A stretch of 64,000 nt of DNA from Actinobacillus arthritidis (GTDB taxonomy: Bacteria; Pseudomonadota; Gammaproteobacteria; Enterobacterales; Pasteurellaceae), in the NCBI RefSeq assembly GCF_029774155.1, contig NZ_CP103833.1, forward strand, positions 434,001 through 498,000. The letters are read 5' to 3'. This document shows positions 1 to 64,000 of the stretch, piece after piece; within the stretch, counting starts at the first letter, position 1, and each line of letters begins with the position of its first letter. A program made the translations under genes and the position numbers. The notes under the pieces were generated by a model. The model saw nothing but the letters and a program-made list of their open reading frames with translations, was not told where the DNA came from and did no database searches.

Positions 1-405
1 ACCACTCACGTTTGCCGTGGTAACTATAAATCTTCTTATTTATTAGAAGGTGCTTACGACCCAATCGCTGACGGTTTATTCGGTCAAACCAATTATGACG
101 GTTACTTCTTAGAATATGATGATGAGCGTTCTGGCGGTTTTGAGCCATTAAAACACTTTGCGAATAATAAAGGTCGTGTGGTGTTAGGTTTAGTGAGTTC
201 AAAATTCCCGGAATTGGAAGACAAAGAAGTGATCAAAGCACGTATTGCGGAAGCGACGAAATATGTACCGCTTGAGCAACTTTGCTTAAGTCCGCAATGT
301 GGTTTCGCTTCAACTGAAGAAGGTAATGTGATGACCGAAGCACAACAATGGGCGAAAGTACGTCACGTAGAAGAAATTGCGAAAGAAGTATGGGGCGAAG
401 ATTAA
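1..405 (+). CDS. MetE-like methionine synthase family protein (YxjG type), C-terminal part
   Basis: The reading frame is open from base 1, so the gene begins before the window; the last 134 codons are present. The fragment starts with THVCRGNY, a signature of the short cobalamin-independent methionine synthase relatives (YxjG/YxjH type), and contains LCLSPQCGFAS, where the conserved cysteine of the MetE C-terminal domain binds the catalytic zinc. Family members have a single UROD/MetE-like barrel and are thought to transfer a methyl group to homocysteine or a related thiol. The methyl donor cannot be told from this fragment. A terminator made of inverted uptake signals follows the stop. Confidence 0.85.
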   Translation, partial: TTHVCRGNYKSSYLLEGAYDPIADGLFGQTNYDGYFLEYDDERSGGFEPLKHFANNKGRVVLGLVSSKFPELEDKEVIKARIAEATKYVPLEQLCLSPQCGFASTEEGNVMTEAQQWAKVRHVEEIAKEVWGED

Positions 406-434
406 TTCTTCATTTGCGGCTTTTTAAGTAAAAA

Positions 435-470
435 TGACCGCTTGTCAGTAATTACAAGCGGTTATTTTTT
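435..470. terminator. Terminator made of inverted uptake signals
   Basis: GACCGCTTGT (436-445) pairs with ACAAGCGGTT (454-463) across an 8-base loop, followed by a run of T. It ends the MetE-like gene and faces the convergent AEC transporter gene. Confidence 0.8.
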
Positions 471-489
471 TATCTATTTTGCATAGCTT

Positions 490-1470
490 TTAAATCCAAT
501 TTAATTGGTGTAAAAGTAGTAATCCTAAACTTGCAGTAAACATTGATCCAATAGTTGTTATGCCGATTAAGTTTGTCGCTCCTGTTCCGCTTCCGCCATA
601 AGCTCGTACCATAGCATAAGTTGCCGCCGCAGTCGGTGTGCTGGCTGTAATGAATAAAATACCTAATTGCATCGGATTAAGAACAAAGAACCATTTTCCT
701 AGGATAAATAAGAAAATAGGCGTTAAGATTAAACGTGAAAATGAAGCATATATTACAACTCTATTTAATTCATTTTCTTCTGCACTTTGGCGACGGAATT
801 GACTTAAGGCTTTAAAATCTAACGTTGCACCAATACAAATTAACGCCATTGGTAAGGTGATATTTGAAAGCGATTGTGCGGTTTGCATTAGCGGCTTAGG
901 AATTGGAATTTGCAGATAATTTACGATAATCCCAAGTACAATGGCTTGAATGAGCGGATTCTTGGTTACTGCCAAGGCTAATTTAAAGGCATTAGGTTTT
1001 TGATCACTTAATGAGTTTAAAATAGTAATAACACTCAGGACATTAAATAAAATCACGAGTGATGCGGTATAAATAGAAGCACTAGCAAGCCCTGTTTCGC
1101 CATAGGCATTAATCGTTAATGCCAAGCCTAAAATTGCCGCATTAGAACGAAAAACACCTTGCGTGAAAATGCAACGATAGCCTCGTTCCCGAATATATTT
1201 GGTCGCCCACCATTCTGCAATAAAATAGAGTATTAATGTTCCGCTCAAGCCAGCAAAAATTAAGTTAAGATCTTTGGAATAATCTAACGGACTTTTTAAA
1301 ACATTTAAAAACAGCATTGTAGGGAGGGCAAAATTGAACATCACTTTTGAGGCGGTGTTACAAAAGGCATCATCTACAAATTTACGACGACGTAAAAAAA
1401 TACCCAATAGCATCAACAGAATGGTCGGTAGCATTACCCCTATACTAAATTGCAAAGATTCAAAAAACAT
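490..1470 (-). CDS. AEC family (auxin efflux carrier-like) permease
   Basis: The 326-residue protein is very hydrophobic, with about ten predicted membrane segments in two groups of five, as in the AEC (auxin efflux carrier/malonate permease) family. The N-terminal segment is followed by the basic stretch LRRRKFVDD, and the C-terminal half holds a glycine-rich, Ala/Thr-rich helix (ITASTPTAAATYAMV) typical of the family. Relatives export or import small organic acids such as malate or malonate; the substrate here cannot be predicted. The gene stands alone between two terminators made of uptake signals. Confidence 0.8.
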   Translation of the reverse strand: MFFESLQFSIGVMLPTILLMLLGIFLRRRKFVDDAFCNTASKVMFNFALPTMLFLNVLKSPLDYSKDLNLIFAGLSGTLILYFIAEWWATKYIRERGYRCIFTQGVFRSNAAILGLALTINAYGETGLASASIYTASLVILFNVLSVITILNSLSDQKPNAFKLALAVTKNPLIQAIVLGIIVNYLQIPIPKPLMQTAQSLSNITLPMALICIGATLDFKALSQFRRQSAEENELNRVVIYASFSRLILTPIFLFILGKWFFVLNPMQLGILFITASTPTAAATYAMVRAYGGSGTGATNLIGITTIGSMFTASLGLLLLHQLNWI

Positions 1471-1493
1471 AATCTAGCTCCCGAGTAAAAAAT

Positions 1494-1535
1494 AAGCGGT
1501 CAAATTTGCAAAATTTTTTACAAATTTAACCGCTT
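1494..1535 (-). terminator. Terminator after prfB
   Basis: AAGCGGTCAAATTT (1494-1507) pairs with AAATTTAACCGCTT (1522-1535), leaving one mismatch. It is an inverted pair of extended uptake signals placed directly after the prfB stop on the minus strand. Confidence 0.7.
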
Positions 1536-1539
1536 GTCA

Positions 1540-2639
1540 TTAAAGCCCCGCTTTAAGGCTGGCTTCAATAAATTTGTCTAAATCACCGTCAAGCACCGCT
1601 TGGGTATTGCGGTTTTCAACACCGGTACGTAAATCTTTAATACGTGAATCATCTAATACGTATGAACGAATTTGGTCGCCCCAACCAATGTCTGATTTAC
1701 TTTCTTCCATCGCTTGTTTTTCCGCATTCTTCTTCATCATTTCCATCTCGTATAATTTTGCTTTAAGTCGCTTCATACATTGATCTTTGTTTTGGTGTTG
1801 CGAACGACCGTTCTGACATTGCACCACAATACCGGATGGAATATGGGTAATACGTACCGCCGATTCGGTTTTATTAACGTGCTGACCACCCGCACCGGAC
1901 GCACGGTACACATCAATACGTAAATCCGCTGGATTGATCTCGATATCAATATCGTCATCGATTTCCGGATAAACGAAGGCGGCGAAGAAATGAAGTATGA
2001 CGGCGGTTATTCGAATCAAATGGCGATTTACGCACTAAACGGTGAATACCGGTTTCGGTACGCAACCAGCCGAATGCATATTCGCCGGTAATTTTAACAG
2101 TTGCCGATTTTAAACCGGCAACATCACCGTCCGATACCTCGATTAACTCGGTCTTAAAGCCTTTGCTTTCCGCCCAACGTAAATACATACGCAGTAACAT
2201 TTCCGTCCAGTCTTGCGCTTCGGTACCGCCAGAACCTGCTTGTAAATCGACATAACAATCCGCCGCATCGTGCTGACCGCTAAACATACGTTGAAACTCA
2301 AGTTTGGCTAATTTTTCTTCTAATTCGTTGGCTTCAGCTTGTGCTTCGTTAAACGTATCTTCATCTTCCGCTTCTACAGCTAATTCAATTAAGCCTTCAA
2401 CATCTTCCACACCTTGATCTAGCGTACGAATGGTATTAACCACCATTTCTAACGCAGAGCGTTCTTTTCCTAACGCTTGGGCTTTTTCCGGCGTATTCCA
2501 AATTTCCGGCTGTTCTAATTCGGCATTAACTTCTTCTAAACGCTCGACTTTGGCATCAAAGTCAAAGATACCCCCGAAGTACATTGGTACGCTCGGTTAA
2601 ATCGGCTAATTGAGTTTTAATTGGATTTAGTTCAAACAT
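1540..2639 (-). CDS. prfB: Peptide chain release factor 2 (programmed frameshift, plus a second frame break)
   Basis: RF2 reads UAA and UGA stop codons and triggers peptide release on the ribosome. The gene starts at 2639 ([17 protein letters not shown]), reads 25 codons to CTT and meets an in-frame TGA at 2562-2564. A +1 shift there continues into [11 protein letters not shown], the classic autoregulatory frameshift of prfB. The catalytic GGQ is visible in [16 protein letters not shown] second frame break near 1988-1990 is not part of normal RF2: after RRHTSF the frame must change to reach [12 protein letters not shown]2 is essential, so this net one-base change in a short T run is probably a sequencing error. 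The C-terminus, [10 protein letters not shown], matches known RF2. Confidence 0.95.
2561..2577 (-). promoter_or_regulatory. prfB: prfB programmed +1 frameshift site
   Basis: Read on the minus strand the site is TCGGGGGTATCTTTGAC: an internal Shine-Dalgarno-like GGGGG, a slippery CTT at codon 25 and an in-frame TGA followed by C. When RF2 is scarce, the slow UGA promotes slippage from CUU to UUU and RF2 is made. Confidence 0.95.
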
Positions 2640-2678
2640 TATTTTTCCCTCTGTTAAATTTAATCGAGAATTATAGCT

Positions 2679-2734
2679 CAAGCGGTCATTTTTTGGGGAG
2701 GTTTTGCAAAAAATTGCTCAAATTTAACCGCTTG
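2679..2734. repeat. Inverted pair of uptake signals in the prfB/WYL promoter region
   Basis: TCAAGCGGTC near 2679-2688 and AACCGCTTGC near 2726-2735 face each other. Both carry the A/T-rich extension with TTGCAAA seen in Actinobacillus-type uptake signals. The pair lies between two divergent genes, so it is not a useful terminator. Confidence 0.6.
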
Positions 2735-2770
2735 CCATTGTTATAATAAATAAAAACAAAGGAATAAATT

Positions 2771-3739
2771 ATGCCTAAGCGTCCCCAAAATATTCATAAT
2801 ACCCTTTTCCAATTGGAAATCTTGCGTCGTATTCCAAAGGGAAAAGGGCGTTACATTACTGCAAAGCAATTACATACTCAATTAGAAGAACTTGGTTTCG
2901 ATAAAGATATTCGTACCGTACAGAGAACATTAAATATTTTATGTGAACATTTTGATATTGAAAAAGATGATCGTGATATTCAGCATGCTTACCGTTGGAA
3001 AGAACACGCGAAAGGACTGGCAATTTCTACGTTAACTGCTCACGAATCTTTATTATTAATGTTGGCTGAGGAACATTTAAAGAATCTATTACCGGCGAAT
3101 TTAATGAAATCCCTTAAGCCGTTTTTTGATGAAGCCCGTTATCAAAAACAATTTGGTAAAGAAACGCTTGAATATAAATGGTTGGATAAAGTCAGTAGCG
3201 CACCGACCAGCCAGCCATTACTTCCTGCGAAAGTTTCTCCTGATATTTTTGAAGCAGTCAGTTCGGCATTATTTGAAAATAAATTGCTGAATGTTGAATA
3301 TCAAAATCAGCACGGTAAGAAAAATAAAGCACAAGTGATGCCACTTGCTTTGGTTCAACAAGGTGGTGCAATGTATTTGGTTGTGCAATATGAGGGTTTT
3401 GAAAATTATCGTCATCTTGCTTTACATCGTATTAAAAAAGCGACAGTTTCGACTTTCAGTTTTGAATATCCGAAAGATTTCAACCTTAAACACTATCAAG
3501 AACAGGGTAATTTCGGTTTTGGTGACGGTAGTATGGTCAAGCTGACTTTCTCTATTTCTCATTCGGCAGGTTTTCATTTAACTGAAACACCGCTTTCCAA
3601 AGATCAGCAAATTTTGCAAGAAACCGACGCGTTTTACCGAATCCAAGCCACTGTTCCTGACAATGAAATGCTGACTTGGTGGATTCGTAAATTTGGGGAG
3701 GATATTTGGGATATTGAGAGAGAAGTAATTTCAGAATAA
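2771..3739 (+). CDS. WYL-domain transcriptional regulator
   Basis: The 322-residue protein has an N-terminal winged helix-turn-helix of the DeoR type (residues about 8-65, with the recognition-helix region RTVQRTLNIL). It is followed by a WYL domain (about 185-245, GGAMYLVVQYEGFENYRHLAL) and a C-terminal WCX-like extension. WYL proteins bind a ligand, often a nucleotide or nucleic acid, and control DNA repair, phage defence or stress genes. A ribosome site AAAGGAATAAATT precedes the ATG. It is the only dedicated transcription factor near the accessory cluster. It could bind the palindromes found at 4.9-11.4 kb, but none lies in front of this gene, so that link is a guess. Confidence 0.85.
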   Translation: MPKRPQNIHNTLFQLEILRRIPKGKGRYITAKQLHTQLEELGFDKDIRTVQRTLNILCEHFDIEKDDRDIQHAYRWKEHAKGLAISTLTAHESLLLMLAEEHLKNLLPANLMKSLKPFFDEARYQKQFGKETLEYKWLDKVSSAPTSQPLLPAKVSPDIFEAVSSALFENKLLNVEYQNQHGKKNKAQVMPLALVQQGGAMYLVVQYEGFENYRHLALHRIKKATVSTFSFEYPKDFNLKHYQEQGNFGFGDGSMVKLTFSISHSAGFHLTETPLSKDQQILQETDAFYRIQATVPDNEMLTWWIRKFGEDIWDIEREVISE

Positions 3740-3752
3740 TTGAGAATAAATC

Positions 3753-3785
3753 AAGCGGTAAGATTTACAATAAATCTTACCGCTT
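3753..3785. terminator. Bidirectional terminator
   Basis: AAGCGGTAAGATTTA (3753-3767) pairs perfectly with TAAATCTTACCGCTT (3771-3785) over 15 bp with a 3-base loop. It lies between the convergent WYL and RhuM-Fic genes. Confidence 0.85.
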
Positions 3786-3789
3786 AACT

Positions 3790-4728
3790 TTAGCTTTTCA
3801 ACATATGCATTATCAATCTAATTAAGATTTCTTTCTGCTTCGGATCGGATTCGGCAACTAATAATGTCAGTGCCGCAAGCCCGGTATCATTAATAATCGG
3901 CATATTGTTTTGATTAAATAAGCGTTGATTTCTATGTAAAAAATCAATAAATAAAAAAGCACCGCTTCGTTTATTACCGTTAGCAAACGGGTGATTTTTG
4001 ACTACAAAATAGAGTAAATGTGCGCTTTTGCCTCAATGCTTGGATAAGCCGCTTCACCGAATACGGTTTGTTCAAGATTACCTAAAATAGCGGAAAGTCC
4101 GTTATAATTATTGCTTTAATTCGTGTAATGCTTGTTTAGTTTGTTCAATGGTGGGTAATTTCCCTCCGACTTGAACTTTAGGTTCGATTAGCAATCCCTC
4201 ATCATATTGTTGCAACCATAAAAACGTATGAGTATAGCGACTGACAATATCGATCAACCCCCGCCCGCTTTCAATCGTTAATTCCGAAGAGTTTGCTGTT
4301 TTTTGAATTAAGGCTAAGGCTTGTTCCAATTCATAGGCATTTTGTTGCAAACGTTTTTGATTAATGGCATAGCCTTTCGTTAAATAATCTTTTAAACGAG
4401 TGGTCGCCCAAATACGGAATTGAGTGGCGGATTTGGATTTTACACGATAGCCAACAGAAATAATGGCATCAAGATTATAGTGTTTGACTTGTCTGGTAAC
4501 TTTACGATTACCCTCCAATCGAACTACCGAGAAATCCTTGGTAGTTCGAATTTCTTCTAGTTCTTTCTCCTTAAAAATATTCTTTAAATGTAAACTGATA
4601 TTATCTGTTGAGGTTTCAAAAATCTTCGCCATTTGAGCTTGTGAAAGCCAAACTGTTTCATTTTCAAAGAGAACTTCAACTTGCATTGAGCCGTCTTCGG
4701 CTTGATAGATTTCGATTGGATTTGTCAT
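3790..4728 (-). pseudogene. RhuM/Fic (death-on-curing) family protein, frame broken twice
   Basis: The intact N-terminal reading frame (4108-4728, 206 residues) is a RhuM domain, starting MTNPIEIYQAEDGSMQVEV and containing ETVWLSQAQMAKIF. The frame breaks after LHELKQ near 4100-4110 and again near 4018-4030. Restoring frame gives a Fic domain with SAILGNLEQTVFGEAAYP and the motif HPFANGNKRSGAF, which matches HPFx(D/A)GNKR. Family members of this fused type are about 330 residues. Fic proteins transfer AMP or related groups from nucleotides to protein targets. Both breaks are single-base changes, so either strain decay or sequencing error is possible. Confidence 0.8.
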
Positions 4729-4876
4729 ATCTTTCTCCTTTTATTGACATCATTACCTTAGTGGAATATGCGGAAAAATATTTGAATAGTTTTGCTATGT
4801 AGATCGAAAATTTACAAAAATTCAGTGATTCTGCTCAGTTATTAAAGGTGTGTTATTTGAGAGGGTAATTGATATT

Positions 4877-4893
4877 GCGACATAATGTGTCAC
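4877..4893. promoter_or_regulatory. Palindromic operator copy 1 (distal, AAA+ gene)
   Basis: GCGACATAATGTGTCAC has half-sites GCGACA and TGTCAC spaced by 5 bases, one mismatch from the GCGACA-N5-TGTCGC consensus. It lies 46 bp centre to centre from the next copy. Confidence 0.75.
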
Positions 4894-4922
4894 ATATTTT
4901 GTAAGAGTGTTTTAAGTGGAAA

Positions 4923-4939
4923 GCGACATATATTGTCGT
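4923..4939. promoter_or_regulatory. Palindromic operator copy 2 (proximal, AAA+ gene)
   Basis: GCGACATATATTGTCGT is the second copy, about 49 bases before the AAA+ start codon. A TAATAT box right behind it would make a good -10 element, so a bound protein would block the promoter. Confidence 0.8.
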
Positions 4940-4987
4940 AATATTATTTATTATTACTGATGTGAAATCAGCAAAAGGAGCCGTTTT

Positions 4988-7042
4988 ATGAGTAGCGAAT
5001 ATAATTTAAATCCACCAACTGTATCCCTTTTTTCTGAAAAACTTTTACTTAAGATTTTATGTGAACATAATGGCTTTAATCGCTTTTTTCGTTCCCATGG
5101 TTGGAGTGATGATACATTAGCTTATGCGTTAGGTTTGAATAATGAATGGGATAATCAAGAAAGTATTTCGAGAGTGAAATTACTTCTACAAAAACGTTAT
5201 CAAGAAATTAAAAAATGCCCTTTCTCCGTGCCGAGTGAGTTAGAAATTGCTTATCAAAATATTAATAAATTAACGCAATATATTGAGTTGAATGAAGTTG
5301 AAAAAGCGATTTTTACGTTAGTTTTTCATTTAAAACATGAAGAGATCATTGAAAATGGATTTAATTTTTTAGGTTCGGTAAATATTACTTCTGCAATTGG
5401 CTGGATCAGTAAATTATGTTCACTAGATAAATCAGCGGTTAAATTAGCGCTTGCAAAAAATCAAAAATTAAAAACCTACGGGTTAATTGAGCAATCTCGT
5501 CATAATACTGATCTTGAAGGTTATTTAGAATGGGGAGACACATTAGATTTTGATGAATTTCTTAATGAACCGTTAACGGAAAAAAGTCTATTAGCTCGTT
5601 GCTTAATTCCGGCGTCAGAGCCACATTTGACATTAGCTGATTTTGAACATATTCAATCCATGCAACAAATTATGCTGAATTATCTCCGACAAGCGGTAGA
5701 TACGCATAAAAAAGGTGTAAATATTTTACTTCACGGCTTACCGGGAACGGGTAAAACAGAATTTGCAACTTTATTAGGTAAGTTACTTCAAATTGATACC
5801 TATATGCTACATTTCTCAGATAGCGATGGCGAAACGTTAAATGCGAAGACTCGTCTGAATAGCTGTGTATTAGCACAAAAATTATTAACGGATCGCAGTG
5901 GTATGATCATTTTTGATGAGATTGAAGATGTGTTTTCAGCTGGCTTATTTGAACGTTCAGTTGCACAATCGAATAAAGCGTGGGTAAACCATTTTTTAGA
6001 AAATAATAATGTACCTATGATTTGGATTTCAAATGATATCAATAGTATGGACAACGCCTATTTACGCCGTTTTGATATTATTTTTGAAATGCCTGATTTA
6101 CCTTATAAGCAGAAAGAACATTTAATTCGTAACTTAGCCGGAGAACAGTTATCTGAACGTTATATTCAGCATTTTGCGAAAATTCCAGCCTTATCTCCGG
6201 CAATATTAGAACGGACATTAAAAGTCGTTACCAGCCTTGAACCTAATAGTCCAGTAGCCTTTGCCGAACAGACCAGAACGCTATTCAATCAAACGTTGCA
6301 GGCACAAGGTTTTAAGAAAATCGAACCGCTTACTGAAAGCCTACAAGCAGACTATTCTTTGGATTTCGTTTCGTGTAAAGCGGATATTTATAAAATCAGT
6401 AAAGGATTAAAACAAACAAAATGCGGACGAATTTGCTGTTATGGTGTACCGGGAACAGGTAAGACTGCATGGGCAAAATGGTTGGCACAAGAGCTTGAAA
6501 TGCACTGCTTGTATTACAAGGATCTGATTTATTGGATATGTATGTAGGAGGAACGGAGCAAAAAATTGCAATGCTTTTGAACGAGCAAGAAATGAGAATA
6601 TGTTACTGATTTTAGATGAGGTGGATAGTTTTCTGTTTACTCGACAAAGCGGACAACGTAGTTGGGAGCATAGCCAAGTCAATGAAATGCTCACACAAAT
6701 TGAAAAATTTGAAGGTTTAATGGTGGTTTCAACCAATTTGCTTGATGAGCTTGATCCGGCAAAGACTTCGCCGTTTCGATTTAAAATTACAGTTTGATTA
6801 CCTCAAACCGCAAACAAAGTGTTGCATTAGCTAAAATTCAAGCGGCTAAATTTGAATTGAATTTTACAGAAAATGTTCAGCAAAAAATTGAACGACTTCC
6901 TATGTTAACACAAGGTGATTTTGCCGCTGTGGCTCGCCGTCATCGTTTTGCTCCTTTTGAAAATGAGAATGAATGGATTGATGCATTGGAAGATGAATGT
7001 CGCCTTAAACAGGGAAAAGTACCTAGAAGAATTGGTTTTTAA
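4988..7042 (+). CDS. Tandem AAA+ ATPase (frame broken four times)
   Basis: With frame restored the protein has about 684 residues. Residues 1-230 match no family I recognise. The first AAA+ module has Walker A GLPGTGKT (about 251-258), Walker B MIIFDEIED (about 306-314) and the arginine-rich segment AYLRRFD. The second has Walker A GVPGTGKT (about 486-493), Walker B LLILDEVDS and LRRFD. This resembles two-ring classical AAA remodelling enzymes. Frame breaks fall in short A runs at about 6518, 6590, 6761-6763 and 6812-6814: two lost and two gained bases, so the net length is unchanged. A ribosome site AAAGGAG precedes the ATG, and two copies of the shared palindrome lie upstream. Substrate unknown; co-regulation suggests it acts with the sirtuins and FtsZ-like proteins. 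Confidence 0.8.
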
Positions 7043-7080
7043 GTTCGTTTATTGCGATTTTTAACAGTTTATTTTTGTTA

Positions 7081-7099
7081 AGCGACATAATTTGTCGCT
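7081..7099. promoter_or_regulatory. Palindromic operator copy 3 (first sirtuin)
   Basis: AGCGACATAATTTGTCGCT is a perfect palindrome apart from its centre: AGCGACA pairs with TGTCGCT across 5 bases. It lies 35 bases before the sirtuin start, next to a TTATAA box. Confidence 0.85.
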
Positions 7100-7134
7100 G
7101 GCTTATAAAAAATGGAAATAAAACAGGAGTAAAA

Positions 7135-7965
7135 ATGAAAAACGATCTTGATTATGCGATTTCTTTGTTAGCCAAAGCAGATGGAATCTTAATTACGGCG
7201 GGTGCTGGAATGAGCACAGATTCAGGGTTACCTGATTTCCGTAGTTCAGGCGGATTATGGAATGCTTATCCGCCCTTAGAAAAATTTCATCTCTCTTTTA
7301 TGCAAATCGCAACGCCAAAAGCATACATTGAACGACCCGATTTATCTTATTGGTTTTGGGGGCATCGTTTGAATCAATATCGCCAAACACCACCACACGA
7401 GGGATATGCGATTTTAAAATCTTGGGCAGAAAAAATGCCGAATGGCTATTTTGTTTATACCAGCAATGTTGATGGTGCTTTTCAAAAGGCAGGCTTTTCA
7501 GATGAACGAGTGTATGAAATTCACGGCACAATTTTTCGTACGCAATGCTTTTATAACTGTAATGATGAAAGTTGGGTAACGGATTTTCAACCAATCACAG
7601 ATGATCAGCAATGCCGAGTATTAAATAAAACACCAATTTGTCCCCATTGTGGGGAAATGGCTCGCCAAAACGTATTAATGTTTGATGATTATTTCTTTTG
7701 TGAGAAACATTATGCACCGAAAGAAATTGCATTACAGAATTGGTTAAAGCAAGTAAATAATTTAGTGGTTGTTGAGCTCGGTGCTGGGAAAACGATTCCT
7801 ACTGTCCGTAGATTTTCAGAAAGCACCGCCAAAGCTAAAAAAGCAGGTTTTATTCGGATTAATAAGTTAGATTCGGGAGTCCCTAAAATGCATTTTTTAA
7901 GTTTAGAAATGAATATTCTCGAAGCATTAAAAACGCTTAATGCAATGTGGGAAGTAAGGCGATAG
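7135..7965 (+). CDS. SIR2-family protein with unusual active-site residues
   Basis: The 276-residue protein is a sirtuin, an NAD-dependent protein deacylase or NAD-consuming enzyme. It has the NAD loop GAGMSTDSGLPDFR (23-36), the catalytic histidine H130 in YEIHGT and four zinc-type cysteines (C138, C142, C169, C172). It departs from the norm in two places: the usual TQN(I/V)D is TSNVD (109-113), and the usual LRPxVVxFGE stretch is ARQNVLMFDD. It is therefore not a housekeeping CobB, which is encoded separately at 9037. The start at 7135 is chosen because AACAGGAGTAAAA precedes it; an upstream frame extension has no ribosome site. A strong terminator follows. Confidence 0.85.
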   Translation: MKNDLDYAISLLAKADGILITAGAGMSTDSGLPDFRSSGGLWNAYPPLEKFHLSFMQIATPKAYIERPDLSYWFWGHRLNQYRQTPPHEGYAILKSWAEKMPNGYFVYTSNVDGAFQKAGFSDERVYEIHGTIFRTQCFYNCNDESWVTDFQPITDDQQCRVLNKTPICPHCGEMARQNVLMFDDYFFCEKHYAPKEIALQNWLKQVNNLVVVELGAGKTIPTVRRFSESTAKAKKAGFIRINKLDSGVPKMHFLSLEMNILEALKTLNAMWEVRR

Positions 7966-7967
7966 AT

Positions 7968-8010
7968 AAGCGGTGAAATTTTGCAGAAAATTTGTAAAAT
8001 TTCACCGCTT
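7968..8010 (+). terminator. Terminator after the first sirtuin gene
   Basis: AAGCGGTGAAATTTT (7968-7982) pairs with AAAATTTCACCGCTT (7996-8010), an inverted pair of extended uptake signals followed by ATTTTTT. Confidence 0.85.
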
Positions 8011-8017
8011 ATTTTTT

Positions 8018-8034
8018 ATGACACAAATTGTCGC
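8018..8034. promoter_or_regulatory. Palindromic operator copy 4 (HAD-cobB unit)
   Basis: ATGACACAAATTGTCGC has half-sites TGACA and TGTCGC with the standard 5-base spacer. It lies about 45 bases before the HAD gene, just after the preceding terminator. Confidence 0.75.
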
Positions 8035-8079
8035 TTTATGGTTTATTGTATTCTTTGAAAGGAATAAAAGGAGCAAAAA

Positions 8080-9033
8080 ATGCAAAAACCAATTTTATAT
8101 ATTGATATGGATAATGTACTGGTCGATTTTAAATCAGGTATTGAACAATTATCTGATGAAATTCGACAACAATATGCAGGTCGATTAGATGAAGTGCCTA
8201 ATATTTTTTCACTCATGAAGCCAATGAATGGTGCAATAGAAGCCGTAGAACACTTAAAAGAACACTACGACATTTACGTATTATCTACTGCTCCGTGGGA
8301 AAACCCTAGTGCGTGGTCGGATAAATTAAATTGGATTAAAACTTATTTTGGTGATGTATTTTATAAACGTTTAATTTTAAGTCATCATAAAAACTTAAAT
8401 GCAGGTGAGTATTTGATTGATGATAGAACGGCAAACGGCGCTGGTTATTTTAAAGGAACGCTTTTGCAGTTCGGTAAAGAATATGCAAATTGGCAAGCTA
8501 TCACAGATTATTTATTATCAGAAGCTAAATTATATAAAAATATCGAGGTTAAGTTAGCTAAAAATTTGGCATTAATGAATCAAATTTGGTCACTACATTC
8601 AAAAGACGAAAAAGTTTTTATTTACCCAAATGGGGAACGTAATTTATCTACGGAACAAAGTAAACGTCCTGAACATTCCGCATTTAATTTATCTACATTT
8701 TTACAAGAGAAAATGGCTTGTTTACGTTATGAAATTCATACTCAAGAGGGAGTGGTTTATTGTTTAATTAATCATAAACGTTATAAAACATTTGAACAGA
8801 TTGTAAATAAGTGGCAAAAAATGTATTCACGAGAATTTATTGAATATGCTAAAGATAATACGTCATTTTTAAATTCATTAAGTTTATTTGCTGATTTTAA
8901 AAAATGTTCCTTTATTCAACTAGAAAAAGTAGAAAAATGTTTTGTGAGTTATCCTACTACTGGGCGAGGACTTGAGTATAAGCGTAAAATAGATGAGGTT
9001 ATTCAAGGTAATCTTAAAAATTTGAAGGAGTAA
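8080..9033 (+). CDS. HAD-superfamily 5'-nucleotidase-like protein with an unknown C-terminal domain
   Basis: Residues 1-150 form a HAD phosphatase of the 5'(3')-deoxyribonucleotidase type. The nucleophile loop is YIDMDNVLVDF (D9 and D11), motif II is STAPW, and the late acidic motif is IDDRTANG. Residues about 165-317 form a second domain that I do not recognise; it is Lys/Phe-rich and includes TFEQIVNKWQKMYSREF and SYPTTGRGLEYKRK. Such nucleotidases remove phosphate from nucleoside monophosphates, so a role in nucleotide or NAD-fragment metabolism next to two sirtuins is plausible but inferred. The ribosome site AAAGGAGCAAAAA decides the start. The cobB gene starts 3 bases after the stop, so the two are surely co-transcribed. 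Confidence 0.75.
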   Translation: MQKPILYIDMDNVLVDFKSGIEQLSDEIRQQYAGRLDEVPNIFSLMKPMNGAIEAVEHLKEHYDIYVLSTAPWENPSAWSDKLNWIKTYFGDVFYKRLILSHHKNLNAGEYLIDDRTANGAGYFKGTLLQFGKEYANWQAITDYLLSEAKLYKNIEVKLAKNLALMNQIWSLHSKDEKVFIYPNGERNLSTEQSKRPEHSAFNLSTFLQEKMACLRYEIHTQEGVVYCLINHKRYKTFEQIVNKWQKMYSREFIEYAKDNTSFLNSLSLFADFKKCSFIQLEKVEKCFVSYPTTGRGLEYKRKIDEVIQGNLKNLKE

Positions 9034-9036
9034 ATA

Positions 9037-9756
9037 ATGAATAAAAATTTACCGAAAGTGGTAGTTCTAACGGGAGCAGGGATTTCAGCGGAATCAGGGA
9101 TTGAAACTTTCCGAGCTAGCACCGGATTATGGGAAAATCATAAAGTAGATGATGTTGCAACACCTGAAGGCTTTATGCGTAATCCTAAATTAGTGCAGCG
9201 TTTTTATAATGCACGTCGGGCAAGGTTATTTGATGCAGATGTGCAACCTAATGCCGCACATTTAGCCTTAGCAGAATTAGAAGAAAAGCTAGGCGATAAT
9301 TTCTTATTAGTTACGCAAAATGTAGATAATTTACACGAACGTGCAGGCAGTAAACGTGTTGTACATATGCACGGAGAACTGCTTAAAGTACGTTGTGTAA
9401 GAAAGGGAACGGTATATGGCTGGCAAGAAGATATTACGGATGAGAGCCTGTGCCAATGCCGCCAGCCTCCTCAAAAATTGCGCCCACATATCGTTTGGTT
9501 TGGGGAAATGCCACTACAAATGAATCGTATTGAAGATGCTTTATGGGAATGTGATTACTTTATCTCGATTGGTACTTCCGGTAATGTTTATCCGGCAACA
9601 GGCTTTGTGAATATTGCGGATCGAGCCGGTGCTGTGACGGTGGAGCTGAATTTAGAACCGAGTGAAAAACATTCCTCATTTCATTATAGCCATCAGGGAA
9701 AAGCAACTGAAATTGTGCCAAAGTTTGTGAGAGAATTATTGGATAAATATGTTTAA
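9037..9756 (+). CDS. cobB: NAD-dependent protein deacylase, CobB-type sirtuin
   Basis: The 239-residue protein follows E. coli CobB closely along its length. It has [14 protein letters not shown] for NAD binding, [12 protein letters not shown], the catalytic histidine in HMHGE (H112) and [12 protein letters not shown]. The YxxR pair (Y57, R60 in FYNARR) is the signature of class III sirtuins that remove succinyl and other acidic acyl groups. It removes acetyl and succinyl groups from lysines, using NAD. It overlaps no operator of its own and is read from the HAD promoter. Its stop is 3 bases from the convergent FtsZ-like gene. Confidence 0.92.
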
Positions 9757-9759
9757 TAT

Positions 9760-10518
9760 TTATTTTACCCAACAATCCAAAATTAGATTAATTTCGTCAA
9801 GTTCAAGATTTAAGCCTGATTGTATATCGATAAGGACAGCATTGACTTGACTGGAATATCTAAATTTAGCCTGTTCGATAAATTTATTTATAATTAATTC
9901 TACTCTATTTTTCCCAGATGCAGATTCGATTATGAAAAATGCGTTATCCGCTCCTCGAAGGATTGAGCAAACATCTTGAATATCAATATTAATTAACCCC
10001 GGGCAGGACATTATATTCGGTAGGTGTGAAAATTGAATTAATCTTTGTTCAAGATGACTTTTCGCTTCTTGCTCAGCTAATTGATAAATTTCACATTCTT
10101 TCTGTAAGTCAAAATGTACTATGCAACTGTGATCAGTATGGAGTTTTTTTGTACGTGCAATAATTTGAGCATTTTCTTGTAAATATTGGGCGACAATCAC
10201 TACAAGCGTGTTATGGCTTGTTTGAATCAATGCTTGAGCAATATTAAAGTCTTCTTCATTATCAATATCAACATAGATCAGTAAGAAATCGACACCTTTG
10301 AGTAATTCTATCGCTTTTTGTTGCTGTTCTGCCGAGGTTACAAGTAATTTATGATGTGCCATCACTTTACTTAAACGCTGTTCATTGTGATCAATGGCAA
10401 TATAAAACACATTTTCAGCTGGCTTTTTTATCATTTTCTGAATAAGTTTGCCGCCTGATTCGTCAATACCGATAAGGCGAATAATTAGATTATTTGGTTC
10501 TTGTATTGGAACAAACAT
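9760..10518 (-). CDS. FtsZ-like protein 2: no T4 loop, T7 loop and C-terminal domain kept
   Basis: The 252-residue protein looks hypothetical at first but aligns by eye with FtsZ. IRLIGIDESGGKLI (about 13-26) corresponds to the FtsZ start IKVIGVGGGGGN. LINIDIQDVCSIL (175-187) matches the T7 synergy loop NxDxxD (N177, D179, D182). ESASGKNRVE and GLNLELDEINLI match later FtsZ segments (GVASGEDRAE and GFDLRLDEFETV). The T4 signature GGGTGTG is missing; GVDFLLIYVDIDNEED stands in its place. It could therefore complete a GTPase site in a partner but probably cannot bind GTP normally. It lies 17 bases downstream of FtsZ-like protein 1, in one operon. Confidence 0.7.
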   Translation of the reverse strand: MFVPIQEPNNLIIRLIGIDESGGKLIQKMIKKPAENVFYIAIDHNEQRLSKVMAHHKLLVTSAEQQQKAIELLKGVDFLLIYVDIDNEEDFNIAQALIQTSHNTLVVIVAQYLQENAQIIARTKKLHTDHSCIVHFDLQKECEIYQLAEQEAKSHLEQRLIQFSHLPNIMSCPGLINIDIQDVCSILRGADNAFFIIESASGKNRVELIINKFIEQAKFRYSSQVNAVLIDIQSGLNLELDEINLILDCWVK

Positions 10519-10535
10519 ATTTCCTCCAGGGTAAG

Positions 10536-11324
10536 TTATGATTTATAGATACTGATGTGAAACGGGCGTTTAGCAGTAAGTCCTAGATAATGCTCAATAC
10601 GTTGAATAATGAGATCATTTTGTGTTTGAATTGCACTTTCCATTGTGATTGTGTCTGCCAGCCTTAATAAATCATTGTTATTAAACAGCTCACAAATATC
10701 ACAAGCGGTTGCTAATTTCTGTTTGGCGAAATAGACCAATCGGCTACGTTTATTACCCTCAAAATAAAAAGGCGTGACGATAAATGCCAAAACTTGACAG
10801 CCCTATGCTTTGGCCAAACGAGCTATTTCCGGAGCAATACCCGTACCATTTCCTCCGCCTAAACCACAAAATAAAACGATAATATCTTGTTCGGTGACTG
10901 CCTCAATAAGTTGCGGTGTACTTATCTTCACAGATTCTTGAGCAAGTAATGGATCAGGTCCACAACCAATGGGAGAATTGCCTATATGTGGCGTATTAAA
11001 CGATGATTTACGCAGAGAAATCAGATTGGTATTGATTAATAGATAATCCTGTTCGGGTAAAACATTTGCCACTTCCATTAAGATATTTTGTCCGGCACTG
11101 CCAATACCGATAAAGCGAATCTTACTTTCAGGCGTAACGGTAATACGATTATTTCTCGGTGTAATTAAGGAGGGTTTTAGGGTGATGATCGGATAACGTT
11201 TTCTATATTTTTTAGGCAATATTGTCACTTTGGGCGATTGACTAGATTTAGGTTGTGAAACGGTTTTAGTTTGTGAGTTTTTTTGCTGAAAACTTTTAAA
11301 GAAAGAACAAATTTTACGAAACAT
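10536..11324 (-). CDS. FtsZ-like protein 1: T4 loop kept, ends before T7 (in-frame amber codon)
   Basis: After a basic, low-complexity N-terminal tail (1-65) come IRFIGIGSAGQNILMEV (69-85, T1-like) and GLGGGNGTGIAPEI (about 154-167). The latter is a variant of the tubulin/FtsZ signature GGGTGTG. Further on, IVTPFYFEGNKRSRL matches the FtsZ stretch TKPFNFEGKKR. The frame contains TAG at 10803-10805 (codon 174) between ARLAKA and GCQVLAF, with no frame change, so one base substitution accounts for it. Readthrough gives 262 residues. The protein ends after the H7-like helix, before any T7 loop. The operator palindrome lies 59 bases upstream. Confidence 0.75.
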
Positions 11325-11382
11325 ATTCAGTGACCTATATAACCAAAATGTAATTTATCAGCCGTTATCGTAAAAGAACAAT

Positions 11383-11399
11383 GCGACATTTCGTGTCGT
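11383..11399. promoter_or_regulatory. Palindromic operator copy 5 (FtsZ-like operon)
   Basis: GCGACATTTCGTGTCGT matches the shared palindrome. It sits in the divergent region between the FtsZ-like operon and selD, 59 bases from the former and 98 from the latter. Confidence 0.8.
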
Positions 11400-11496
11400 T
11401 TTGAATCACGGCGATTATTTTTATAAAAAATCACTCAAATCTGACCGCTTGTTGGCGTACAATAACAAAATTCAGAAATAGATTACGAGGTATAAA

Positions 11497-12540
11497 ATGG
11501 CGGAAGAACCGATTCGTTTGACGCAATACAGTCACGGTGCCGGTTGAGGCTGTAAAATTTCTCCTAAGGTGTTAGGGACTATTTTACAAAGTCAGCTGGA
11601 CAAATTTGTTGATCCGAATTTATTAGTGGGTAATGAGACCGCCGATGATGCCGCTGTTTATGATATCGGTAATGGCATTGGTATTATCAGTACCACAGAC
11701 TTCTTTATGCCGATTGTGGATGATCCGTTCGATTTCGGGCGTATTGCGGCGACAAATGCGTTAAGTGATGTATTTGCGATGGGTGGTAAGCCGATTATGG
11801 CGATTGCCATTTTAGGTTTCCCGGTAAACAAGTTACCGGCGGAAGTGGCCCAAAAAATTGTGGAAGGTGGGCGTTTTGCTTGTCAGCAAGCTGGGATTGC
11901 CTTAGCCGGCGGTCATTCGATTGATTCGCCTGAGCCGATTTTTGGGCTGGCAGTAACCGGTATGGTTAGCACTGAACAAGTGAAAAAGAATGCTTCGGCA
12001 GAAGTCGGTTGTGAACTGTTTTTGACTAAACCGCTCGGTATCGGTGTACTGACAACTGCTGAGAAAAAAGGTTTATTAAAAGCGGAACATCAGAATCTTG
12101 CACGTGATGTGATGTGTCAGATTAATTTGATTGGCGCAAAATTTTCACAATTAGCAGAGGTGACGGCAATGACGGATGTAACCGGTTTCGGCTTATTAGG
12201 GCATTTGAGTGAAATTTGCCAAGGCTCTAATGTACGTGCCGAAGTGAATTTTGCTGAAATCCATACGCTTGATGGTGTGAAAGAGTATATCGCTCAAGGT
12301 GCAGTACCGGGTGGAACAAATCGTAACTTTGATAGTTATGGGCATCTGATTTCAGCCATGATCGATGAGCAAAAGGCGATTTTGTGTGATCCGCAAACAT
12401 CAGGCGGTTTATTAATTGCAGTACGTCCGCAAGCGGTTGAAAAGGTACAACAAATTGCCAAACAAGCCAATGTGTCTTTATTTAGGGTGGGGCGTTTACT
12501 TGAAGCGAACGATGCGAAGCCGTTAATTGAGGTCATTTAA
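11497..12540 (+). CDS. selD: Selenophosphate synthetase, a selenoprotein with Sec at residue 17
   Basis: SelD makes selenophosphate from selenide and ATP, the selenium donor for selenocysteine and selenouridine. The gene starts at 11497 after an ACGAGG ribosome site. The in-frame TGA at 11545-11547 lies in SHGAG-TGA-GCK, exactly the active-site Cys/Sec position, followed by the catalytic lysine. UGA therefore encodes selenocysteine, as known for Haemophilus SelD; translating from the next start would remove the active site. The product has 347 residues. Later motifs include [16 protein letters not shown] and [10 protein letters not shown] hairpin suited to SelB follows the UGA. The nudJ gene follows closely. 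Confidence 0.95.
11551..11588 (+). promoter_or_regulatory. selD: Bacterial SECIS hairpin
   Basis: TGTAAAAT (11551-11558) pairs with ATTTTACA (11581-11588). Inside, TCCTAA (11562-11567) pairs with TTAGGGA (11572-11578) with one bulged G, leaving the apical loop GGTG. The element starts 3 bases after the UGA and has the apical G residues that SelB requires. Confidence 0.8.
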
Positions 12541-12561
12541 GCGGAAAAGTGAGGAATGAAT

Positions 12562-13017
12562 ATGCATAAACCGAATATCACGTTAGCCTGTGTGGTGCAT
12601 TGCAAAGGTAAATTTTTATTTGTGGAAGAACTCGAATACGGTAAACGAACCTTAAACCAACCGGCAGGGCATTTGGAAGCCAATGAAACGTTGTTGGAAG
12701 GGGCGAGTAGAGAGTTATTTGAGGAAACAGGGATTCGTGCCGAAGCCCAACGCTTAATTAAGATTTATCAATGGCACGCACCTCGTTCACAAACCGATTA
12801 TTTACGTTTTGTATTTGCGGTTGAGTTAGACGATTTTGCGACGATTTCACCGCAAGATAGCGATATTACCCAAGGGTTTTGGCTGAGTTTGGAAGAGTTT
12901 AAGCATTTTATTCAGCAAGAGGGACAAGGCGAACGTAATCCATTAGTTAGTCAGTCAATCGAAGATTATTTGAGTGGTGAAAGCTATCCGCTTGATGTGT
13001 TGCGTGTGTTTGAATAA
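12562..13017 (+). CDS. nudJ: Nudix phosphatase NudJ
   Basis: The Nudix box is intact: GHLEANETLLEGASRELFEE continues into TGI, matching GX5EX7REUXEEXGU. Sequence and length (151 residues) follow E. coli NudJ, including ACVVHCKGKFL and NQPAGHLEA. NudJ is a broad phosphatase that acts on the thiamine precursor HMP-PP and on nucleoside di- and triphosphates. The ATG at 12562 is preferred over the one at 12556, because GAGG is then correctly spaced and the product starts MHKPNITLACVVH like its relatives. It sits between selD and ubiH, all in the same direction. Confidence 0.88.
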   Translation: MHKPNITLACVVHCKGKFLFVEELEYGKRTLNQPAGHLEANETLLEGASRELFEETGIRAEAQRLIKIYQWHAPRSQTDYLRFVFAVELDDFATISPQDSDITQGFWLSLEEFKHFIQQEGQGERNPLVSQSIEDYLSGESYPLDVLRVFE

Positions 13018-13026
13018 GAGGTGGAA

Positions 13027-14226
13027 ATGGGCGAACAATTTGATGTGGCCATTGTCGGCGGAGCGATAACCGGTTCGGTGTTGGCATTGGCGTTAAGCGA
13101 CTTATCACAACATAAGATGCGGATTGCAATTGTTGAAAAACAGTTGCCTAATTATGCACAACAAGGTGGTTTTGATGCTCGTTGTATCGCTTTAGCACAA
13201 GGCAGTTTGCAAAAAATTGCCCAAATTCGAGCGCTTGTTGGTGGGGATCTTGCCGAACAAATTCAGCAAATTGCGACACCGATTCAGCAGATTCAAGTAT
13301 CGGATCTCGGACATTTCGGTAAAACGATATTAAAAGCGAGTGAACTAAATTTAGCACAATTAGGCGTTGTGGTTGAACTTGCGAAATTAGGCAAAATTTT
13401 AACCGCTTGTATTGAGCGACAACCGAATATTCATTGGTTTTGTCCGAATCAAATTGTTCATTTCGAACGTTCACAAACTGAAGTTTTGCTTACGTTACAA
13501 AATGGTGAACAAATTTGTACACAATTGATCATTGTCGCAGATGGGATTCAATCCAAAATTGCTCGGCAGTGTGGCGTTGAAACGGAGCTATTAAAGGATT
13601 ATCAACAATCGGCTTTGATTGCAAATATCGAAATCAGCGAACCGCATCAAGGACAGGCTTTTGAGCGTTTTACGATGCAAGGGCCGTTAGCCTTATTGCC
13701 GTTAAGTGATAATCGAATGTCATTAGTTTGGTGTGTGAAACAGGCGGAAGATTTGCTGAGCCTTGCCGATGAAGATTTTCTTTCACAATTACAACAGCAA
13801 TTTGGTTGGAAATTAGGGAAATTTGTGAGAGTCAGCAAGCGGTTTGTTTATCCGCTCACTTCGCAAAAAGCACAATCACATATTCATCACCGTTTGGCGA
13901 TAGTCGGTAATGCCGCACAATTATTGCATCCGGTTGCCGGACAAGGTTTTAATCTTGGAATGCGAGATCTGTTTACCCTTGCACAACTGTTGGCAAAAGC
14001 CTTTGAACAAGGAAAAGATTTGGGCGAATTTGCATTGCTAAATCAATTCGAACAATGTAGAAAACAGGACCAAGCACAAATTATCGGATTAACAAGCGGT
14101 CTGGTTTCATTATTTTCTTGCGATTTTTTACCGTTACAAGCGGTTAGAAATTTAGGATTACTTGCGATTTCACATAGCAAGTTATTGCGAGAAAATATTG
14201 CAAATAAAGCGTTAGGCTGGCAATAG
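13027..14226 (+). CDS. ubiH: 2-octaprenyl-6-methoxyphenol hydroxylase
   Basis: UbiH is an FAD monooxygenase that adds a hydroxyl group in ubiquinone synthesis at the inner membrane. The 399-residue product starts MGEQFDVAIVGGAITGSV, with a dinucleotide-binding loop (third glycine replaced by alanine), and has VADGIQSKIA and the second FAD motif VGNAAQLLHPVAGQGFNLGM. Its closest match among the paralogues is UbiH, shown by FERFTMQGPLALLPLS and the ending ALGW. The ATG at 13027 follows AGAGGTGGAA; an upstream in-frame GTG overlaps the ribosome site. The related ubiI lies at 16.2 kb on the other strand. Confidence 0.9.
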   Translation: MGEQFDVAIVGGAITGSVLALALSDLSQHKMRIAIVEKQLPNYAQQGGFDARCIALAQGSLQKIAQIRALVGGDLAEQIQQIATPIQQIQVSDLGHFGKTILKASELNLAQLGVVVELAKLGKILTACIERQPNIHWFCPNQIVHFERSQTEVLLTLQNGEQICTQLIIVADGIQSKIARQCGVETELLKDYQQSALIANIEISEPHQGQAFERFTMQGPLALLPLSDNRMSLVWCVKQAEDLLSLADEDFLSQLQQQFGWKLGKFVRVSKRFVYPLTSQKAQSHIHHRLAIVGNAAQLLHPVAGQGFNLGMRDLFTLAQLLAKAFEQGKDLGEFALLNQFEQCRKQDQAQIIGLTSGLVSLFSCDFLPLQAVRNLGLLAISHSKLLRENIANKALGWQ

Positions 14227-14231
14227 AAGTG

Positions 14232-14252
14232 AAAGGACGCTTAGCGTCCTTT
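14232..14252. terminator. Terminator after ubiH
   Basis: AAAGGACGC pairs with GCGTCCTTT over a 3-base loop, followed by TGTTT. It serves ubiH and possibly the convergent lipoprotein gene. Confidence 0.75.
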
Positions 14253-14255
14253 TGT

Positions 14256-14732
14256 TTATAACTGATATTTCTTCATTAATTTTAATTTTTCATACGAGAT
14301 TTCATTACCTAATTGGGTAATCATTTTCCCTTTATCTTGCACCGCTTGTGCTAATGCCTCATTCGGTTGAGATTCCAATTTAATCATATCTCTGAAGGTT
14401 TCTTGGCTTAATTGCAAAGCTCTTAATCCAATATTTTTAATGGGAAGAATTTCATTATTTTGGATATCCAAATAGTCTAAAGAGGCCTGAATAGTATCGA
14501 CTTCTTCTAAATAATGCCGCATTGCCTCAATTCGGGCATGAGAATTTTTGGCAGTTTCTAACCCATACATTGCAAATGCGGTCGCTTGAATATAATCATT
14601 ACCGTAAACTTCATCCCAATGATGAAAGCGTTGAAAATCAGCTTGTGGAGAATGGTTTTCTTGCATTGAGGTACAGGCAGTAAGACTTGAAAAAATAAAA
14701 AAAGAAAGTATCGTTTTTATTATGTTGTACAT
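14256..14732 (-). CDS. Small lipoprotein, paralogue 1
   Basis: The protein has a lipoprotein signal peptide: MYNIIKTILSFFIFSSLTAC, where LTAC is the lipobox and C20 the lipidated cysteine. The mature part of about 138 residues is helical and charged, with no enzyme motif that I recognise. It resembles the next two genes in size, lipobox and a tryptophan near the mature N-terminus (FQRFHHWDEVYG against DYKKFQEW), so the three look like diverged tandem copies. The ATG at 14732 gives a normal signal length; a start four codons earlier is possible. Function unknown. Confidence 0.65.
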   Translation of the reverse strand: MYNIIKTILSFFIFSSLTACTSMQENHSPQADFQRFHHWDEVYGNDYIQATAFAMYGLETAKNSHARIEAMRHYLEEVDTIQASLDYLDIQNNEILPIKNIGLRALQLSQETFRDMIKLESQPNEALAQAVQDKGKMITQLGNEISYEKLKLMKKYQL

Positions 14733-14755
14733 TTTGGGCGGCATTAATTTAATGT

Positions 14756-14780
14756 AAAAAGGCTAGGCAGAAGCCTAGCC
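14756..14780 (-). terminator. Terminator after the Pro-Ala lipoprotein gene
   Basis: GGCTAGGC and GCCTAGCC form an 8-bp stem with a 4-base loop. On the minus strand the stem is followed by TTTTT. Confidence 0.85.
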
Positions 14781-14788
14781 GGTAAATA

Positions 14789-15544
14789 TTATTTTTGTGG
14801 AGCTGGAGCTGGAGCTGGAGCTGGAGCTGGAGCTGGAGCTGGAGCTGGAGCTGGAGCTGGAGCTGGAGCTGGAGCTGGAGCTGGAGCTGGAGCTGGAGCT
14901 GGAGCTGGAGCTGGAGCTGGAGCTGGAGCTGGAGCTGGAGCTGGAGCTGGAGCTGGAGCTGGAGCTGGAGCTGGAGCTGGAGCTGGAGCTGGGCCATATT
15001 TAGCGGTTAATTCAGCTTCAATTTTTTGACCTTCTGTTGCAATCTTATCTAATTGAGCTTGTAATTCACTAAATGCTTTATGGGCTTCAGGAGTTGGATT
15101 TTTTGCAAGTTTATCATTTTCAGCAATCATTTTTGCACCTAATGCCATTGCTTCAAGTGCTTTATCTTTTAGTGCATTTACTTGTACATCCTTGATATCT
15201 AAAGTCGCGGCACTTTTTTGAATATTCTCAATTTGAGCAAGCACGGCTTTATTCATTGTATCTTGAATAAGTGCTGCATCTTTTGCTTTTTCGCCTAATT
15301 TTTCGATTTCTGCATTAATTGCATCACCGATAGATTTTTCTTGCACTTGTTGCCATTCTTGGAATTTTTTGTAATCTTCCGCACCGGTATCTACGACTTT
15401 TTCAACCGGTTTTGTCGCTTCCGATTGTGTTTGAGTTGCTGGGGTTTGTGCCGCCGGTTCAGCAGACTTATTAGCCGGCTTATCACAAGCGGTTAAAAAC
15501 AAAGCAAATAATGCTGTGGCACTAATTTTTGTGAATTTTGTCAT
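14789..15544 (-). CDS. Lipoprotein with a long C-terminal Pro-Ala repeat, paralogue 2
   Basis: The 251-residue precursor has a signal ending LFLTAC (lipobox). A linker rich in Ala, Pro, Thr and Gln follows, then a helical domain starting DYKKFQEWQQVQEKS that is shared with paralogue 3. The last 67 residues are 33 prolines alternating with 32 alanines, then QK. The repeat is encoded by a perfect 6-bp tandem array. Such Pro-Ala rods are stiff spacers that can span the periplasm or hold a domain away from the membrane. Each repeat unit is 6 bp, so gain or loss of units changes rod length but never the frame. Cell-envelope location is clear; function is unknown. Confidence 0.75.
   Translation of the reverse strand: MTKFTKISATALFALFLTACDKPANKSAEPAAQTPATQTQSEATKPVEKVVDTGAEDYKKFQEWQQVQEKSIGDAINAEIEKLGEKAKDAALIQDTMNKAVLAQIENIQKSAATLDIKDVQVNALKDKALEAMALGAKMIAENDKLAKNPTPEAHKAFSELQAQLDKIATEGQKIEAELTAKYGPAPAPAPAPAPAPAPAPAPAPAPAPAPAPAPAPAPAPAPAPAPAPAPAPAPAPAPAPAPAPAPAPQK
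14798..14992. repeat. Hexanucleotide tandem repeat, about 32.5 units
   Basis: 195 bases of perfect TGGAGC repeats (GCTCCA on the coding strand) encode the Pro-Ala rod. Purity and length imply frequent slippage. Confidence 0.97.
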
Positions 15545-15563
15545 TTCATTACCTATTTATGTG

Positions 15564-15596
15564 GAAAAAGGCTAGTACCTTTTCGGCACTAACCTT
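15564..15596 (-). terminator. Terminator after lipoprotein paralogue 3
   Basis: AAGGCTAGT (15568-15576) pairs with ACTAACCTT (15588-15596), with one G-T pair. On the minus strand it is followed by a T-rich stretch. Confidence 0.6.
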
Positions 15597-15623
15597 GAGT
15601 TATTTTAGCTTAGATTAGCAAAA

Positions 15624-16112
15624 TTATTTTTCAAATTTTGCTTTTAAATCAGCTTGTAATTTTTGAAGTTCTTGAGCGACTTGCGTTAATTGTTGAGCTT
15701 TAGCTTGGATAGCTTGTTGTGCGGCTTGAGCTTCATTAGCCGGTGTCGACATTACTTTTACTTGTTCGGTTAATACTTCATTCGATAAGCCTAAAACCGC
15801 TTTAGTTTTATCTTTTAATGCTTTAATTTCTTCACTTTTTACGTCAATCGCATCTAAACTTTTGAGTGTTTCTTGAACTTTACTTGCGAAGTTACTTAAT
15901 AGGGCTTCAATGGCTTTCGGATCTTTTTGTTGTTGTCCCATTACTTCTGCTAATTGTTTTTGGAACTCAGCTTGAGCAGTTGCTTGAGTTTTCTCTTGCA
16001 TTTGGTACCACTCTTGGAATTTTTTATAATCAGCAACAGGATCTGCTTTGTTACATGCTGTTACGCTGAATGCTAAAAGTGCTACTGCACCAAGTGTTGC
16101 TAATTTTTTCAT
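15624..16112 (-). CDS. Small lipoprotein, paralogue 3
   Basis: The 162-residue precursor has the signal MKKLATLGAVALLAFSVTAC with a VTAC lipobox. The mature part starts NKADPVADYKKFQEWYQMQE, nearly the same as paralogue 2, and continues as a long alanine- and glutamine-rich helix likely to form a coiled coil (heptads in QAIQAKAQQLTQVAQELQKL). It lacks the Pro-Ala rod. It is the first gene of the three in transcription order. Function unknown. Confidence 0.75.
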   Translation of the reverse strand: MKKLATLGAVALLAFSVTACNKADPVADYKKFQEWYQMQEKTQATAQAEFQKQLAEVMGQQQKDPKAIEALLSNFASKVQETLKSLDAIDVKSEEIKALKDKTKAVLGLSNEVLTEQVKVMSTPANEAQAAQQAIQAKAQQLTQVAQELQKLQADLKAKFEK

Positions 16113-16250
16113 TAGTATTCCTTAAAAATAAGATTAAAGTTCCCTTAAAGGGAGGTTGTTGATTGTACCAATAATAGACCGTTACTGAAAAGAGTAGTTC
16201 AGTAAAAACTTGTATACCGTAGTTATTCGGCTAAAAAACAAACACTCAAG

Positions 16251-17432
16251 TTAAACGCCAACAGCTTGAGCTAAGAAAAATTTTTTCAACGGCGGTAATT
16301 GATCAGTTACCGATAACCCGATATCCCTAATAAATTTTTTGAGCGGATGATTACCGTTAAACAGTTGTTTTAATCCTTCCATTGCTGTTAATAATTTAAT
16401 AGCTTCGGCTTTACGGATTCTTTCAAAGCGACGTAAATTGCGATATTCACCAATATCATTACCTGCTACCGCATGCTGTTTGATTTCTTCTGCTAATGTC
16501 ATAGCATCTGCAAATCCTAAATTCACCCCTAGTCCGGCAAGCGGATGAATAGTATGAGCCGCATCACCAATTAATGCGATTCGAGATTGAGCGAAATCAC
16601 GGGCATAACGAGCAACAAGTGGGTAAATGGCTCTTTCACTTTGTACTTCAACCAAACCCAAACGGTTGTCAAAAGCGATGGTTAACGCCTGATTGAATTG
16701 TCGCTCATCACACTCTTGTAATTGTTGGGCTTTATCTGGTGGTAAAGACCATACGATAGAACAGCAGTGTTGGTCTGGTAATGGTAAAAATGCCAAAATA
16801 CTCTCGGGAGAGAAAATTTGTCGTGCCGTATATTGATGCGATTCTACCGTTTTAACATTACATACTAACGCAGTTTGCTCATAATCCTTGCTCGTTAGCG
16901 GAATATGAGTTTGTTTTCGTAACCAAGAATGTGCGCCGTCTGCACCGATCACTAATTTTGCACTAATCATTTCAGCATTTTCTAAGGTTAGAAACGCACC
17001 AGTTTCACTAATACCGATTGTTTGAGGAGAGCTTAAAATGATTTCGACATTATTTTGTTGACTAACCTTTTGCCATAGTGCTGTTTGGATTTGCTTATTT
17101 TCAATAATAAATCCAAGCTGGTCGAGTGCTAATTGTTGAATGGCAGGATCATTATTATCAAATTCAATGCTAGCAAAACTATCCTGTTCCCATACCGACA
17201 TTTTTTGGTAAGGCGATAAACGTTCAGATGGAATAAGTTGAAATGCACCGATCTGTTTAAGCATTTTCTCGCTAGTGGCATTGATTGCACTGACACGATT
17301 TGAGAATGTATGATCGATTTTCGGAATATGTCGCTCAATAATTTTAATTTGAAGATCGGTATCGGCTAGTAATGCGGCGAGAGCAAGCCCAACCATTCCG
17401 CCACCAATAATGACAATATCTGCTGATTTCAT
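16251..17432 (-). CDS. ubiI: FAD-dependent ubiquinone hydroxylase UbiI (VisC)
   Basis: This is an FAD monooxygenase of the UbiH/UbiF/UbiI group; UbiI performs the C5 hydroxylation in ubiquinone synthesis. The product starts MKSADIVIIGGGMVGLALA, an FAD loop. It has VIGADGAHSWLR and GDAAHTIHPLAGLGVNLGF, the second FAD motif. VSAINATSEKML, KMSVWEQDSFASIEFD and IVWSLPP match UbiI better than UbiF. The start at 17432 is chosen so that the FAD loop begins at the N-terminus; an upstream in-frame extension has no matching family sequence. It lies downstream of rapZ on the same strand, separated by about 80 bases. Confidence 0.82.
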   Translation of the reverse strand: MKSADIVIIGGGMVGLALAALLADTDLQIKIIERHIPKIDHTFSNRVSAINATSEKMLKQIGAFQLIPSERLSPYQKMSVWEQDSFASIEFDNNDPAIQQLALDQLGFIIENKQIQTALWQKVSQQNNVEIILSSPQTIGISETGAFLTLENAEMISAKLVIGADGAHSWLRKQTHIPLTSKDYEQTALVCNVKTVESHQYTARQIFSPESILAFLPLPDQHCCSIVWSLPPDKAQQLQECDERQFNQALTIAFDNRLGLVEVQSERAIYPLVARYARDFAQSRIALIGDAAHTIHPLAGLGVNLGFADAMTLAEEIKQHAVAGNDIGEYRNLRRFERIRKAEAIKLLTAMEGLKQLFNGNHPLKKFIRDIGLSVTDQLPPLKKFFLAQAVGV

Positions 17433-17513
17433 ATAAGTATCGTATATAAATGATAAGCGGTCATATTTAGACATAAATCAGCAAAAATTTATGTAAACTT
17501 GACCGCATGTTAA

Positions 17514-18380
17514 TTAGTTTGTTTTCTTATGATGCTTTTCCAAACTACGATGACGAATTTGTACATCTTTATCTCTACTTTGGAAATATTTTGCTAACTG
17601 TTCCGCAATAAATACGGAACGGTGCTTACCACCGGTACAACCGATGGCAATCGTGAGGTAACTACGATTGTTTTTTTCTAACATTGGCGACCACATTTCC
17701 AAATAACTACGAGTTTGGTAGATAAAATTATGTACTTCGGTTTGGCGTTCTAAGAAATCAATGACAGGTTGCTCCAAACCGGTCATTGGACGTAATTCTG
17801 GATTCCAATGTGGGTTCGGTAAGAAACGTACATCAAATACATAATCCGCATCAGCTGGCAACCCATATTTAAAACCGAAGGATTCAAATACGATTTTAAG
17901 GGCTTTATCACTGGATCCTCTTAAAATACCGCGTAAATTTTCAGCTAACTCGTGCGAAGAAATATTCGTGGTATCAATAATGTAATTGGCGTGTTGAAAA
18001 AGAGGCTCCAATAACGTGCTTTCTAAATCAATCGCACTTTCCAATGAAAGATCTTTCGTTGAGAGAGGATGTAAACGACGAGTGTCACTATAACGACGAA
18101 TAAGTGTGTTACGATCACAATCAAGAAAAATAATTTTAGTATTAATCGTGAGTTTTGATAATGTAGCAAGTAATTCTTCTAGTCTTTGAGGATTTTCCGG
18201 TAAATTCCTAATATCTAAACTAACAACAGCTGAACGCCCTGAACTGGAAAGAAACTCAGCTAATTGAGGAATAAGCGGTAAAGGGAGATTATCTACGCAA
18301 TGATAACCGACATCTTCTAAAGCTCTTAATGCAACAGACTTTCCCGAACCGGATCGTCCGCTAATAATAACTAATTCCAT
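17514..18380 (-). CDS. rapZ: RNase adapter protein RapZ
   Basis: RapZ binds small RNAs of the GlmZ type and presents them to RNase E, thus controlling glucosamine-6-phosphate synthase. In enterics it also senses glucosamine-6-phosphate. The 288-residue protein has a P-loop, [18 protein letters not shown], and the conserved C-terminal block [18 protein letters not shown]. The C-terminal tail is basic ([13 protein letters not shown]), as in the RNA-binding end of E. coli RapZ. It follows ptsN by 30 bases, as in enterics. Confidence 0.93.
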
Positions 18381-18410
18381 AGCTTTCCTCTAAAATAAAA
18401 TACATCAAGA

Positions 18411-18926
18411 TTATGATACTTGACTTTCAATATGAGTATCGGCATAAACCAATAATTGCCAAATATCTTCAATATTATCTGCTGAACGTAATTGTTTAGC
18501 TAATGTTTTATCGCTTAATTTATATGCAATTTCTTGCAAGCCGTTTTTGTATTGTTCGCAACAATTTTCCGGAATCATAATGGCATAAATGAGATCGACT
18601 TCTTTATTATCGCTCGCTTCGTAATCAATCGGTGTTTCAAGCTGGATAAAAGCGGCTATCGGCTTTTCGATCTCGGATGTAGAATAAGGAAATTTAGCGT
18701 GAGGAAGAGCGATACCGTTATTGATGCTGGTAGAACCCAATTTCTCACGTTTAAATAAATTACTGAAACATTCAATTGGACAGACACAGTCTTCTTCAGA
18801 ACTAGGGTTTGTTTTATTTAATGATTCCGCAATAATTTTACCGGCTAATTCAAGCACTCTTTTTTTACTTGAAACAAGCACGCCCTGACGGATTCTATCA
18901 GGTGTTAGAAATTCAGTTAATTTCAT
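18411..18926 (-). CDS. ptsN: Nitrogen-type PTS EIIA component
   Basis: PtsN is the EIIA protein of the regulatory nitrogen phosphotransferase chain. The 171-residue protein has the phospho-accepting histidine in NNGIALPHAKFPY and the family block LFKREKLGSTSI. In enterics its state affects potassium transport and envelope functions. The order here is lptB-ptsN-rapZ; the rpoN and hpf genes found between lptB and ptsN in E. coli are not present. Confidence 0.9.
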   Translation of the reverse strand: MKLTEFLTPDRIRQGVLVSSKKRVLELAGKIIAESLNKTNPSSEEDCVCPIECFSNLFKREKLGSTSINNGIALPHAKFPYSTSEIEKPIAAFIQLETPIDYEASDNKEVDLIYAIMIPENCCEQYKNGLQEIAYKLSDKTLAKQLRSADNIEDIWQLLVYADTHIESQVS

Positions 18927-18977
18927 ATGACTATTATTTGGATAAGTAAAAATTTACTTATCCATATAGATTAAAAG

Positions 18978-19703
18978 TTAAAGTTTAAACTGATCGCCTA
19001 AGTAAACACGTTTTACATCAGGATTATTTAATACTTCTGCTGGTGTTCCGCTTGCGATCATTTGACCGTCGCCAACGATATAGGCACGTTCACAAACATC
19101 AAGCGTTTCACGTACATTATGGTCAGTAATTAATACACCTAAACCACGTTCTTTTAAATTAACGATGATTTTTTTAATATCAATCACAGATATGGGGTCA
19201 ACCCCAGCAAAAGGCTCATCCAACAGAATAAATTGTGGGTTTGCCGCTAATGCTCGGGCGATTTCAACACGGCGACGTTCACCGCCTGAAAGTGATTGAC
19301 CTAGGCTATTACGAATATGCTCGATATGAAATTCACTAATTAATTCATCAGCACGTGCTTTGCGTTGTTGGTTATTTAAATCCTTACGCACTTGTAAAAC
19401 CGCCATAAGGTTATCATAAACACTTAAACGGCGGAAAATGGAGGCTTCTTGAGGAAGATAACCAATTCCTTGTTTTGCTCGGTCGTGCATCGGTAAGGTA
19501 CTCATATCTTGCTCATCAATACGAATTTTACCTTGATCGTGACGAACTAAACCGACCACCATATAGAAGGTGGTCGTTTTGCCTGCTCCGTTCGGGCCAA
19601 GTAAGCCGACAATTTCTCCTGCTTTCACATTTAAACTGACATCTTTTACTACTTGGCGATTTTTATAGCTTTTTGCTAAATGTTCTGCATAAAGCGTTGG
19701 CAT
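18978..19703 (-). CDS. lptB: LPS export ABC ATPase LptB
   Basis: LptB is the cytoplasmic ATPase that powers lipopolysaccharide extraction from the inner membrane by LptFG. The 241-residue protein has Walker [10 protein letters not shown], signature [15 protein letters not shown], Walker [11 protein letters not shown] and the switch histidine in LITDHNVRE. It starts 8 bases after the lptA stop, so lptC, lptA and lptB form one operon. Confidence 0.96.
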
Positions 19704-19711
19704 TGACTTAC

Positions 19712-20215
19712 CTATTTTTTCTTATTGTTTAATTCATTTGGAATTAACACGGTTCTTACACGTGATTTATTTCCGCTCGTTGCTTTTAATTGTTGCTTTT
19801 TGACATCATAAGTAATTTTACTTGCTTTAATAAAACTACCTTGCTGTTTTAATTCTGCGTTGCCGATTAGGGTTAAGAACTCAGAATTTAAATCATAATG
19901 AACATTGTTGCCTTTGCCGTTAACTGGTTTACCGTCATCAAGCGTTTGTTGGAAAGTCACCGGTGAACCTGTTGCGTCAAGTGTTTCTTTTTTACCTTCT
20001 TGACGTACAATTGTTACTTGATTCGCAGTAACTTTAATTGAACCTTGAGTAATGACAACATTATCGGTAAAAACAACCACATTACTATTCATATCGAGAG
20101 ACTGGTCGCCCGAATCAATATTGATTGGTTGGTCTGTATCGCCTTTGAGTGCATGAGCAGAAATACTTGCACCGAGTAAAGTCGTAAGAACGACGGTTTT
20201 CATTAAAAATTTCAT
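19712..20215 (-). CDS. lptA: LPS transport periplasmic protein LptA
   Basis: LptA forms the periplasmic bridge that carries lipopolysaccharide to the outer membrane. The 167-residue precursor has a signal peptide ending SISAHA and then [17 protein letters not shown]. The repeated short beta strands of the OstA fold follow ([20 protein letters not shown]). It lies between lptC and lptB. Confidence 0.93.
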
Positions 20216-20241
20216 TATATGTCCTTAGGAGATCGAAATCT

Positions 20242-20835
20242 CTAATCCTTATTTTCGTTAGATTGTTGAATAATTGTCGGTTCAAGATAGGTTTTTACGT
20301 CTTTAGTAATCGTAGCAACTTGTTGTTTTAAATTACCTTTTAAACCTGTACCGCTTGTGGTAAAGCCTAAGCCGACAGATTTCACAACACTATCGGTAAA
20401 TACATCTTGGGTATTTAAATCAACCGATAATTTATCTGTTTCAATTTTCTGTAAACGAGAGGTTGACTCAAGTGCTTGTAATTTCACATTACCTGTTAGG
20501 TTTAATATCTTTTCTTTGGTAATTTCTGCATGATCAGCACTGACTTTCCATTGTTTAAGTGCTGTTTTGCTATCAAATAAGTCTACAAACGGCTTTAAAA
20601 ATTCCGTTCTCTCGGTTGATTCATAACGTTTTATTTCATCGGCTTGGGCGAAATATTGCGGATTTCCTTTTATATCATATACCGATGTACTCATTTTATT
20701 GCCGGTATAGTCAGGGTTTCCTTCTTTTTTAATTAATTGATCTAAGCCATCATTCTCTGGCTTCTGCTGGCTGAAATACCAACCGCTCAGAGCGACGACT
20801 ATTATTAATAGAATGATATTTAGTCGAATATTCAT
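20242..20835 (-). CDS. lptC: LPS export protein LptC
   Basis: LptC is anchored in the inner membrane by one N-terminal helix (IILLIIVVALSGWYFS) and passes LPS from LptBFG to LptA. The 197-residue protein has the beta-strand OstA-like fold, with YDIKGNPQYFAQADEIKRY and DLNTQDVFTDSVVKSVG. It is the first gene of the lptCAB operon. Confidence 0.92.
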   Translation of the reverse strand: MNIRLNIILLIIVVALSGWYFSQQKPENDGLDQLIKKEGNPDYTGNKMSTSVYDIKGNPQYFAQADEIKRYESTERTEFLKPFVDLFDSKTALKQWKVSADHAEITKEKILNLTGNVKLQALESTSRLQKIETDKLSVDLNTQDVFTDSVVKSVGLGFTTSGTGLKGNLKQQVATITKDVKTYLEPTIIQQSNENKD

Positions 20836-20942
20836 AAATGTTTAAATAGAGTAAAAACAATTTCTGATCTTAACATAATTTTTAAATAGGATATAGCAAC
20901 CGAAAGTGAGAAATCTCGTAAGAATGCGTAAACTTTTCTATA

Positions 20943-20981
20943 AAAAAGACCGCTTACTATTGTAGGTAAGCGGTCTTTTTT
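20943..20981. terminator. Terminator after ppc
   Basis: AAAAGACCGCTTA pairs with TAAGCGGTCTTTT, flanked by A and T runs on both sides, so it works in either direction. It is again an inverted uptake-signal pair. Confidence 0.9.
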
Positions 20982-20999
20982 ACTGGTTTTTTAGCAATA

Positions 21000-23639
21000 T
21001 TAGCCGGTATTACGCATACCTGCGGCAATACCGGTAATCGTGATCATAAGAGCTTGTTCTAAAGCCGGATCTCTGATTTCTCCTTGGCTACGTAAACGTT
21101 GTAATAACTCGACTTGTAATAAGTTGAGTGGGTCGGTATAAACATTACGTAATGCAATTGATTCAGCAATCCAAGGTAAATCCGCCATTAATTGCCCATC
21201 GTGAGAAAGCGATAGCACAGTTTGAATGTCCGCCGCTAATTGCGTGCGAAGCTCTTTACCCAAGCGGTGTAATTCTTTTGCTACCAAACGTTGATCGTAA
21301 TGTTCAGCAAGCCATAAATCTGCTTTTGAGAATACCATTTCCAGCATACCGATACGGGTAGAGAAGAATGGCCATTCTTTACACATTTCTTTAAGGGTGG
21401 CTTCATCGCCCTGTTCAATCATTTGACGAAGTGTCGCACCGGCACCGAGCCAAGCCGGTAACATCAGGCGGTTTTGCATCCAAGCGAAAATCCATGGAAT
21501 TGCACGTAGACTCTCGACACCACCGTTTGGATTACGTTTTGCCGGACGAGAGCCAAGCGGTAATTTGCCTAATTCTTGCTCCGGTGTTGCACTACGGAAA
21601 TACGGGACAAAATCCGGCTCGCCACGAACAACGCCGCGATAAATTCCACATGAAATATCAGCACCTTTATCCATAATATCTCGCCATGCTTGTTTTGGTT
21701 CCGGCGGCGGTAATAAGTTAGCCTCTAAAATTGCACTTGCATAGAGATTTAACGTTTCTACCGCAACGGCTGGTAAACCGAGTTTGAAACGAATCATTTC
21801 GCCCTGTTCGGTTACACGTAAACCGGATTTTAATGAGCGAGGCGGTTGAGATAATAATGCGGCATGTGCCGGTGCACCACCGCGACCAACCGTACCGCCA
21901 CGACCATGGAATAAGACTAATTCGATATGATATTTTTCCGCTAAATTGACCAATGCTTCTTGTGAACGATATTGCGCCCAACTTGCGGCTAACATACCAG
22001 CATCTTTCGCTGAGTCTGAATAGCCGATCATCACCATTTGATAGTTATTGATCACGCCACGATACCAGCCGATATTAAATAAATCGGTCATTACTTTTTC
22101 ACTATGATCCAAGTCGTCTAATGTTTCAAACAGCGGTGCAACTGGTACGGTATATTTACAGCCGGCTTCTTTCAATAATAAATGTACTGCTAGTACGTCA
22201 GAAGCCTCACGTGCCATAGAAATCACATAGGTGGAAATTGTTCCTTCAGGTTGTTGAGCAACCACTTTACAGGTATCTAAAATTTCTTGTGTTTCAGGGC
22301 TCGGTGTCCAGTTGGTCGGCACTAAAGGACGGCGAGAGCTTAATTCACGCACTAAGAAGGCTTGTTTGTCGTCTTCAGTCCATTGTGCATAATCGCCTAA
22401 ACCGATATAGCGAGTAATTTCAGAAATCGCCATTTCGTGACGGGTACTTTCTTGGCGAATATCTAGACGAGATAAGCCTAAGCCAAAGCAACGAATACGG
22501 CGTAAGCAGTCTAACAAACCACCGTTTGCAATAATACGCATTCCACAAGCGTGTAATGACCGGTAGCAGTCATAAAGCGGTTCCCATAAGTCATTGTCAC
22601 AAGTGATAATTTCGTTTGGATCAATCGTAGTTACTTTGCCTTCAATCAGTTCGCCAAAGTAAGTTTGTGTTTTCTGTAATTTTGCACGTAACCCTTTCAC
22701 TACAACACGATACGGTTCGATATGATCACCATATTTTGCACGAAATTCAGGCGTACACTGTACAATGGAAAGTTCTTCAGCTAAATCACTGACATCATTT
22801 AGAAATAATTCTGCCGCTTTCCAACGGTTCATTCGTAAGACTTTTTGAGTAATTTCTGCGGTAACAAATGGGTTTCCGTCACGGTCACCCCCCATCCAAG
22901 AAGAGAAACGTACCGGAGCAAGCGCTACATCGTGTTGTACACCAAAATGCTTTTCCAGTTGGAAATTCAGTTCACGGCAAAAATCAGGTACGGCTTTCCA
23001 TAAGCTGTTTTCAATAATTGCCATACCCCATTTAGCCTCATCAACCGGGGTTGGGCGAGCAAGACGAATCTCATTGGTATGCCAAGCAAGTGCAATCAAT
23101 TGCATTAAACGGCGTTTAAGTTTGGTTTGTTCCGCATCGGTTAAATCATCGTGTTCTAATTGACCTAAACATTTATTGATTTCAACGTGTTTATGTACTA
23201 ATGAACGGCGGGTAACTTCAGTCGGGTGTGCGGTTAATACTAGTTCAACCAATAATTTCTCAACGGTTTTAATGACGGTTTCAACCGGTGTATTTTGTGC
23301 TTTTAAACGAGCGAATAACGCATCTAACGAACGGTTGCCTAATGAGGCATCTTGATGGTGACGTGAGATAGTTTGATATTGTTCGGCAATATTGGTGAGG
23401 TTTAAGAATTGGCTAAAGGCACGTGCAACCGGCAATACATTTTCAGTTGAGATATTTGCCAATTTATCTAGTAATTGTTCACGTGCTTTTTCATTGCCGG
23501 CACGAGAATCTCTTGAAAGGACACGAATACTTTCGATGAGTTCTAAAATGTCATTCCCTTGGGCTTCACGGATGGTTTCACCTAAAAAATCACCAAGCAT
23601 ATGGATGTTGTTACGCATAGCGGAGTATGGCTGATTCAT
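21000..23639 (-). CDS. ppc: Phosphoenolpyruvate carboxylase
   Basis: PEP carboxylase converts PEP and bicarbonate to oxaloacetate, refilling the TCA branch used by these mostly fermentative bacteria. The 879-residue length is normal. Visible active-site blocks are [12 protein letters not shown] with the catalytic histidine and [14 protein letters not shown], the mobile loop. The C-terminus ends MRNTG as in relatives. It is a single-gene unit with its own terminator and a long A/T-rich leader. Confidence 0.97.
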
Positions 23640-23780
23640 AATTTTTTCCTATATATAGCATAAATTTAATTAGGGGTAGATATACCTAAAAATAGTCAAA
23701 ATAGCAATAAGGAATTAATTAATTTTGTGAAATAATGATAAAACGCAATAAATAATGGCATTTATTTTAAATAAAAAATA

Positions 23781-23834
23781 AAGCGGTTAATTTTTCTAAG
23801 TTTTTGCAAAAACAAAAGAAAATTTAACCGCTTA
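23781..23834 (-). terminator. Terminator after the TPM operon
   Basis: AAGCGGTTAATTTTT and AAAATTTAACCGCTT form a stem with an A-rich loop. It is an inverted pair of uptake signals 20 bases beyond the last stop. Confidence 0.65.
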
Positions 23835-23851
23835 CTACGATTTGTGTAAGT

Positions 23852-24679
23852 TTACCAACTTCCGCCTGCACCGCCACCGCCGGAAGAACCTCCACCAAAG
23901 CTGTCACCGCTACCTCGGCTTCCTCCTCCGAAACCTCCGCCAAATCCGCCGGAAGAACCGCTACCAAAGCCACCACCGAATCCACCGCTACGACGAGATG
24001 AATTGATGATAATTCTGCCTAATTGATCCGCGGCACTCGGGCTAATATATTGCGTATTTCTGCCCGGTCGGAAAATTAAGAAAATCACAATACCGGCAAC
24101 AAGGAAGAACAGTAAACCATCAATTTGCTCTAAAGATTCTTCGCCTGCGTTTTCGCCATAACTATCATAAGCCGCATATTCGCCGTTAATTGCCGCCATA
24201 ATCGCCGATAAACCACTAGCAATCCCTTCCGCATATAAGTTTTGTTTGAAGTACGGCGTAATGTTATGACGAATAATGGTTGAAGCAATCGCATCAGGCA
24301 ATACACCTTCTAAGCCTCTGCCGGTTGCAATAAACAGTTTTCGATCGTTTTTGGCAATTAGTAATAATATACCGTTATTCTCATTATTTTTAGTGCGACC
24401 GATGCCCCATTTATTAAATAAGTTATGTGAATAACTTGCAACATCTTCGCCATTAGTTGACGGCACAATGACCACAATAATTTGCGAACTGGTTTTCGTA
24501 CGGTTAGCAATTAATGCATCTTCTAAAGTTCGCCATTCTTGTTGGGTTAATGTTTTGGTGTAATCGGTCACATAATAAAATGGATTCGGCGCAGTAGGGT
24601 AGCTATCCACAGCAGAGGCTTTTAATGTGAAAAATGCCAACAGGATAAACCAAACCGGCTTAAAGAACGCTTTTATCAT
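23852..24679 (-). CDS. TPM-domain membrane protein with a glycine-rich tail (YgcG family)
   Basis: The 275-residue protein has a signal peptide (ILLAFFTLKASA) and a TPM domain (about 35-175) with VTDYTKTLTQQEW and GILLLIAKNDRKLFIATGRG. One membrane helix (LLFFLVAGIVIFLIF) follows, and a tail almost wholly of Gly, Ser and Phe ends GGGGAGGSW. TPM-domain proteins occur with LemA and are thought to act on membrane proteins or the envelope. Its ATG overlaps the previous stop by 4 bases, so translation is coupled. Confidence 0.85.
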   Translation of the reverse strand: MIKAFFKPVWFILLAFFTLKASAVDSYPTAPNPFYYVTDYTKTLTQQEWRTLEDALIANRTKTSSQIIVVIVPSTNGEDVASYSHNLFNKWGIGRTKNNENNGILLLIAKNDRKLFIATGRGLEGVLPDAIASTIIRHNITPYFKQNLYAEGIASGLSAIMAAINGEYAAYDSYGENAGEESLEQIDGLLFFLVAGIVIFLIFRPGRNTQYISPSAADQLGRIIINSSRRSGGFGGGFGSGSSGGFGGGFGGGSRGSGDSFGGGSSGGGGAGGSW

Positions 24680-25125
24680 TTAATTACCACCTCATTTGAC
24701 AATTCATTCATATCATTATCACGACGAGGGAAATAAGTAGCTAATTGCACTTCCACTTGTTTAATACCTTCGCAGATCGCTTGAGTGTAATTCGCTTGTT
24801 GGCATTGTTGTTTCATCGCATCATAGACCGATTGCCAAAAAACTTGACCGACTTTTTCATGAATAGCTTTATCGCCGACAATCGCTAAATTGTGCGGTTT
24901 GAACGAGAGGTAAATTAGTACGCCGTTACGCTCTGCCGTTTCTCGCATCTTTAATTCATCGAAAAGTTGATTGGCACGAGCCATTGCATCGGTTTTTCCT
25001 TTGACTTTACGCTCGATTACCACACGTAATTCGGCAGAAGTTTGTTGTTCTAAATGTGAAATTGCCTGTTCGATCCGCTGGGTATCGACAGGCAATTTAT
25101 TCGAAAGAAAAGAAAATAATTTCAT
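24676..25125 (-). CDS. TPM-domain protein, soluble
   Basis: This is a 149-residue TPM-domain protein without a signal peptide. It has SAELRVVIERKVKGKTDAMA and RNGVLIYLSFKPHNLAIVGD, matching the second, short TPM member of lemA-tpm-tpm clusters. Function is not established. It lies between lemA and the membrane-anchored TPM protein. A hairpin upstream may lower its expression relative to lemA. Confidence 0.8.
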   Translation of the reverse strand: MKLFSFLSNKLPVDTQRIEQAISHLEQQTSAELRVVIERKVKGKTDAMARANQLFDELKMRETAERNGVLIYLSFKPHNLAIVGDKAIHEKVGQVFWQSVYDAMKQQCQQANYTQAICEGIKQVEVQLATYFPRRDNDMNELSNEVVIK

Positions 25126-25147
25126 AGAGTTATCACTAAATTCACAA

Positions 25148-25181
25148 AAAACACGGAATATTTTTAAGTATTCCGTGTTTT
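25148..25181. terminator. Hairpin between lemA and the TPM genes
   Basis: AAAACACGGAATA (about 25148-25160) pairs with TATTCCGTGTTTT (25169-25181) over an 8-base loop. It may act as a partial terminator inside the lemA-tpm-tpm operon. Confidence 0.75.
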
Positions 25182-25191
25182 GTGTAAGAAA

Positions 25192-25775
25192 TTAATTAAA
25201 GTTTACTGTTGGTGCTCTTTCTGAGCCTGCTTCAGCTTTGAATTGTGGTTTAGCTTTAAAGCCCATAATCATCGCGCGATTTTGGTTGGGAACTCACGCA
25301 CTTGTTTGTTGTATTCTTTCACCGCGGCGTTGAAGTTATTACGCTCAACATTGATACGGTTTTCCGTACCTTCTAACTGCGCTTGAAGATTTAAGAAACC
25401 TTCGTGCGCTTTTAATTCAGGGTATTTTTCAACTGAAACTAATAAGCGAGAAAGCGCTGAATTTACGCCTTGTTGCGCTTCTTGGAATTTCGCCATTTGT
25501 TCTTCAGTGGCATTGTTTGGATCAATGGTTACCGCTGTCGCTTTGGCTCGAGCTTCAATCACAGAGGTTAAGGTTTCTTTTTCAAAGTTTGCTTGACCTT
25601 TTACTGTGTTGACTAAGTTAGGGATTAAATCCGCACGACGTTGGTAAGCTGATTCCACATTACCCCAAACTGAGTTGATATCTTCTTCCGCACGCATTAA
25701 GTCGTTATATTTCGTTAAAGAGAAACCGCCGACTGCAAGTACGGCAATCACTAAGATCCAAAAAATTTTCTTCAT
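25192..25775 (-). CDS. lemA: LemA family protein (frame broken near the C-terminus)
   Basis: LemA proteins have one N-terminal membrane helix (IFWILVIAVLAVGGFSL) and a long helical bundle; here it includes VWGNVESAYQRRADLIPNL and YPELKAHEGFLNLQAQLEG. The first frame stops at 25269 after FPTKIAR. One missing base near 25272-25278 restores MIMGFKAKPQFKAEAGSER and the usual end PTVNFN at 25192. The break removes only the last 25 residues and is probably a sequencing error. Function is unknown beyond the family's link with TPM proteins. Confidence 0.85.
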
Positions 25776-25884
25776 ATTAAAAAGTCCTATTTAAGGTTAA
25801 AAAAACGGGCGGATTTTATAAGCAAGCGGTCGAATTTCCTAGCAAACTTACAAAAGTTTTCAGAAAAAATGATATGTGTTAGAT

Positions 25885-25914
25885 AAAAAAACGGAGCTTT
25901 TTAGCTCCGTTTTT
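25885..25914 (-). terminator. Terminator of the fru operon
   Basis: AACGGAGCT pairs with AGCTCCGTT over a short T loop, flanked by A and T runs. It lies 17 bases past the fruA stop. Confidence 0.9.
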
Positions 25915-25930
25915 GTTTATTGTAAAAGAA

Positions 25931-27588
25931 TTATTCTGATGCTTTTTGTTTGATTGCCGAGTAAACCACACCAGTTACTACTGAACCGATAGCAATTGTC
26001 GCTAAATACATTAACGGTTGTGATACGAATGGGATCACAAATAAACCGCCGTGTGGTGCTTGGAGTGTAATTGCAAATGCCATTGAGATTGCACCAGCGG
26101 TTGCACCACCTAATACTGAACTAATAATGACACGCACCGGATCTGCCGCAACAAACGGTAATGCACCTTCAGAAATAAAGCATAAGCCTAATACGAATGA
26201 CGCTTTACCTGCATCACGTTGGTTAGTCGTAAATTTGTTACGTGCGATTAACGTTGCAATCGCCATTCCGATAGGTGGAACCATACCGGTCGCCATAACT
26301 GCCGCCATTGGCGTATATTGTTGTGAAGCAATTAAACCGACACCGAACGTATATGCCGCTTTATTTACCGGACCGCCCATATCGATACACATCATTGCAC
26401 CTAGAATTGCACCTAAGATAATCGCATTTGCTTGACCCATTGAATTTAACCATGCAACTAAAGCATCCATGATGCCTTTTACCGGTGGATTGATGAGGTA
26501 AATCATCGCTAAACCGACAATTGCAGAACCTAACAACGGTAGAATTAAAATTGGTTTAAGCGAAGTTAAACTTGCCGGTAATTGAATCACACCGTTTAAG
26601 AATTTCACGGTATAACCCGCAAGGAAACCGGCTACGATACCGCCTAAAATCCCCGCACCAGCTGTGGTTGCTAACATACCGCCGATTAAACCGACCGCTA
26701 ATCCCGGACGGTCTGCGATAGAAAATGCGACATAACCGGCAAATACTGCGATCATTAAGTGGAATGCCGCACCACCACCGATATCCATTAACGCTTTCGG
26801 TAAGCCGCCTGCGATGGTTTCATCTTTGAACGCTTCAATACCGAACATAAATGAAATCGCAATTAATAAACCACCGGCAACCACTAACGGTAACATATGC
26901 GAAACGCCGGTCATTAAATGTTTATATAAACCTTTTTTCTCACCGCTTGCTGAGCCTTCAGCTTGTTGTGCGACCGTTGTGCCACCTTGATAAACGGTTG
27001 CTTGTGCAAACGCTTTTTCAAATTCTTGTGCGGTTTTCTTCAACGCTAAACCGGTTGAGGTACGGTACATCGGTTTACCTTTGAATTTGTCTAAATCCAC
27101 GTCAATATCCGCCGCCACGAAAACTAAGTCTGCCGCAATTTCTTCCGCAGAAATCGGGTTACCCGCACCAACCTGACCACGGGTTTCAACTTTAACGTTC
27201 CAACCTTGTGCTTTAGCGTAGTTTTCGATAGCTTCCGCAGACATAAAAGTATGTGCAACGCCAGTCGGGCAAGCGGTTACTGCTACGATGTTTTTTACAC
27301 CTGAATTTGATGCGCTAGAAACGGTTGCATTTGCAAAAGTTTTTGCATTTTCGACCGCTTGTTTAAGAGTCGTTTCCGGTTGAGTAAAGGCTTGGTCTAA
27401 ATTCACTACCGCACCTTGTTTGCCGGCGCAATAGTCGGAATTTCATCGTTAAATAACACGACAAAATCAGCTTGTTCAGCGTTTACAACTTGATGACCTT
27501 GTTGCTTGGTCGCCGCTGATAATACTTCATTCACGAGGAAAGCTCGGGCTTTACCCAGTGATTGAGGGAATGCAAAGGAAATATTCAT
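25931..27588 (-). CDS. fruA: Fructose PTS permease EIIBC (frame broken near residue 55)
   Basis: FruA imports fructose and phosphorylates it to fructose-1-phosphate. The N-terminal 58 residues (MNISFAFPQSLGKARAFLVN) are a degenerate EIIB' domain read in one frame. One base lost from an A run near 27426 separates it from the rest, where IIB has the phospho-cysteine in VAVTACPTGVAHTFMSAEA. The IIC membrane domain has GGPVNKAAYTFGVG and ISEGALPFVAADP. Restored length is about 552 residues. The gene follows fruK and the operon order is fruB-fruK-fruA. An inverted-repeat element lies between fruK and fruA. Confidence 0.93.
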
Positions 27589-27620
27589 TTTGAGATCCTT
27601 ATAAGTTTGAGAGAATTTTA

Positions 27621-27743
27621 TTTCTCCCCCTCTTTAGCAAAGAGGGGCTGGGGGAGATTTAGCAGAAATAACTTTATACTCATATGAGAATTTGACTCTA
27701 TAATCAAATCTCCCCTAACCCCTCTTTTCTAAAGAGGGGGATT
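27621..27743. repeat. MITE-like palindromic element, copy A
   Basis: About 123 bp whose two arms of about 38 bp are imperfect inverted copies: TCTCCCCCTCTTTAGCAAAG at one end and the reverse complement of CTTTTCTAAAGAGGGGGATT at the other. Each arm is itself a hairpin of CCCCTCTTT and AAAGAGGGG. It fills the fruK-fruA gap. A related copy lies at 58774-58880. Confidence 0.8.
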
Positions 27744-27756
27744 TACTTACAAATTA

Positions 27757-28701
27757 TTAATGTAATTGAGTTAATTTCACTTGGGACACAATTTCATCTA
27801 GGGCATTTCGGTTGCTGATACCGACATTGCTTTGTGATACTGCTAATGCTGATGTACCGCTTGCGAAAGCGAGGGTTTTCGCTTTATCCCAACCTTGAGC
27901 AAGCCCATAAATTAAGCCTGCCACCATCGAATCACCGGCACCGACCGTACTCACAACATTTTGGCGGCGAGGCGGTTGAGCTTGAACCACGCCTTCGCTG
28001 TTAAGCCATACGGAACCGTCTGCGCCCATTGAAATAATCACGTTCTCAATACCGCCGGCACGCAATTCTTGTGCCGCAATCACTTCTTCTAAGCTGTTTA
28101 ACGGACGATTCGCCCAAACTTCTAACTCACGGCGATTCGGTTTTACTAACCACGGATGGGCTTTTAAACCTTCGGTTAATGCCGCATTGCCGCTGTCTAA
28201 TACCACTTTTAAGCCTTGTTGGTGAAGTGATTCCAGCCATTGTGAGAACTGTTGTGCCGTTACACCACGAGGGAGTGAACCGCATACCGCCACCAAATCA
28301 AACGCTTTTGCCCATTGTTGTGATTGAGCGGTAAAGTTTGCCCAATCTTCAGCGCTAATTTCAAAACCTAAGAAGTTTAAGTCGGTTACGTCCGCTTCGG
28401 TTTCGGTAATTTTTACGTTAATACGGGTTTTACCGTCAATACGATAGAATTGATCGTCCACACCGTTTTGTTTAAATGATTGAACGAAATCGCCTTGATT
28501 TTCAGCGCCTAAAAAACCGGTAACTGCTAATTTAACGCCGAGATCCGCTAATACTTTCGCTACATTGATGCCTTTACCAGCAGGGTATAAACCTAATGTT
28601 TCAACAGTATTTACTTCCCCCACTTCAATTCGTTGAAGGCGGCCGACTAAATCGAATGCCGGATTTAAGGTTACGGTTGCAATTCGTAATTGTTGTGTCA
28701 T
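27757..28701 (-). CDS. fruK: 1-phosphofructokinase
   Basis: FruK phosphorylates fructose-1-phosphate to fructose-1,6-bisphosphate, the step after FruA import. The 314-residue PfkB-family protein has GKGINVAKVLADLG near the N-terminus and the catalytic block VSTVGAGDSMVAGLIYG, with the aspartate base. It starts 13 bases after the fruB stop. Confidence 0.95.
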   Translation of the reverse strand: MTQQLRIATVTLNPAFDLVGRLQRIEVGEVNTVETLGLYPAGKGINVAKVLADLGVKLAVTGFLGAENQGDFVQSFKQNGVDDQFYRIDGKTRINVKITETEADVTDLNFLGFEISAEDWANFTAQSQQWAKAFDLVAVCGSLPRGVTAQQFSQWLESLHQQGLKVVLDSGNAALTEGLKAHPWLVKPNRRELEVWANRPLNSLEEVIAAQELRAGGIENVIISMGADGSVWLNSEGVVQAQPPRRQNVVSTVGAGDSMVAGLIYGLAQGWDKAKTLAFASGTSALAVSQSNVGISNRNALDEIVSQVKLTQLH

Positions 28702-28714
28702 TGTTTGTTCCTTG

Positions 28715-30609
28715 TTACTCGCCTAAACCCGATGCAATCGCCGCACCGATACCGTCAATTGCTTTTTGAGCGTCATCACCGGTTGCAACGAAACGTAAGC
28801 GATGACCTTTTACTACACCTAATGCCACAATTTTCATTAGGCTTTTCGCACTAACTAATTGGCTGTCTCGATCTAAGTTTTGTACAACGATAGTCGCATT
28901 ATATTTTTTTACTTCGTTGACTAACACCGCACTTGGGCGAGCATGTAAGCCATGTTCGTTTTGAATCACGAATGTACCTTCTACTTGGCCTTCTACCGCA
29001 GGTTCAGAAGCAGTCGGATTTGCAGAATTTTTTGCAGATTCAACCGCTTGCGGTTGTGCTGCGCCTTCAATCGTATCTTCAACCGTTGGTACAAATGACA
29101 CGCTTTCGCCTAAGCCTTCTACGAATGCTTTTGCCAACGCTTCGATCGCTTGTTGAGCGTCTTCACCTTCCGCCACAAAACGTAAGCGGTGTGCTTGGCT
29201 TGCACCTAACGCCACCACTTTCATTGTGCTTTTCGCATTCGCCGGTGCAGTACCGCGATCTAAGTTCTCAACAGTGACTTTTGCGCAAACGGTTTTAAAG
29301 TTTGCACTAATACCGCACTTGGACGAGCGTGTAAGCCGTTGTCGTTACGTACGGTGAAAGTACCGATAACCTGACCCGCGACCGGTTGCTCGGAAGCGGT
29401 CGGATTTGCAGAATTTTTTGCAGATTCAATCGCTTGCGGTTGTGCTACGCCTTCAATCGTATCTTCAACCGCCGGTACGAATGAAACGCTTTCGCCTAAA
29501 CCTTCTACGAATGCTTTTGCTAATGCTTCGATCGCTTGTTGAGCGTCTTCGCCTTCCGCCACAAAACGTAAGCGGTGTGCTTGGCTTGCGCCTAATGCCA
29601 CTACTTTCATTGTGCTTTTTGCATTCGCCGGTGCAGTACCGCGATCTAAGTTTTCTACCGTTACTTTTGCCGCAAACGGTTTTAAGGTTTGCACTAATAC
29701 CGCACTTGGACGAGCGTGTAAGCCGTTGTCGTTACGCACAGTAAAGGTACCGATTACTTGACCAGCAATATTCTGAGTGGAAACGGTTGAATTTTGTCCT
29801 CTATTTGCAATATTTTCCCCATTGAATAAAGCAATAATTTGAGCAAGAGACGCTGTGCTAAATTGAGTTCTCACTTCACTATTTAATAAACGGCTTAAGT
29901 ATGTTTGAAGTGCATTATCCGTTGCGGAAGCCGTTACTAAAGTTTGACCGGCTGTGTTACGAGCAACGGCAATACCATTTGCCTGATTACCTTTTGCTGA
30001 ATCGGCAAGATAAACTTGATTACCGAGATTAAGCGGCATATTTGCAACAACGTCACTAATAAATGCTTGAGTAACATACGCTTTTTCTTGGAGCTTACCG
30101 GCATTAATCGCCGAAAGTGTCACTAAACTTGGCGTATCTACATTTAAGGAAATTAATGACTCATCTAATACAGCTAGTGATTTTTTACCGCTTAACACAC
30201 GAATAAATTCTTCAATATCTTGTGTTTTTGCTAACACTTCAGCGGCATCTTCATCGCTTAATACGGTCGTTAATTGGCGTAAGAGAGTAAGATGTTCGTC
30301 TGATTTCGCCGCAATACCGATCGCTACGTAGGCTTTATTGTCTTCACCCCATTCGACACCTTGAGGAAATTGATAGATTTGTACGCCGGTTTCTTTTACT
30401 AAGTGACGGGTATCTAATGTGCCGTGCGGAATCGCAATGCCATTACCTAAAAAGGTTGAGGTTTGGGTTTCACGAGCTAACATTCCTGCTTCGTAACCTT
30501 CCGCTACATTACCATTTGCCACTAAACCTGCCGCGACTAATTTAATTGCTTCTTCTTTACTGTTTACAGAAGCATTTAAACAGATATTTTGTGCCGATAA
30601 ATTGAGCAT
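28715..30609 (-). CDS. fruB: Fructose PTS EIIA-HPr fusion with three HPr-like domains (frame broken once)
   Basis: FruB passes phosphate to FruA. The restored protein has about 631 residues against 376 in E. coli. The EIIA domain has the active histidine in [13 protein letters not shown], and a middle domain follows. Then come three HPr domains, each with the phosphohistidine motif [11 protein letters not shown]. The first two and their linkers ([13 protein letters not shown]) are almost identical in DNA over a 387-bp period; the third ([15 protein letters not shown]) is diverged. One missing G near 29282-29286 breaks the frame after KPFAQKS in the second HPr. Either a sequencing error or misassembly at the repeat is likely. 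Confidence 0.92.
28950..29770. repeat. fruB: Near-identical direct repeat of about 387 bp within fruB
   Basis: For example, the stretch GTAAGCCGTTGTCGTTACG occurs at 29331 and again at 29718. Each unit covers one HPr domain and its linker, 129 codons. Confidence 0.85.
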
Positions 30610-30805
30610 CTTAACTCCTTATTTGGATTTAATTTAGAAAATAAAAATATTATGGAATATTGTACTCGAATATTTGCTAAATCGTTCTAGCAAACCTAAA
30701 AAAATGTCAAAAAATGTGATCTGGTTCGCATTTTTGCAGGGAAAACTATGACTTTAATCACAAAAATCAATACTGATTCAGCGGAATTATAAAGCCGGTG
30801 TTATA

Positions 30806-30821
30806 ATGCAAACGTTTTCGT
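30806..30821. promoter_or_regulatory. LacI-family-type operator in the fruB/glgB divergent region
   Basis: ATGCAAACGTTTTCGT resembles the PurR/LacI-family consensus ACGCAAACGTTTNCGT. It sits about 47 bases before the glgB start, behind a TATAAT-like box. The regulator is not identifiable from sequence; PurR, a fructose (Cra-like) or a maltose-type repressor are options. Confidence 0.5.
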
Positions 30822-30867
30822 AAAAAAGAACAATAATTTAGTTTCTGAAAAAATGTAGGGGGAGAGT

Positions 30868-33180
30868 ATGAGTAGTTATATGTATTCGAAACAGGATTTA
30901 ATTTTTATAGAGCAACTTTCCCAAGCCTATTGTAAAGACCCTTTTTCCTACCTCGGGTTACATCAAGTAAATGATACATCCGTTATCCGAGTATTTTTAC
31001 CTGAGGCTACCTCAGTTACTATCATTGATAGAGAAGGTAAAGTATTAGCAGAAACACAAAAAATTGATGACTGTGGTTTATTCATTGCGACATTAGCTAC
31101 TCAATATCCTTCTTTAAATTACCGTTTACGGGTTGGTTACTCGTTAGCGGAAATTGAAATGGAAGATCCTTATCGTTTTACATCTTCTCTTTTACCTTTG
31201 GATAATTGGTTATTATCCGAAGGTACATATCTTCGTCCTTATGAAAAACTAGGTGCACATTTAGAAAGCCAAGAAGGGATTTCCGGCGTACATTTTAGTG
31301 TATGGGCCCCGAATGCTCGCCGTGTGTCCGTTGTGGGCGATTTTAATTATTGGGACGGACGTTTGAATCCGATGCGTTTTCACTCGGAAAGTGGCATTTG
31401 GGATATTTTCTTACCAAATGTTGAGAAAGGGGCACTTTATAAATTTGAAATTTTAGACAGCAATGGTGCGATTCGTCTGAAATCGGACCCTTACGCATTT
31501 GCTTCTCAATTCCGCCCGGATACCGCTTCGGTCGTGACCGGTTTACCGGAAAAAATGGCGATACCAGATAATTTACGTCGAACGAATGAAGCGGATCAGC
31601 CGATTTCTATATATGAAGTTCATCTTGGATCATGGCGTCGTAATCTTGAAAATAACTATTGGTTGAATTACGAAGAAATCGCTAATGAACTGATTCCTTA
31701 TGTAAAAGATATGGGATTTACGCATATCGAATTATTGCCAATTACGGAATATCCGTTTGACGGCTCTTGGGGCTATCAACCGACCGGTCTTTATTCTCCG
31801 ACTAGTCGATTTGGTTCTCCGGAAGATTTACGTACTTTTATTCGTAAAGCTCATGAGGCAGGAATCAATGTCATTCTTGACTGGGTTGTCGGACATTTCC
31901 CAACTGATTCGCACGGATTAGCACAATTTGACGGTTCGCATTTATACGAGCATCAAGATCCAAGAGAAGGCTATCATCAAGATTGGAATACCTTAATTTT
32001 TAATTATGGTCGTCATGAAGTGCTTAATTATCTTTCTGGAAATGCCTTGTATTGGACCGAGCGATTCGGCATTGACGGATTGCGTGTTGATGCGGTGTCT
32101 TCAATGATTTATCGCGATTATTCCCGTAAAGACGGGGAATGGATTCCGAATCAATATGGTGGACGAGAAAATTTAGAAGCATTGGATTTCCTACGTAAAA
32201 CAAATCAAATGTTAGAAAAAGAAGGCAACGATGCGGTTGTAATTGCGGAAGAGTCCACTTCATTTGCCGGCATTACGCATAGTCCAGCGGAAAACGGCGT
32301 CGGTTTCGACTATAAATGGAACATGGGTTGGATGAACGATACCTTACGTTATATGTCGCTTGATCCGATTTATCGTCAGTATCATCACGATTGGATGACA
32401 TTCGGCATGATGTATCAATACAGTGAAAAATTTATATTACCGCTTTCACATGATGAGGTTGTACACGGTAAAGGATCGTTACTTGGCAAAATGTCAGGTG
32501 ATTGTTGGCAAAAATTTGCGAATTTACGTGCTTATTACGGCTATATGTGGGGTTATCCGGGTAAAAAATTACTGTTTATGGGGAATGAGTTTGCCCAAGG
32601 TCGTGAATGGAATTACAACGAAAGCCTGGATTGGTTCTTATTAGGCGAACAAGGCGGTGGTTGGCATAAAGGTGTGTTGAATTGGGTGCGAGATTTGAAC
32701 CGAGTTTATAAACAATATCCGGCACTTTATCAGTTAGATTATGACCCTCAAGGTTTTGAATGGTTAGTCGTTGATGATTGGCAACAATCCATCTTTGCCT
32801 TTGAGCGTAAAGCTAAAGAAGGGGAAAGTATCATTGTGGTCAGTAACTTTACCCCGATTGTTCGTCATAATTACCGTATCGGCGTGAATCAAGAAGGAAC
32901 ATATACCGAGATTTTAAATTCGGATGCGGCTTATTACGAAGGTAGCAATGTGGGGAATTATGGTGAAATTAAATGTGAAAAAATCGCCTCACACGGTAAA
33001 GATTTTTCGATTGAGCTTTCCATTCCACCGTTATCAACGATTTTTATCCGTTGTCAGCCTAACGTGAAAAAAGAGAAGGCGGCTAATATAACAAAAGCGA
33101 AAGGTGTTACTTATGTAAAAGCATCGAAAACGCTTAAAAAATCGAAAACAGAGAAAAAACAATATAAAAATAAGAAGTAA
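30868..33180 (+). CDS. glgB: 1,4-alpha-glucan branching enzyme
   Basis: GlgB creates alpha-1,6 branches in glycogen. The 770-residue protein has an N-terminal carbohydrate-binding region, a GH13 barrel and a C-terminal beta domain. The GH13 regions are visible: [21 protein letters not shown] (nucleophile Asp), VIAEEST (acid Glu) and [13 protein letters not shown]. The C-terminal tail is unusually lysine-rich ([17 protein letters not shown]). It is the first gene of glgBXCAP, with GGGGGAG before the ATG; glgX starts 3 bases after its stop. Confidence 0.97.
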
Positions 33181-33183
33181 GCA

Positions 33184-35171
33184 ATGAGAGTAACAGCGGG
33201 TAGCCCAATGCCATTAGGTGCGAAAGCGGTCGAAAATGGTACAAACTTTGCAATATTTTCGGAAAATGCGACCGCTATTGAGCTTTGTATTTTTGATAAT
33301 TGCCAAGAATTACGTTTTCCGATGCGCGTACTGCTGATATATGGCATTTATTTGTCGAAAATGTCGGAGCCGGTACGCGTTACGGTTTCCGTGTTAGCGG
33401 TTTGACGGATGAGAAAAACGGGGCGTTATTTAATCCGCAAAAGGTGTTATTAGATCCGTATGCTAAACAAATTATCGGGAATCCTTCGGCTAAAACTGAA
33501 GATGAATTGCAATATTTTCAGTGGGATGATCCTCGTGATAATGCTCATTTAGCCCCTAAGTCCGTTGTAGTAAATGAAGATAACTTTGATTGGCAAAATG
33601 AGAAAAGACCGAATTACCCTTGGTCAGAAACCATTATTTATGAATTGCATATAAAAGGATTTAGCCAATTAAATCATAAAATTCCACCGAATTTACGTGG
33701 TACTTATGCCGGTTTAGCTCATCCTGAATCTATCGCTCATTTAAAGCGTTTAGGTGTCACGACAATCGAATTACAACCGATTAGTCGCTATATAGATGAA
33801 GTGCATTTGCAAAAAATGGGTAAGACGAATTACTGGGGATATAGTGTTATCGGGCATTTTGCTGTTGAGCCTCGTTTAGCAAGTAATCAAGAGGATCCAA
33901 TTTGTGAATTTAAGCATTTAGTCAAAATGCTCCACCAAAATGGTTTTGAGGTCATTTTAGATGTAGTTTACAACCATACGGCAGAAGGCGGAAAAGACGG
34001 GTTTATGTTGTGTCAAAGAGGCATTGATAACCCAAATTATTATTGGTTGGACGAGCAAGGCGAATATCAAAATTGGACCGGTTGTGGTAATGCTCTTAAT
34101 CTGACCCATCCACAAGTTTGTCAATGGGCGGTAGATAGTTTGGTGCATTGGGTAAATGAATGTCATATAGATGGCTTCCGTTTTGATTTGGCAACGACAC
34201 TTGGTCGAACACCAAATTTTGATATAGCGACCCCATTTTTTGAAAAAATTAAACAAACACCGGAATTACAACATATTAAATTCATTGCGGAGCCTTGGGA
34301 TATTGGTCCTAATGGCTACCAAGTCGGTGGATTTCCGCCGCAATTTGCCGAATGGAATGATAAATATCGTACGACAATGCGAGATTTTTTCTTGTGCGAA
34401 AGCGGTAATTTGAGTGAATTTGCACGGCGTTTAGCCGGGAGTGATGACCTATATTGGCAATATTCTCCGGCAAAAAGTATTAATTATTTTGCTTCTCATG
34501 ACGGTTTTACGTTACAAGATCTCGTGAGTTATAACAACAAACATAATGAAGCAAATGGTGAGTGTAATCGTGATGGCGAGAGTCATAATCATAGCAATAA
34601 TCACGGTGTTGAAGGAGAAACGGATAACGAATTTGTAAATATTTTGCGAGATCAAACCGCTTGTAGTCTATTAGCTACGCTATTTTTATCAAATGGTGTG
34701 CCAATGTTACTTGCCGGCGATGAGTTGGGTCATTCTCAAAAAGGCAATAATAACGGTTATTGCCAAGATAATGAAACAACTTGGATTGATTGGCAAAATG
34801 TGAACGAATCAAGAATAGAATATGTAGCGAAATGGATTGCATTACGTAAGCAAATTGCTTTGCTTTCTCATCAAAATCATTGGTGGACGAAAAACGATGT
34901 TCAATGGTTTTCTCCGCAAGGAACATTGATGGAAGTGGCAGATTGGCATAATAAGCAATTAAAAGCGTTACAAATTCTGTTACAAGATCATTGGTTGATT
35001 TTAATCAATGCCAAGAAAACCACCCAGCAATATGTTTTACCTGATGGAAAATGGCATATTTGTATCGGTAAAAATATTGCAACTCTAGTAGCAAATACGC
35101 AATCGATTGCTTTGCAATTGGAACACATGGGCGTATGTGTGCTTCAGAGAAAATTAGGCCTATTAGCCTAG
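33184..35171 (+). CDS. glgX: Glycogen debranching enzyme (frame broken near residue 47)
   Basis: GlgX removes short side chains from phosphorylase-trimmed glycogen. The N-terminal part ([30 protein letters not shown]) is in one frame. One missing base near 33325 joins it to [20 protein letters not shown] and the rest. GH13 motifs are [33 protein letters not shown] and [12 protein letters not shown]. Restored length is about 662 residues, normal for GlgX. The frame break is probably a sequencing error, as the remainder is unimpaired. Confidence 0.93.
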
Positions 35172-35180
35172 GAGAAAATT

Positions 35181-36497
35181 ATGCTTACACAAGAAAAAAA
35201 TGATCTGACAAAAACAGGTCTTGATATTACTAATGATACATTAGTGCTTATCTTAGCGGGTGGTCGTGGTTCTCGTCTTTATGAATTAACCGATAAACGG
35301 GCAAAGCCTGCCGTGTATTTTGGTGGTTGTCGTCGTATTATTGACTTTGCATTATCAAACTGCATTAACTCTAATTTATTAAAAGTCGGTGTGATTACCC
35401 AGTATGCGGCACACTCGTTACTTCGCCATTTACAACGCGGATGGTCTTTCCTTCCGTATGAACGTAACCAATATATTGATATGTTACCGGCTCGTCAGCA
35501 ATTGGATGAGAATACTTGGTATCGTGGTACAGCGGATGCGGTTTATCAAAATATGGCGATTATGAAATCGCATTATCGTCCTAGATATGTCGTGATTTTA
35601 GCTGGCGACCATATCTATAAAATGGATTATACCCAGATGTTGCGTGACCACGTAGAAAGTGGTGCTAAATGTACGGTTGGTTGTATCGAAGTGCCACGTG
35701 AGCAAGCAACAGAATTTGGTGTAATGGCAGTAAACGATAAATTAAAAGTCAAAGAATTTGTCGAGAAACCGGCGAATCCGCCAGCAATGCCGGGTAGACC
35801 TGATTCATCGCTTGCCTCAATGGGTATTTATGTATTTGATGCAGATTATCTCTATAAAATGTTAGAACAAGAGGCATCATCGCCGGGTACATCACACGAT
35901 TTTGGTAAAGATATTATTCCGAAAGCGGTAGAAGAGGGCGTATTATACGCACATCCGTTTGAGCGCTCTTGCAAAGGTAGAAATGCAAGTGGGGCAATTT
36001 ATTGGCGTGATGTTGGTACGATTGATAGTTATTGGTCGGCTCATATGGATCTCGTTTCAGAACAGCCACAATTAGATTTATATGATGAATCTTGGCCGAT
36101 TCACGGTCGCCCACAACAAACTGCGCCGGCACGTTTTTACTATAATAAACAAAGACAACGTACTTTAGATAACTCGTTAATTGCCGGTGGTTGTGTGATT
36201 ACCGATGCTGAAATCAGTAATTCAGTATTATTTAATCGTGTACACGTTGAAGCCGAAGCAATCATTGAGCATAGTGTTATTCTTCCACAAGTCACGATTG
36301 GTAAAAACTGTGTGATTAAACGTGCAGTGATTGACCGTCACTGCGTTATTCCTGATGGCTTACAAATTGGGGTAAATGCAGAAGATGATGCGAAACGCTT
36401 CCGTGTAAGTAAAGGCGGAATCGTGTTAGTTACGCGAGGTATGTTGGATGCTTTACAAAAGCAACAATCTGAAGCGGAATTAAATCAATCTATTTAG
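35181..36497 (+). CDS. glgC: Glucose-1-phosphate adenylyltransferase
   Basis: GlgC makes ADP-glucose from glucose-1-phosphate and ATP, the controlled step of bacterial glycogen synthesis. The 438-residue protein has LILAGGRGSRLYELTDKRAK (nucleotide loop and allosteric region), WYRGTADAVYQN, LAGDHIYKMDY and a left-handed beta-helix tail. It follows glgX by 9 bases. Confidence 0.97.
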   Translation: MLTQEKNDLTKTGLDITNDTLVLILAGGRGSRLYELTDKRAKPAVYFGGCRRIIDFALSNCINSNLLKVGVITQYAAHSLLRHLQRGWSFLPYERNQYIDMLPARQQLDENTWYRGTADAVYQNMAIMKSHYRPRYVVILAGDHIYKMDYTQMLRDHVESGAKCTVGCIEVPREQATEFGVMAVNDKLKVKEFVEKPANPPAMPGRPDSSLASMGIYVFDADYLYKMLEQEASSPGTSHDFGKDIIPKAVEEGVLYAHPFERSCKGRNASGAIYWRDVGTIDSYWSAHMDLVSEQPQLDLYDESWPIHGRPQQTAPARFYYNKQRQRTLDNSLIAGGCVITDAEISNSVLFNRVHVEAEAIIEHSVILPQVTIGKNCVIKRAVIDRHCVIPDGLQIGVNAEDDAKRFRVSKGGIVLVTRGMLDALQKQQSEAELNQSI

Positions 36498-36513
36498 ATA
36501 ATGTTTATGGATC

Positions 36514-36536
36514 AAGGACGTACATTGTACGTCCTT
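36514..36536 (+). terminator. Hairpin after glgC
   Basis: AAGGACGTAC pairs with GTACGTCCTT with a 3-base loop. No strong T run follows, so it may only reduce read-through into glgA. Confidence 0.55.
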
Positions 36537-36597
36537 TAACCGTTTCTATAAGCGGTCGGATTTTTTTATTTTTTACAATCAATGAAATGGCAATTAG

Positions 36598-38034
36598 ATG
36601 AAAATTTTACATATTTGCTCAGAAATGTATCCGTTAATTAAAACGGGCGGATTAGCCGATGTGATGGGAGCATTACCTTATGCACTACAAACAGCAGGCA
36701 ATGATGTTCGAGTGTTGCTTCCTCTGTATCCCCAAGTGGCGGAAAAAATCGGAGAAACTAATGAAGTGGCGACAATTGGCACATTTGCCGGTTTAGTAAC
36801 GATTCGTTTTACTTATTTTAATGGTTTAGGTGTGTATGTGATTGATGCACCGCATTTATTTCAGCGTTCGGGAAATCCATACCATGATTCGGGCTATGCA
36901 GATTATCCGGATAACTATAAACGTTTTGCGCTTTTAGGCTATTTAGGTGCACAAATTTCTGAGGGATTGGATAAATGGTGGGGTAAAGCAGATATTCTAC
37001 ATGCTCACGATTGGCAAGGCGGTTTAGCCTGTGCTTACCTGAAAAGTTGGAATAGTCCGGTAAAAAGTGTATTTACTATTCATAACATTGCGTATCCAGG
37101 ACGATTCCATTCATATCATCTGCACGAATTAGGTTTACCTTGGCATTTCTTCCAAGCCGAAGGTTTAGAGTTTTATGGTGAGATTTCATATCTTAAAGCC
37201 GGATTATATTTTGCAGATAAAATTACAACAGTAAGCCCAACTTATGCGTTGGAAATTACCGAAGAAATCGCTGGTGGCGGTATGCACGGTTTATTACAAA
37301 CTCGTAAAGCACAAGGTCGATTACATGGTGTATTGAACGGGGTAGATGATGCTGTTTGGAATCCGGAAACAGATACGAATATTGTTGCGACCTATAAACC
37401 GAGTTATATGCACGGAAAAGCGAAAAATAAAGTGGAATTACAGAGAATGTTCCACCTACCGGAAGATAAAGATGCAATGTTGATGGTAATGGTGACTCGT
37501 TTAACCGAGCAAAAAGGTGCGGATTTTCTGCTTGATCGTATTGATGATGTGATGACTCAACCCGTACAACTTATTGTGTTAGGTAGTGGATCGCCTCATT
37601 TAGAGTACTTATTAAATGAAGCTCGTAGTCGCTATCCTGAACAAATTGGGATCTATATCGGCTATAACGAAGCACTTTCTCATCAAATTATTGCCGGTGG
37701 CGATGTGATTCTAGTGCCTAGCCGTTTTGAACCATGCGGTTTAACCCAGCTTTACGGCTTAAAATATGGTACCTTACCTCTTGTCCGTCGTACGGGGGGA
37801 TTAGCCGATACTGTTGTAGATAGTCATAAAGAAACGATAGAACAAAGAACGGCTACCGGTTTTGTATTTAATTATCCGAGTAGTGATGATTTCTTAGAGG
37901 CTTTCCAGCGAGCAGTAAACTTGTGGCAAAAACAAAAATTATGGTCAAGTGTACGCCAAAATGCGTTAGCCCAAGATTTTGGATGGGCGAGAGTCAGCGC
38001 TTCATATCAAGCTATTTATCAAGAAATTGTATAA
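36598..38034 (+). CDS. glgA: Glycogen synthase (ADP-glucose)
   Basis: GlgA extends glycogen chains with glucose from ADP-glucose. The 478-residue GT5 enzyme has the N-terminal KTGGLADVMGALPYAL, where the lysine contacts ADP-glucose, and the C-terminal catalytic block PSRFEPCGLTQLYGLKYGTL followed by RRTGGLADTV. It begins 100 bases after glgC, with an uptake signal (AAGCGGTCGG) in the gap. Confidence 0.97.
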   Translation: MKILHICSEMYPLIKTGGLADVMGALPYALQTAGNDVRVLLPLYPQVAEKIGETNEVATIGTFAGLVTIRFTYFNGLGVYVIDAPHLFQRSGNPYHDSGYADYPDNYKRFALLGYLGAQISEGLDKWWGKADILHAHDWQGGLACAYLKSWNSPVKSVFTIHNIAYPGRFHSYHLHELGLPWHFFQAEGLEFYGEISYLKAGLYFADKITTVSPTYALEITEEIAGGGMHGLLQTRKAQGRLHGVLNGVDDAVWNPETDTNIVATYKPSYMHGKAKNKVELQRMFHLPEDKDAMLMVMVTRLTEQKGADFLLDRIDDVMTQPVQLIVLGSGSPHLEYLLNEARSRYPEQIGIYIGYNEALSHQIIAGGDVILVPSRFEPCGLTQLYGLKYGTLPLVRRTGGLADTVVDSHKETIEQRTATGFVFNYPSSDDFLEAFQRAVNLWQKQKLWSSVRQNALAQDFGWARVSASYQAIYQEIV

Positions 38035-38063
38035 CGAATTTAATTTATTATTAGGAGTCGCAA

Positions 38064-40565
38064 ATGGGCAATAAGGTTTTAAGTCCGGAGAATATTCAAC
38101 AAGTTAAAGATGCTATTTTATATAAGATGGTGTTTGCTCTAGGGGTAGAGCCTCGTGATGCAAGTAAACGTAACTGGCTTAATGCCGCATTACGCGTTGT
38201 GCGTGATCTATCTACTGAATCTTGGTTGCAGACACGCCGTAGCCAAATGGCAAATGGCGACCGTCGTGTATATTATCTTTCAATGGAATTCTTAATGGGG
38301 AGAACCTTCTCAAATGCAATGATCGCAGAAGGTGTCTATGAACTGATTGATGCAACATTAAAAGAACTTGGTCAAAATTTAGAAGAGATTATTAACGAAG
38401 AGGGTGATCCGGGATTAGGTAACGGCGGTTTAGGACGTTTAGCCGCTTGTTATATGGACAGTCTTGCCGCAATGAAAATTCCGGCTATTGGTTATGGTAT
38501 CCGTTATGAATATGGTATGTTCCGTCAAGAAATTCGTAATGGCGAACAAGTTGAACAGCCGGATCAATGGTTGGAAAATGAGTTTGTATGGCCATATTTA
38601 CGCTCAAGTAAACGTTTCCCGATTCGTTTTGGCGGACGTGTATGGAATGAAGGCTCGAAAGTTGTATGGCAAGCAGATGAAGAAATTGTTGCTCAAGCAC
38701 ACGATCAACTGATTCCGGGTTATGAAACAACCTCAACTAATAGCTTACGTTTATGGTCGGCACACGCTTCGGGAAAAGGTTTCGGTTTAGCAGATTTCAA
38801 CCGTGGCGATTATTTTTCAGCAATGAGTCGCCAGAATCTTTCAGAGAACGTTTCTCGTGTGCTTTATCCTGACGATTCAACTTATAATGGACGTGAATTA
38901 CGTTTACGCCAAGAATATTTCCTCTGTTCCGCTTCGGTGCAAGATATTATTCGCCGTCATGAAGCAGAGTGTGGTTCTTGTATTAATCTAGCGGATAAAG
39001 TCGCGATTCACTTAAATGATACTCATCCAACACTTGCCGTACCGGAGCTAATGCGTATTCTGATTGATGAGAAAGGCTATAGTTGGGATCAAGCGTGGAA
39101 TATGACTCGCAAAATTTTCTACTATACTAACCACACCTTAATGAGCGAAGCATTGGAAACTTGGCCGGTGGAAATGTTAGGGCGTATTTTACCGCGTCAC
39201 CTAGGTATTATTTTTGAAATCAACGAATGGTTCTTAAATGAAGTACGTGAGAAATTCCCGGGTGAAGAAGATTTAGTACAACGTGTGTCACTGATTGATG
39301 AACAGGGTGATCGCCGAGTGCGTATGGCGTGGGTGGCGGTTGTGGCTTCAAGCAAAGTAAACGGTGTGGCAAAAATCCACTCGGATTTAATGGTGGAATC
39401 CATTTTTGCCAACTTTGCTCGTATTTATCCGGATCGTTTCACCAATGTCACCAATGGGGTAACCCCTCGCCGTTGGATTAAAATTGCCAACCCGGGTTTA
39501 GCCAATATTTTAGATAAACGTATCGGGAAAAATTGGCTAACCGATCTCAGCGAATTAGAGAAATTTAATGTCTTTGTAGACGATGCGGATGTTCAAGCTG
39601 AAATTGCCGCAGTGAAATATGAGAATAAACGTAAATTAGCGGATTATGTTGAGAAAAATTTAGGTATCAAACTCAATCCGGAAGCGATTTTTGATGTACA
39701 GGTTAAACGTATTCACAAATATAAACGCCAACAGTTAAACGTATTACATATTATTACGTTATATAACCGTATCTTAAAAAATCCGAATGCGGATTGGACA
39801 CCACGAGTGTTTATCTTTGCCGGTAAAGCGGCAAGTGCTTATTATGCGGCGAAGAAAGTCATTCGTTTGATTAACGATGTTGCAAATGTCATCAATAATG
39901 ATGAACGAGTACGTGATTTGATCAAGGTGGTATTTATTCCAAATTATGGCGTATCACTGGCGCAGATGATCATTCCGGCGCTGGATGTGTCCGAACAAAT
40001 TTCATTGGCGGGTACTGAGGCATCAGGTACGTCTAATATGAAGTTTGCCTTAAACGGTGCGCTAACTATCGGGACGTTAGACGGCGCGAATGTAGAAATT
40101 TTAGATCACGTCGGTAAAGAAAATATCTTTATTTTCGGTAATACCGTAGAACAGGTGGAAGAGCTGCGTCGTAATGGTTATTCGCCGTATCATTATTATG
40201 AAACGGACGGTGAATTAAATGAGGCGGTTTCGCAAATCTTAAACGGTAAATTCTCCCCGGATGATCCGTATCGTTATCAAGATCTGATTCTAAATTCAGG
40301 TGACTATTACCAAGCCTGTGCGGATTTCCGTAGCTATGTTGAAGCGCAAGAACGAGTTGCGTACGCTTATCGCAATAAGAAAGCTTGGACGCGTTCGGCA
40401 ATTATCAATATTGCCAATATGGGCTATTTCTCATCAGATCGCTCGGTATTAGATTACGCACGAGATATCTGGCATATAGAGCCAATGGATGAGGTGCAAT
40501 TAAAAGAAAATACTGATTTGGCGAGTATTATTGAAAGCTCAAGTAAGCTATTGATTATTCGTTAA
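38064..40565 (+). CDS. glgP: Glycogen/maltodextrin phosphorylase
   Basis: GlgP degrades glycogen from its ends, releasing glucose-1-phosphate. The 833-residue protein has the pyridoxal-phosphate lysine in [20 protein letters not shown] and the N-terminal blocks [10 protein letters not shown] and [15 protein letters not shown]. The RBS AGGAGTCG precedes the ATG. It ends the glgBXCAP operon, so synthesis and breakdown are expressed together. Confidence 0.96.
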
Positions 40566-40629
40566 TAATATGGACAAGCGGTCTGTTTCTTGCAAAACTT
40601 TGCTGAAATTTGACTGCTTGTAAGTGCTA

Positions 40630-40661
40630 AAAAAGCCGTTTGTTTTGAACAAACGGCTTTC
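40630..40661. terminator. Bidirectional terminator between glgP and ndk
   Basis: AAAAGCCGTTTGTT pairs with AACAAACGGCTTT over a 4-base loop, with A and T runs on the outer sides. Confidence 0.9.
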
Positions 40662-40674
40662 TTTTTAGTCTCGC

Positions 40675-41091
40675 TTAAATAATTTCATTCGGTGTGAAGA
40701 AGTATGCGATTTCACGTTTTGCCGATTGCTCGGAATCTGAACCGTGAACCGAATTCTCACGACCGCTGATAGCGTAGAGCGCTCGAATCGTGCCGGCTTT
40801 ACGTTGTTCCGGGTTAGTTGCACCCATTAATTCACGGTAGTGAGCGATAGCGTTTTCACCTTCAAGTACCACCGCAACAATCGGTGCCGAAATCATAAAT
40901 TCGACTAACGGCGCAAAAAATTCCTTACCTTGGTGTTCGGCATAGAAGCCTTCCGCTTGTGCTTGGGTGAGTTGTACTTTTTTGAGTGCTTTAATGGTTA
41001 AGCCCGCTTCTTCTAAATGGCTAAGAATTTTACCGATTAAATTACGTTTTGTTGCATCGGGTTTAATTAAACAAAGCGTTTGTTGGATCAT
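40675..41091 (-). CDS. ndk: Nucleoside diphosphate kinase
   Basis: Ndk balances nucleoside triphosphates by moving the gamma-phosphate through a phosphohistidine. The 138-residue protein starts [20 protein letters not shown] and has the active histidine in [11 protein letters not shown]. Length is standard. It lies just downstream of metG on the same strand, with a terminator between. Confidence 0.97.
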
Positions 41092-41114
41092 TGTTTCTCC
41101 TTAATTCGCAAAAA

Positions 41115-41135
41115 AAGCGGTGAATCTCACCGCTT
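41115..41135 (-). terminator. Terminator after metG
   Basis: AAGCGGTGA pairs with TCACCGCTT over a 3-base loop; the minus strand continues with TTTTTT. Confidence 0.85.
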
Positions 41136-41145
41136 GTTGTTGCTT

Positions 41146-43200
41146 TTATTTTACTTGCATACCCGGGCGGATACCTTCATCAGCTGAAAGTAAGAATAAG
41201 TCTGCACCGCCGGTGCCAGCTGATAAGATCATACCTTCCGATACACCGAATTTCATTTTACGTGGAGCAAGGTTTGCTACCATAATCACAAAACGGCCGA
41301 CTAATTCTTCCGGATTGTTATAAGCCGCTTTAATACCTGATAACACTTGACGTTGGTGATCACCTAAATCTAATTGGAATTTTAATAATTTGTTTGATTC
41401 CGGTACGGCTTCACAGCTAATCACTTTTGCCACACGTAAATCTAATTTTGCGAAATCATCAATTGTGATTTCCGGCGCGATAGGCTCAACAGCCGTATTT
41501 TCGGTATTTTCCACTTTTTGTTTTCCTTTTTTATCTTCTGCTTTATTTTGCTCTGCAAACAGCGCCTTAGTTTCTTCAATCACCGCATCAATTTGTTTTT
41601 TCTCAAGACGAGAGAACAATGATTTAAACGGTGCGACATTTTTACCTAATAATGGTTGGCGAATGTTGTTCCACGTTAATTCTGCTTGTAAGAAGGCTTC
41701 AGCACGTTCCGCTAACTGTGGCAACACCGGTTTTAAGTAACTCATTAACACACGGAATAATTCAATACCCATTGAACAAACCGATTGTAATTCCGCTTCA
41801 CGCCCTTCTTGTTTTGCGATCACCCAAGGCGCTTTATCATCGACATATTTATTCGCTTTATCACAAAGATCCATAATTAAACGAATCGCTTTGTTAAATT
41901 CACGATTTTCATAATGTGTTGCGATTTGTTCCGATTGTGCAATAAATTCTGCGAAAAGCGCTTCGTCTTCTAATTTATCAGCCAGTTTGCCTTCAAAACG
42001 TTTTGCAATAAAACTTGCATTACGTGAAGCAAGGTTCACTAGTTTATTAACGATATCGCTGTTTACACGTTGTACGAAATCTTCAAGGCTTAAATCTAAG
42101 TCTTCAATACGCTCGTTCAGTTTTGCCGCATAGTAATAACGTAAACATTCCGGATCGATATGTTTTAAATAGGTACTTGCTTGAATAAAGGTACCGCGTG
42201 ATTTTGACATTTTCACACCATCAACCGTGACATAACCGTGTGCAAATACATTGGTCGGTTTACGTAATTCACAACCGTCTAACATCGCCGGCCAGAAAAG
42301 GCTGTGGAAGTAAACGATATCTTTACCGATAAAGTGATAAAGCTCGGTTTCCGAGTCTTTTTTCCAAAACTCATCAAAGTTTAAGCCGCGATCACATAAA
42401 TTTTTGAATGACGCCATATAGCCGATAGGCGCATCCAACCATACGTAGAAGAATTTATTTTCCGCATCCGGAATCGGGAAACCGAAATAAGGCGCATCAC
42501 GGCTGATGTCCCATTGCTGTAAACCGCTTTCGAACCATTCTTGCATTTTATTCGCGATTTCCGATTGTAATGAACCTGAACGCGTCCATTCTTTTAACAT
42601 ACCTTCAAAACTTGGCAAATCGAAGAAAAAGTGTTCAGATTCTTTTACGATTGGCGTTGCACCAGACACGGCAGAACGAGGATTGATAAGATCCATCGGG
42701 CTGTAAGTTGATGCACACACTTCACAGTTATCACCATATTGATCTTCCGCTTTACATTTCGGACAAGTACCTTTTACAAAACGATCCGGAAGAAACATTT
42801 GTTTTTCAGGGTCGAATAACTGAGAAATTACACGACTTTTGATAAAACCGTTAGCACGTAATTTTTTATACATTTCGGTAGTAATTTCACGGTTTTCTTC
42901 ACTATGAGTCGAATGATAGTTATCGAAACTGATATTGAAGCCTTTGAAATCTGCGATGTGATCGGTTTTGGCTTTTTCAATTAATTGTTCAGGGGTAATA
43001 CCTTGTTTTGTCGCATTAAGCATAATCGGCGTACCGTGTGCATCGTCTGCACAGACAAAGTGGATTTCATTACCACGCATACGCTGGAAGCGTACCCAAA
43101 TATCCGCTTGGATATGTTCAAGCATATGGCCTAAATGGATTGCACCGTTTGCATAAGGCAAAGCACAAGTGACCAGCATTTTTCTTTTTTGGTTTGACAT
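41146..43200 (-). CDS. metG: Methionyl-tRNA synthetase
   Basis: MetG charges tRNA-Met. The 684-residue protein has the class I motif HLGHMLE (HIGH) and the KMSKS motif in GVKMSKSRG. Zinc-type cysteines are seen in [21 protein letters not shown]-terminal EMAP-II-like tRNA-binding domain ([20 protein letters not shown]) follows a Lys/Glu-rich linker. This is the long form with zinc finger and C-terminal dimer domain. Confidence 0.97.
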
Positions 43201-43324
43201 TCGTAATTCTCGTAAGTAAAAATCTGCTATGGATTTTATTCCATTTCATCTAAAAATTTACTGGAAATTGTAGCCGAAAAGCGATGATTTTTCCAGTACA
43301 GGCATATTGAGTATGTGTGAAGTT

Positions 43325-44766
43325 TTATTCGTTATAAAGTGCCATATAAAGATTTTGTTCAAAATTGACTAAAGCGGCTCGTTTAGTTTTACTTTCAAGT
43401 TCTCCGGTTGAATAACCATTCACAAATTGTACAAAAGCGATTCGTTCACCACGAGCATTTTTCATAAAACCGGCGAGATTATATACGCCTTTTAATGAGC
43501 CTGTTTTGGCAATCAGATTTTTAGCGAACGGTTCTATGGCGATAGAACCTCGTCCAGAAAGCGTACCGTCTACACCTGCTATCGGAAAAGTATCGAATAA
43601 TTGCAAGTTTTGCTCGTTTTTAGCGATATATTCTAATGCTTGTAACATTGTTGTCGCACTGACTTGATTATGGCGAGATAACCCCGAACCGTCTACAACG
43701 ACACTATTATCGAATTTTATGCCAGCTTTGCTTTTTAGCAATGATCTCACTACATGGCTAGCTAACGGAAAAGATGCTGGACGATTTTGCTGTTTATAAG
43801 CAATTGTACGAAATAGACTATCAGCAATTTGGTTATCAGATTTCTTCATCATTTTCTTGAGAAGCTCCGGTAACGGTGCAGACCAATGTTCAGCTAATAA
43901 TGTCCCGTTTTGTGCATTGAGTGGTTCTTGAATTTTTCCTTCAAAGGCGATACCAAGGCGTTTCAAATTTGCCTTGATGAGATTCGCCCCATATATCGCC
44001 GGATCTTGAACTGCAAAACTGAGTCCGAAAGGTTCTGTTTGACGAGCCATACAACCTTTAATTTGGTAGCGATTATTATCATTCACAACCACATCCAGCT
44101 GGCAATAAGCGGCTTCAGATTTATCTACAATATATGCTGAGCTAAAAACTTGTACCGGATAAGCACTAGGAATATTTACTTTTGCAAGATCTCCGACTTT
44201 TTGATTAGCATCTAAATTGACGTAAAAGCAATTATTATCAACATTTACTGCGGCAGGCGGTGCATTAAAACACATGGTTAAATCATTCCAAATCCAGCCG
44301 GCGCTTTATCGTGACTGGCAAACACCGCCGTATCTAAAATTAAATTACCTTCAATTTTAGTGATACCTTGCTTTTTTAACTCGTTAATTAATTGATAAAG
44401 TTGACCGCTTGTTAAGTCCGGATCGCCACTAAATTTAGCAATCAAATCGCCTTTTAACATGCCATTCTCCACTTTACCATTTGTAAGTAGTGCAGTTTGA
44501 AAACGGAAATCTGGTGGTAAGGCTAATTTGGTCGCTAAAGCGGTAAAGACTTTTTGAGTGCTAGCAGGCAACATAAAAATATCACTCTGATATTGAGTAA
44601 GAATTTGGTCGGTATCAAGATTCTTTGCAATAAAAGCAGTAGATGCACCGGGTGGTAAATAACTTACCAGTTGAGAAGGATTAATTTCAGCTATCGCAAC
44701 AGAGGAAAGTAAGATGCTAGATAAGGTTATTTTAGAAATTAAGGAACGGGCGGATTTAAACAACAT
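43325..44766 (-). CDS. dacB: D-alanyl-D-alanine carboxypeptidase/endopeptidase PBP4 (frame broken once)
   Basis: DacB trims and cleaves peptidoglycan cross-links in the periplasm. A signal peptide (ISKITLSSILLSSVAIA) starts at 44766. The class C triad is complete: SxxK in LPASTQKVFTA, SDN in MKKSDNQIAD and KTG in IAKTGSLKGVYN. The frame breaks near 44309 between ASHDKAP and GW-like residues; one G restored gives WNDLTMCFNAPPAAV, matching relatives. Restored length is about 480 residues. The ATG is 94 bases from the divergent greA start. Confidence 0.92.
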
Positions 44767-44860
44767 ATAAATTCGGGAGTTGATATTTTTAACAAGACGT
44801 TGAATAATAGCCCTTTCACTTATATTCGTAAACCTTAAAATTTTTATAAAAGGATAAATA

Positions 44861-45338
44861 ATGAAACAAATTCCAATGACGGTGCGTGGAGCAGAGTTGC
44901 TTCGTGAAGAATTAGAATTTTTAAAAAATGTTCGCCGCCCACAAATTATTGATGCGATTGCGGAAGCACGTGAACACGGTGATTTAAAAGAAAATGCGGA
45001 ATACCACGCAAGCACGTGAACAGCAAGGTTTCTGTGAAGGTCGTATTCAAGAAATCGAAGGTAAATTAGGGAATGCGCAAGTTATTGATGTGACGAAAAT
45101 GGCAAATAACGGCAAAGTGATTTTCGGTGCAACTGTTAGTTTGGTCAATGCAGATACAGATGAAGAAGTGACTTATCGTATTGTCGGCGATGATGAAGCA
45201 AATATTAAAGAAGGCTTAATTTCAGTAAACTCACCGATTGCTCGCGGCTTAGTCGGCAAAGAAGTAGACGATTCGGTAAGTATTGTAACACCAGGCGGTA
45301 AAGTTGAATTTGACATTATTAATGTAGAATATATTTAA
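44861..45338 (+). CDS. greA: Transcription elongation factor GreA (frame broken once)
   Basis: GreA enters the secondary channel of RNA polymerase and stimulates cleavage of backtracked RNA. The N-terminal coiled coil ([20 protein letters not shown]) includes the tip residues in [11 protein letters not shown]. An extra A near 45006-45007 shifts the frame inside HAAREQQGF; removing it gives a normal 158-residue protein ending [13 protein letters not shown]. The gene is widely conserved, so a sequencing error is the likely cause. Confidence 0.94.
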
Positions 45339-45357
45339 CTAAATTCCGTATAAAGTT

Positions 45358-45411
45358 AAGCGGTCATTTTTCTTCAAAATTTTGTAAAAAATGGAAGAGA
45401 AATGACCGCTT
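45358..45411. terminator. Bidirectional terminator between greA and prmB
   Basis: AAGCGGTCATTT pairs with AAATGACCGCTT across a long A/T-rich loop with additional pairing (TTCTT with AAGAG). It is built from inverted uptake signals. Confidence 0.75.
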
Positions 45412-45418
45412 TTTATGT

Positions 45419-46363
45419 TTATTGGAATAAATGATGATGTTTGACTAATTCTTCTCGGGTAAGGGTAAATACACCTAGTCCGCCATTTTTAAATTCGAGC
45501 CAATGGAATGGTACACTAGGGAATTGTTCAATCAAATGTACCATGCTGTTACCGACTTCACATACCAATACCCCGTTATCGATAAGATAATTCGGTGCTT
45601 CGGCAAGAATACGTTTAGTAATATCTAAACCGTCAATGCCTGAACCTAATGCTAACTCCGGTTCATGGTGAAATTCGTGAGGCATATCGTCCAAATCTTC
45701 TTGATCAACATACGGTGGATTAGTCACGATTAAATCATATTTATCTTGTGGAATATCATTAAATAAGTCCGAACTGATCGGGAATACACGATGTGCAACT
45801 TGATGGCGTTCAATATTAATTTGTGCGACATCTAAAGCATCAAGCGATAAATCGACTGCGTCGACTTCCGCATTAGGGAATTGTTTGGCACAAGCAATGG
45901 CAATACAACCGCTACCGGTACACATATCTAAAATACGTTTCGGTTCATTTTTTAATAAACCTTTAAAGCCGTTGGTAATTAATTCTCCAATCGGCGAACG
46001 AGGGACAATAACACGTTCGTCCACATAATATTCCTCTCCACAGAACCACGCAGAATTGGTTAAATACGCAACCGGTTTACGCATACCTAAACGCTGTTGA
46101 ACCATTTCGATAACACGTTCTTTCTCGATACGAGTTAGATTGGACGAATACATTGCTTCCGGCACGTCAATTGGCAAATTTAATGCACTAAGTACAAGTT
46201 GATGGGCTTCATCCCAAGGGTTATCTAACCCATGACCATAATAGAGATCAGAAGCATTGAAATAGCTATACGCCCAACGCATCATATCTTGAATCGTTTT
46301 TAAATCATCAGCAACAGATGATTCGATAATTTCTTCTAATAATTCTAAGTTATGTTCAAACAT
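45419..46363 (-). CDS. prmB: 50S ribosomal protein L3 glutamine methyltransferase
   Basis: PrmB methylates a glutamine of ribosomal protein L3. The 314-residue protein has the SAM-binding block [15 protein letters not shown] and the catalytic NPPY in [15 protein letters not shown]. The N-terminus ([19 protein letters not shown]) and length fit PrmB rather than PrmC. Confidence 0.93.
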
Positions 46364-46455
46364 AATTGTCCCTTTAAAAAATAATGAAAAATTGCTCTAT
46401 TTTATACCGATATGTTTTTTTGTGCTAGAATCCGGCAAAATTAAAGGAAAATAAA

Positions 46456-47754
46456 ATGAGAATAACTCAGCTTATCGAACTAGACCAAAAACACATTTGG
46501 CATCCTTATTCTTCCATTACTCATCCTATTCCTGTTTATCCGGTAGAACGAGCGGACGGCGTGATCATTACCCTAAAGGACGGTCGTAAACTGATTGACG
46601 GAATGTCTTCATGGTGGGTCGCATTACATGGCTATAACCATCCTCGTTTAAATCAGGCGACAACCGAACAATTAAGTAAAATGAGCCACATTATGTTTGG
46701 TGGTTTAACCCATGAGCCAGCCGTCAAACTTTCGCAAAAATTATTGGAAATCTTACCGCCTAAGCTGAATAAAATTTTCTTTGCAGATAGCGGTTCGGTA
46801 GCGGTTGAAGTCGCCATGAAGATGGCATTGCAATATGCCCAAGCAAGCGGTCAAAAAAATGCTAAAAAACGCACTAAATTTGCTACGATTCGCTCCGGTT
46901 ATCATGGCGATACTTGGCATGCGATGTCGGTTTGCGATCCTGTTACCGGTATGCACGGTCTATTCAATTCCAGTTTACCGGTGCAATATTTTCTGCCGCA
47001 ACCGAGTGTGAAATTCGGAGAAGTTTGGCGAGATGAAGCGATTTTGCCACTGCAAGAGTTATTTGAACAACATGGCGATGAGATTGCCGCATTAATTCTC
47101 GAACCTGTTGTGCAGGGTGCAGGTGGGATGTATTTCTATTCGCCGGTGTATTTACAAAAGGCGAGAGAATTATGCGACCGTTTCGGGATTCTGTTAATTT
47201 TCGATGAAATTGCCACTGGCTTCGGGCGGACCGGCAAATTATTTGCATTGGAACACGCTGAGGTGGTACCGGATATTATTTGTTTGGGCAAAGCACTCAC
47301 AGGCGGTTATTTGACTTTATCGGCAACCATCACGACAGAAAAAGTTGCAACGGTTATTTGTGAAGGAGAAGCAAAATGTTTTATGCACGGTCCAACATTT
47401 ATGGCGAATCCGATTGCCTGTGCGATTGCTTATGAATCGATTAATTTATTATTAGAAAGTGATTGGCAAGCCAATATTCAACGTATTGAACGGCAATTAA
47501 TAGATGAACTCACCCCGGCGAAACAATTTAAATCGGTAGCGGAAGTACGAGTATTAGGCGCAATCGGTGTATTAGAAATGCAACAACCGGTTGATTTGGT
47601 ATCACTACAAAAATTATTTGTCGAACACGGCATTTGGGTTCGCCCTTTCGGCAAACTGGTTTACATTATGCCGCCGTTTATTATTAGTCAGGCGGAATTA
47701 ACCCAACTCACTAGCGCCTTATTACAAGTATTAAAAATAGCTTATAACGAATAA
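46456..47754 (+). CDS. bioA: Adenosylmethionine-8-amino-7-oxononanoate aminotransferase
   Basis: BioA converts KAPA to DAPA in biotin synthesis, with SAM as the amino donor. The 432-residue PLP enzyme starts with HIWHPYSSI and has the PLP lysine in [16 protein letters not shown]. The sequence [15 protein letters not shown] is typical of BioA. It is the first gene of bioAFGCD; no clear BirA operator was found in its 92-base leader. Confidence 0.95.
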
Positions 47755-47782
47755 AAACGTAATACATTTGATTGGAGGTTTT

Positions 47783-48946
47783 ATGAATGTATTCGAACAA
47801 AAGTTAGCGGAATTAACGCAAGCTGGTTTAAAGCGAGCGTTGCCGCCGATTCAACACGATGGCAAGTGGATTCTTGCCGATAATCGCAGAATGTTAAATT
47901 TTTCCTCAAATGATTATTTGGGGCTAGCTTCAGACCAGCATTTACAGCGTCAATTTTTGCAAAAAATCAGTGAAAATGAACCGCTTGTTACTCCACTTAC
48001 CTCATCTTCTTCTCGTCTGCTGACCGGTAATTTCCCGATTTACCAAGATTTTGAACAGCTGATTGCCAACCGTTTTAAGCGAGAAGCGGCTTTGTTATTT
48101 AACAGCGGTTATCATGCCAATATCGGTATTCTGCCGGCGTTAGCGGATAAAAATACCCTTATTCTTGCCGATAAATTGGTACACGCCAGTTTGATTGACG
48201 GTATCCGTTTAGCCGGTGTGTCTTTTTATCGCTATCAACATAATAACCTCGAACATTTAAGCCAATTACTCAGCAAATATGCCACTCAGTTTGAGCGGAT
48301 TATCATTGTGACCGAAAGTATTTTTAGTATGGACGGTAATGTTGCACCTTTGGTTGAACTCGTGGCGTTAAAAAAAGCCTTTGCCAACCAATGTCACATT
48401 ATGTTGTATGTGGATGAGGCACATGCAATCGGGGCATACGGAGAACAGGGCTTAGGTATGGCGGAAGTGCTGGGCTGTATTGGAGAAATCGATTTTTTAG
48501 TTGGCACTTTCGGCAAAGCATTGGCTTCGATGGGAGCTTATTTGGTGTGCGATCAAGTGATTAAAGATTACTTAATTAACACGATGCGTCCATTGATTTT
48601 TTCGACCGCATTACCGCCGCTAAATGTTGCATGGACGGCATTTTTATTTGAGCAGTTAGCCGAATTTCACCATAAACGACAGCATTTAGCGCGACTCAGT
48701 GAGAAGCTAAAACAAGCGGTACAGCAGAAAAATAGTTATCCGTTACAAACGCAAAGTTGCATTGTTCCGTTTGTCGTGGGAGAAAACGAACAAGCGGTGC
48801 AAAAAGCCAAAACATTGCAACAACAAGGTTTTTATTGCTTGCCGATTCGCCCGCCGACAGTACCGAAAGGTACGGCTCGTATCCGCCTATCATTAACCGC
48901 TGATTTAACCACAGAAGAATTAGATCGCTTAATTGCTTGTTTATAA
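47783..48946 (+). CDS. bioF: 8-amino-7-oxononanoate synthase
   Basis: BioF condenses pimeloyl-ACP with alanine to give KAPA. The 387-residue PLP enzyme has [29 protein letters not shown] and the PLP lysine in [16 protein letters not shown]. The ATG at 47783 follows GGAGGTTTT. An upstream start in the same frame would contain the ribosome site itself. Confidence 0.95.
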
Positions 48947-48955
48947 GGAGAAAAA

Positions 48956-49615
48956 GTGAAAACAAAATTGATTTCAACTCAACAAGCCAATTTGATTATT
49001 TATTTTGCCGGTTGGGGTACGCCGGCATCGGTTGTCTCACATTTAGCGTTGCCGAACGGTTATGACTTATTGATTTGTTATGATTACCAAGATTTAGATT
49101 TTCCGACTTTTGATTTTAGCCGTTACCAAACCGTCCGATTAGTAGCGTGGTCGATGGGCGTTTGGGGGGCGGAAAAGGTATTGCCGGAGATTAATTTAGC
49201 TTCTGCGACTGCGATTAACGGTACGCCTTTTCCTAAACACGATGAATGGGGCATTCCGCTACAGATATTCAATGGTACATTACAAACATTAAATGCAGAA
49301 AATCGCTTGAAGTTTGAACGCCGAATGTGTGGCGATAAACAGTTGTTAAATGCTTACCTCGCATTACCTGAACAGCGTTCCCTTACCGAAATTCATCATG
49401 AACTTGAGGTATTGAATACGGCAATCGAGGCAAATCTTGTTACGCCGAAGCTACATTGGACGAATGTCATTATTGGCGAGAAAGATCGTATTTTTTCGGC
49501 ACAAAATCAGCTAGCTTTTTGGCAAGATAAAAATGTGCGTATGACACAAATGCCTAAAGGTGAGCATTATCTCTGGCAACATTTTTCTGAGTGGGAGCAA
49601 TTATGGCAAAGTTAG
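48956..49615 (+). CDS. bioG: Pimeloyl-ACP methyl ester esterase BioG
   Basis: BioG releases pimeloyl-ACP from its methyl ester, ending the BioC-disguised fatty acid route. The 219-residue alpha/beta hydrolase has the nucleophile in VAWSMGVWGAEKV (serine in W-S-M-G) and a late histidine in MPKGEHYLWQHF. It starts with GTG after AAGGAG. BioG replaces BioH in Haemophilus-type biotin clusters. The bioC start lies inside its 3' end. Confidence 0.88.
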   Translation: MKTKLISTQQANLIIYFAGWGTPASVVSHLALPNGYDLLICYDYQDLDFPTFDFSRYQTVRLVAWSMGVWGAEKVLPEINLASATAINGTPFPKHDEWGIPLQIFNGTLQTLNAENRLKFERRMCGDKQLLNAYLALPEQRSLTEIHHELEVLNTAIEANLVTPKLHWTNVIIGEKDRIFSAQNQLAFWQDKNVRMTQMPKGEHYLWQHFSEWEQLWQS

Positions 49616-50373
49616 ATAAGCCATTGATTGCACAACGTTTTGCCACCCATATCACGGAATATGACGAGCATGCGATCGCTCAACAACAGATTAATCGACA
49701 ATTGGTAAATTTGCTCGCCAAAACGAACAAACAATGTTTTCGGCGAGTGTTAGAAATCGGTTGTGGCACGGGTGATTTAACTCAGCATTTAGTACGTGAA
49801 TATCAAGTGGAACATTTGGTCGTCAATGATCTGAGTAATGTCTATCAAGATTGCGTCTTGCAAAAAATTGGTGAAAATCGACCGCTTATTTCCTTTGAGT
49901 TTGTAGCCGGTGATGCAGAACATTTAGCTTTTGAAGGGCAATTTGATTTGATCAGTTCTGCGTCCGCAGTACAGTGGTTTGAACAACCGCAAACTTTTGT
50001 TTCGCAAGTCGCGAATCTGTTACAGTCGAATGGTATTTTGCTATTTAATAGTTTTACAACGGAAAATTTAGCGGAAATTCGTCAACTAACGGGTGTTGGG
50101 CTGACTTATCCAAGCCAAGCAGATTGGCATGCTTGGTTAAGTAAAGACTTTAGCCAGTTACAGATTACGCAACAGCAGATTCGTTTAACCTTTGCTTCAC
50201 CGCTTGCCGTGTTGCAACATCTGCGGAAAACGGGGGTAACGGCAATTAGTACGCAAACCTGGACACGCAAAAGGCTGATGGCATTTAGTGAACAATATCA
50301 AGCTCAATTTAGCTGTGAACAAGGTGTTTATTTGACTTATGCGCCGATTTTTATTTTGGGAGTGAAAAAATAA
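49603..50373 (+). CDS. bioC: Malonyl-ACP O-methyltransferase BioC
   Basis: BioC methylates malonyl-ACP so that fatty acid enzymes can extend it to pimelate. The 256-residue SAM methyltransferase has VLEIGCGTGDLTQHL. The start at 49603 overlaps bioG by 13 bases, with GGGAGC as ribosome site inside bioG. Its final TAA shares an A with the bioD ATG, so translation is coupled. Confidence 0.92.
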   Translation: MAKLDKPLIAQRFATHITEYDEHAIAQQQINRQLVNLLAKTNKQCFRRVLEIGCGTGDLTQHLVREYQVEHLVVNDLSNVYQDCVLQKIGENRPLISFEFVAGDAEHLAFEGQFDLISSASAVQWFEQPQTFVSQVANLLQSNGILLFNSFTTENLAEIRQLTGVGLTYPSQADWHAWLSKDFSQLQITQQQIRLTFASPLAVLQHLRKTGVTAISTQTWTRKRLMAFSEQYQAQFSCEQGVYLTYAPIFILGVKK

Positions 50374-51015
50374 TGGGCAAAATCATTTTCGTATCGGGCA
50401 TTGATACCGACATTGGCAAAACGGTTGCCACCGGATTTTATGCTAAACGTTTGATAGAACGAGGCTACTCGGTGATTACACAAAAAATGATTCAAACCGG
50501 CTGTGAGGGAATTTCCAGTGATATTCTACAACACCGCCAAATGCAAAATATGCCGTTAACTCAAGAGGATAAAGACGGTATTACTTGTCCTTATCTTTTT
50601 CATTACCCTTGTTCGCCACATTTGGCGCGGAAATGGAAAATACCGTGATTGATACGCATAAAATTGCCGAAGCCAGCCAATTGTTAGCCGAAAAATATGA
50701 TTATGTTTTATTAGAGGGCGCAGGTGGTTTGGCTGTGCCTTATGATAACCAACATACCACACTTGATTATATTGCGGAGCAAAGCAATTACCGCTGATTT
50801 TAGTCACTTCTGGCAGATTAGGTTCGATTAATCACACCTTGCTCAGTTTAATGGCGTGCCAACAAAAACAGATTCCATTAGTCAGTTTGATCTATAATAG
50901 TTATCCGCAAACGGATGAAATTATTCAGCAAAGTACGCTAAACTATTTAAGAGAATATATTGAATGCAATTTCCCGGAAGCGGAATTTTTAGTAATGGAC
51001 AAACAAGAATGTTAG
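50373..51015 (+). CDS. bioD: Dethiobiotin synthetase (frame broken twice)
   Basis: BioD closes the ureido ring of biotin from DAPA, CO2 and ATP. The P-loop is GIDTDIGKTVATGFYAKRL, followed by TQKMIQTGC and LLEGAGGLAVPYD. Frame breaks near 50629 (a missing G after SPHLA) and near 50792 (a missing C after EQSNY) split the gene in three. Restored, it has 214 residues and ends MDKQEC. The stop overlaps the smrB start. Confidence 0.9.
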
Positions 51016-51550
51016 ATAACGAAGATTTTGCACTTTTCCAAGAAGCGGTAAAAGGCACGAAAAAAATTAAACAGGATACTTTTGTACCGAAAACAGCACC
51101 TCGTAAAAAAGTTAACGAGCTGAGAGAACTACAAGAACAAAAAGACACGGAATTTTTCTTCTCGGATGAATATGAGCCGTTATTACGAGAAGAAAATGAG
51201 AAAATCAAATATTTGCGTGCGGACATTGACCCGTATATTTTGAAACAATTACGCCGTGGTGATTTTCAACCGGAGCTTTTTTAGATTTGCACGGTTTAAC
51301 CCGTGAACAAGCGAAAAAAGAATTAGCGGCACTAATTTTGGCATGTGAGAGAGAACAGGTTTATTGTGCCAGCATTATGACCGGTTTTGGTACACGTACT
51401 TTGAAAGATCAAATCCCTCGCTGGTTGGTGCAACACCCTAAAATCATTGCTTTACACCAAGCACCAAGAGAGTGGGGGGGCGATGCGACAATTTTGATTT
51501 TGGTAGAACAAATCGAAAGTCCGGAAAGACGTTTATTTGAACGTAAATAA
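51009..51550 (+). CDS. smrB: SmrB ribosome-rescue endonuclease (frame broken once)
   Basis: SmrB is recruited to collided ribosomes and cuts the mRNA between them. The 180-residue restored protein has a basic N-terminal extension and a C-terminal Smr domain with [16 protein letters not shown] and [18 protein letters not shown], followed by APREWGGDA. One T missing from the T run near 51277-51282 splits the gene after QPELF. It overlaps bioD by 7 bases, but its function is unrelated to biotin. Confidence 0.88.
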
Positions 51551-51665
51551 CTCATGACAAGCGGTCGTATTTTTGCAAAATTTTGCACAGATTCGACCGA
51601 TTGATCTATCTATCTGATTCGGAAATTTGTAGAATGTAACCCTTTATTTATAAAGGAGAATTTTT

Positions 51666-52529
51666 ATGTTAGAACTTGTGATCGCTATTTTGTGTAGCGT
51701 ATCGGTTGGTGTGCTGATTAAGGTTGCACGCCAAAAGCAAATTTCCATTGATCAAAGTATCGCAGTGAACTATATCGTCACGACTTCGATGACCTATTTT
51801 TTACTGAATCCTGATTTTAAAGGGCAAACCGTGGTCGATATTGTGGCGAATAGCCCTTCGTCTTATTTGTTTTTTGCCTTAGGTTTCTTATTACCGACTA
51901 TTTTCCTGATTCAAGCCAAATCGCTTGAGTTTGCCGGTATTATCCGTACCGATGCGGCACAACGTCTTTCACTGTTTTTACCGATTTTGGCGGCATTTAC
52001 CATTTTCGGCGAACAAATTACCCAAAATAAATTAATCGCTCTTGTGTTAGCTTTTGTTGCACTTGGTTGCTTACTTTGGAAAACCCATCACGGTATGGGT
52101 AAAGGCGGTAAAATTGCGATTATTAGCCTTGCTTGTGTGTGGTTAGGTTATGGCATGACTGATACGCTATTTAAACAAATTGCTAAATCAGGTTCGGCTT
52201 TCCCAGTAACGTTGTTTATCGCCTTTGTTTTTGCCGGTTGTTTAATGTTTGCTTATTTATTACTGAAGCGTACGCAATGGCACGTACCGAGTGTGGTTGT
52301 CGGCTTAGTGTTAGGCGTATTGAATTTCTGTAATATTTTATTCTACATTAAAGCACACCAAGTGATGAAAGATGACCCGACTTTAGTGTTTACCGGTATG
52401 AACCTCGGTGTGATTTGTTTAGGGACATTTATCGGTGCATTAGTATTTAAAGAAAAAATCAATAAAATTAATTACTTAGGTGTCTTTATTGCAATTATTG
52501 CGATTATTTGCTTATTTTATTGGAAATAA
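51666..52529 (+). CDS. DMT-superfamily (EamA-type) permease
   Basis: The 287-residue protein has about ten membrane helices in two EamA-like halves: SVGVLIKVARQK and the second half from IISLACVWLGYGMTDTLFKQ. Close relatives are annotated only as DMT transporters, and the substrate is unknown. The ribosome site AAAGGAGAA precedes the ATG. A strong terminator follows. Confidence 0.8.
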   Translation: MLELVIAILCSVSVGVLIKVARQKQISIDQSIAVNYIVTTSMTYFLLNPDFKGQTVVDIVANSPSSYLFFALGFLLPTIFLIQAKSLEFAGIIRTDAAQRLSLFLPILAAFTIFGEQITQNKLIALVLAFVALGCLLWKTHHGMGKGGKIAIISLACVWLGYGMTDTLFKQIAKSGSAFPVTLFIAFVFAGCLMFAYLLLKRTQWHVPSVVVGLVLGVLNFCNILFYIKAHQVMKDDPTLVFTGMNLGVICLGTFIGALVFKEKINKINYLGVFIAIIAIICLFYWK

Positions 52530-52583
52530 TCCGATTTGAATCAATAATCGAAATTACCCAATAATGCGGTTTGAGCTATAATA

Positions 52584-52613
52584 AATCCTCTCCATTAGCT
52601 GATGGAGAGGATT
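52584..52613 (+). terminator. Terminator after the DMT permease
   Basis: AATCCTCTCCAT pairs with ATGGAGAGGATT over a 6-base loop and is followed by TTTT. Confidence 0.9.
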
Positions 52614-52635
52614 TTTACGTTTTAAGGGGAGAAGA

Positions 52636-54486
52636 ATGAAACTAATCAAGCAATGTAGTCAAAATTATGTGAATTGGGTGCTACGCTTAGGTCGGGCAAA
52701 GGCGGCTTTACTGGGCTTTTTTGTTTTGGCATTTTTTGCGATTATCGTCCAGGGTGCATTAACCTATTTATTCACCGGCGAAATTCAAACGCGTGATATT
52801 TTACGTTCGATTTCTTTCGGTCTGATTTCCGCCCCTTTTGTGATTTATTTTTTCAATTTAATCGTTGTTAAACTGGAAAAATCACGTATTCAGCTAGAAC
52901 AAAGTATTTATGATCTCGGTGTGTTGCGTGAGCAGGATGCGCATTTAAATGCCACACTTGAAAAAAATAACCGAGACAAAAGCGTATTAATGGCAACCAT
53001 TAGCCATGAATTACGTACACCGCTCAATGGCATTATCGGCTTAAGCCGAATTCTGTTAGAGGGAGAGCTAACTCAGCAACAACGAGAATATTTAAAAACA
53101 ATTAATATTAGTGCGGTCTCATTAGGGCATATTTTTAGCGATATTATTGATTTAGAGAAAATTGATAGTCGCCGTATTGAGTTATTCAATAAGGAAGTTG
53201 AGTTTTCTCAATTGATCAGTGATATCAGTAATTTTGCCAATTTAATGGCGGATCAACGTAAAATTAAATTCCATATCAGCTATTCGGATAATTTACCGAA
53301 TTTCATTTTGGTCGATAACGCTCGTTTAAGTCAGGTATTGTGGAATTTAGTCAGCAATGCGGTGAAATTTACCCCAGCAGGTGGTGATATTTACCTTGAT
53401 GTGCAACGAGTAGATGACGACCATTTTAGTTTTAGCCTACGAGATACAGGTATCGGCATTCCGAAAAACGAACAGCGCAAAGTGTTTGCAATGTTCTATC
53501 AAGCGGAAAACTCACAAGAGAAAAAGGCACAGGGCAGTGGTATCGGTTTAGCTATCTCAAAACGTATTGCTAAGCTAATGGGCGGCGATCTCACCCTTGA
53601 AAGTGAAGAAGGCAAAGGCTCAACCTTTACCTTAACGATTCAAGCGGATACGGTTGAAGCGAAAAAAGCAGTTAAAATCAATGATCATGCACTCAAAGTC
53701 TTGTTAGTTGAAGATATTGAAGTGAATGTGGTGGTTGCCCGTGCGATGTTAGAAAAATTCGGCTGTGATGTTGATGTGGCGATGACCGGAGATGAGGCGT
53801 TCGAGTTATTCGAGCAGAACAGTTACGACCTTATTTTACTTGATATTCAATTACCGGATATGACTGGCTTTGATATTGCAAGACAATTGCGTGAGCGCTA
53901 TGAAAACGAAGAAGTGGATTACCTGCCGCTTTTAGTTGCGCTAACTGCCAATATTATGCAAACCAAACAAGAATATCAGCAACAAGGTATGGATGATGTA
54001 TTGCGTAAACCGCTTTCGTTAGAAGCGTTATCCGAATGTTTGAATCATTACTTTAATAGCGATTTTATGGAAAAAACCGGTGAAATTAGACCGCTTGTAG
54101 AAATGGAAGAAACGCTAAATTTACCTTATGATCGTAAAATCTTATCCGAATTAATCGAAGTAATGGGCGCAAAAGCCGTATTAGCGAATTTTGAGTTATT
54201 TGCGAAACTTATGCCTACATATCTGGATAACTTACAGCAATATCTTACCGAATGGTTAGCGACCGATTCCGCAGAAATGCGTAAAAACACGGCGGATGAA
54301 GCTCATAAGATCAAAGGAGCGCTTGCTTCAGTCAGCTTAAAACGCTTGCAAGAAATTGCTCAGTATGCCCAAACCGATAACGGTGAAATTTGGGAAGAGC
54401 ATATTGCGCAATGGGTGTTCCAAATTGCGCGACAATGGCAAGCGGATTTAGCTTTAGCGGAGCATTGGGTAAAAGAAAATTACTGA
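52636..54486 (+). CDS. arcB: Hybrid sensor histidine kinase ArcB
   Basis: ArcB senses the redox state of the quinone pool and phosphorylates ArcA. The 616-residue protein has two membrane helices at the N-terminus, then a kinase with H124 in SHELRTPLNGIIGLSRIL, N box NLVSNAVKFTPAG and G boxes DTGIGIP and GSGIGLAIS. A receiver with D403 in LILLDIQLPDMTG and an HPt domain with H557 in EAHKIKGALASVS follow. E. coli ArcB (778 residues) has a PAS domain between the membrane and the kinase; here the coiled linker leads straight to the kinase, as in the shorter Haemophilus protein. Confidence 0.92.
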   Translation: MKLIKQCSQNYVNWVLRLGRAKAALLGFFVLAFFAIIVQGALTYLFTGEIQTRDILRSISFGLISAPFVIYFFNLIVVKLEKSRIQLEQSIYDLGVLREQDAHLNATLEKNNRDKSVLMATISHELRTPLNGIIGLSRILLEGELTQQQREYLKTINISAVSLGHIFSDIIDLEKIDSRRIELFNKEVEFSQLISDISNFANLMADQRKIKFHISYSDNLPNFILVDNARLSQVLWNLVSNAVKFTPAGGDIYLDVQRVDDDHFSFSLRDTGIGIPKNEQRKVFAMFYQAENSQEKKAQGSGIGLAISKRIAKLMGGDLTLESEEGKGSTFTLTIQADTVEAKKAVKINDHALKVLLVEDIEVNVVVARAMLEKFGCDVDVAMTGDEAFELFEQNSYDLILLDIQLPDMTGFDIARQLRERYENEEVDYLPLLVALTANIMQTKQEYQQQGMDDVLRKPLSLEALSECLNHYFNSDFMEKTGEIRPLVEMEETLNLPYDRKILSELIEVMGAKAVLANFELFAKLMPTYLDNLQQYLTEWLATDSAEMRKNTADEAHKIKGALASVSLKRLQEIAQYAQTDNGEIWEEHIAQWVFQIARQWQADLALAEHWVKENY

Positions 54487-54521
54487 TGTGATTTCGTCAA
54501 GAAAATGGGGGATTGGATTTA

Positions 54522-55085
54522 TTATCCGTTTCCCCATTTTTTATGTTTAGGGTTGACGAATTCAATGCCTTTATCTTTAAAATCAATCCCTTCCAATTCC
54601 AATAAATAGCGTTTTGCCGGCAAGCCGCCACCGAAGCCGGTCAGCGTTTGGCTTTTTCCTAATACTCTGTGACAAGGCACGATAATCGAAATCGGGTTGC
54701 GACCTACCGCTCCACCGACAGCACGCATTGCATTCGGTTTACCAAGCTGTTGAGCGATTTCACCATAGCTTGTCGTTTTGCCATAAGGAATGGTTAATAA
54801 AATCTTCCATACGGATTTTTGGAATTCCGTACCTTGTGGCGCCAGAAAATCCAAATGCTGGAATTCCAATTTCTCACCGGCAAAATAGCGGTCTAAAATG
54901 TGGCGTGTTTTGCAAAAAATGTCAAAAATTTGACCGCTTGCTTCAGTAGCAATTTGCCATTTTTGAGCATCAGTAGTGAGTTGCTCTTGTTCAAACTCAA
55001 TACCGAGGAGTCCGTTATCATTAGCAATCAATAGCGACTTTCCGACAGGTGAGTGGTAATATTGATAGTGAATATTGGATGGCAT
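54522..55085 (-). CDS. ogt: Methylated-DNA--protein-cysteine methyltransferase
   Basis: The protein removes alkyl groups from O6-alkylguanine in a single-use reaction. The 187-residue sequence has the helix-turn-helix and active-site block VGGAVGRNPISIIVPCHRVL, with the acceptor cysteine in PCHR. No Ada N-terminal domain is present, so ogt fits better than ada. Confidence 0.9.
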   Translation of the reverse strand: MPSNIHYQYYHSPVGKSLLIANDNGLLGIEFEQEQLTTDAQKWQIATEASGQIFDIFCKTRHILDRYFAGEKLEFQHLDFLAPQGTEFQKSVWKILLTIPYGKTTSYGEIAQQLGKPNAMRAVGGAVGRNPISIIVPCHRVLGKSQTLTGFGGGLPAKRYLLELEGIDFKDKGIEFVNPKHKKWGNG

Positions 55086-55109
55086 ATTTTACTCCGTTTC
55101 CAAATAAAA

Positions 55110-55136
55110 AAGGCCTGTAATCAGTTTACACGCCTT
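55110..55136 (-). terminator. Terminator after fadL
   Basis: AAGGCCTGTAA pairs with TTACACGCCTT with one mismatch; the minus strand continues into TTTTTT. Confidence 0.65.
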
Positions 55137-55171
55137 CTAAACATTCGTAATTACCTATTTTGAGTTAGATA

Positions 55172-56551
55172 TTAGAATTTGTAGTTAAGATTTAAGCCGT
55201 AGAGGTTACCGCGAGCTTTAATTTTAAATGCCGTTCCTTTTTCGTCAAAGCTATTTGCCGTACCACGTAAGAACGCATAACCGGCATCAACCGAAAGTGC
55301 CGGTGTTACACGATATGTTGCACCCACTGAATACCACATACGGTTTGTATCCGGAATAGAAATTGACGGATGATTGGTGCTTGCATTTTCATCATAAGCA
55401 ATACCTGCACGTAATGTTAATGGCTCGGATACATCATAAGATACGCCTAGCGCATAACGACTCGTATCAGAGAAATCTTCTTGTTTATGCAAGTAATGCT
55501 CGCCTTTTGTACCGTAAGCATCTAATGTTTTTAAACGACTCCATTCAGTACGTTTCCAACTATATTGAACTGCTAAGCGATCGGTTAATTTATGGAAACC
55601 TGATAACTCCCAATATGCTGGTAAGTTTAGAGTAAGTTTACCGGGTAATTCTTGACCTGATGTAGGGAAAGCTACGAGTGATGATCCCGTTAATGGAGAA
55701 ACGCCATTGCTATAATGTCCTTTGAATTTTACGTCTACAGGCGAATGATAAGCTAAACCCCAACGATGATTTTCGTTTAACTCATAAGTTAAACCAGCAT
55801 TCCAACCTAATGACCATTCATCGCCTGAAACACGAGCTACTTCAGTTGAACGTTTGTAAGATGATAAAGTATTTGCAACAAGTTTATATTGCCCTGTCGC
55901 CATTGTCGCTTGTTGGTTCCCTGTTACTTTAGCAAGTTGTTCATAACGTTGTGAAGCAAGTTCAGCTTCTTTTGCTTTTTGTTCAACCAAGGTCGCGTTA
56001 TCACCTAAATGACGAATAAACTCTGCTTTTGAATAAACAACATTTAAACCAGCACCAATACTAAAACCGTGGCCTAATTTATATGCACCACTGAAGTTAA
56101 AGTTATGTGCTTGTAATTCGGTATTACCGCCTAATGATCCCGCTGCAAAATCAGTTGGATATTTTGTTTTTAAACCATAATTGACGTTATAGCCTAAACC
56201 TAATGAGAAATCATCATTTACTGGTAATACAAAATACATATTAGGAATAGGAGCGGTTGGTACGACATTACCTGCATAGGCTTGATTACCGTTTTGTGTT
56301 GTACCACGGACACTTAAATCGGTATCGACAAGAACACCACCTGCTGAAATTTCAGGACGTTTGAATTTTGTCATTAACGCCGGGTTATTTGCAACTACTG
56401 AGGCATTATCTACAACGGCGCTGTTACCAGCATAAGCCATACCTAGCCCTGAAGTTGAAACTTCAGCTAGTTGGAATAAAGATGCGGAAGCACTACTTGC
56501 TGATAAAGTAATGAGAGAGGCAAGTAAAGTTTTGTTAAATTTGTTATTCAT
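55172..56551 (-). CDS. fadL: FadL/OmpP1-type outer membrane long-chain fatty acid transporter
   Basis: FadL proteins are 14-strand beta barrels that admit long-chain fatty acids and other hydrophobic compounds. The 459-residue precursor has a signal peptide ending SASSASAS and then LFQLAEVSTSGLGMAYAGN, where the N-terminal plug and the family motif are visible. PALMTKFKRPE matches the NPA(L/I) segment. The C-terminus ends in alternating aromatic residues (NLYGLNLNYKF), with the terminal phenylalanine needed for insertion by the Bam complex. Two inverted repeats lie upstream. Confidence 0.93.
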   Translation of the reverse strand: MNNKFNKTLLASLITLSASSASASLFQLAEVSTSGLGMAYAGNSAVVDNASVVANNPALMTKFKRPEISAGGVLVDTDLSVRGTTQNGNQAYAGNVVPTAPIPNMYFVLPVNDDFSLGLGYNVNYGLKTKYPTDFAAGSLGGNTELQAHNFNFSGAYKLGHGFSIGAGLNVVYSKAEFIRHLGDNATLVEQKAKEAELASQRYEQLAKVTGNQQATMATGQYKLVANTLSSYKRSTEVARVSGDEWSLGWNAGLTYELNENHRWGLAYHSPVDVKFKGHYSNGVSPLTGSSLVAFPTSGQELPGKLTLNLPAYWELSGFHKLTDRLAVQYSWKRTEWSRLKTLDAYGTKGEHYLHKQEDFSDTSRYALGVSYDVSEPLTLRAGIAYDENASTNHPSISIPDTNRMWYSVGATYRVTPALSVDAGYAFLRGTANSFDEKGTAFKIKARGNLYGLNLNYKF

Positions 56552-56600
56552 TAGGTGTCCTTTTTAAAAGAAAATAACCATTAGGTAAGAACGGTTTCAG

Positions 56601-56614
56601 TGAACATGTGTTCA
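56601..56614. promoter_or_regulatory. fadL-side palindromic operator 1
   Basis: TGAACATGTGTTCA has half-sites TGAACA and TGTTCA with a 2-base spacer, about 50 bases before the fadL start. The shape fits a TetR-family repressor such as a FabR/FadR-like fatty-acid regulator. Confidence 0.6.
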
Positions 56615-56709
56615 TATTTTTGGGGTTGCTAAAATGAAAAGCGTGATTCTACGTAGGGAATCTAAAGCAAGCAAGCCTATTTACTTAAAAAAGAATGAGT
56701 TCCGACCAG

Positions 56710-56723
56710 TGAACACCTGTTCA
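56710..56723. promoter_or_regulatory. fadL-side palindromic operator 2
   Basis: TGAACACCTGTTCA is the second copy with identical half-sites, 109 bp from the first. Both are preceded by CAG, giving CAGTGAACA. Confidence 0.6.
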
Positions 56724-56954
56724 TTTTTATTCATATATTTCTACTGAGTGAAGTTTAAAATGTTTCGTTATATATATGTATAAATTGTATTTCTCTGAAG
56801 TTTGGCTCTCATCTATATTTTAAGTGAATCAAAAATCATTTATAATTATAGGGATTTTAGGTTAAAAAAGATGCAAACTATTCCTCTGTGTTATCAAGCA
56901 TAAATATTTGTATTTCTGATCATTTATAAAACCTTTCAGTGTGATAAGTGTAAG

Positions 56955-56979
56955 ATTCTTGACTAAAATAGTCGGGTAT
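56955..56979. promoter_or_regulatory. IscR binding site (type 1) of the isc promoter
   Basis: TTGACTAAAATAGTCGGGTA (56960-56979) lies at the core of the site. It matches the type 1 IscR motif TGACTANNNTAGTCRRGTAT seen at isc promoters. IscR carrying an Fe-S cluster would bind here and repress its own operon. Confidence 0.8.
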
Positions 56980-57032
56980 ATCAAAATTCACACATAGATT
57001 GATTACTTTTCTTTGTTAAAAGAGGGCAAACT

Positions 57033-57485
57033 ATGAAATTAACGTCAAGAGGGCGTTATGCGGTAACAGCAATCTTAGATATTGCGTTACATGGAAAATC
57101 TTTACCGGTAAGTCTTGCCGATATTTCTGAACGTCAAGCGATTTCTTTGTCGTATTTGGAACAATTATTTGCCCAATTACGTCGCGAAGGGATTGTACAT
57201 AGTGTGCGTGGACCGGGTGGCGGTTACCAATTAGGTAAGCGACCGGAAGACATTAGCGTAGGTATGATCATTGCGGCGGTGAATGAAAACCTTGATGTCA
57301 CTAAATGTAAAGGTAGTGGTAACTGTAGTAAAAACTCACAGTGCTTAACGCACCATTTATGGGAACGCTTAGAAGACCAAATCGGTGTATTTTTAAATAC
57401 GATTACTTTGGCAGAGCTTGTTGAAGAACACTCGGATCACGATTGTGAAAAAGAGCATTGCCACGATCATTTACACAAACACTAA
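57033..57485 (+). CDS. iscR: Fe-S cluster sensor and repressor IscR
   Basis: IscR is an Rrf2-family regulator that represses isc when it holds a 2Fe-2S cluster. The 150-residue protein starts [20 protein letters not shown], has the wing [10 protein letters not shown] and the cluster cysteines in [13 protein letters not shown]. The tail is His-rich ([16 protein letters not shown]). It is first in the isc operon. Confidence 0.97.
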
Positions 57486-57539
57486 TTGCAAAAAATTCAA
57501 TAAAAATGACCGCTTATTTCAAGCGAGTTAGGAGTAACA

Positions 57540-58766
57540 ATGTCAGTTAAATTACCTATCTATTTAGATTATGCCGCAACCACTCCAATGGATGAACGTG
57601 TTGCGCAAAAAATGATGCAATATATGACCAAAGACGGCATCTTTGGTAACCCGGCTTCACGTTCACACAAATTCGGTTGGGAAGCGGAAGAAGCGGTAGA
57701 TGTTGCACGTAACCATATTGCGGATTTAATCGGTGCAGACAGCCGTGAAATCGTATTTACTTCAGGTGCGACAGAGTCTGATAACTTAGCGATTAAAGGT
57801 GCTGCACACTTCTATCAAACTAAAGGTAAACATATCATTACCGTTAAAACTGAACATAAAGCAGTATTAGATACTTGTCGTCAGTTAGAACGTGAAGGTT
57901 TTGAAGTTACTTACTTAGATCCTGAAGAAGATGGTATTTTAGATTTAGCAAAATTAGAAGCGGCAATCCGTCCAGATACGATTTTAATTTCTGTGATGCA
58001 CGTAAACAATGAAATGGGTGTTATTCAAGACATCAAAGCAATCGGTGAAATTTGCCGTGCGAAGAAAATTATTTTCCACGTGGATGCAACTCAATCAGTT
58101 GGTAAAGTTCCAGTAAACGTGCAAGAGTTAAAAGTAGACTTAATGTCTTTCTCAAGCCATAAATTATACGGACCAAAAGGTATCGGTGGTTTATATGTAT
58201 GTCGTAAACCGCGTGTACGTATTGAAGCAATTATTCACGGTGGTGGTCACGAGCGTGGTATGCGTTCAGGTACATTACCTGTACACCAAATTGTGGGTAT
58301 GGGCGAAGCGTATCGTATCGCGAAAGAAGAAATGGCAACTGAAATGCCTCGTTTACGTGCTTTACGTGACCGTTTATACAATGGCTTTAAAGATATTGAA
58401 GAAGTGTATGTAAACGGTTCAATGGAAGAAGGCAAACGTGTAGATTCAAACTTAAATATCAGCTTCAACTTCGTTGAAGGTGAGTCATTAATGATGGCGT
58501 TACGTGATATTGCAGTTTCATCAGGTTCAGCGTGTACCTCAGCAAGTTTAGAGCCTTCATACGTATTACGTGCCATCGGCCGTGACGATGAATTAGCGCA
58601 CAGCTCAATTCGTTTCACTTTAGGTCGTTGGACAACAGAAGAAGAAATCGACTACACCATCGAGCTTGTGAAAAAAGCAATCGTAAAACTTCGTGAACTT
58701 TCTCCACTTTGGGAAATGTTTAAAGAAGGTGTGGATTTATCAAAAATCGAGTGGAATCACCATTAA
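57540..58766 (+). CDS. iscS: Cysteine desulfurase IscS
   Basis: IscS takes sulfur from cysteine for Fe-S clusters, thiamine and tRNA thiolation. The 408-residue PLP enzyme has [14 protein letters not shown], the PLP lysine in [14 protein letters not shown] and the persulfide cysteine in [17 protein letters not shown]. It follows iscR after a gap containing an uptake signal. Confidence 0.98.
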
Positions 58767-58773
58767 TCATTAG

Positions 58774-58880
58774 CCTCCCCCTTTAGAAAAGGGGGATTGA
58801 GGGGGATTTGATAAGCGGTTAAATATTTGACTTTATTTACAAATCTCCCTAATAACCCCTCTTTACTAAAGAGGGGGAAT
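58774..58880. repeat. MITE-like palindromic element, copy B
   Basis: About 107 bp between iscS and iscU: CCTCCCCCTTTAGAAAAGGG at one end and CTTTACTAAAGAGGGGGAAT at the other, an imperfect inverted repeat related to the element at 27621-27743. An uptake signal core (AAGCGGTT) lies in its centre. Confidence 0.75.
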
Positions 58881-58901
58881 ATTTAACAAAAGGAATACAA
58901 A

Positions 58902-59285
58902 ATGGCATACAGCGAAAAAGTAATTGACCATTACGAGAACCCACGTAACGTAGGGACATTTGATAAAGAAGCGGCGGATATCGGTACCGGTATGGTAGGT
59001 GCACCGGCTTGTGGTGATATTTTACGCTTACAAATTAAAGTGAACGATCAGGGTATTATCGAAGATGCACGTTTTAAAGCGTACGGTTGTGGTTCTGCAA
59101 TCGCATCAAGTTCTTTAATTACCGAATGGGTTAAAGGTAAATCTTTAGAAGAAGCGGGTGCTATTAAAAACAGCGATATCGCAGAAGAATTAGAACTACC
59201 ACCGGTAAAAGTTCACTGCTCAATTCTTGCAGAAGACGCAATCAAAGCGGCGATTGCCGATTATAAAGAAAAACAAGCTAAGTAA
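58902..59285 (+). CDS. iscU: Fe-S cluster scaffold IscU
   Basis: IscU is the scaffold on which clusters are built. The 127-residue protein has its three cysteines in GAPACGDILRL, YGCGSAIASS and VHCSILAEDAI, and the HscA-binding motif LPPVKVHC. The RBS AAAAGGAA precedes the ATG; the MITE-like element fills the gap before it. Confidence 0.98.
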   Translation: MAYSEKVIDHYENPRNVGTFDKEAADIGTGMVGAPACGDILRLQIKVNDQGIIEDARFKAYGCGSAIASSSLITEWVKGKSLEEAGAIKNSDIAEELELPPVKVHCSILAEDAIKAAIADYKEKQAK

Positions 59286-59332
59286 TATTTAACTTTGGAT
59301 GACACGGAAAGCACGAAAACAAGCGGTTATTT

Positions 59333-59352
59333 TTTCGCAAAATTTTGCGAAA
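59333..59352. repeat. Palindrome in the iscU-iscA gap
   Basis: TTTCGCAAAATTTTGCGAAA is a perfect 20-base palindrome directly after an uptake signal (ACAAGCGGTTATTTTT), so it is partly the extended uptake motif. It may also form a hairpin in the operon transcript. Confidence 0.7.
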
Positions 59353-59426
59353 TCAACGTTTTCGGGTATTTCCGTGTTTTCCGTGGTAAAGATCGTTTTC
59401 ATTTAACAGATTAAAAAGGATAACTT

Positions 59427-59750
59427 ATGGCAATTACATTGACAGAAACAGCAACAAATCGAGTTCGTACATTCTTAGAAAACCGTGGTAAAGGTATCGG
59501 TTTACGTTTAGGAGTGAAAACATCGGGCTGTTCGGGACTGGCTTATGTGCTTGAGTTTGTTGATGTGTTAAATGAGGATGATCAAGTGTTTGAGCAACAC
59601 GGTGTAAAAGTGATCGTGGATGAAAAAAGCCTTGCCTATTTAGACGGCACCGAATTGGATTTCGTGAAAGAAGGCTTAAACGAAGGCTTTAAATATAACA
59701 ATCCGAATGTAAAAGATTCTTGCGGTTGCGGTGAAAGTTTTAACGTATAG
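59427..59750 (+). CDS. iscA: Iron-sulfur assembly protein IscA
   Basis: IscA is an A-type carrier that delivers clusters. The 107-residue protein has its three conserved cysteines in [14 protein letters not shown] and DSCGCGESF. It sits in the normal place after iscU. Confidence 0.97.
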
Positions 59751-59759
59751 AGGAAAATC

Positions 59760-60280
59760 ATGAATAATCCTTTTGCACTATTTGATTTACCGGTTCAATT
59801 TGAATTAGATAATGCTTTGCTTTCCGAACGTTATCTGGCATTACAAAAACAGCTTCATCCGGATAATTTTGCCAGCGCTCTTCAGCGGAACAATTAGCGA
59901 CAGTACAAAAGTCGGCAGATGTGAATGCGGCATTGCAGACGTTAAAAGATCCGATTTTACGAGCGGAAGCGATAATTGAAATTCATACCGGTGAAGCAAA
60001 AAATCTCGAAGAAAAAAGTATGCGAGATATCGAGTTCTTAATGCAACAAATGGAATGGCACGAGAAGCTCGAAACGATTGAACACCGTAATGATGAAGAC
60101 GAATTAACCGCCTTCTTAAAGCAAATTAAAACCGAACAAAAATCCGTTTTACAGCAATTGCAACAAACGCTTGAAGCGCAACAATGGCAACAAGCTAATG
60201 GGCTGACAGATCGCCTACGCTATTTTAAAAAGCTGATTATTCAAATCGAAAAAGTCGAAGAAAAATTCTTCGAGATGTAG
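59760..60280 (+). CDS. hscB: J-domain co-chaperone HscB (frame broken once)
   Basis: HscB brings IscU to HscA for cluster release. The 173-residue restored protein begins [17 protein letters not shown] and has the J-domain HPD in [10 protein letters not shown]. The frame breaks near 59878 after NFASA; one base restored gives [19 protein letters not shown]. The C-terminal three-helix IscU-binding part is intact. It starts 9 bases after iscA. Confidence 0.93.
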
Positions 60281-60327
60281 TGGTATCAGCCGGATACAAG
60301 CGGTCGGATTTTAAGAGAATTTTGCAA

Positions 60328-60780
60328 ATGTCTTTACCCTATATTTTGTTGGCATTAGTCGCCGGTTCCGCACTAGCAAGCCAAGCGGCAATCAATAGCC
60401 GATTAGCGCAAGCAATGCTCGGACAGCCGTTAGTGGCGGCGACAATTTCGTTTGCAACGGGGACAATTGCGTTACTGCTATTTTGTTTTTGGAAAACGGA
60501 TTTAAGCGGTGCGTTACAACAACTTCCGTCACAGCCGTTTTGGAAATTGCTCGGTGGAATTTTAGGCGCCGGTTTCGTCTTTACCACGGTGTTTTTAGCC
60601 CCAAAAATCGGCATTACCAATATGCTGTTTTTTATTATTGTCGGGCAGTTGGTCACAGGAGCGATTATCGATCATTTCGGTTTGTTTGGTATGGCGGTTC
60701 GACCTTTCCAATTAAATCAATTAATCGGGTTATTAACGGTTGCTTGTGGTTTAGGGATTTATTTCTTAGCCCGAAAATAA
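60328..60780 (+). CDS. Small DMT-type membrane protein (YdcZ/DUF606 family)
   Basis: The 150-residue protein has about five membrane helices starting MSLPYILLALVAGSALASQA, typical of the YdcZ (DUF606) family of small multidrug-type permeases. The start at 60328 is preferred: the in-frame extension to 60280 overlaps the hscB stop and reads through an uptake signal. No role in Fe-S assembly is known. It sits between hscB and hscA. Confidence 0.75.
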   Translation: MSLPYILLALVAGSALASQAAINSRLAQAMLGQPLVAATISFATGTIALLLFCFWKTDLSGALQQLPSQPFWKLLGGILGAGFVFTTVFLAPKIGITNMLFFIIVGQLVTGAIIDHFGLFGMAVRPFQLNQLIGLLTVACGLGIYFLARK

Positions 60781-60807
60781 GCGGTCGAATTTTAAGGAAA
60801 TTTTGCA

Positions 60808-61440
60808 ATGAAAGCATTAGAAGAATTATTAGATAAGCAATCAGCGTGGCTCATTTTAAGAGATTGGTTTACGCAAGCAAAAAATCATTATGAAATTTTA
60901 GCGAGCTATCCGGAAGATGCCGGTGCGGCACTGGTTGGAATGCGGCTTTCAACGCGTTCGCCAATGGGTGCAATCGTGTATGAAACCGGTGGCATTTTTA
61001 TTGATCACGGCTGGTTGCGCATTTTAGGTTCCGGCAATGAAAAGCTACCGAGAGGCTTATTCGACTGGAATTTCGGTAAAACGTTTAAACAGTCAGGCGA
61101 ACAACCGAGCCATTTATTAGTGGCGGATGATGCTATCGGCGGTTATTTTGCGATTAATGCCGGTGGCTTAGGTGACAAACTCGGGCAAGTTTACTATCAC
61201 AATCCGAAAACCAAAAAATGGGAACCGTTAAATTTAGGTTATTCGGAATTTCTCGGCTGGGCATTAGCCGGTGATTTAGCTGATTTTTATAAAGACTTAC
61301 GTTGGGAAAACTGGCAAGCGGATATTGCGAATTTACAAGGTCATCAAGTATTAGAATTAGAAAGTAAAATCGCCGTACCGATCGAACGCCATTACCAAGG
61401 CGTATTTGCACCGGAAAATATGGGATACTCCGTAGCATAA
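60808..61440 (+). CDS. DUF2625 family protein
   Basis: The 210-residue soluble protein has no signal peptide or enzyme motif that I can identify. GGIFIDHGWLRILGSGNEKL and GGYFAINAGGLGDKLGQVYY match the DUF2625 family, whose function is unknown. It lies 27 bases after the DMT-type gene, with an uptake signal in the gap, and splits the isc operon together with it. Confidence 0.75.
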   Translation: MKALEELLDKQSAWLILRDWFTQAKNHYEILASYPEDAGAALVGMRLSTRSPMGAIVYETGGIFIDHGWLRILGSGNEKLPRGLFDWNFGKTFKQSGEQPSHLLVADDAIGGYFAINAGGLGDKLGQVYYHNPKTKKWEPLNLGYSEFLGWALAGDLADFYKDLRWENWQADIANLQGHQVLELESKIAVPIERHYQGVFAPENMGYSVA

Positions 61441-61446
61441 TTTTAT

Positions 61447-61473
61447 CACTCTCTCCCACAAGAGGAGAGAGTG
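61447..61473 (+). terminator. Hairpin before hscA
   Basis: CACTCTCTCC pairs with GGAGAGAGTG over a 7-base loop. No immediate T run follows. It could end the DUF2625 transcript, in which case hscA would use its own promoter. Confidence 0.6.
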
Positions 61474-61558
61474 TAGTAAGTGCTCGTTTTTGAATTAGAT
61501 CTTGAGCAGAATTTGGTAGAGTCAGAACATAATATTATACAAAGAGAGATAAAAAATA

Positions 61559-63411
61559 ATGGCATTACTTCAAATTGCTGAGCCGGGGCAGACGGTCGCA
61601 CCACATCAGCATCGTTTAGCAATCGGTATTGACCTTGGCACAACCAATTCATTGGTGGCAAGTGTACGTAGCGGGCAAACGCAGGTGTTGTTAGATGATC
61701 AGGAACGAGCGTTAGTTCCATCCGTCGTCCACTACGGTGAACAACAAAAAATCGTTGGGGTTGAAGCATTTGCGCAAGCAAGTATTGACCCTCAGAATAC
61801 GGTAATTTCGGCGAAACGTTTAATCGGTCGCTCACTAGCAGACGTACAAACACGTTATCCGGATTTGCCTTATAAATTTATCGCCAGTGATAACGGCTTA
61901 CCGTTAATTCAGACTAAACAAGGTAATAAAAGTCCGGTTGAGGTATCAGCGGATATTTTAAGCCATTTAAATCGCTTTGCCGAACAACGTTTAGGCGGAG
62001 AATTATCCGGTGTAGTTATCACTGTACCGGCGTATTTTGATGACGCACAACGTCAAAGCACCAAAGATGCGGCGCGTCTTGCCGGTTTAAATGTATTACG
62101 TTTATTAAATGAACCAACGGCGCTAGCGATTGCTTATGGGTTGGATAGCGGACAAGAAGGCGTTATCGCAGTATATGATTTAGGCGGCGGTACTTTCGAT
62201 ATTTCGATTTTGCGTTTAAGTCGAGGTGTGTTTGAAGTGTTGGCGACCGGTGGTGATACCGCACTTGGCGGCGATGATTTCGACCATTTGCTAGCCGATT
62301 GGATTGCGGAACAGGCAAATTACAAACCGCAGAATGCCAATGAACAACGTGAATTATTAACGCTAGCTACCCAAACTAAAGTGGTGCTTTCACAAGCGGT
62401 CGAAACTGAAGTGAAATTTGCAAATTGGCAAGGTACGGTAAGCCGTGCGCAATTTAACGAGTTAATTCAGCCATTAGTTAAACGTTCATTGATGACTTGC
62501 CGCCGAGCGTTAAAAGATGCCGGTGTGGAGGTCGAAGAAGTTCGTGAAGTGGTAATGGTTGGCGGTTCAACCCGTGTGCCGTTTGTGCGTGAGCAAGTCG
62601 GCGAATTTTTCGAGAAGAATCCGTTAACCTCAATTGATCCGGATAAAGTTGTGGCATTAGGTGCGCGATTCAGGCGGATATCCTAGTGGGTAATAAACCG
62701 GATAGCGAAATGTCGCTGTTAGATGTGGTACCGCTTTCACTTGGTATCGAAACGATGGGTGGTTTAGTTGAGAAAATTATTCCGCGTAACACGACGATTC
62801 CGGTTGCACGTGCGCAAGAATTTACTACGGCGAAAGACGGTCAAACCGCAATGAGCGTACACGTGTTACAAGGCGAACGTGAGTTAGTCGAAGATTGTCG
62901 TTCACTTGGTCGCTTTACGTTACGAGGCATTCCGCCGATGGTTGCCGGTGCGGCGACAATTCGTGTTACTTATCAAGTGGATGCGGATGGTTTGCTCAGT
63001 GTTACGGCAATGGAAAAATCGACCAAAGTACAGGCTTCGATTCAAATTAAGCCGTCTTACGGTTTAACCGATGAAGAAGTCACGCAAATGATTAAATCTT
63101 CAATGACCAATGCCAAAGAAGATATGGAAGCTCGTCAACTTGCTGAACAGCGTGTTGAAGCAGATAGAACGATTGATACGGTAATTTCGGCATTGCAACA
63201 AGACGGTGCGGAAGTATTAAGCGTTGAAGAGTTTAAGTTAATTGAAGCGGAAATCGCAAAACTGATTCAATTAAAACAAGGTACGGATCGACAAGCAATT
63301 GCCCAAGGGGTAAAAGATTTAGATCTCGCAACACAAACATTTGTCGCGAAGCGAATGAATTTATCAATCCAAAAAGCATTAGCGGGTAAAGCCGTTGATG
63401 AAATTATTTAA
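61559..63411 (+). CDS. hscA: Fe-S assembly chaperone HscA (frame broken once)
   Basis: HscA is the Hsp70 that, with HscB, drives cluster transfer from IscU. The 617-residue restored protein has the ATPase block [13 protein letters not shown], the second phosphate loop [14 protein letters not shown] and the C-terminal substrate domain starting after [13 protein letters not shown]. One missing G near 62667 breaks the frame after VVALGA; restoring it gives [20 protein letters not shown] site and substrate domain are otherwise complete. Confidence 0.95.
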
Positions 63412-63461
63412 TTAGTGCCCTTCTGTGAAAAGAGGGGAAGAGTCAAATAAAAGAGGATATT

Positions 63462-63803
63462 ATGCCAAAAGTTGTTTTTCTTCCGCATGAAGAGTTCTGT
63501 CCGGAAGGTATGGTGATTGAAGCGCAAACCGGCGACAATTTATTAGAGTTAGCGCACAATGCGGGTGTAGAAATTCACCATGCTTGTGACGGTTCTTGTG
63601 CGTGTACGACTTGCCATGTGGTTATTCGTGAAGGGTTTGATTCATTAAATGAAACAACCGATCAAGAAGAAGATATGCTAGATAAAGCATGGGGTCTGGA
63701 AATGGATAGCCGTTTAAGTTGCCAATGTGTAGTTGGCGAAGAAGACTTAGTGGTAGAGATTCCGAAATATAACTTAAATCACGCAAATGAGGCGGCACAC
63801 TAA
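63462..63803 (+). CDS. fdx: 2Fe-2S ferredoxin of the isc operon
   Basis: This ferredoxin supplies electrons for cluster assembly. The 113-residue protein has the cysteines in [14 protein letters not shown] and a fourth in [11 protein letters not shown]. The iscX gene begins at its last base (TAATG overlap). Confidence 0.97.
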
Positions 63804-63997
63804 TGAAATGGTCTGATACACGCATGATTGCGGAAAATCTGTATGATATGAATCCGGATTTGGATCCGACGACAGTTCGTTTTACCGATATGCATAAATG
63901 GATCTGCGAAATGGAAGATTTTGATGATGATCCGGAAGCGTCAAACGAACATATTTTAGAAGCGATTTTAACCATTTGGTTAGAAGAATACGAATAA
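63803..63997 (+). CDS. iscX: Fe-S assembly protein IscX
   Basis: IscX is a small acidic protein that binds IscS and modulates the rate of assembly. The 64-residue product starts [20 protein letters not shown] and ends TIWLEEYE, with the usual length and charge. It overlaps fdx and closes the operon. Confidence 0.95.
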
Positions 63998-64000
63998 GTA

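Follow-up and report, generated by a model that had tools for sequence, protein, structure and literature searches.

What do two adjacent FtsZ-related proteins do, when one holds the nucleotide-binding half of the FtsZ active site and the other the catalytic half? The question arises from a locus of Actinobacillus arthritidis in the window, by which we mean the whole stretch of 64,000 nucleotides analyzed. An earlier note on this DNA had described two FtsZ-like genes 17 bases apart, and our analysis bears this out: both lie on the minus strand, FtsZ1 at 10536..11324 and FtsZ2 at 9760..10518, with 17 bases between them, and their matches to FtsZ models are well above chance. In profile searches FtsZ2 matched an FtsZ model at 1.6e-11 and FtsZ1 matched TIGR00065 in two pieces (1.1e-13 and 5.4e-6), with the Pfam Tubulin match to FtsZ1 (1.0e-17) spanning a single in-frame TAG that follows residue 173. 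Because of this stop, the 262-codon FtsZ1 frame known from intact relatives, which encodes a GTPase domain only, is not one open frame in the window. Its open N-terminal piece (10803..11324; 173 residues and the stop) carries an N-terminal extension, the T1-like loop IRFIGIGSAGQN, T2, a T3-like segment and T4 as GLGGGNGTG (signature GGGNGTG at 10839..10859), and its C-terminal piece (10536..10802) aligns with the intact relatives over T5 (FEGNKR), T6 and H7 and stops short of T7. FtsZ2, 252 residues long in the window, where a deletion has removed its native end, has the T7 motif NIDIQD (9973..9990; N177, D179 and D182) together with the C-terminal-domain segments GLNLELDEINLI. The motifs that had been read from the sequence, T1-like loop and T4 in FtsZ1 and T7 and C-terminal-domain segments in FtsZ2, are thus all present. 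Pfam matches to R-HINP1I and TrkA_N fell below cut-off and were disregarded. The nearest named match of the window FtsZ2 is from Actinobacillus pleuropneumoniae serovar 11 (89% identity), and a search of 5.8 billion proteins, which needs shared five-residue words, returned just two matches for FtsZ2 and two for FtsZ1, one being the window itself.

Comparison with three other genomes of the genus (G004, G005 and G006) revealed that the window copy is damaged. About 0.87-0.88 kb is missing relative to all three, with the junction at 9775..9777, a 3-base overlap of two matches. The deletion took the C-terminus of FtsZ2 (284-286 residues in those genomes) and, except for a remnant of its start (9749..9777), a convergent PP2C phosphatase gene on the plus strand (246 residues in relatives). 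As it reads, the window copy would no longer yield either FtsZ1 or FtsZ2 whole. Two normally essential genes of the same genome, ftsZ (L001 816-2034; TIGR00065 14-246 and 247-334) and prfB (window 1540-2584; TIGR00020 14-207 and 207-353), are each split over two frames, pointing to probable indel errors in the assembly. As the assembly appears prone to indels, the point stop in FtsZ1 may be an error of this kind; such an origin is unlikely for the ~0.9 kb deletion. Further along the window, a frame at 14789-15544 has a long repeat of the Ala-Pro dipeptide at its end, and this repeat also gives rise to long but spurious frames when read in other phases.

The locus was found in four of nine genomes of the genus, counting that of the window; in the remaining five, the sole long match begins near selD (position 3338 or later of the 4.5 kb query) and the others span 30-53 bases. 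G004 and G006 carry three open genes from cobB to selD in the orientation of the window, namely PP2C (plus strand, 246 residues), FtsZ2 (minus, 284 or 286 residues) and FtsZ1 (minus, 262 residues). G005 retains PP2C and FtsZ2 and has lost about 620 bases of FtsZ1, and in all three genomes the whole PP2C gene lies between cobB and FtsZ2. Intact FtsZ1 consists of an FtsZ GTPase domain with T1-T6 and H7, without T7 and without a C-terminal domain; intact FtsZ2 has lost T3 and T4 and has kept T7 and the FtsZ_C domain. As the claimed absence of T7 from FtsZ1 and of T4 from FtsZ2 holds in these intact relatives, the complementarity of the two proteins is real. The statement that FtsZ1 ends after H7 and before T7 stands for the 262-residue relatives and fails for the window, where the TAG interrupts the frame. 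We rejected the idea that FtsZ1 merely ends early in nature, as the intact proteins reach 262 residues, yet stop before T7.

Both proteins gave profile matches to solved FtsZ structures, and for FtsZ1 FtsZ was by far the best (4.6e-21), followed by TubZ (2.1e-6) and RepX (0.0018). Their predicted structures also have an FtsZ-type fold (Foldseek and VIA), in agreement with the tubulin/FtsZ fold that had been expected of both, with a weak model in the case of FtsZ2: its mean pLDDT is 58, with a block of 75-92 over residues 11-100 (the N-domain) and mostly 30-55 from residue 160 on, and its Foldseek TM-score is 0.35-0.45. The alignments behind both models contain FtsZ rows.

Beyond the genus, an FtsZ2 profile run against 140 Pasteurellaceae genomes identified FtsZ2-like sequences in G000 (the window genome), G004, G005, G006, G055, G068, G085, G125, G033 and G040; G029, reached only through a local scan of its PP2C locus and with a weak match (4.1e-7), brings the total to 11. 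We count eight lineages, Actinobacillus and the seven genomes from G055 to G029, with a median pairwise identity of 18% (13-56%). Across all eight, D179 and D182 of T7 are the sole invariant columns, in three MAFFT modes with no ordinary FtsZ rows. When 13 ordinary FtsZ rows were aligned jointly with one row per lineage (a single Actinobacillus FtsZ2 standing for the genus, the window row left out), just D179 and D182 among the 87 columns invariant in ordinary FtsZ were kept in 8/8 lineages, the next best being a glycine kept in 7/8. On average such columns are kept in 0.93 of the eight lineages over the N-domain and H7 and in 2.94 of eight over T7 and the C-terminal domain. The T4 signature is missing from all 11 sequences, and in G040 and G029 the entire GTPase half is gone. 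The FtsZ2 profiles by which most lineages were detected include T7, and members lacking it would be under-detected; the contrast with the remainder of the C-terminal domain is weakened by this bias but persists. Two lineages have fusions. The 724-residue frame of G125 (L207) combines FtsK_SpoIIIE (2.5e-67) and FtsK_gamma (8.7e-17) with an FtsZ part matching TIGR00065 at 1.3e-5 and FtsZ_C at 6.9e-5, the latter below the Pfam cut-off, and in G085 (L206) FtsK_gamma (1.3e-6) is joined to FtsZ_C (2.3e-5), both just below cut-off, with TIGR00065 at 3.4e-8. A tree gave support of 0.99 to the FtsZ2-like clade and 0.95 to FtsZ1 with its G049 relative, on long branches, and is not relied on.

Of 394 genomes from the order, a few or more belonging to Pasteurellaceae, 148 were matched by a further profile (A7, E<=1e-15). 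No FtsZ2-like frame from outside the Pasteurellaceae was among the matches listed, a search that misses weaker relatives: frames shorter than 381 residues occurred only in G000 and G068, and the other listed frames have at least 381 residues, like ordinary FtsZ. A viral origin was rejected, as pattern-based, insensitive scans of viral contigs with the FtsZ2 and FtsZ1 profiles gave no relatives (such scans returned nothing for a single ordinary FtsZ and two loci for a five-row FtsZ alignment). An origin in phages or plasmids was likewise rejected after tblastn of the G005 copy of FtsZ2 in both gave no relatives.

Judged by these alignments, FtsZ2-like proteins are FtsZ paralogues that have lost nucleotide binding (no T3, no T4) and that, in the lineages found, have never lost the T7 aspartates; by the same measure FtsZ1 is the reciprocal half, a GTPase domain with H7 and with neither T7 nor a C-terminal domain. 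In FtsZ the target of the T7 aspartates is the GTP held by the next subunit, and their survival as the two sole invariant residues in eight lineages hints that FtsZ2-like proteins act on another FtsZ protein. The reading we prefer, to which we give a probability of roughly 40%, is that an FtsZ2-like protein is a nucleotide-blind FtsZ paralogue that serves as a cap or GTPase activator by docking on the GTP face of a second protein of FtsZ fold, in most cases host FtsZ, with FtsZ1 as a specialized partner. The T7 and C-terminal-domain face would dock on the GTP-loaded face of the other protein and would supply the T7 aspartates to its GTP, most simply in trans, because the docking protein has lost its own GTP site and kept the residues for that of a neighbour. 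As its own upper face is dead, it would be a cap and activator rather than a polymer subunit. Host FtsZ would be the likeliest partner, since among the matches listed most of these genomes have no FtsZ1 and ordinary FtsZ is present. FtsZ filaments would then be locally blocked or disassembled, and the FtsK or FtsK-gamma fusions may steer this effect to DNA or the septum. In Actinobacillus, FtsZ1 would serve as a specialized GTP-bound partner that holds or times FtsZ2, its amphipathic N-terminus may bind the membrane, and the PP2C, WYL and Sir2 genes of the island may provide the regulatory setting. More tentatively still, we propose that these FtsZ-derived, nucleotide-blind proteins make up a family of GTPase activators and caps acting in trans on FtsZ filaments, in which the T7 aspartates are the only irreplaceable residues, some members being recruited by fusion to the FtsK DNA motor or its DNA-reading gamma domain and many lying in a phosphatase/sirtuin island of Pasteurellaceae, with the halves of one active site carried on two proteins in Actinobacillus.

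The surroundings of the locus bear on this and on its closest rival. On the plus strand of the window lie a WYL-type regulator (2771..3739; PF13280, 6.9e-12), an AAA ATPase in one open frame (4988..6547; PF00004, 4.8e-17) and three island hallmarks, namely a Sir2-family protein (7075..7965; PF02146, 4.5e-21, from the part searched, 7135-7965), an NT5C-type 5' nucleotidase (8080..9033; PF06941, 2.7e-12) and a CobB-type sirtuin (9037..9756; PF02146, 7.5e-51), followed beyond FtsZ1 by the conserved flanking gene selD (11569..12540; NF002098, 7.7e-158), matched in all nine genus genomes. Mapping of hallmark genes over the initial 16 kb of the window and 42 other stretches revealed a variable island drawn from WYL, RhuM/Fic, AAA ATPase, Sir2, FtsK_gamma, NT5C, CobB, PP2C, GmrSD-type and PDDEXK genes. 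FtsZ2-like genes lie near island genes in five of the eight lineages (Actinobacillus, G055, G040, G029 and, with a WYL gene only, G068); those of G085, G125 and G033 (L206, L207 and L208) are without hallmarks, the FtsK_gamma part of the L207 fusion aside, and another WYL protein is found in the neighbourhood of L206. PP2C orthologues occur in 37/140 Pasteurellaceae genomes. Their motifs NQDA, DG, CSDGL/CTDGL and DD are conserved in nine aligned sequences, the PP2C of relatives matches PF07228 above cut-off (9.9e-7), and for one of these the nearest named match is from A. suis (89%). The two Actinobacillus sequences (L004 592-1332 and L005 2403-3143) have GNSRAY at a site that is GDSRAY in the remaining seven Pasteurellaceae PP2Cs of the alignment. 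As just 6 of 26 mapped PP2C-bearing stretches hold an FtsZ-like gene, the FtsZ genes count as an optional component of the island; the presence of PP2C was the reason for choosing several loci, which biases the sample toward PP2C beside FtsZ2. With PP2C as the guide and the best 80 loci taken, local FtsZ profiles over L075-L184 found no FtsZ-like neighbour outside Pasteurellaceae at E<=0.001, and two weaker matches (0.022 in L137 and 0.044 in L161) coincide in part with the PP2C match. The Sir2/PP2C island also contains FtsK_gamma proteins that stand alone, one of them bearing leucine-rich repeats (L077 6714-7529 and L088 6586-6915).

This setting is what gives weight to a decoy or sensor role in an immune-type island, a reading that we think rather unlikely taken by itself and that ranks close behind the cap or activator. 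Here an FtsZ2-like protein would display the T7 (synergy-loop) face, phage FtsZ inhibitors would bind it and an island effector would be released, with FtsZ1-like proteins displaying the other face. The island holds GmrSD-type, PDDEXK, Sir2, AAA and RhuM/Fic genes with WYL regulators, one neighbour in L082 matches the PADLOC model HEC-06 at 1.2e-45, and the L207 fusion adjoins a phage integrase and AlpA. According to the accessible part of one study, phage T7 Gp0.4 is modelled to occupy the same side of FtsZ as SulA and MciZ, the surface of the synergy (T7) loop, and the Gp0.4-FtsZ complex is sensed by CapRel-Ebc, which it activates (PMC13423816). Conservation of the T7 face fits a decoy equally well, but a decoy has no need for a catalytic pair as its sole invariant residues at 18% identity. 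In addition, no PADLOC model matches FtsZ1 or FtsZ2 at E 0.01, and insensitive searches of phage and viral collections gave no relative. On the decoy reading, the protein would be an immune sensor shaped after the FtsZ surface that is itself the target of phage inhibitors.

The lesions described above raise another reading, which we regard as improbable, that these are decaying FtsZ paralogues at present functionless everywhere. Both the window genome and G005 have a broken module, five of nine genus genomes have none, G033 has only a remnant of FtsZ1, and the FtsZ2-like frame of G068 has a stop within the match. Values of dN/dS, however, run from 0.13 to 0.51: 0.13 for FtsZ1 (G004-G006), 0.13-0.19 for PP2C and 0.21-0.51 for FtsZ2, the highest of the three and imprecise at low dS, with 0.03-0.06 for selD as a comparison. 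On these figures the FtsZ1, FtsZ2 and PP2C genes were formerly under constraint, and two invariant catalytic residues across eight lineages and the existence of domain fusions also argue against decay. Selection to retain the module is not strong, given the high dN/dS of FtsZ2, the breakage in two of the four genus genomes that hold the locus and the stop inside the G068 match.

The earlier note had gone on to propose an obligate two-subunit polymer, with FtsZ1 as the GTP-binding member and FtsZ2 as the trigger of hydrolysis, and had expected the two genes always together. The adjacent same-strand genes 17 bases apart and the reciprocal loss of T7 and T4 favour such a polymer, and the GTP face of FtsZ1 and the T7 face of FtsZ2 could make one canonical site; its distribution makes it very improbable. 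Among the matches listed, the intact pair is confined to G004 and G006, that is, two of the 11 FtsZ2-like genomes and of the 140 searched, with G005 lacking a whole FtsZ1 and the pair broken in the window genome. In six of eight FtsZ2-like lineages (G055, G068, G085, G125, G040 and G029) the FtsZ1 profile found ordinary FtsZ only, again among the matches listed. G033 has a broken FtsZ1 remnant away from its FtsZ2-like gene, with a similar N-terminus whose amphipathic score is not significant (10.7% of shuffles). Conversely, G049 has a GTPase-only relative, with an intact GGGTGTG and an end before T7, that adjoins a PDDEXK_4 gene, and no FtsZ2-like match. The expectation of constant company thus fails. 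A repeat would also be missing its second interface: the lower face of a subunit in a protofilament is made in part by the FtsZ C-terminal domain, and because FtsZ1 is without this domain and FtsZ2 without a GTP face, each pair would have at most one good interface. With one whole face absent from each protein, a repeating polymer is less likely.

The FtsZ1-like relatives considered here are those among the matches listed in 140 genomes. They include ~200-residue copies of the FtsZ GTPase domain whose T4 is degenerate and which lack T7; these lie directly upstream of ordinary ftsZ in a single genus, in four of its genomes (G022, G024, G026 and G028; L212 3440-4051, L213 3131-3781, L214 2946-3557 and L215 3014-3627); the copy in L215 is split between frames. 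G115 has a full-length FtsZ paralogue (L211 5664-6659) in which T4 and T7 are both degenerate and which adjoins a PDDEXK-type gene. Second matches to the FtsZ1 profile also occurred in G014, G023 and G086, the stretch from G086 holding ordinary ftsZ only.

Least probable of all is a split FtsZ, the N-domain of FtsZ1 and the C-domain of FtsZ2 forming one composite subunit that joins or poisons ordinary filaments: the end of FtsZ1 (TIGR00065 204) and the strong region of FtsZ2 (from 202) do meet, but FtsZ2 has an N-domain of its own, predicted with confidence (pLDDT 75-92, residues 11-100), and six of eight FtsZ2-like lineages have no FtsZ1-like match among those listed.

If the cap or activator reading is correct, evolution would have divided the active site of FtsZ, normally common to identical subunits, between different proteins, and nature would have supplied FtsZ with a GTPase activator or cap. 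Natural, single-sided subunits of this kind could be used to ask which end of the filament is under control and what triggers hydrolysis, and the fusions would physically link an FtsK-type DNA motor to the FtsZ fold.

In the open-licence literature we found no description of an FtsZ1/FtsZ2-like family and no paper joining FtsZ-like proteins with PP2C in Pasteurellaceae; among the best matches there, neither an FtsZ-like protein in an anti-phage or defence-island context nor an FtsZ paralogue in Pasteurellaceae was found. Cell-division FtsZ shares the fold with both proteins, T1-T6 with FtsZ1, and T7 and FtsZ_C with FtsZ2, but unites the T4 GTPase domain and the T7 C-terminal domain in one chain, a combination that neither protein has. 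The view that the pair is distinct from cell-division FtsZ is upheld: ordinary ftsZ lies at another site of the same genome, and intact FtsZ1 and FtsZ2 score 102.1 and 67.3 bits against a TIGR00065 equivalog cut-off of 295.2. The tail through which cell-division FtsZ meets FtsA and ZipA is absent from both, by length only. Two divergent FtsZ-like groups, FtsZl1 and FtsZl2, have been described beside ordinary FtsZ (Makarova and Koonin 2010, PMC2875224). In the accessible part of that paper, FtsZl1 is without recognizable sequence from T6-H7 onward, and most members have a coiled coil and helical domain and lie in vWA/kinase/OmpA operons, whereas FtsZ1 and FtsZ2 are halves of 262 and 284-286 residues in a PP2C/Sir2/WYL setting. 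They differ from the FtsZl1 (Tubulin_2) layout in these sizes, and the best Tubulin_2 match, at 0.23, is below cut-off. FtsZl2, as described in the same part (PMC2875224), keeps T1, T4, T6 and T7, has a C-terminal region of ~300 residues and has no conserved neighbours, a description from which both proteins depart in motifs and length. The GTPase domain of FtsZ1 resembles the plasmid tubulins TubZ and RepX, yet is closer by far to FtsZ, and tblastn with the G005 copy of FtsZ2 gave no plasmid match. In BtubA/B and other alpha/beta-like polymers every subunit is nucleotide-binding and possesses the two longitudinal faces, unlike FtsZ2 without T3/T4 and FtsZ1 without T7 and C-terminal domain. 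To our knowledge, SulA, MciZ and phage Gp0.4 are not relatives of FtsZ. The proposed action of FtsZ2-like proteins would resemble theirs in stopping FtsZ assembly through the longitudinal interface, as far as the accessible parts of two papers describe it (PMC13423816, PMC5624674); those inhibitors bind near the T7 loop, whereas the FtsZ-derived FtsZ2-like proteins would act on the opposite, GTP face.
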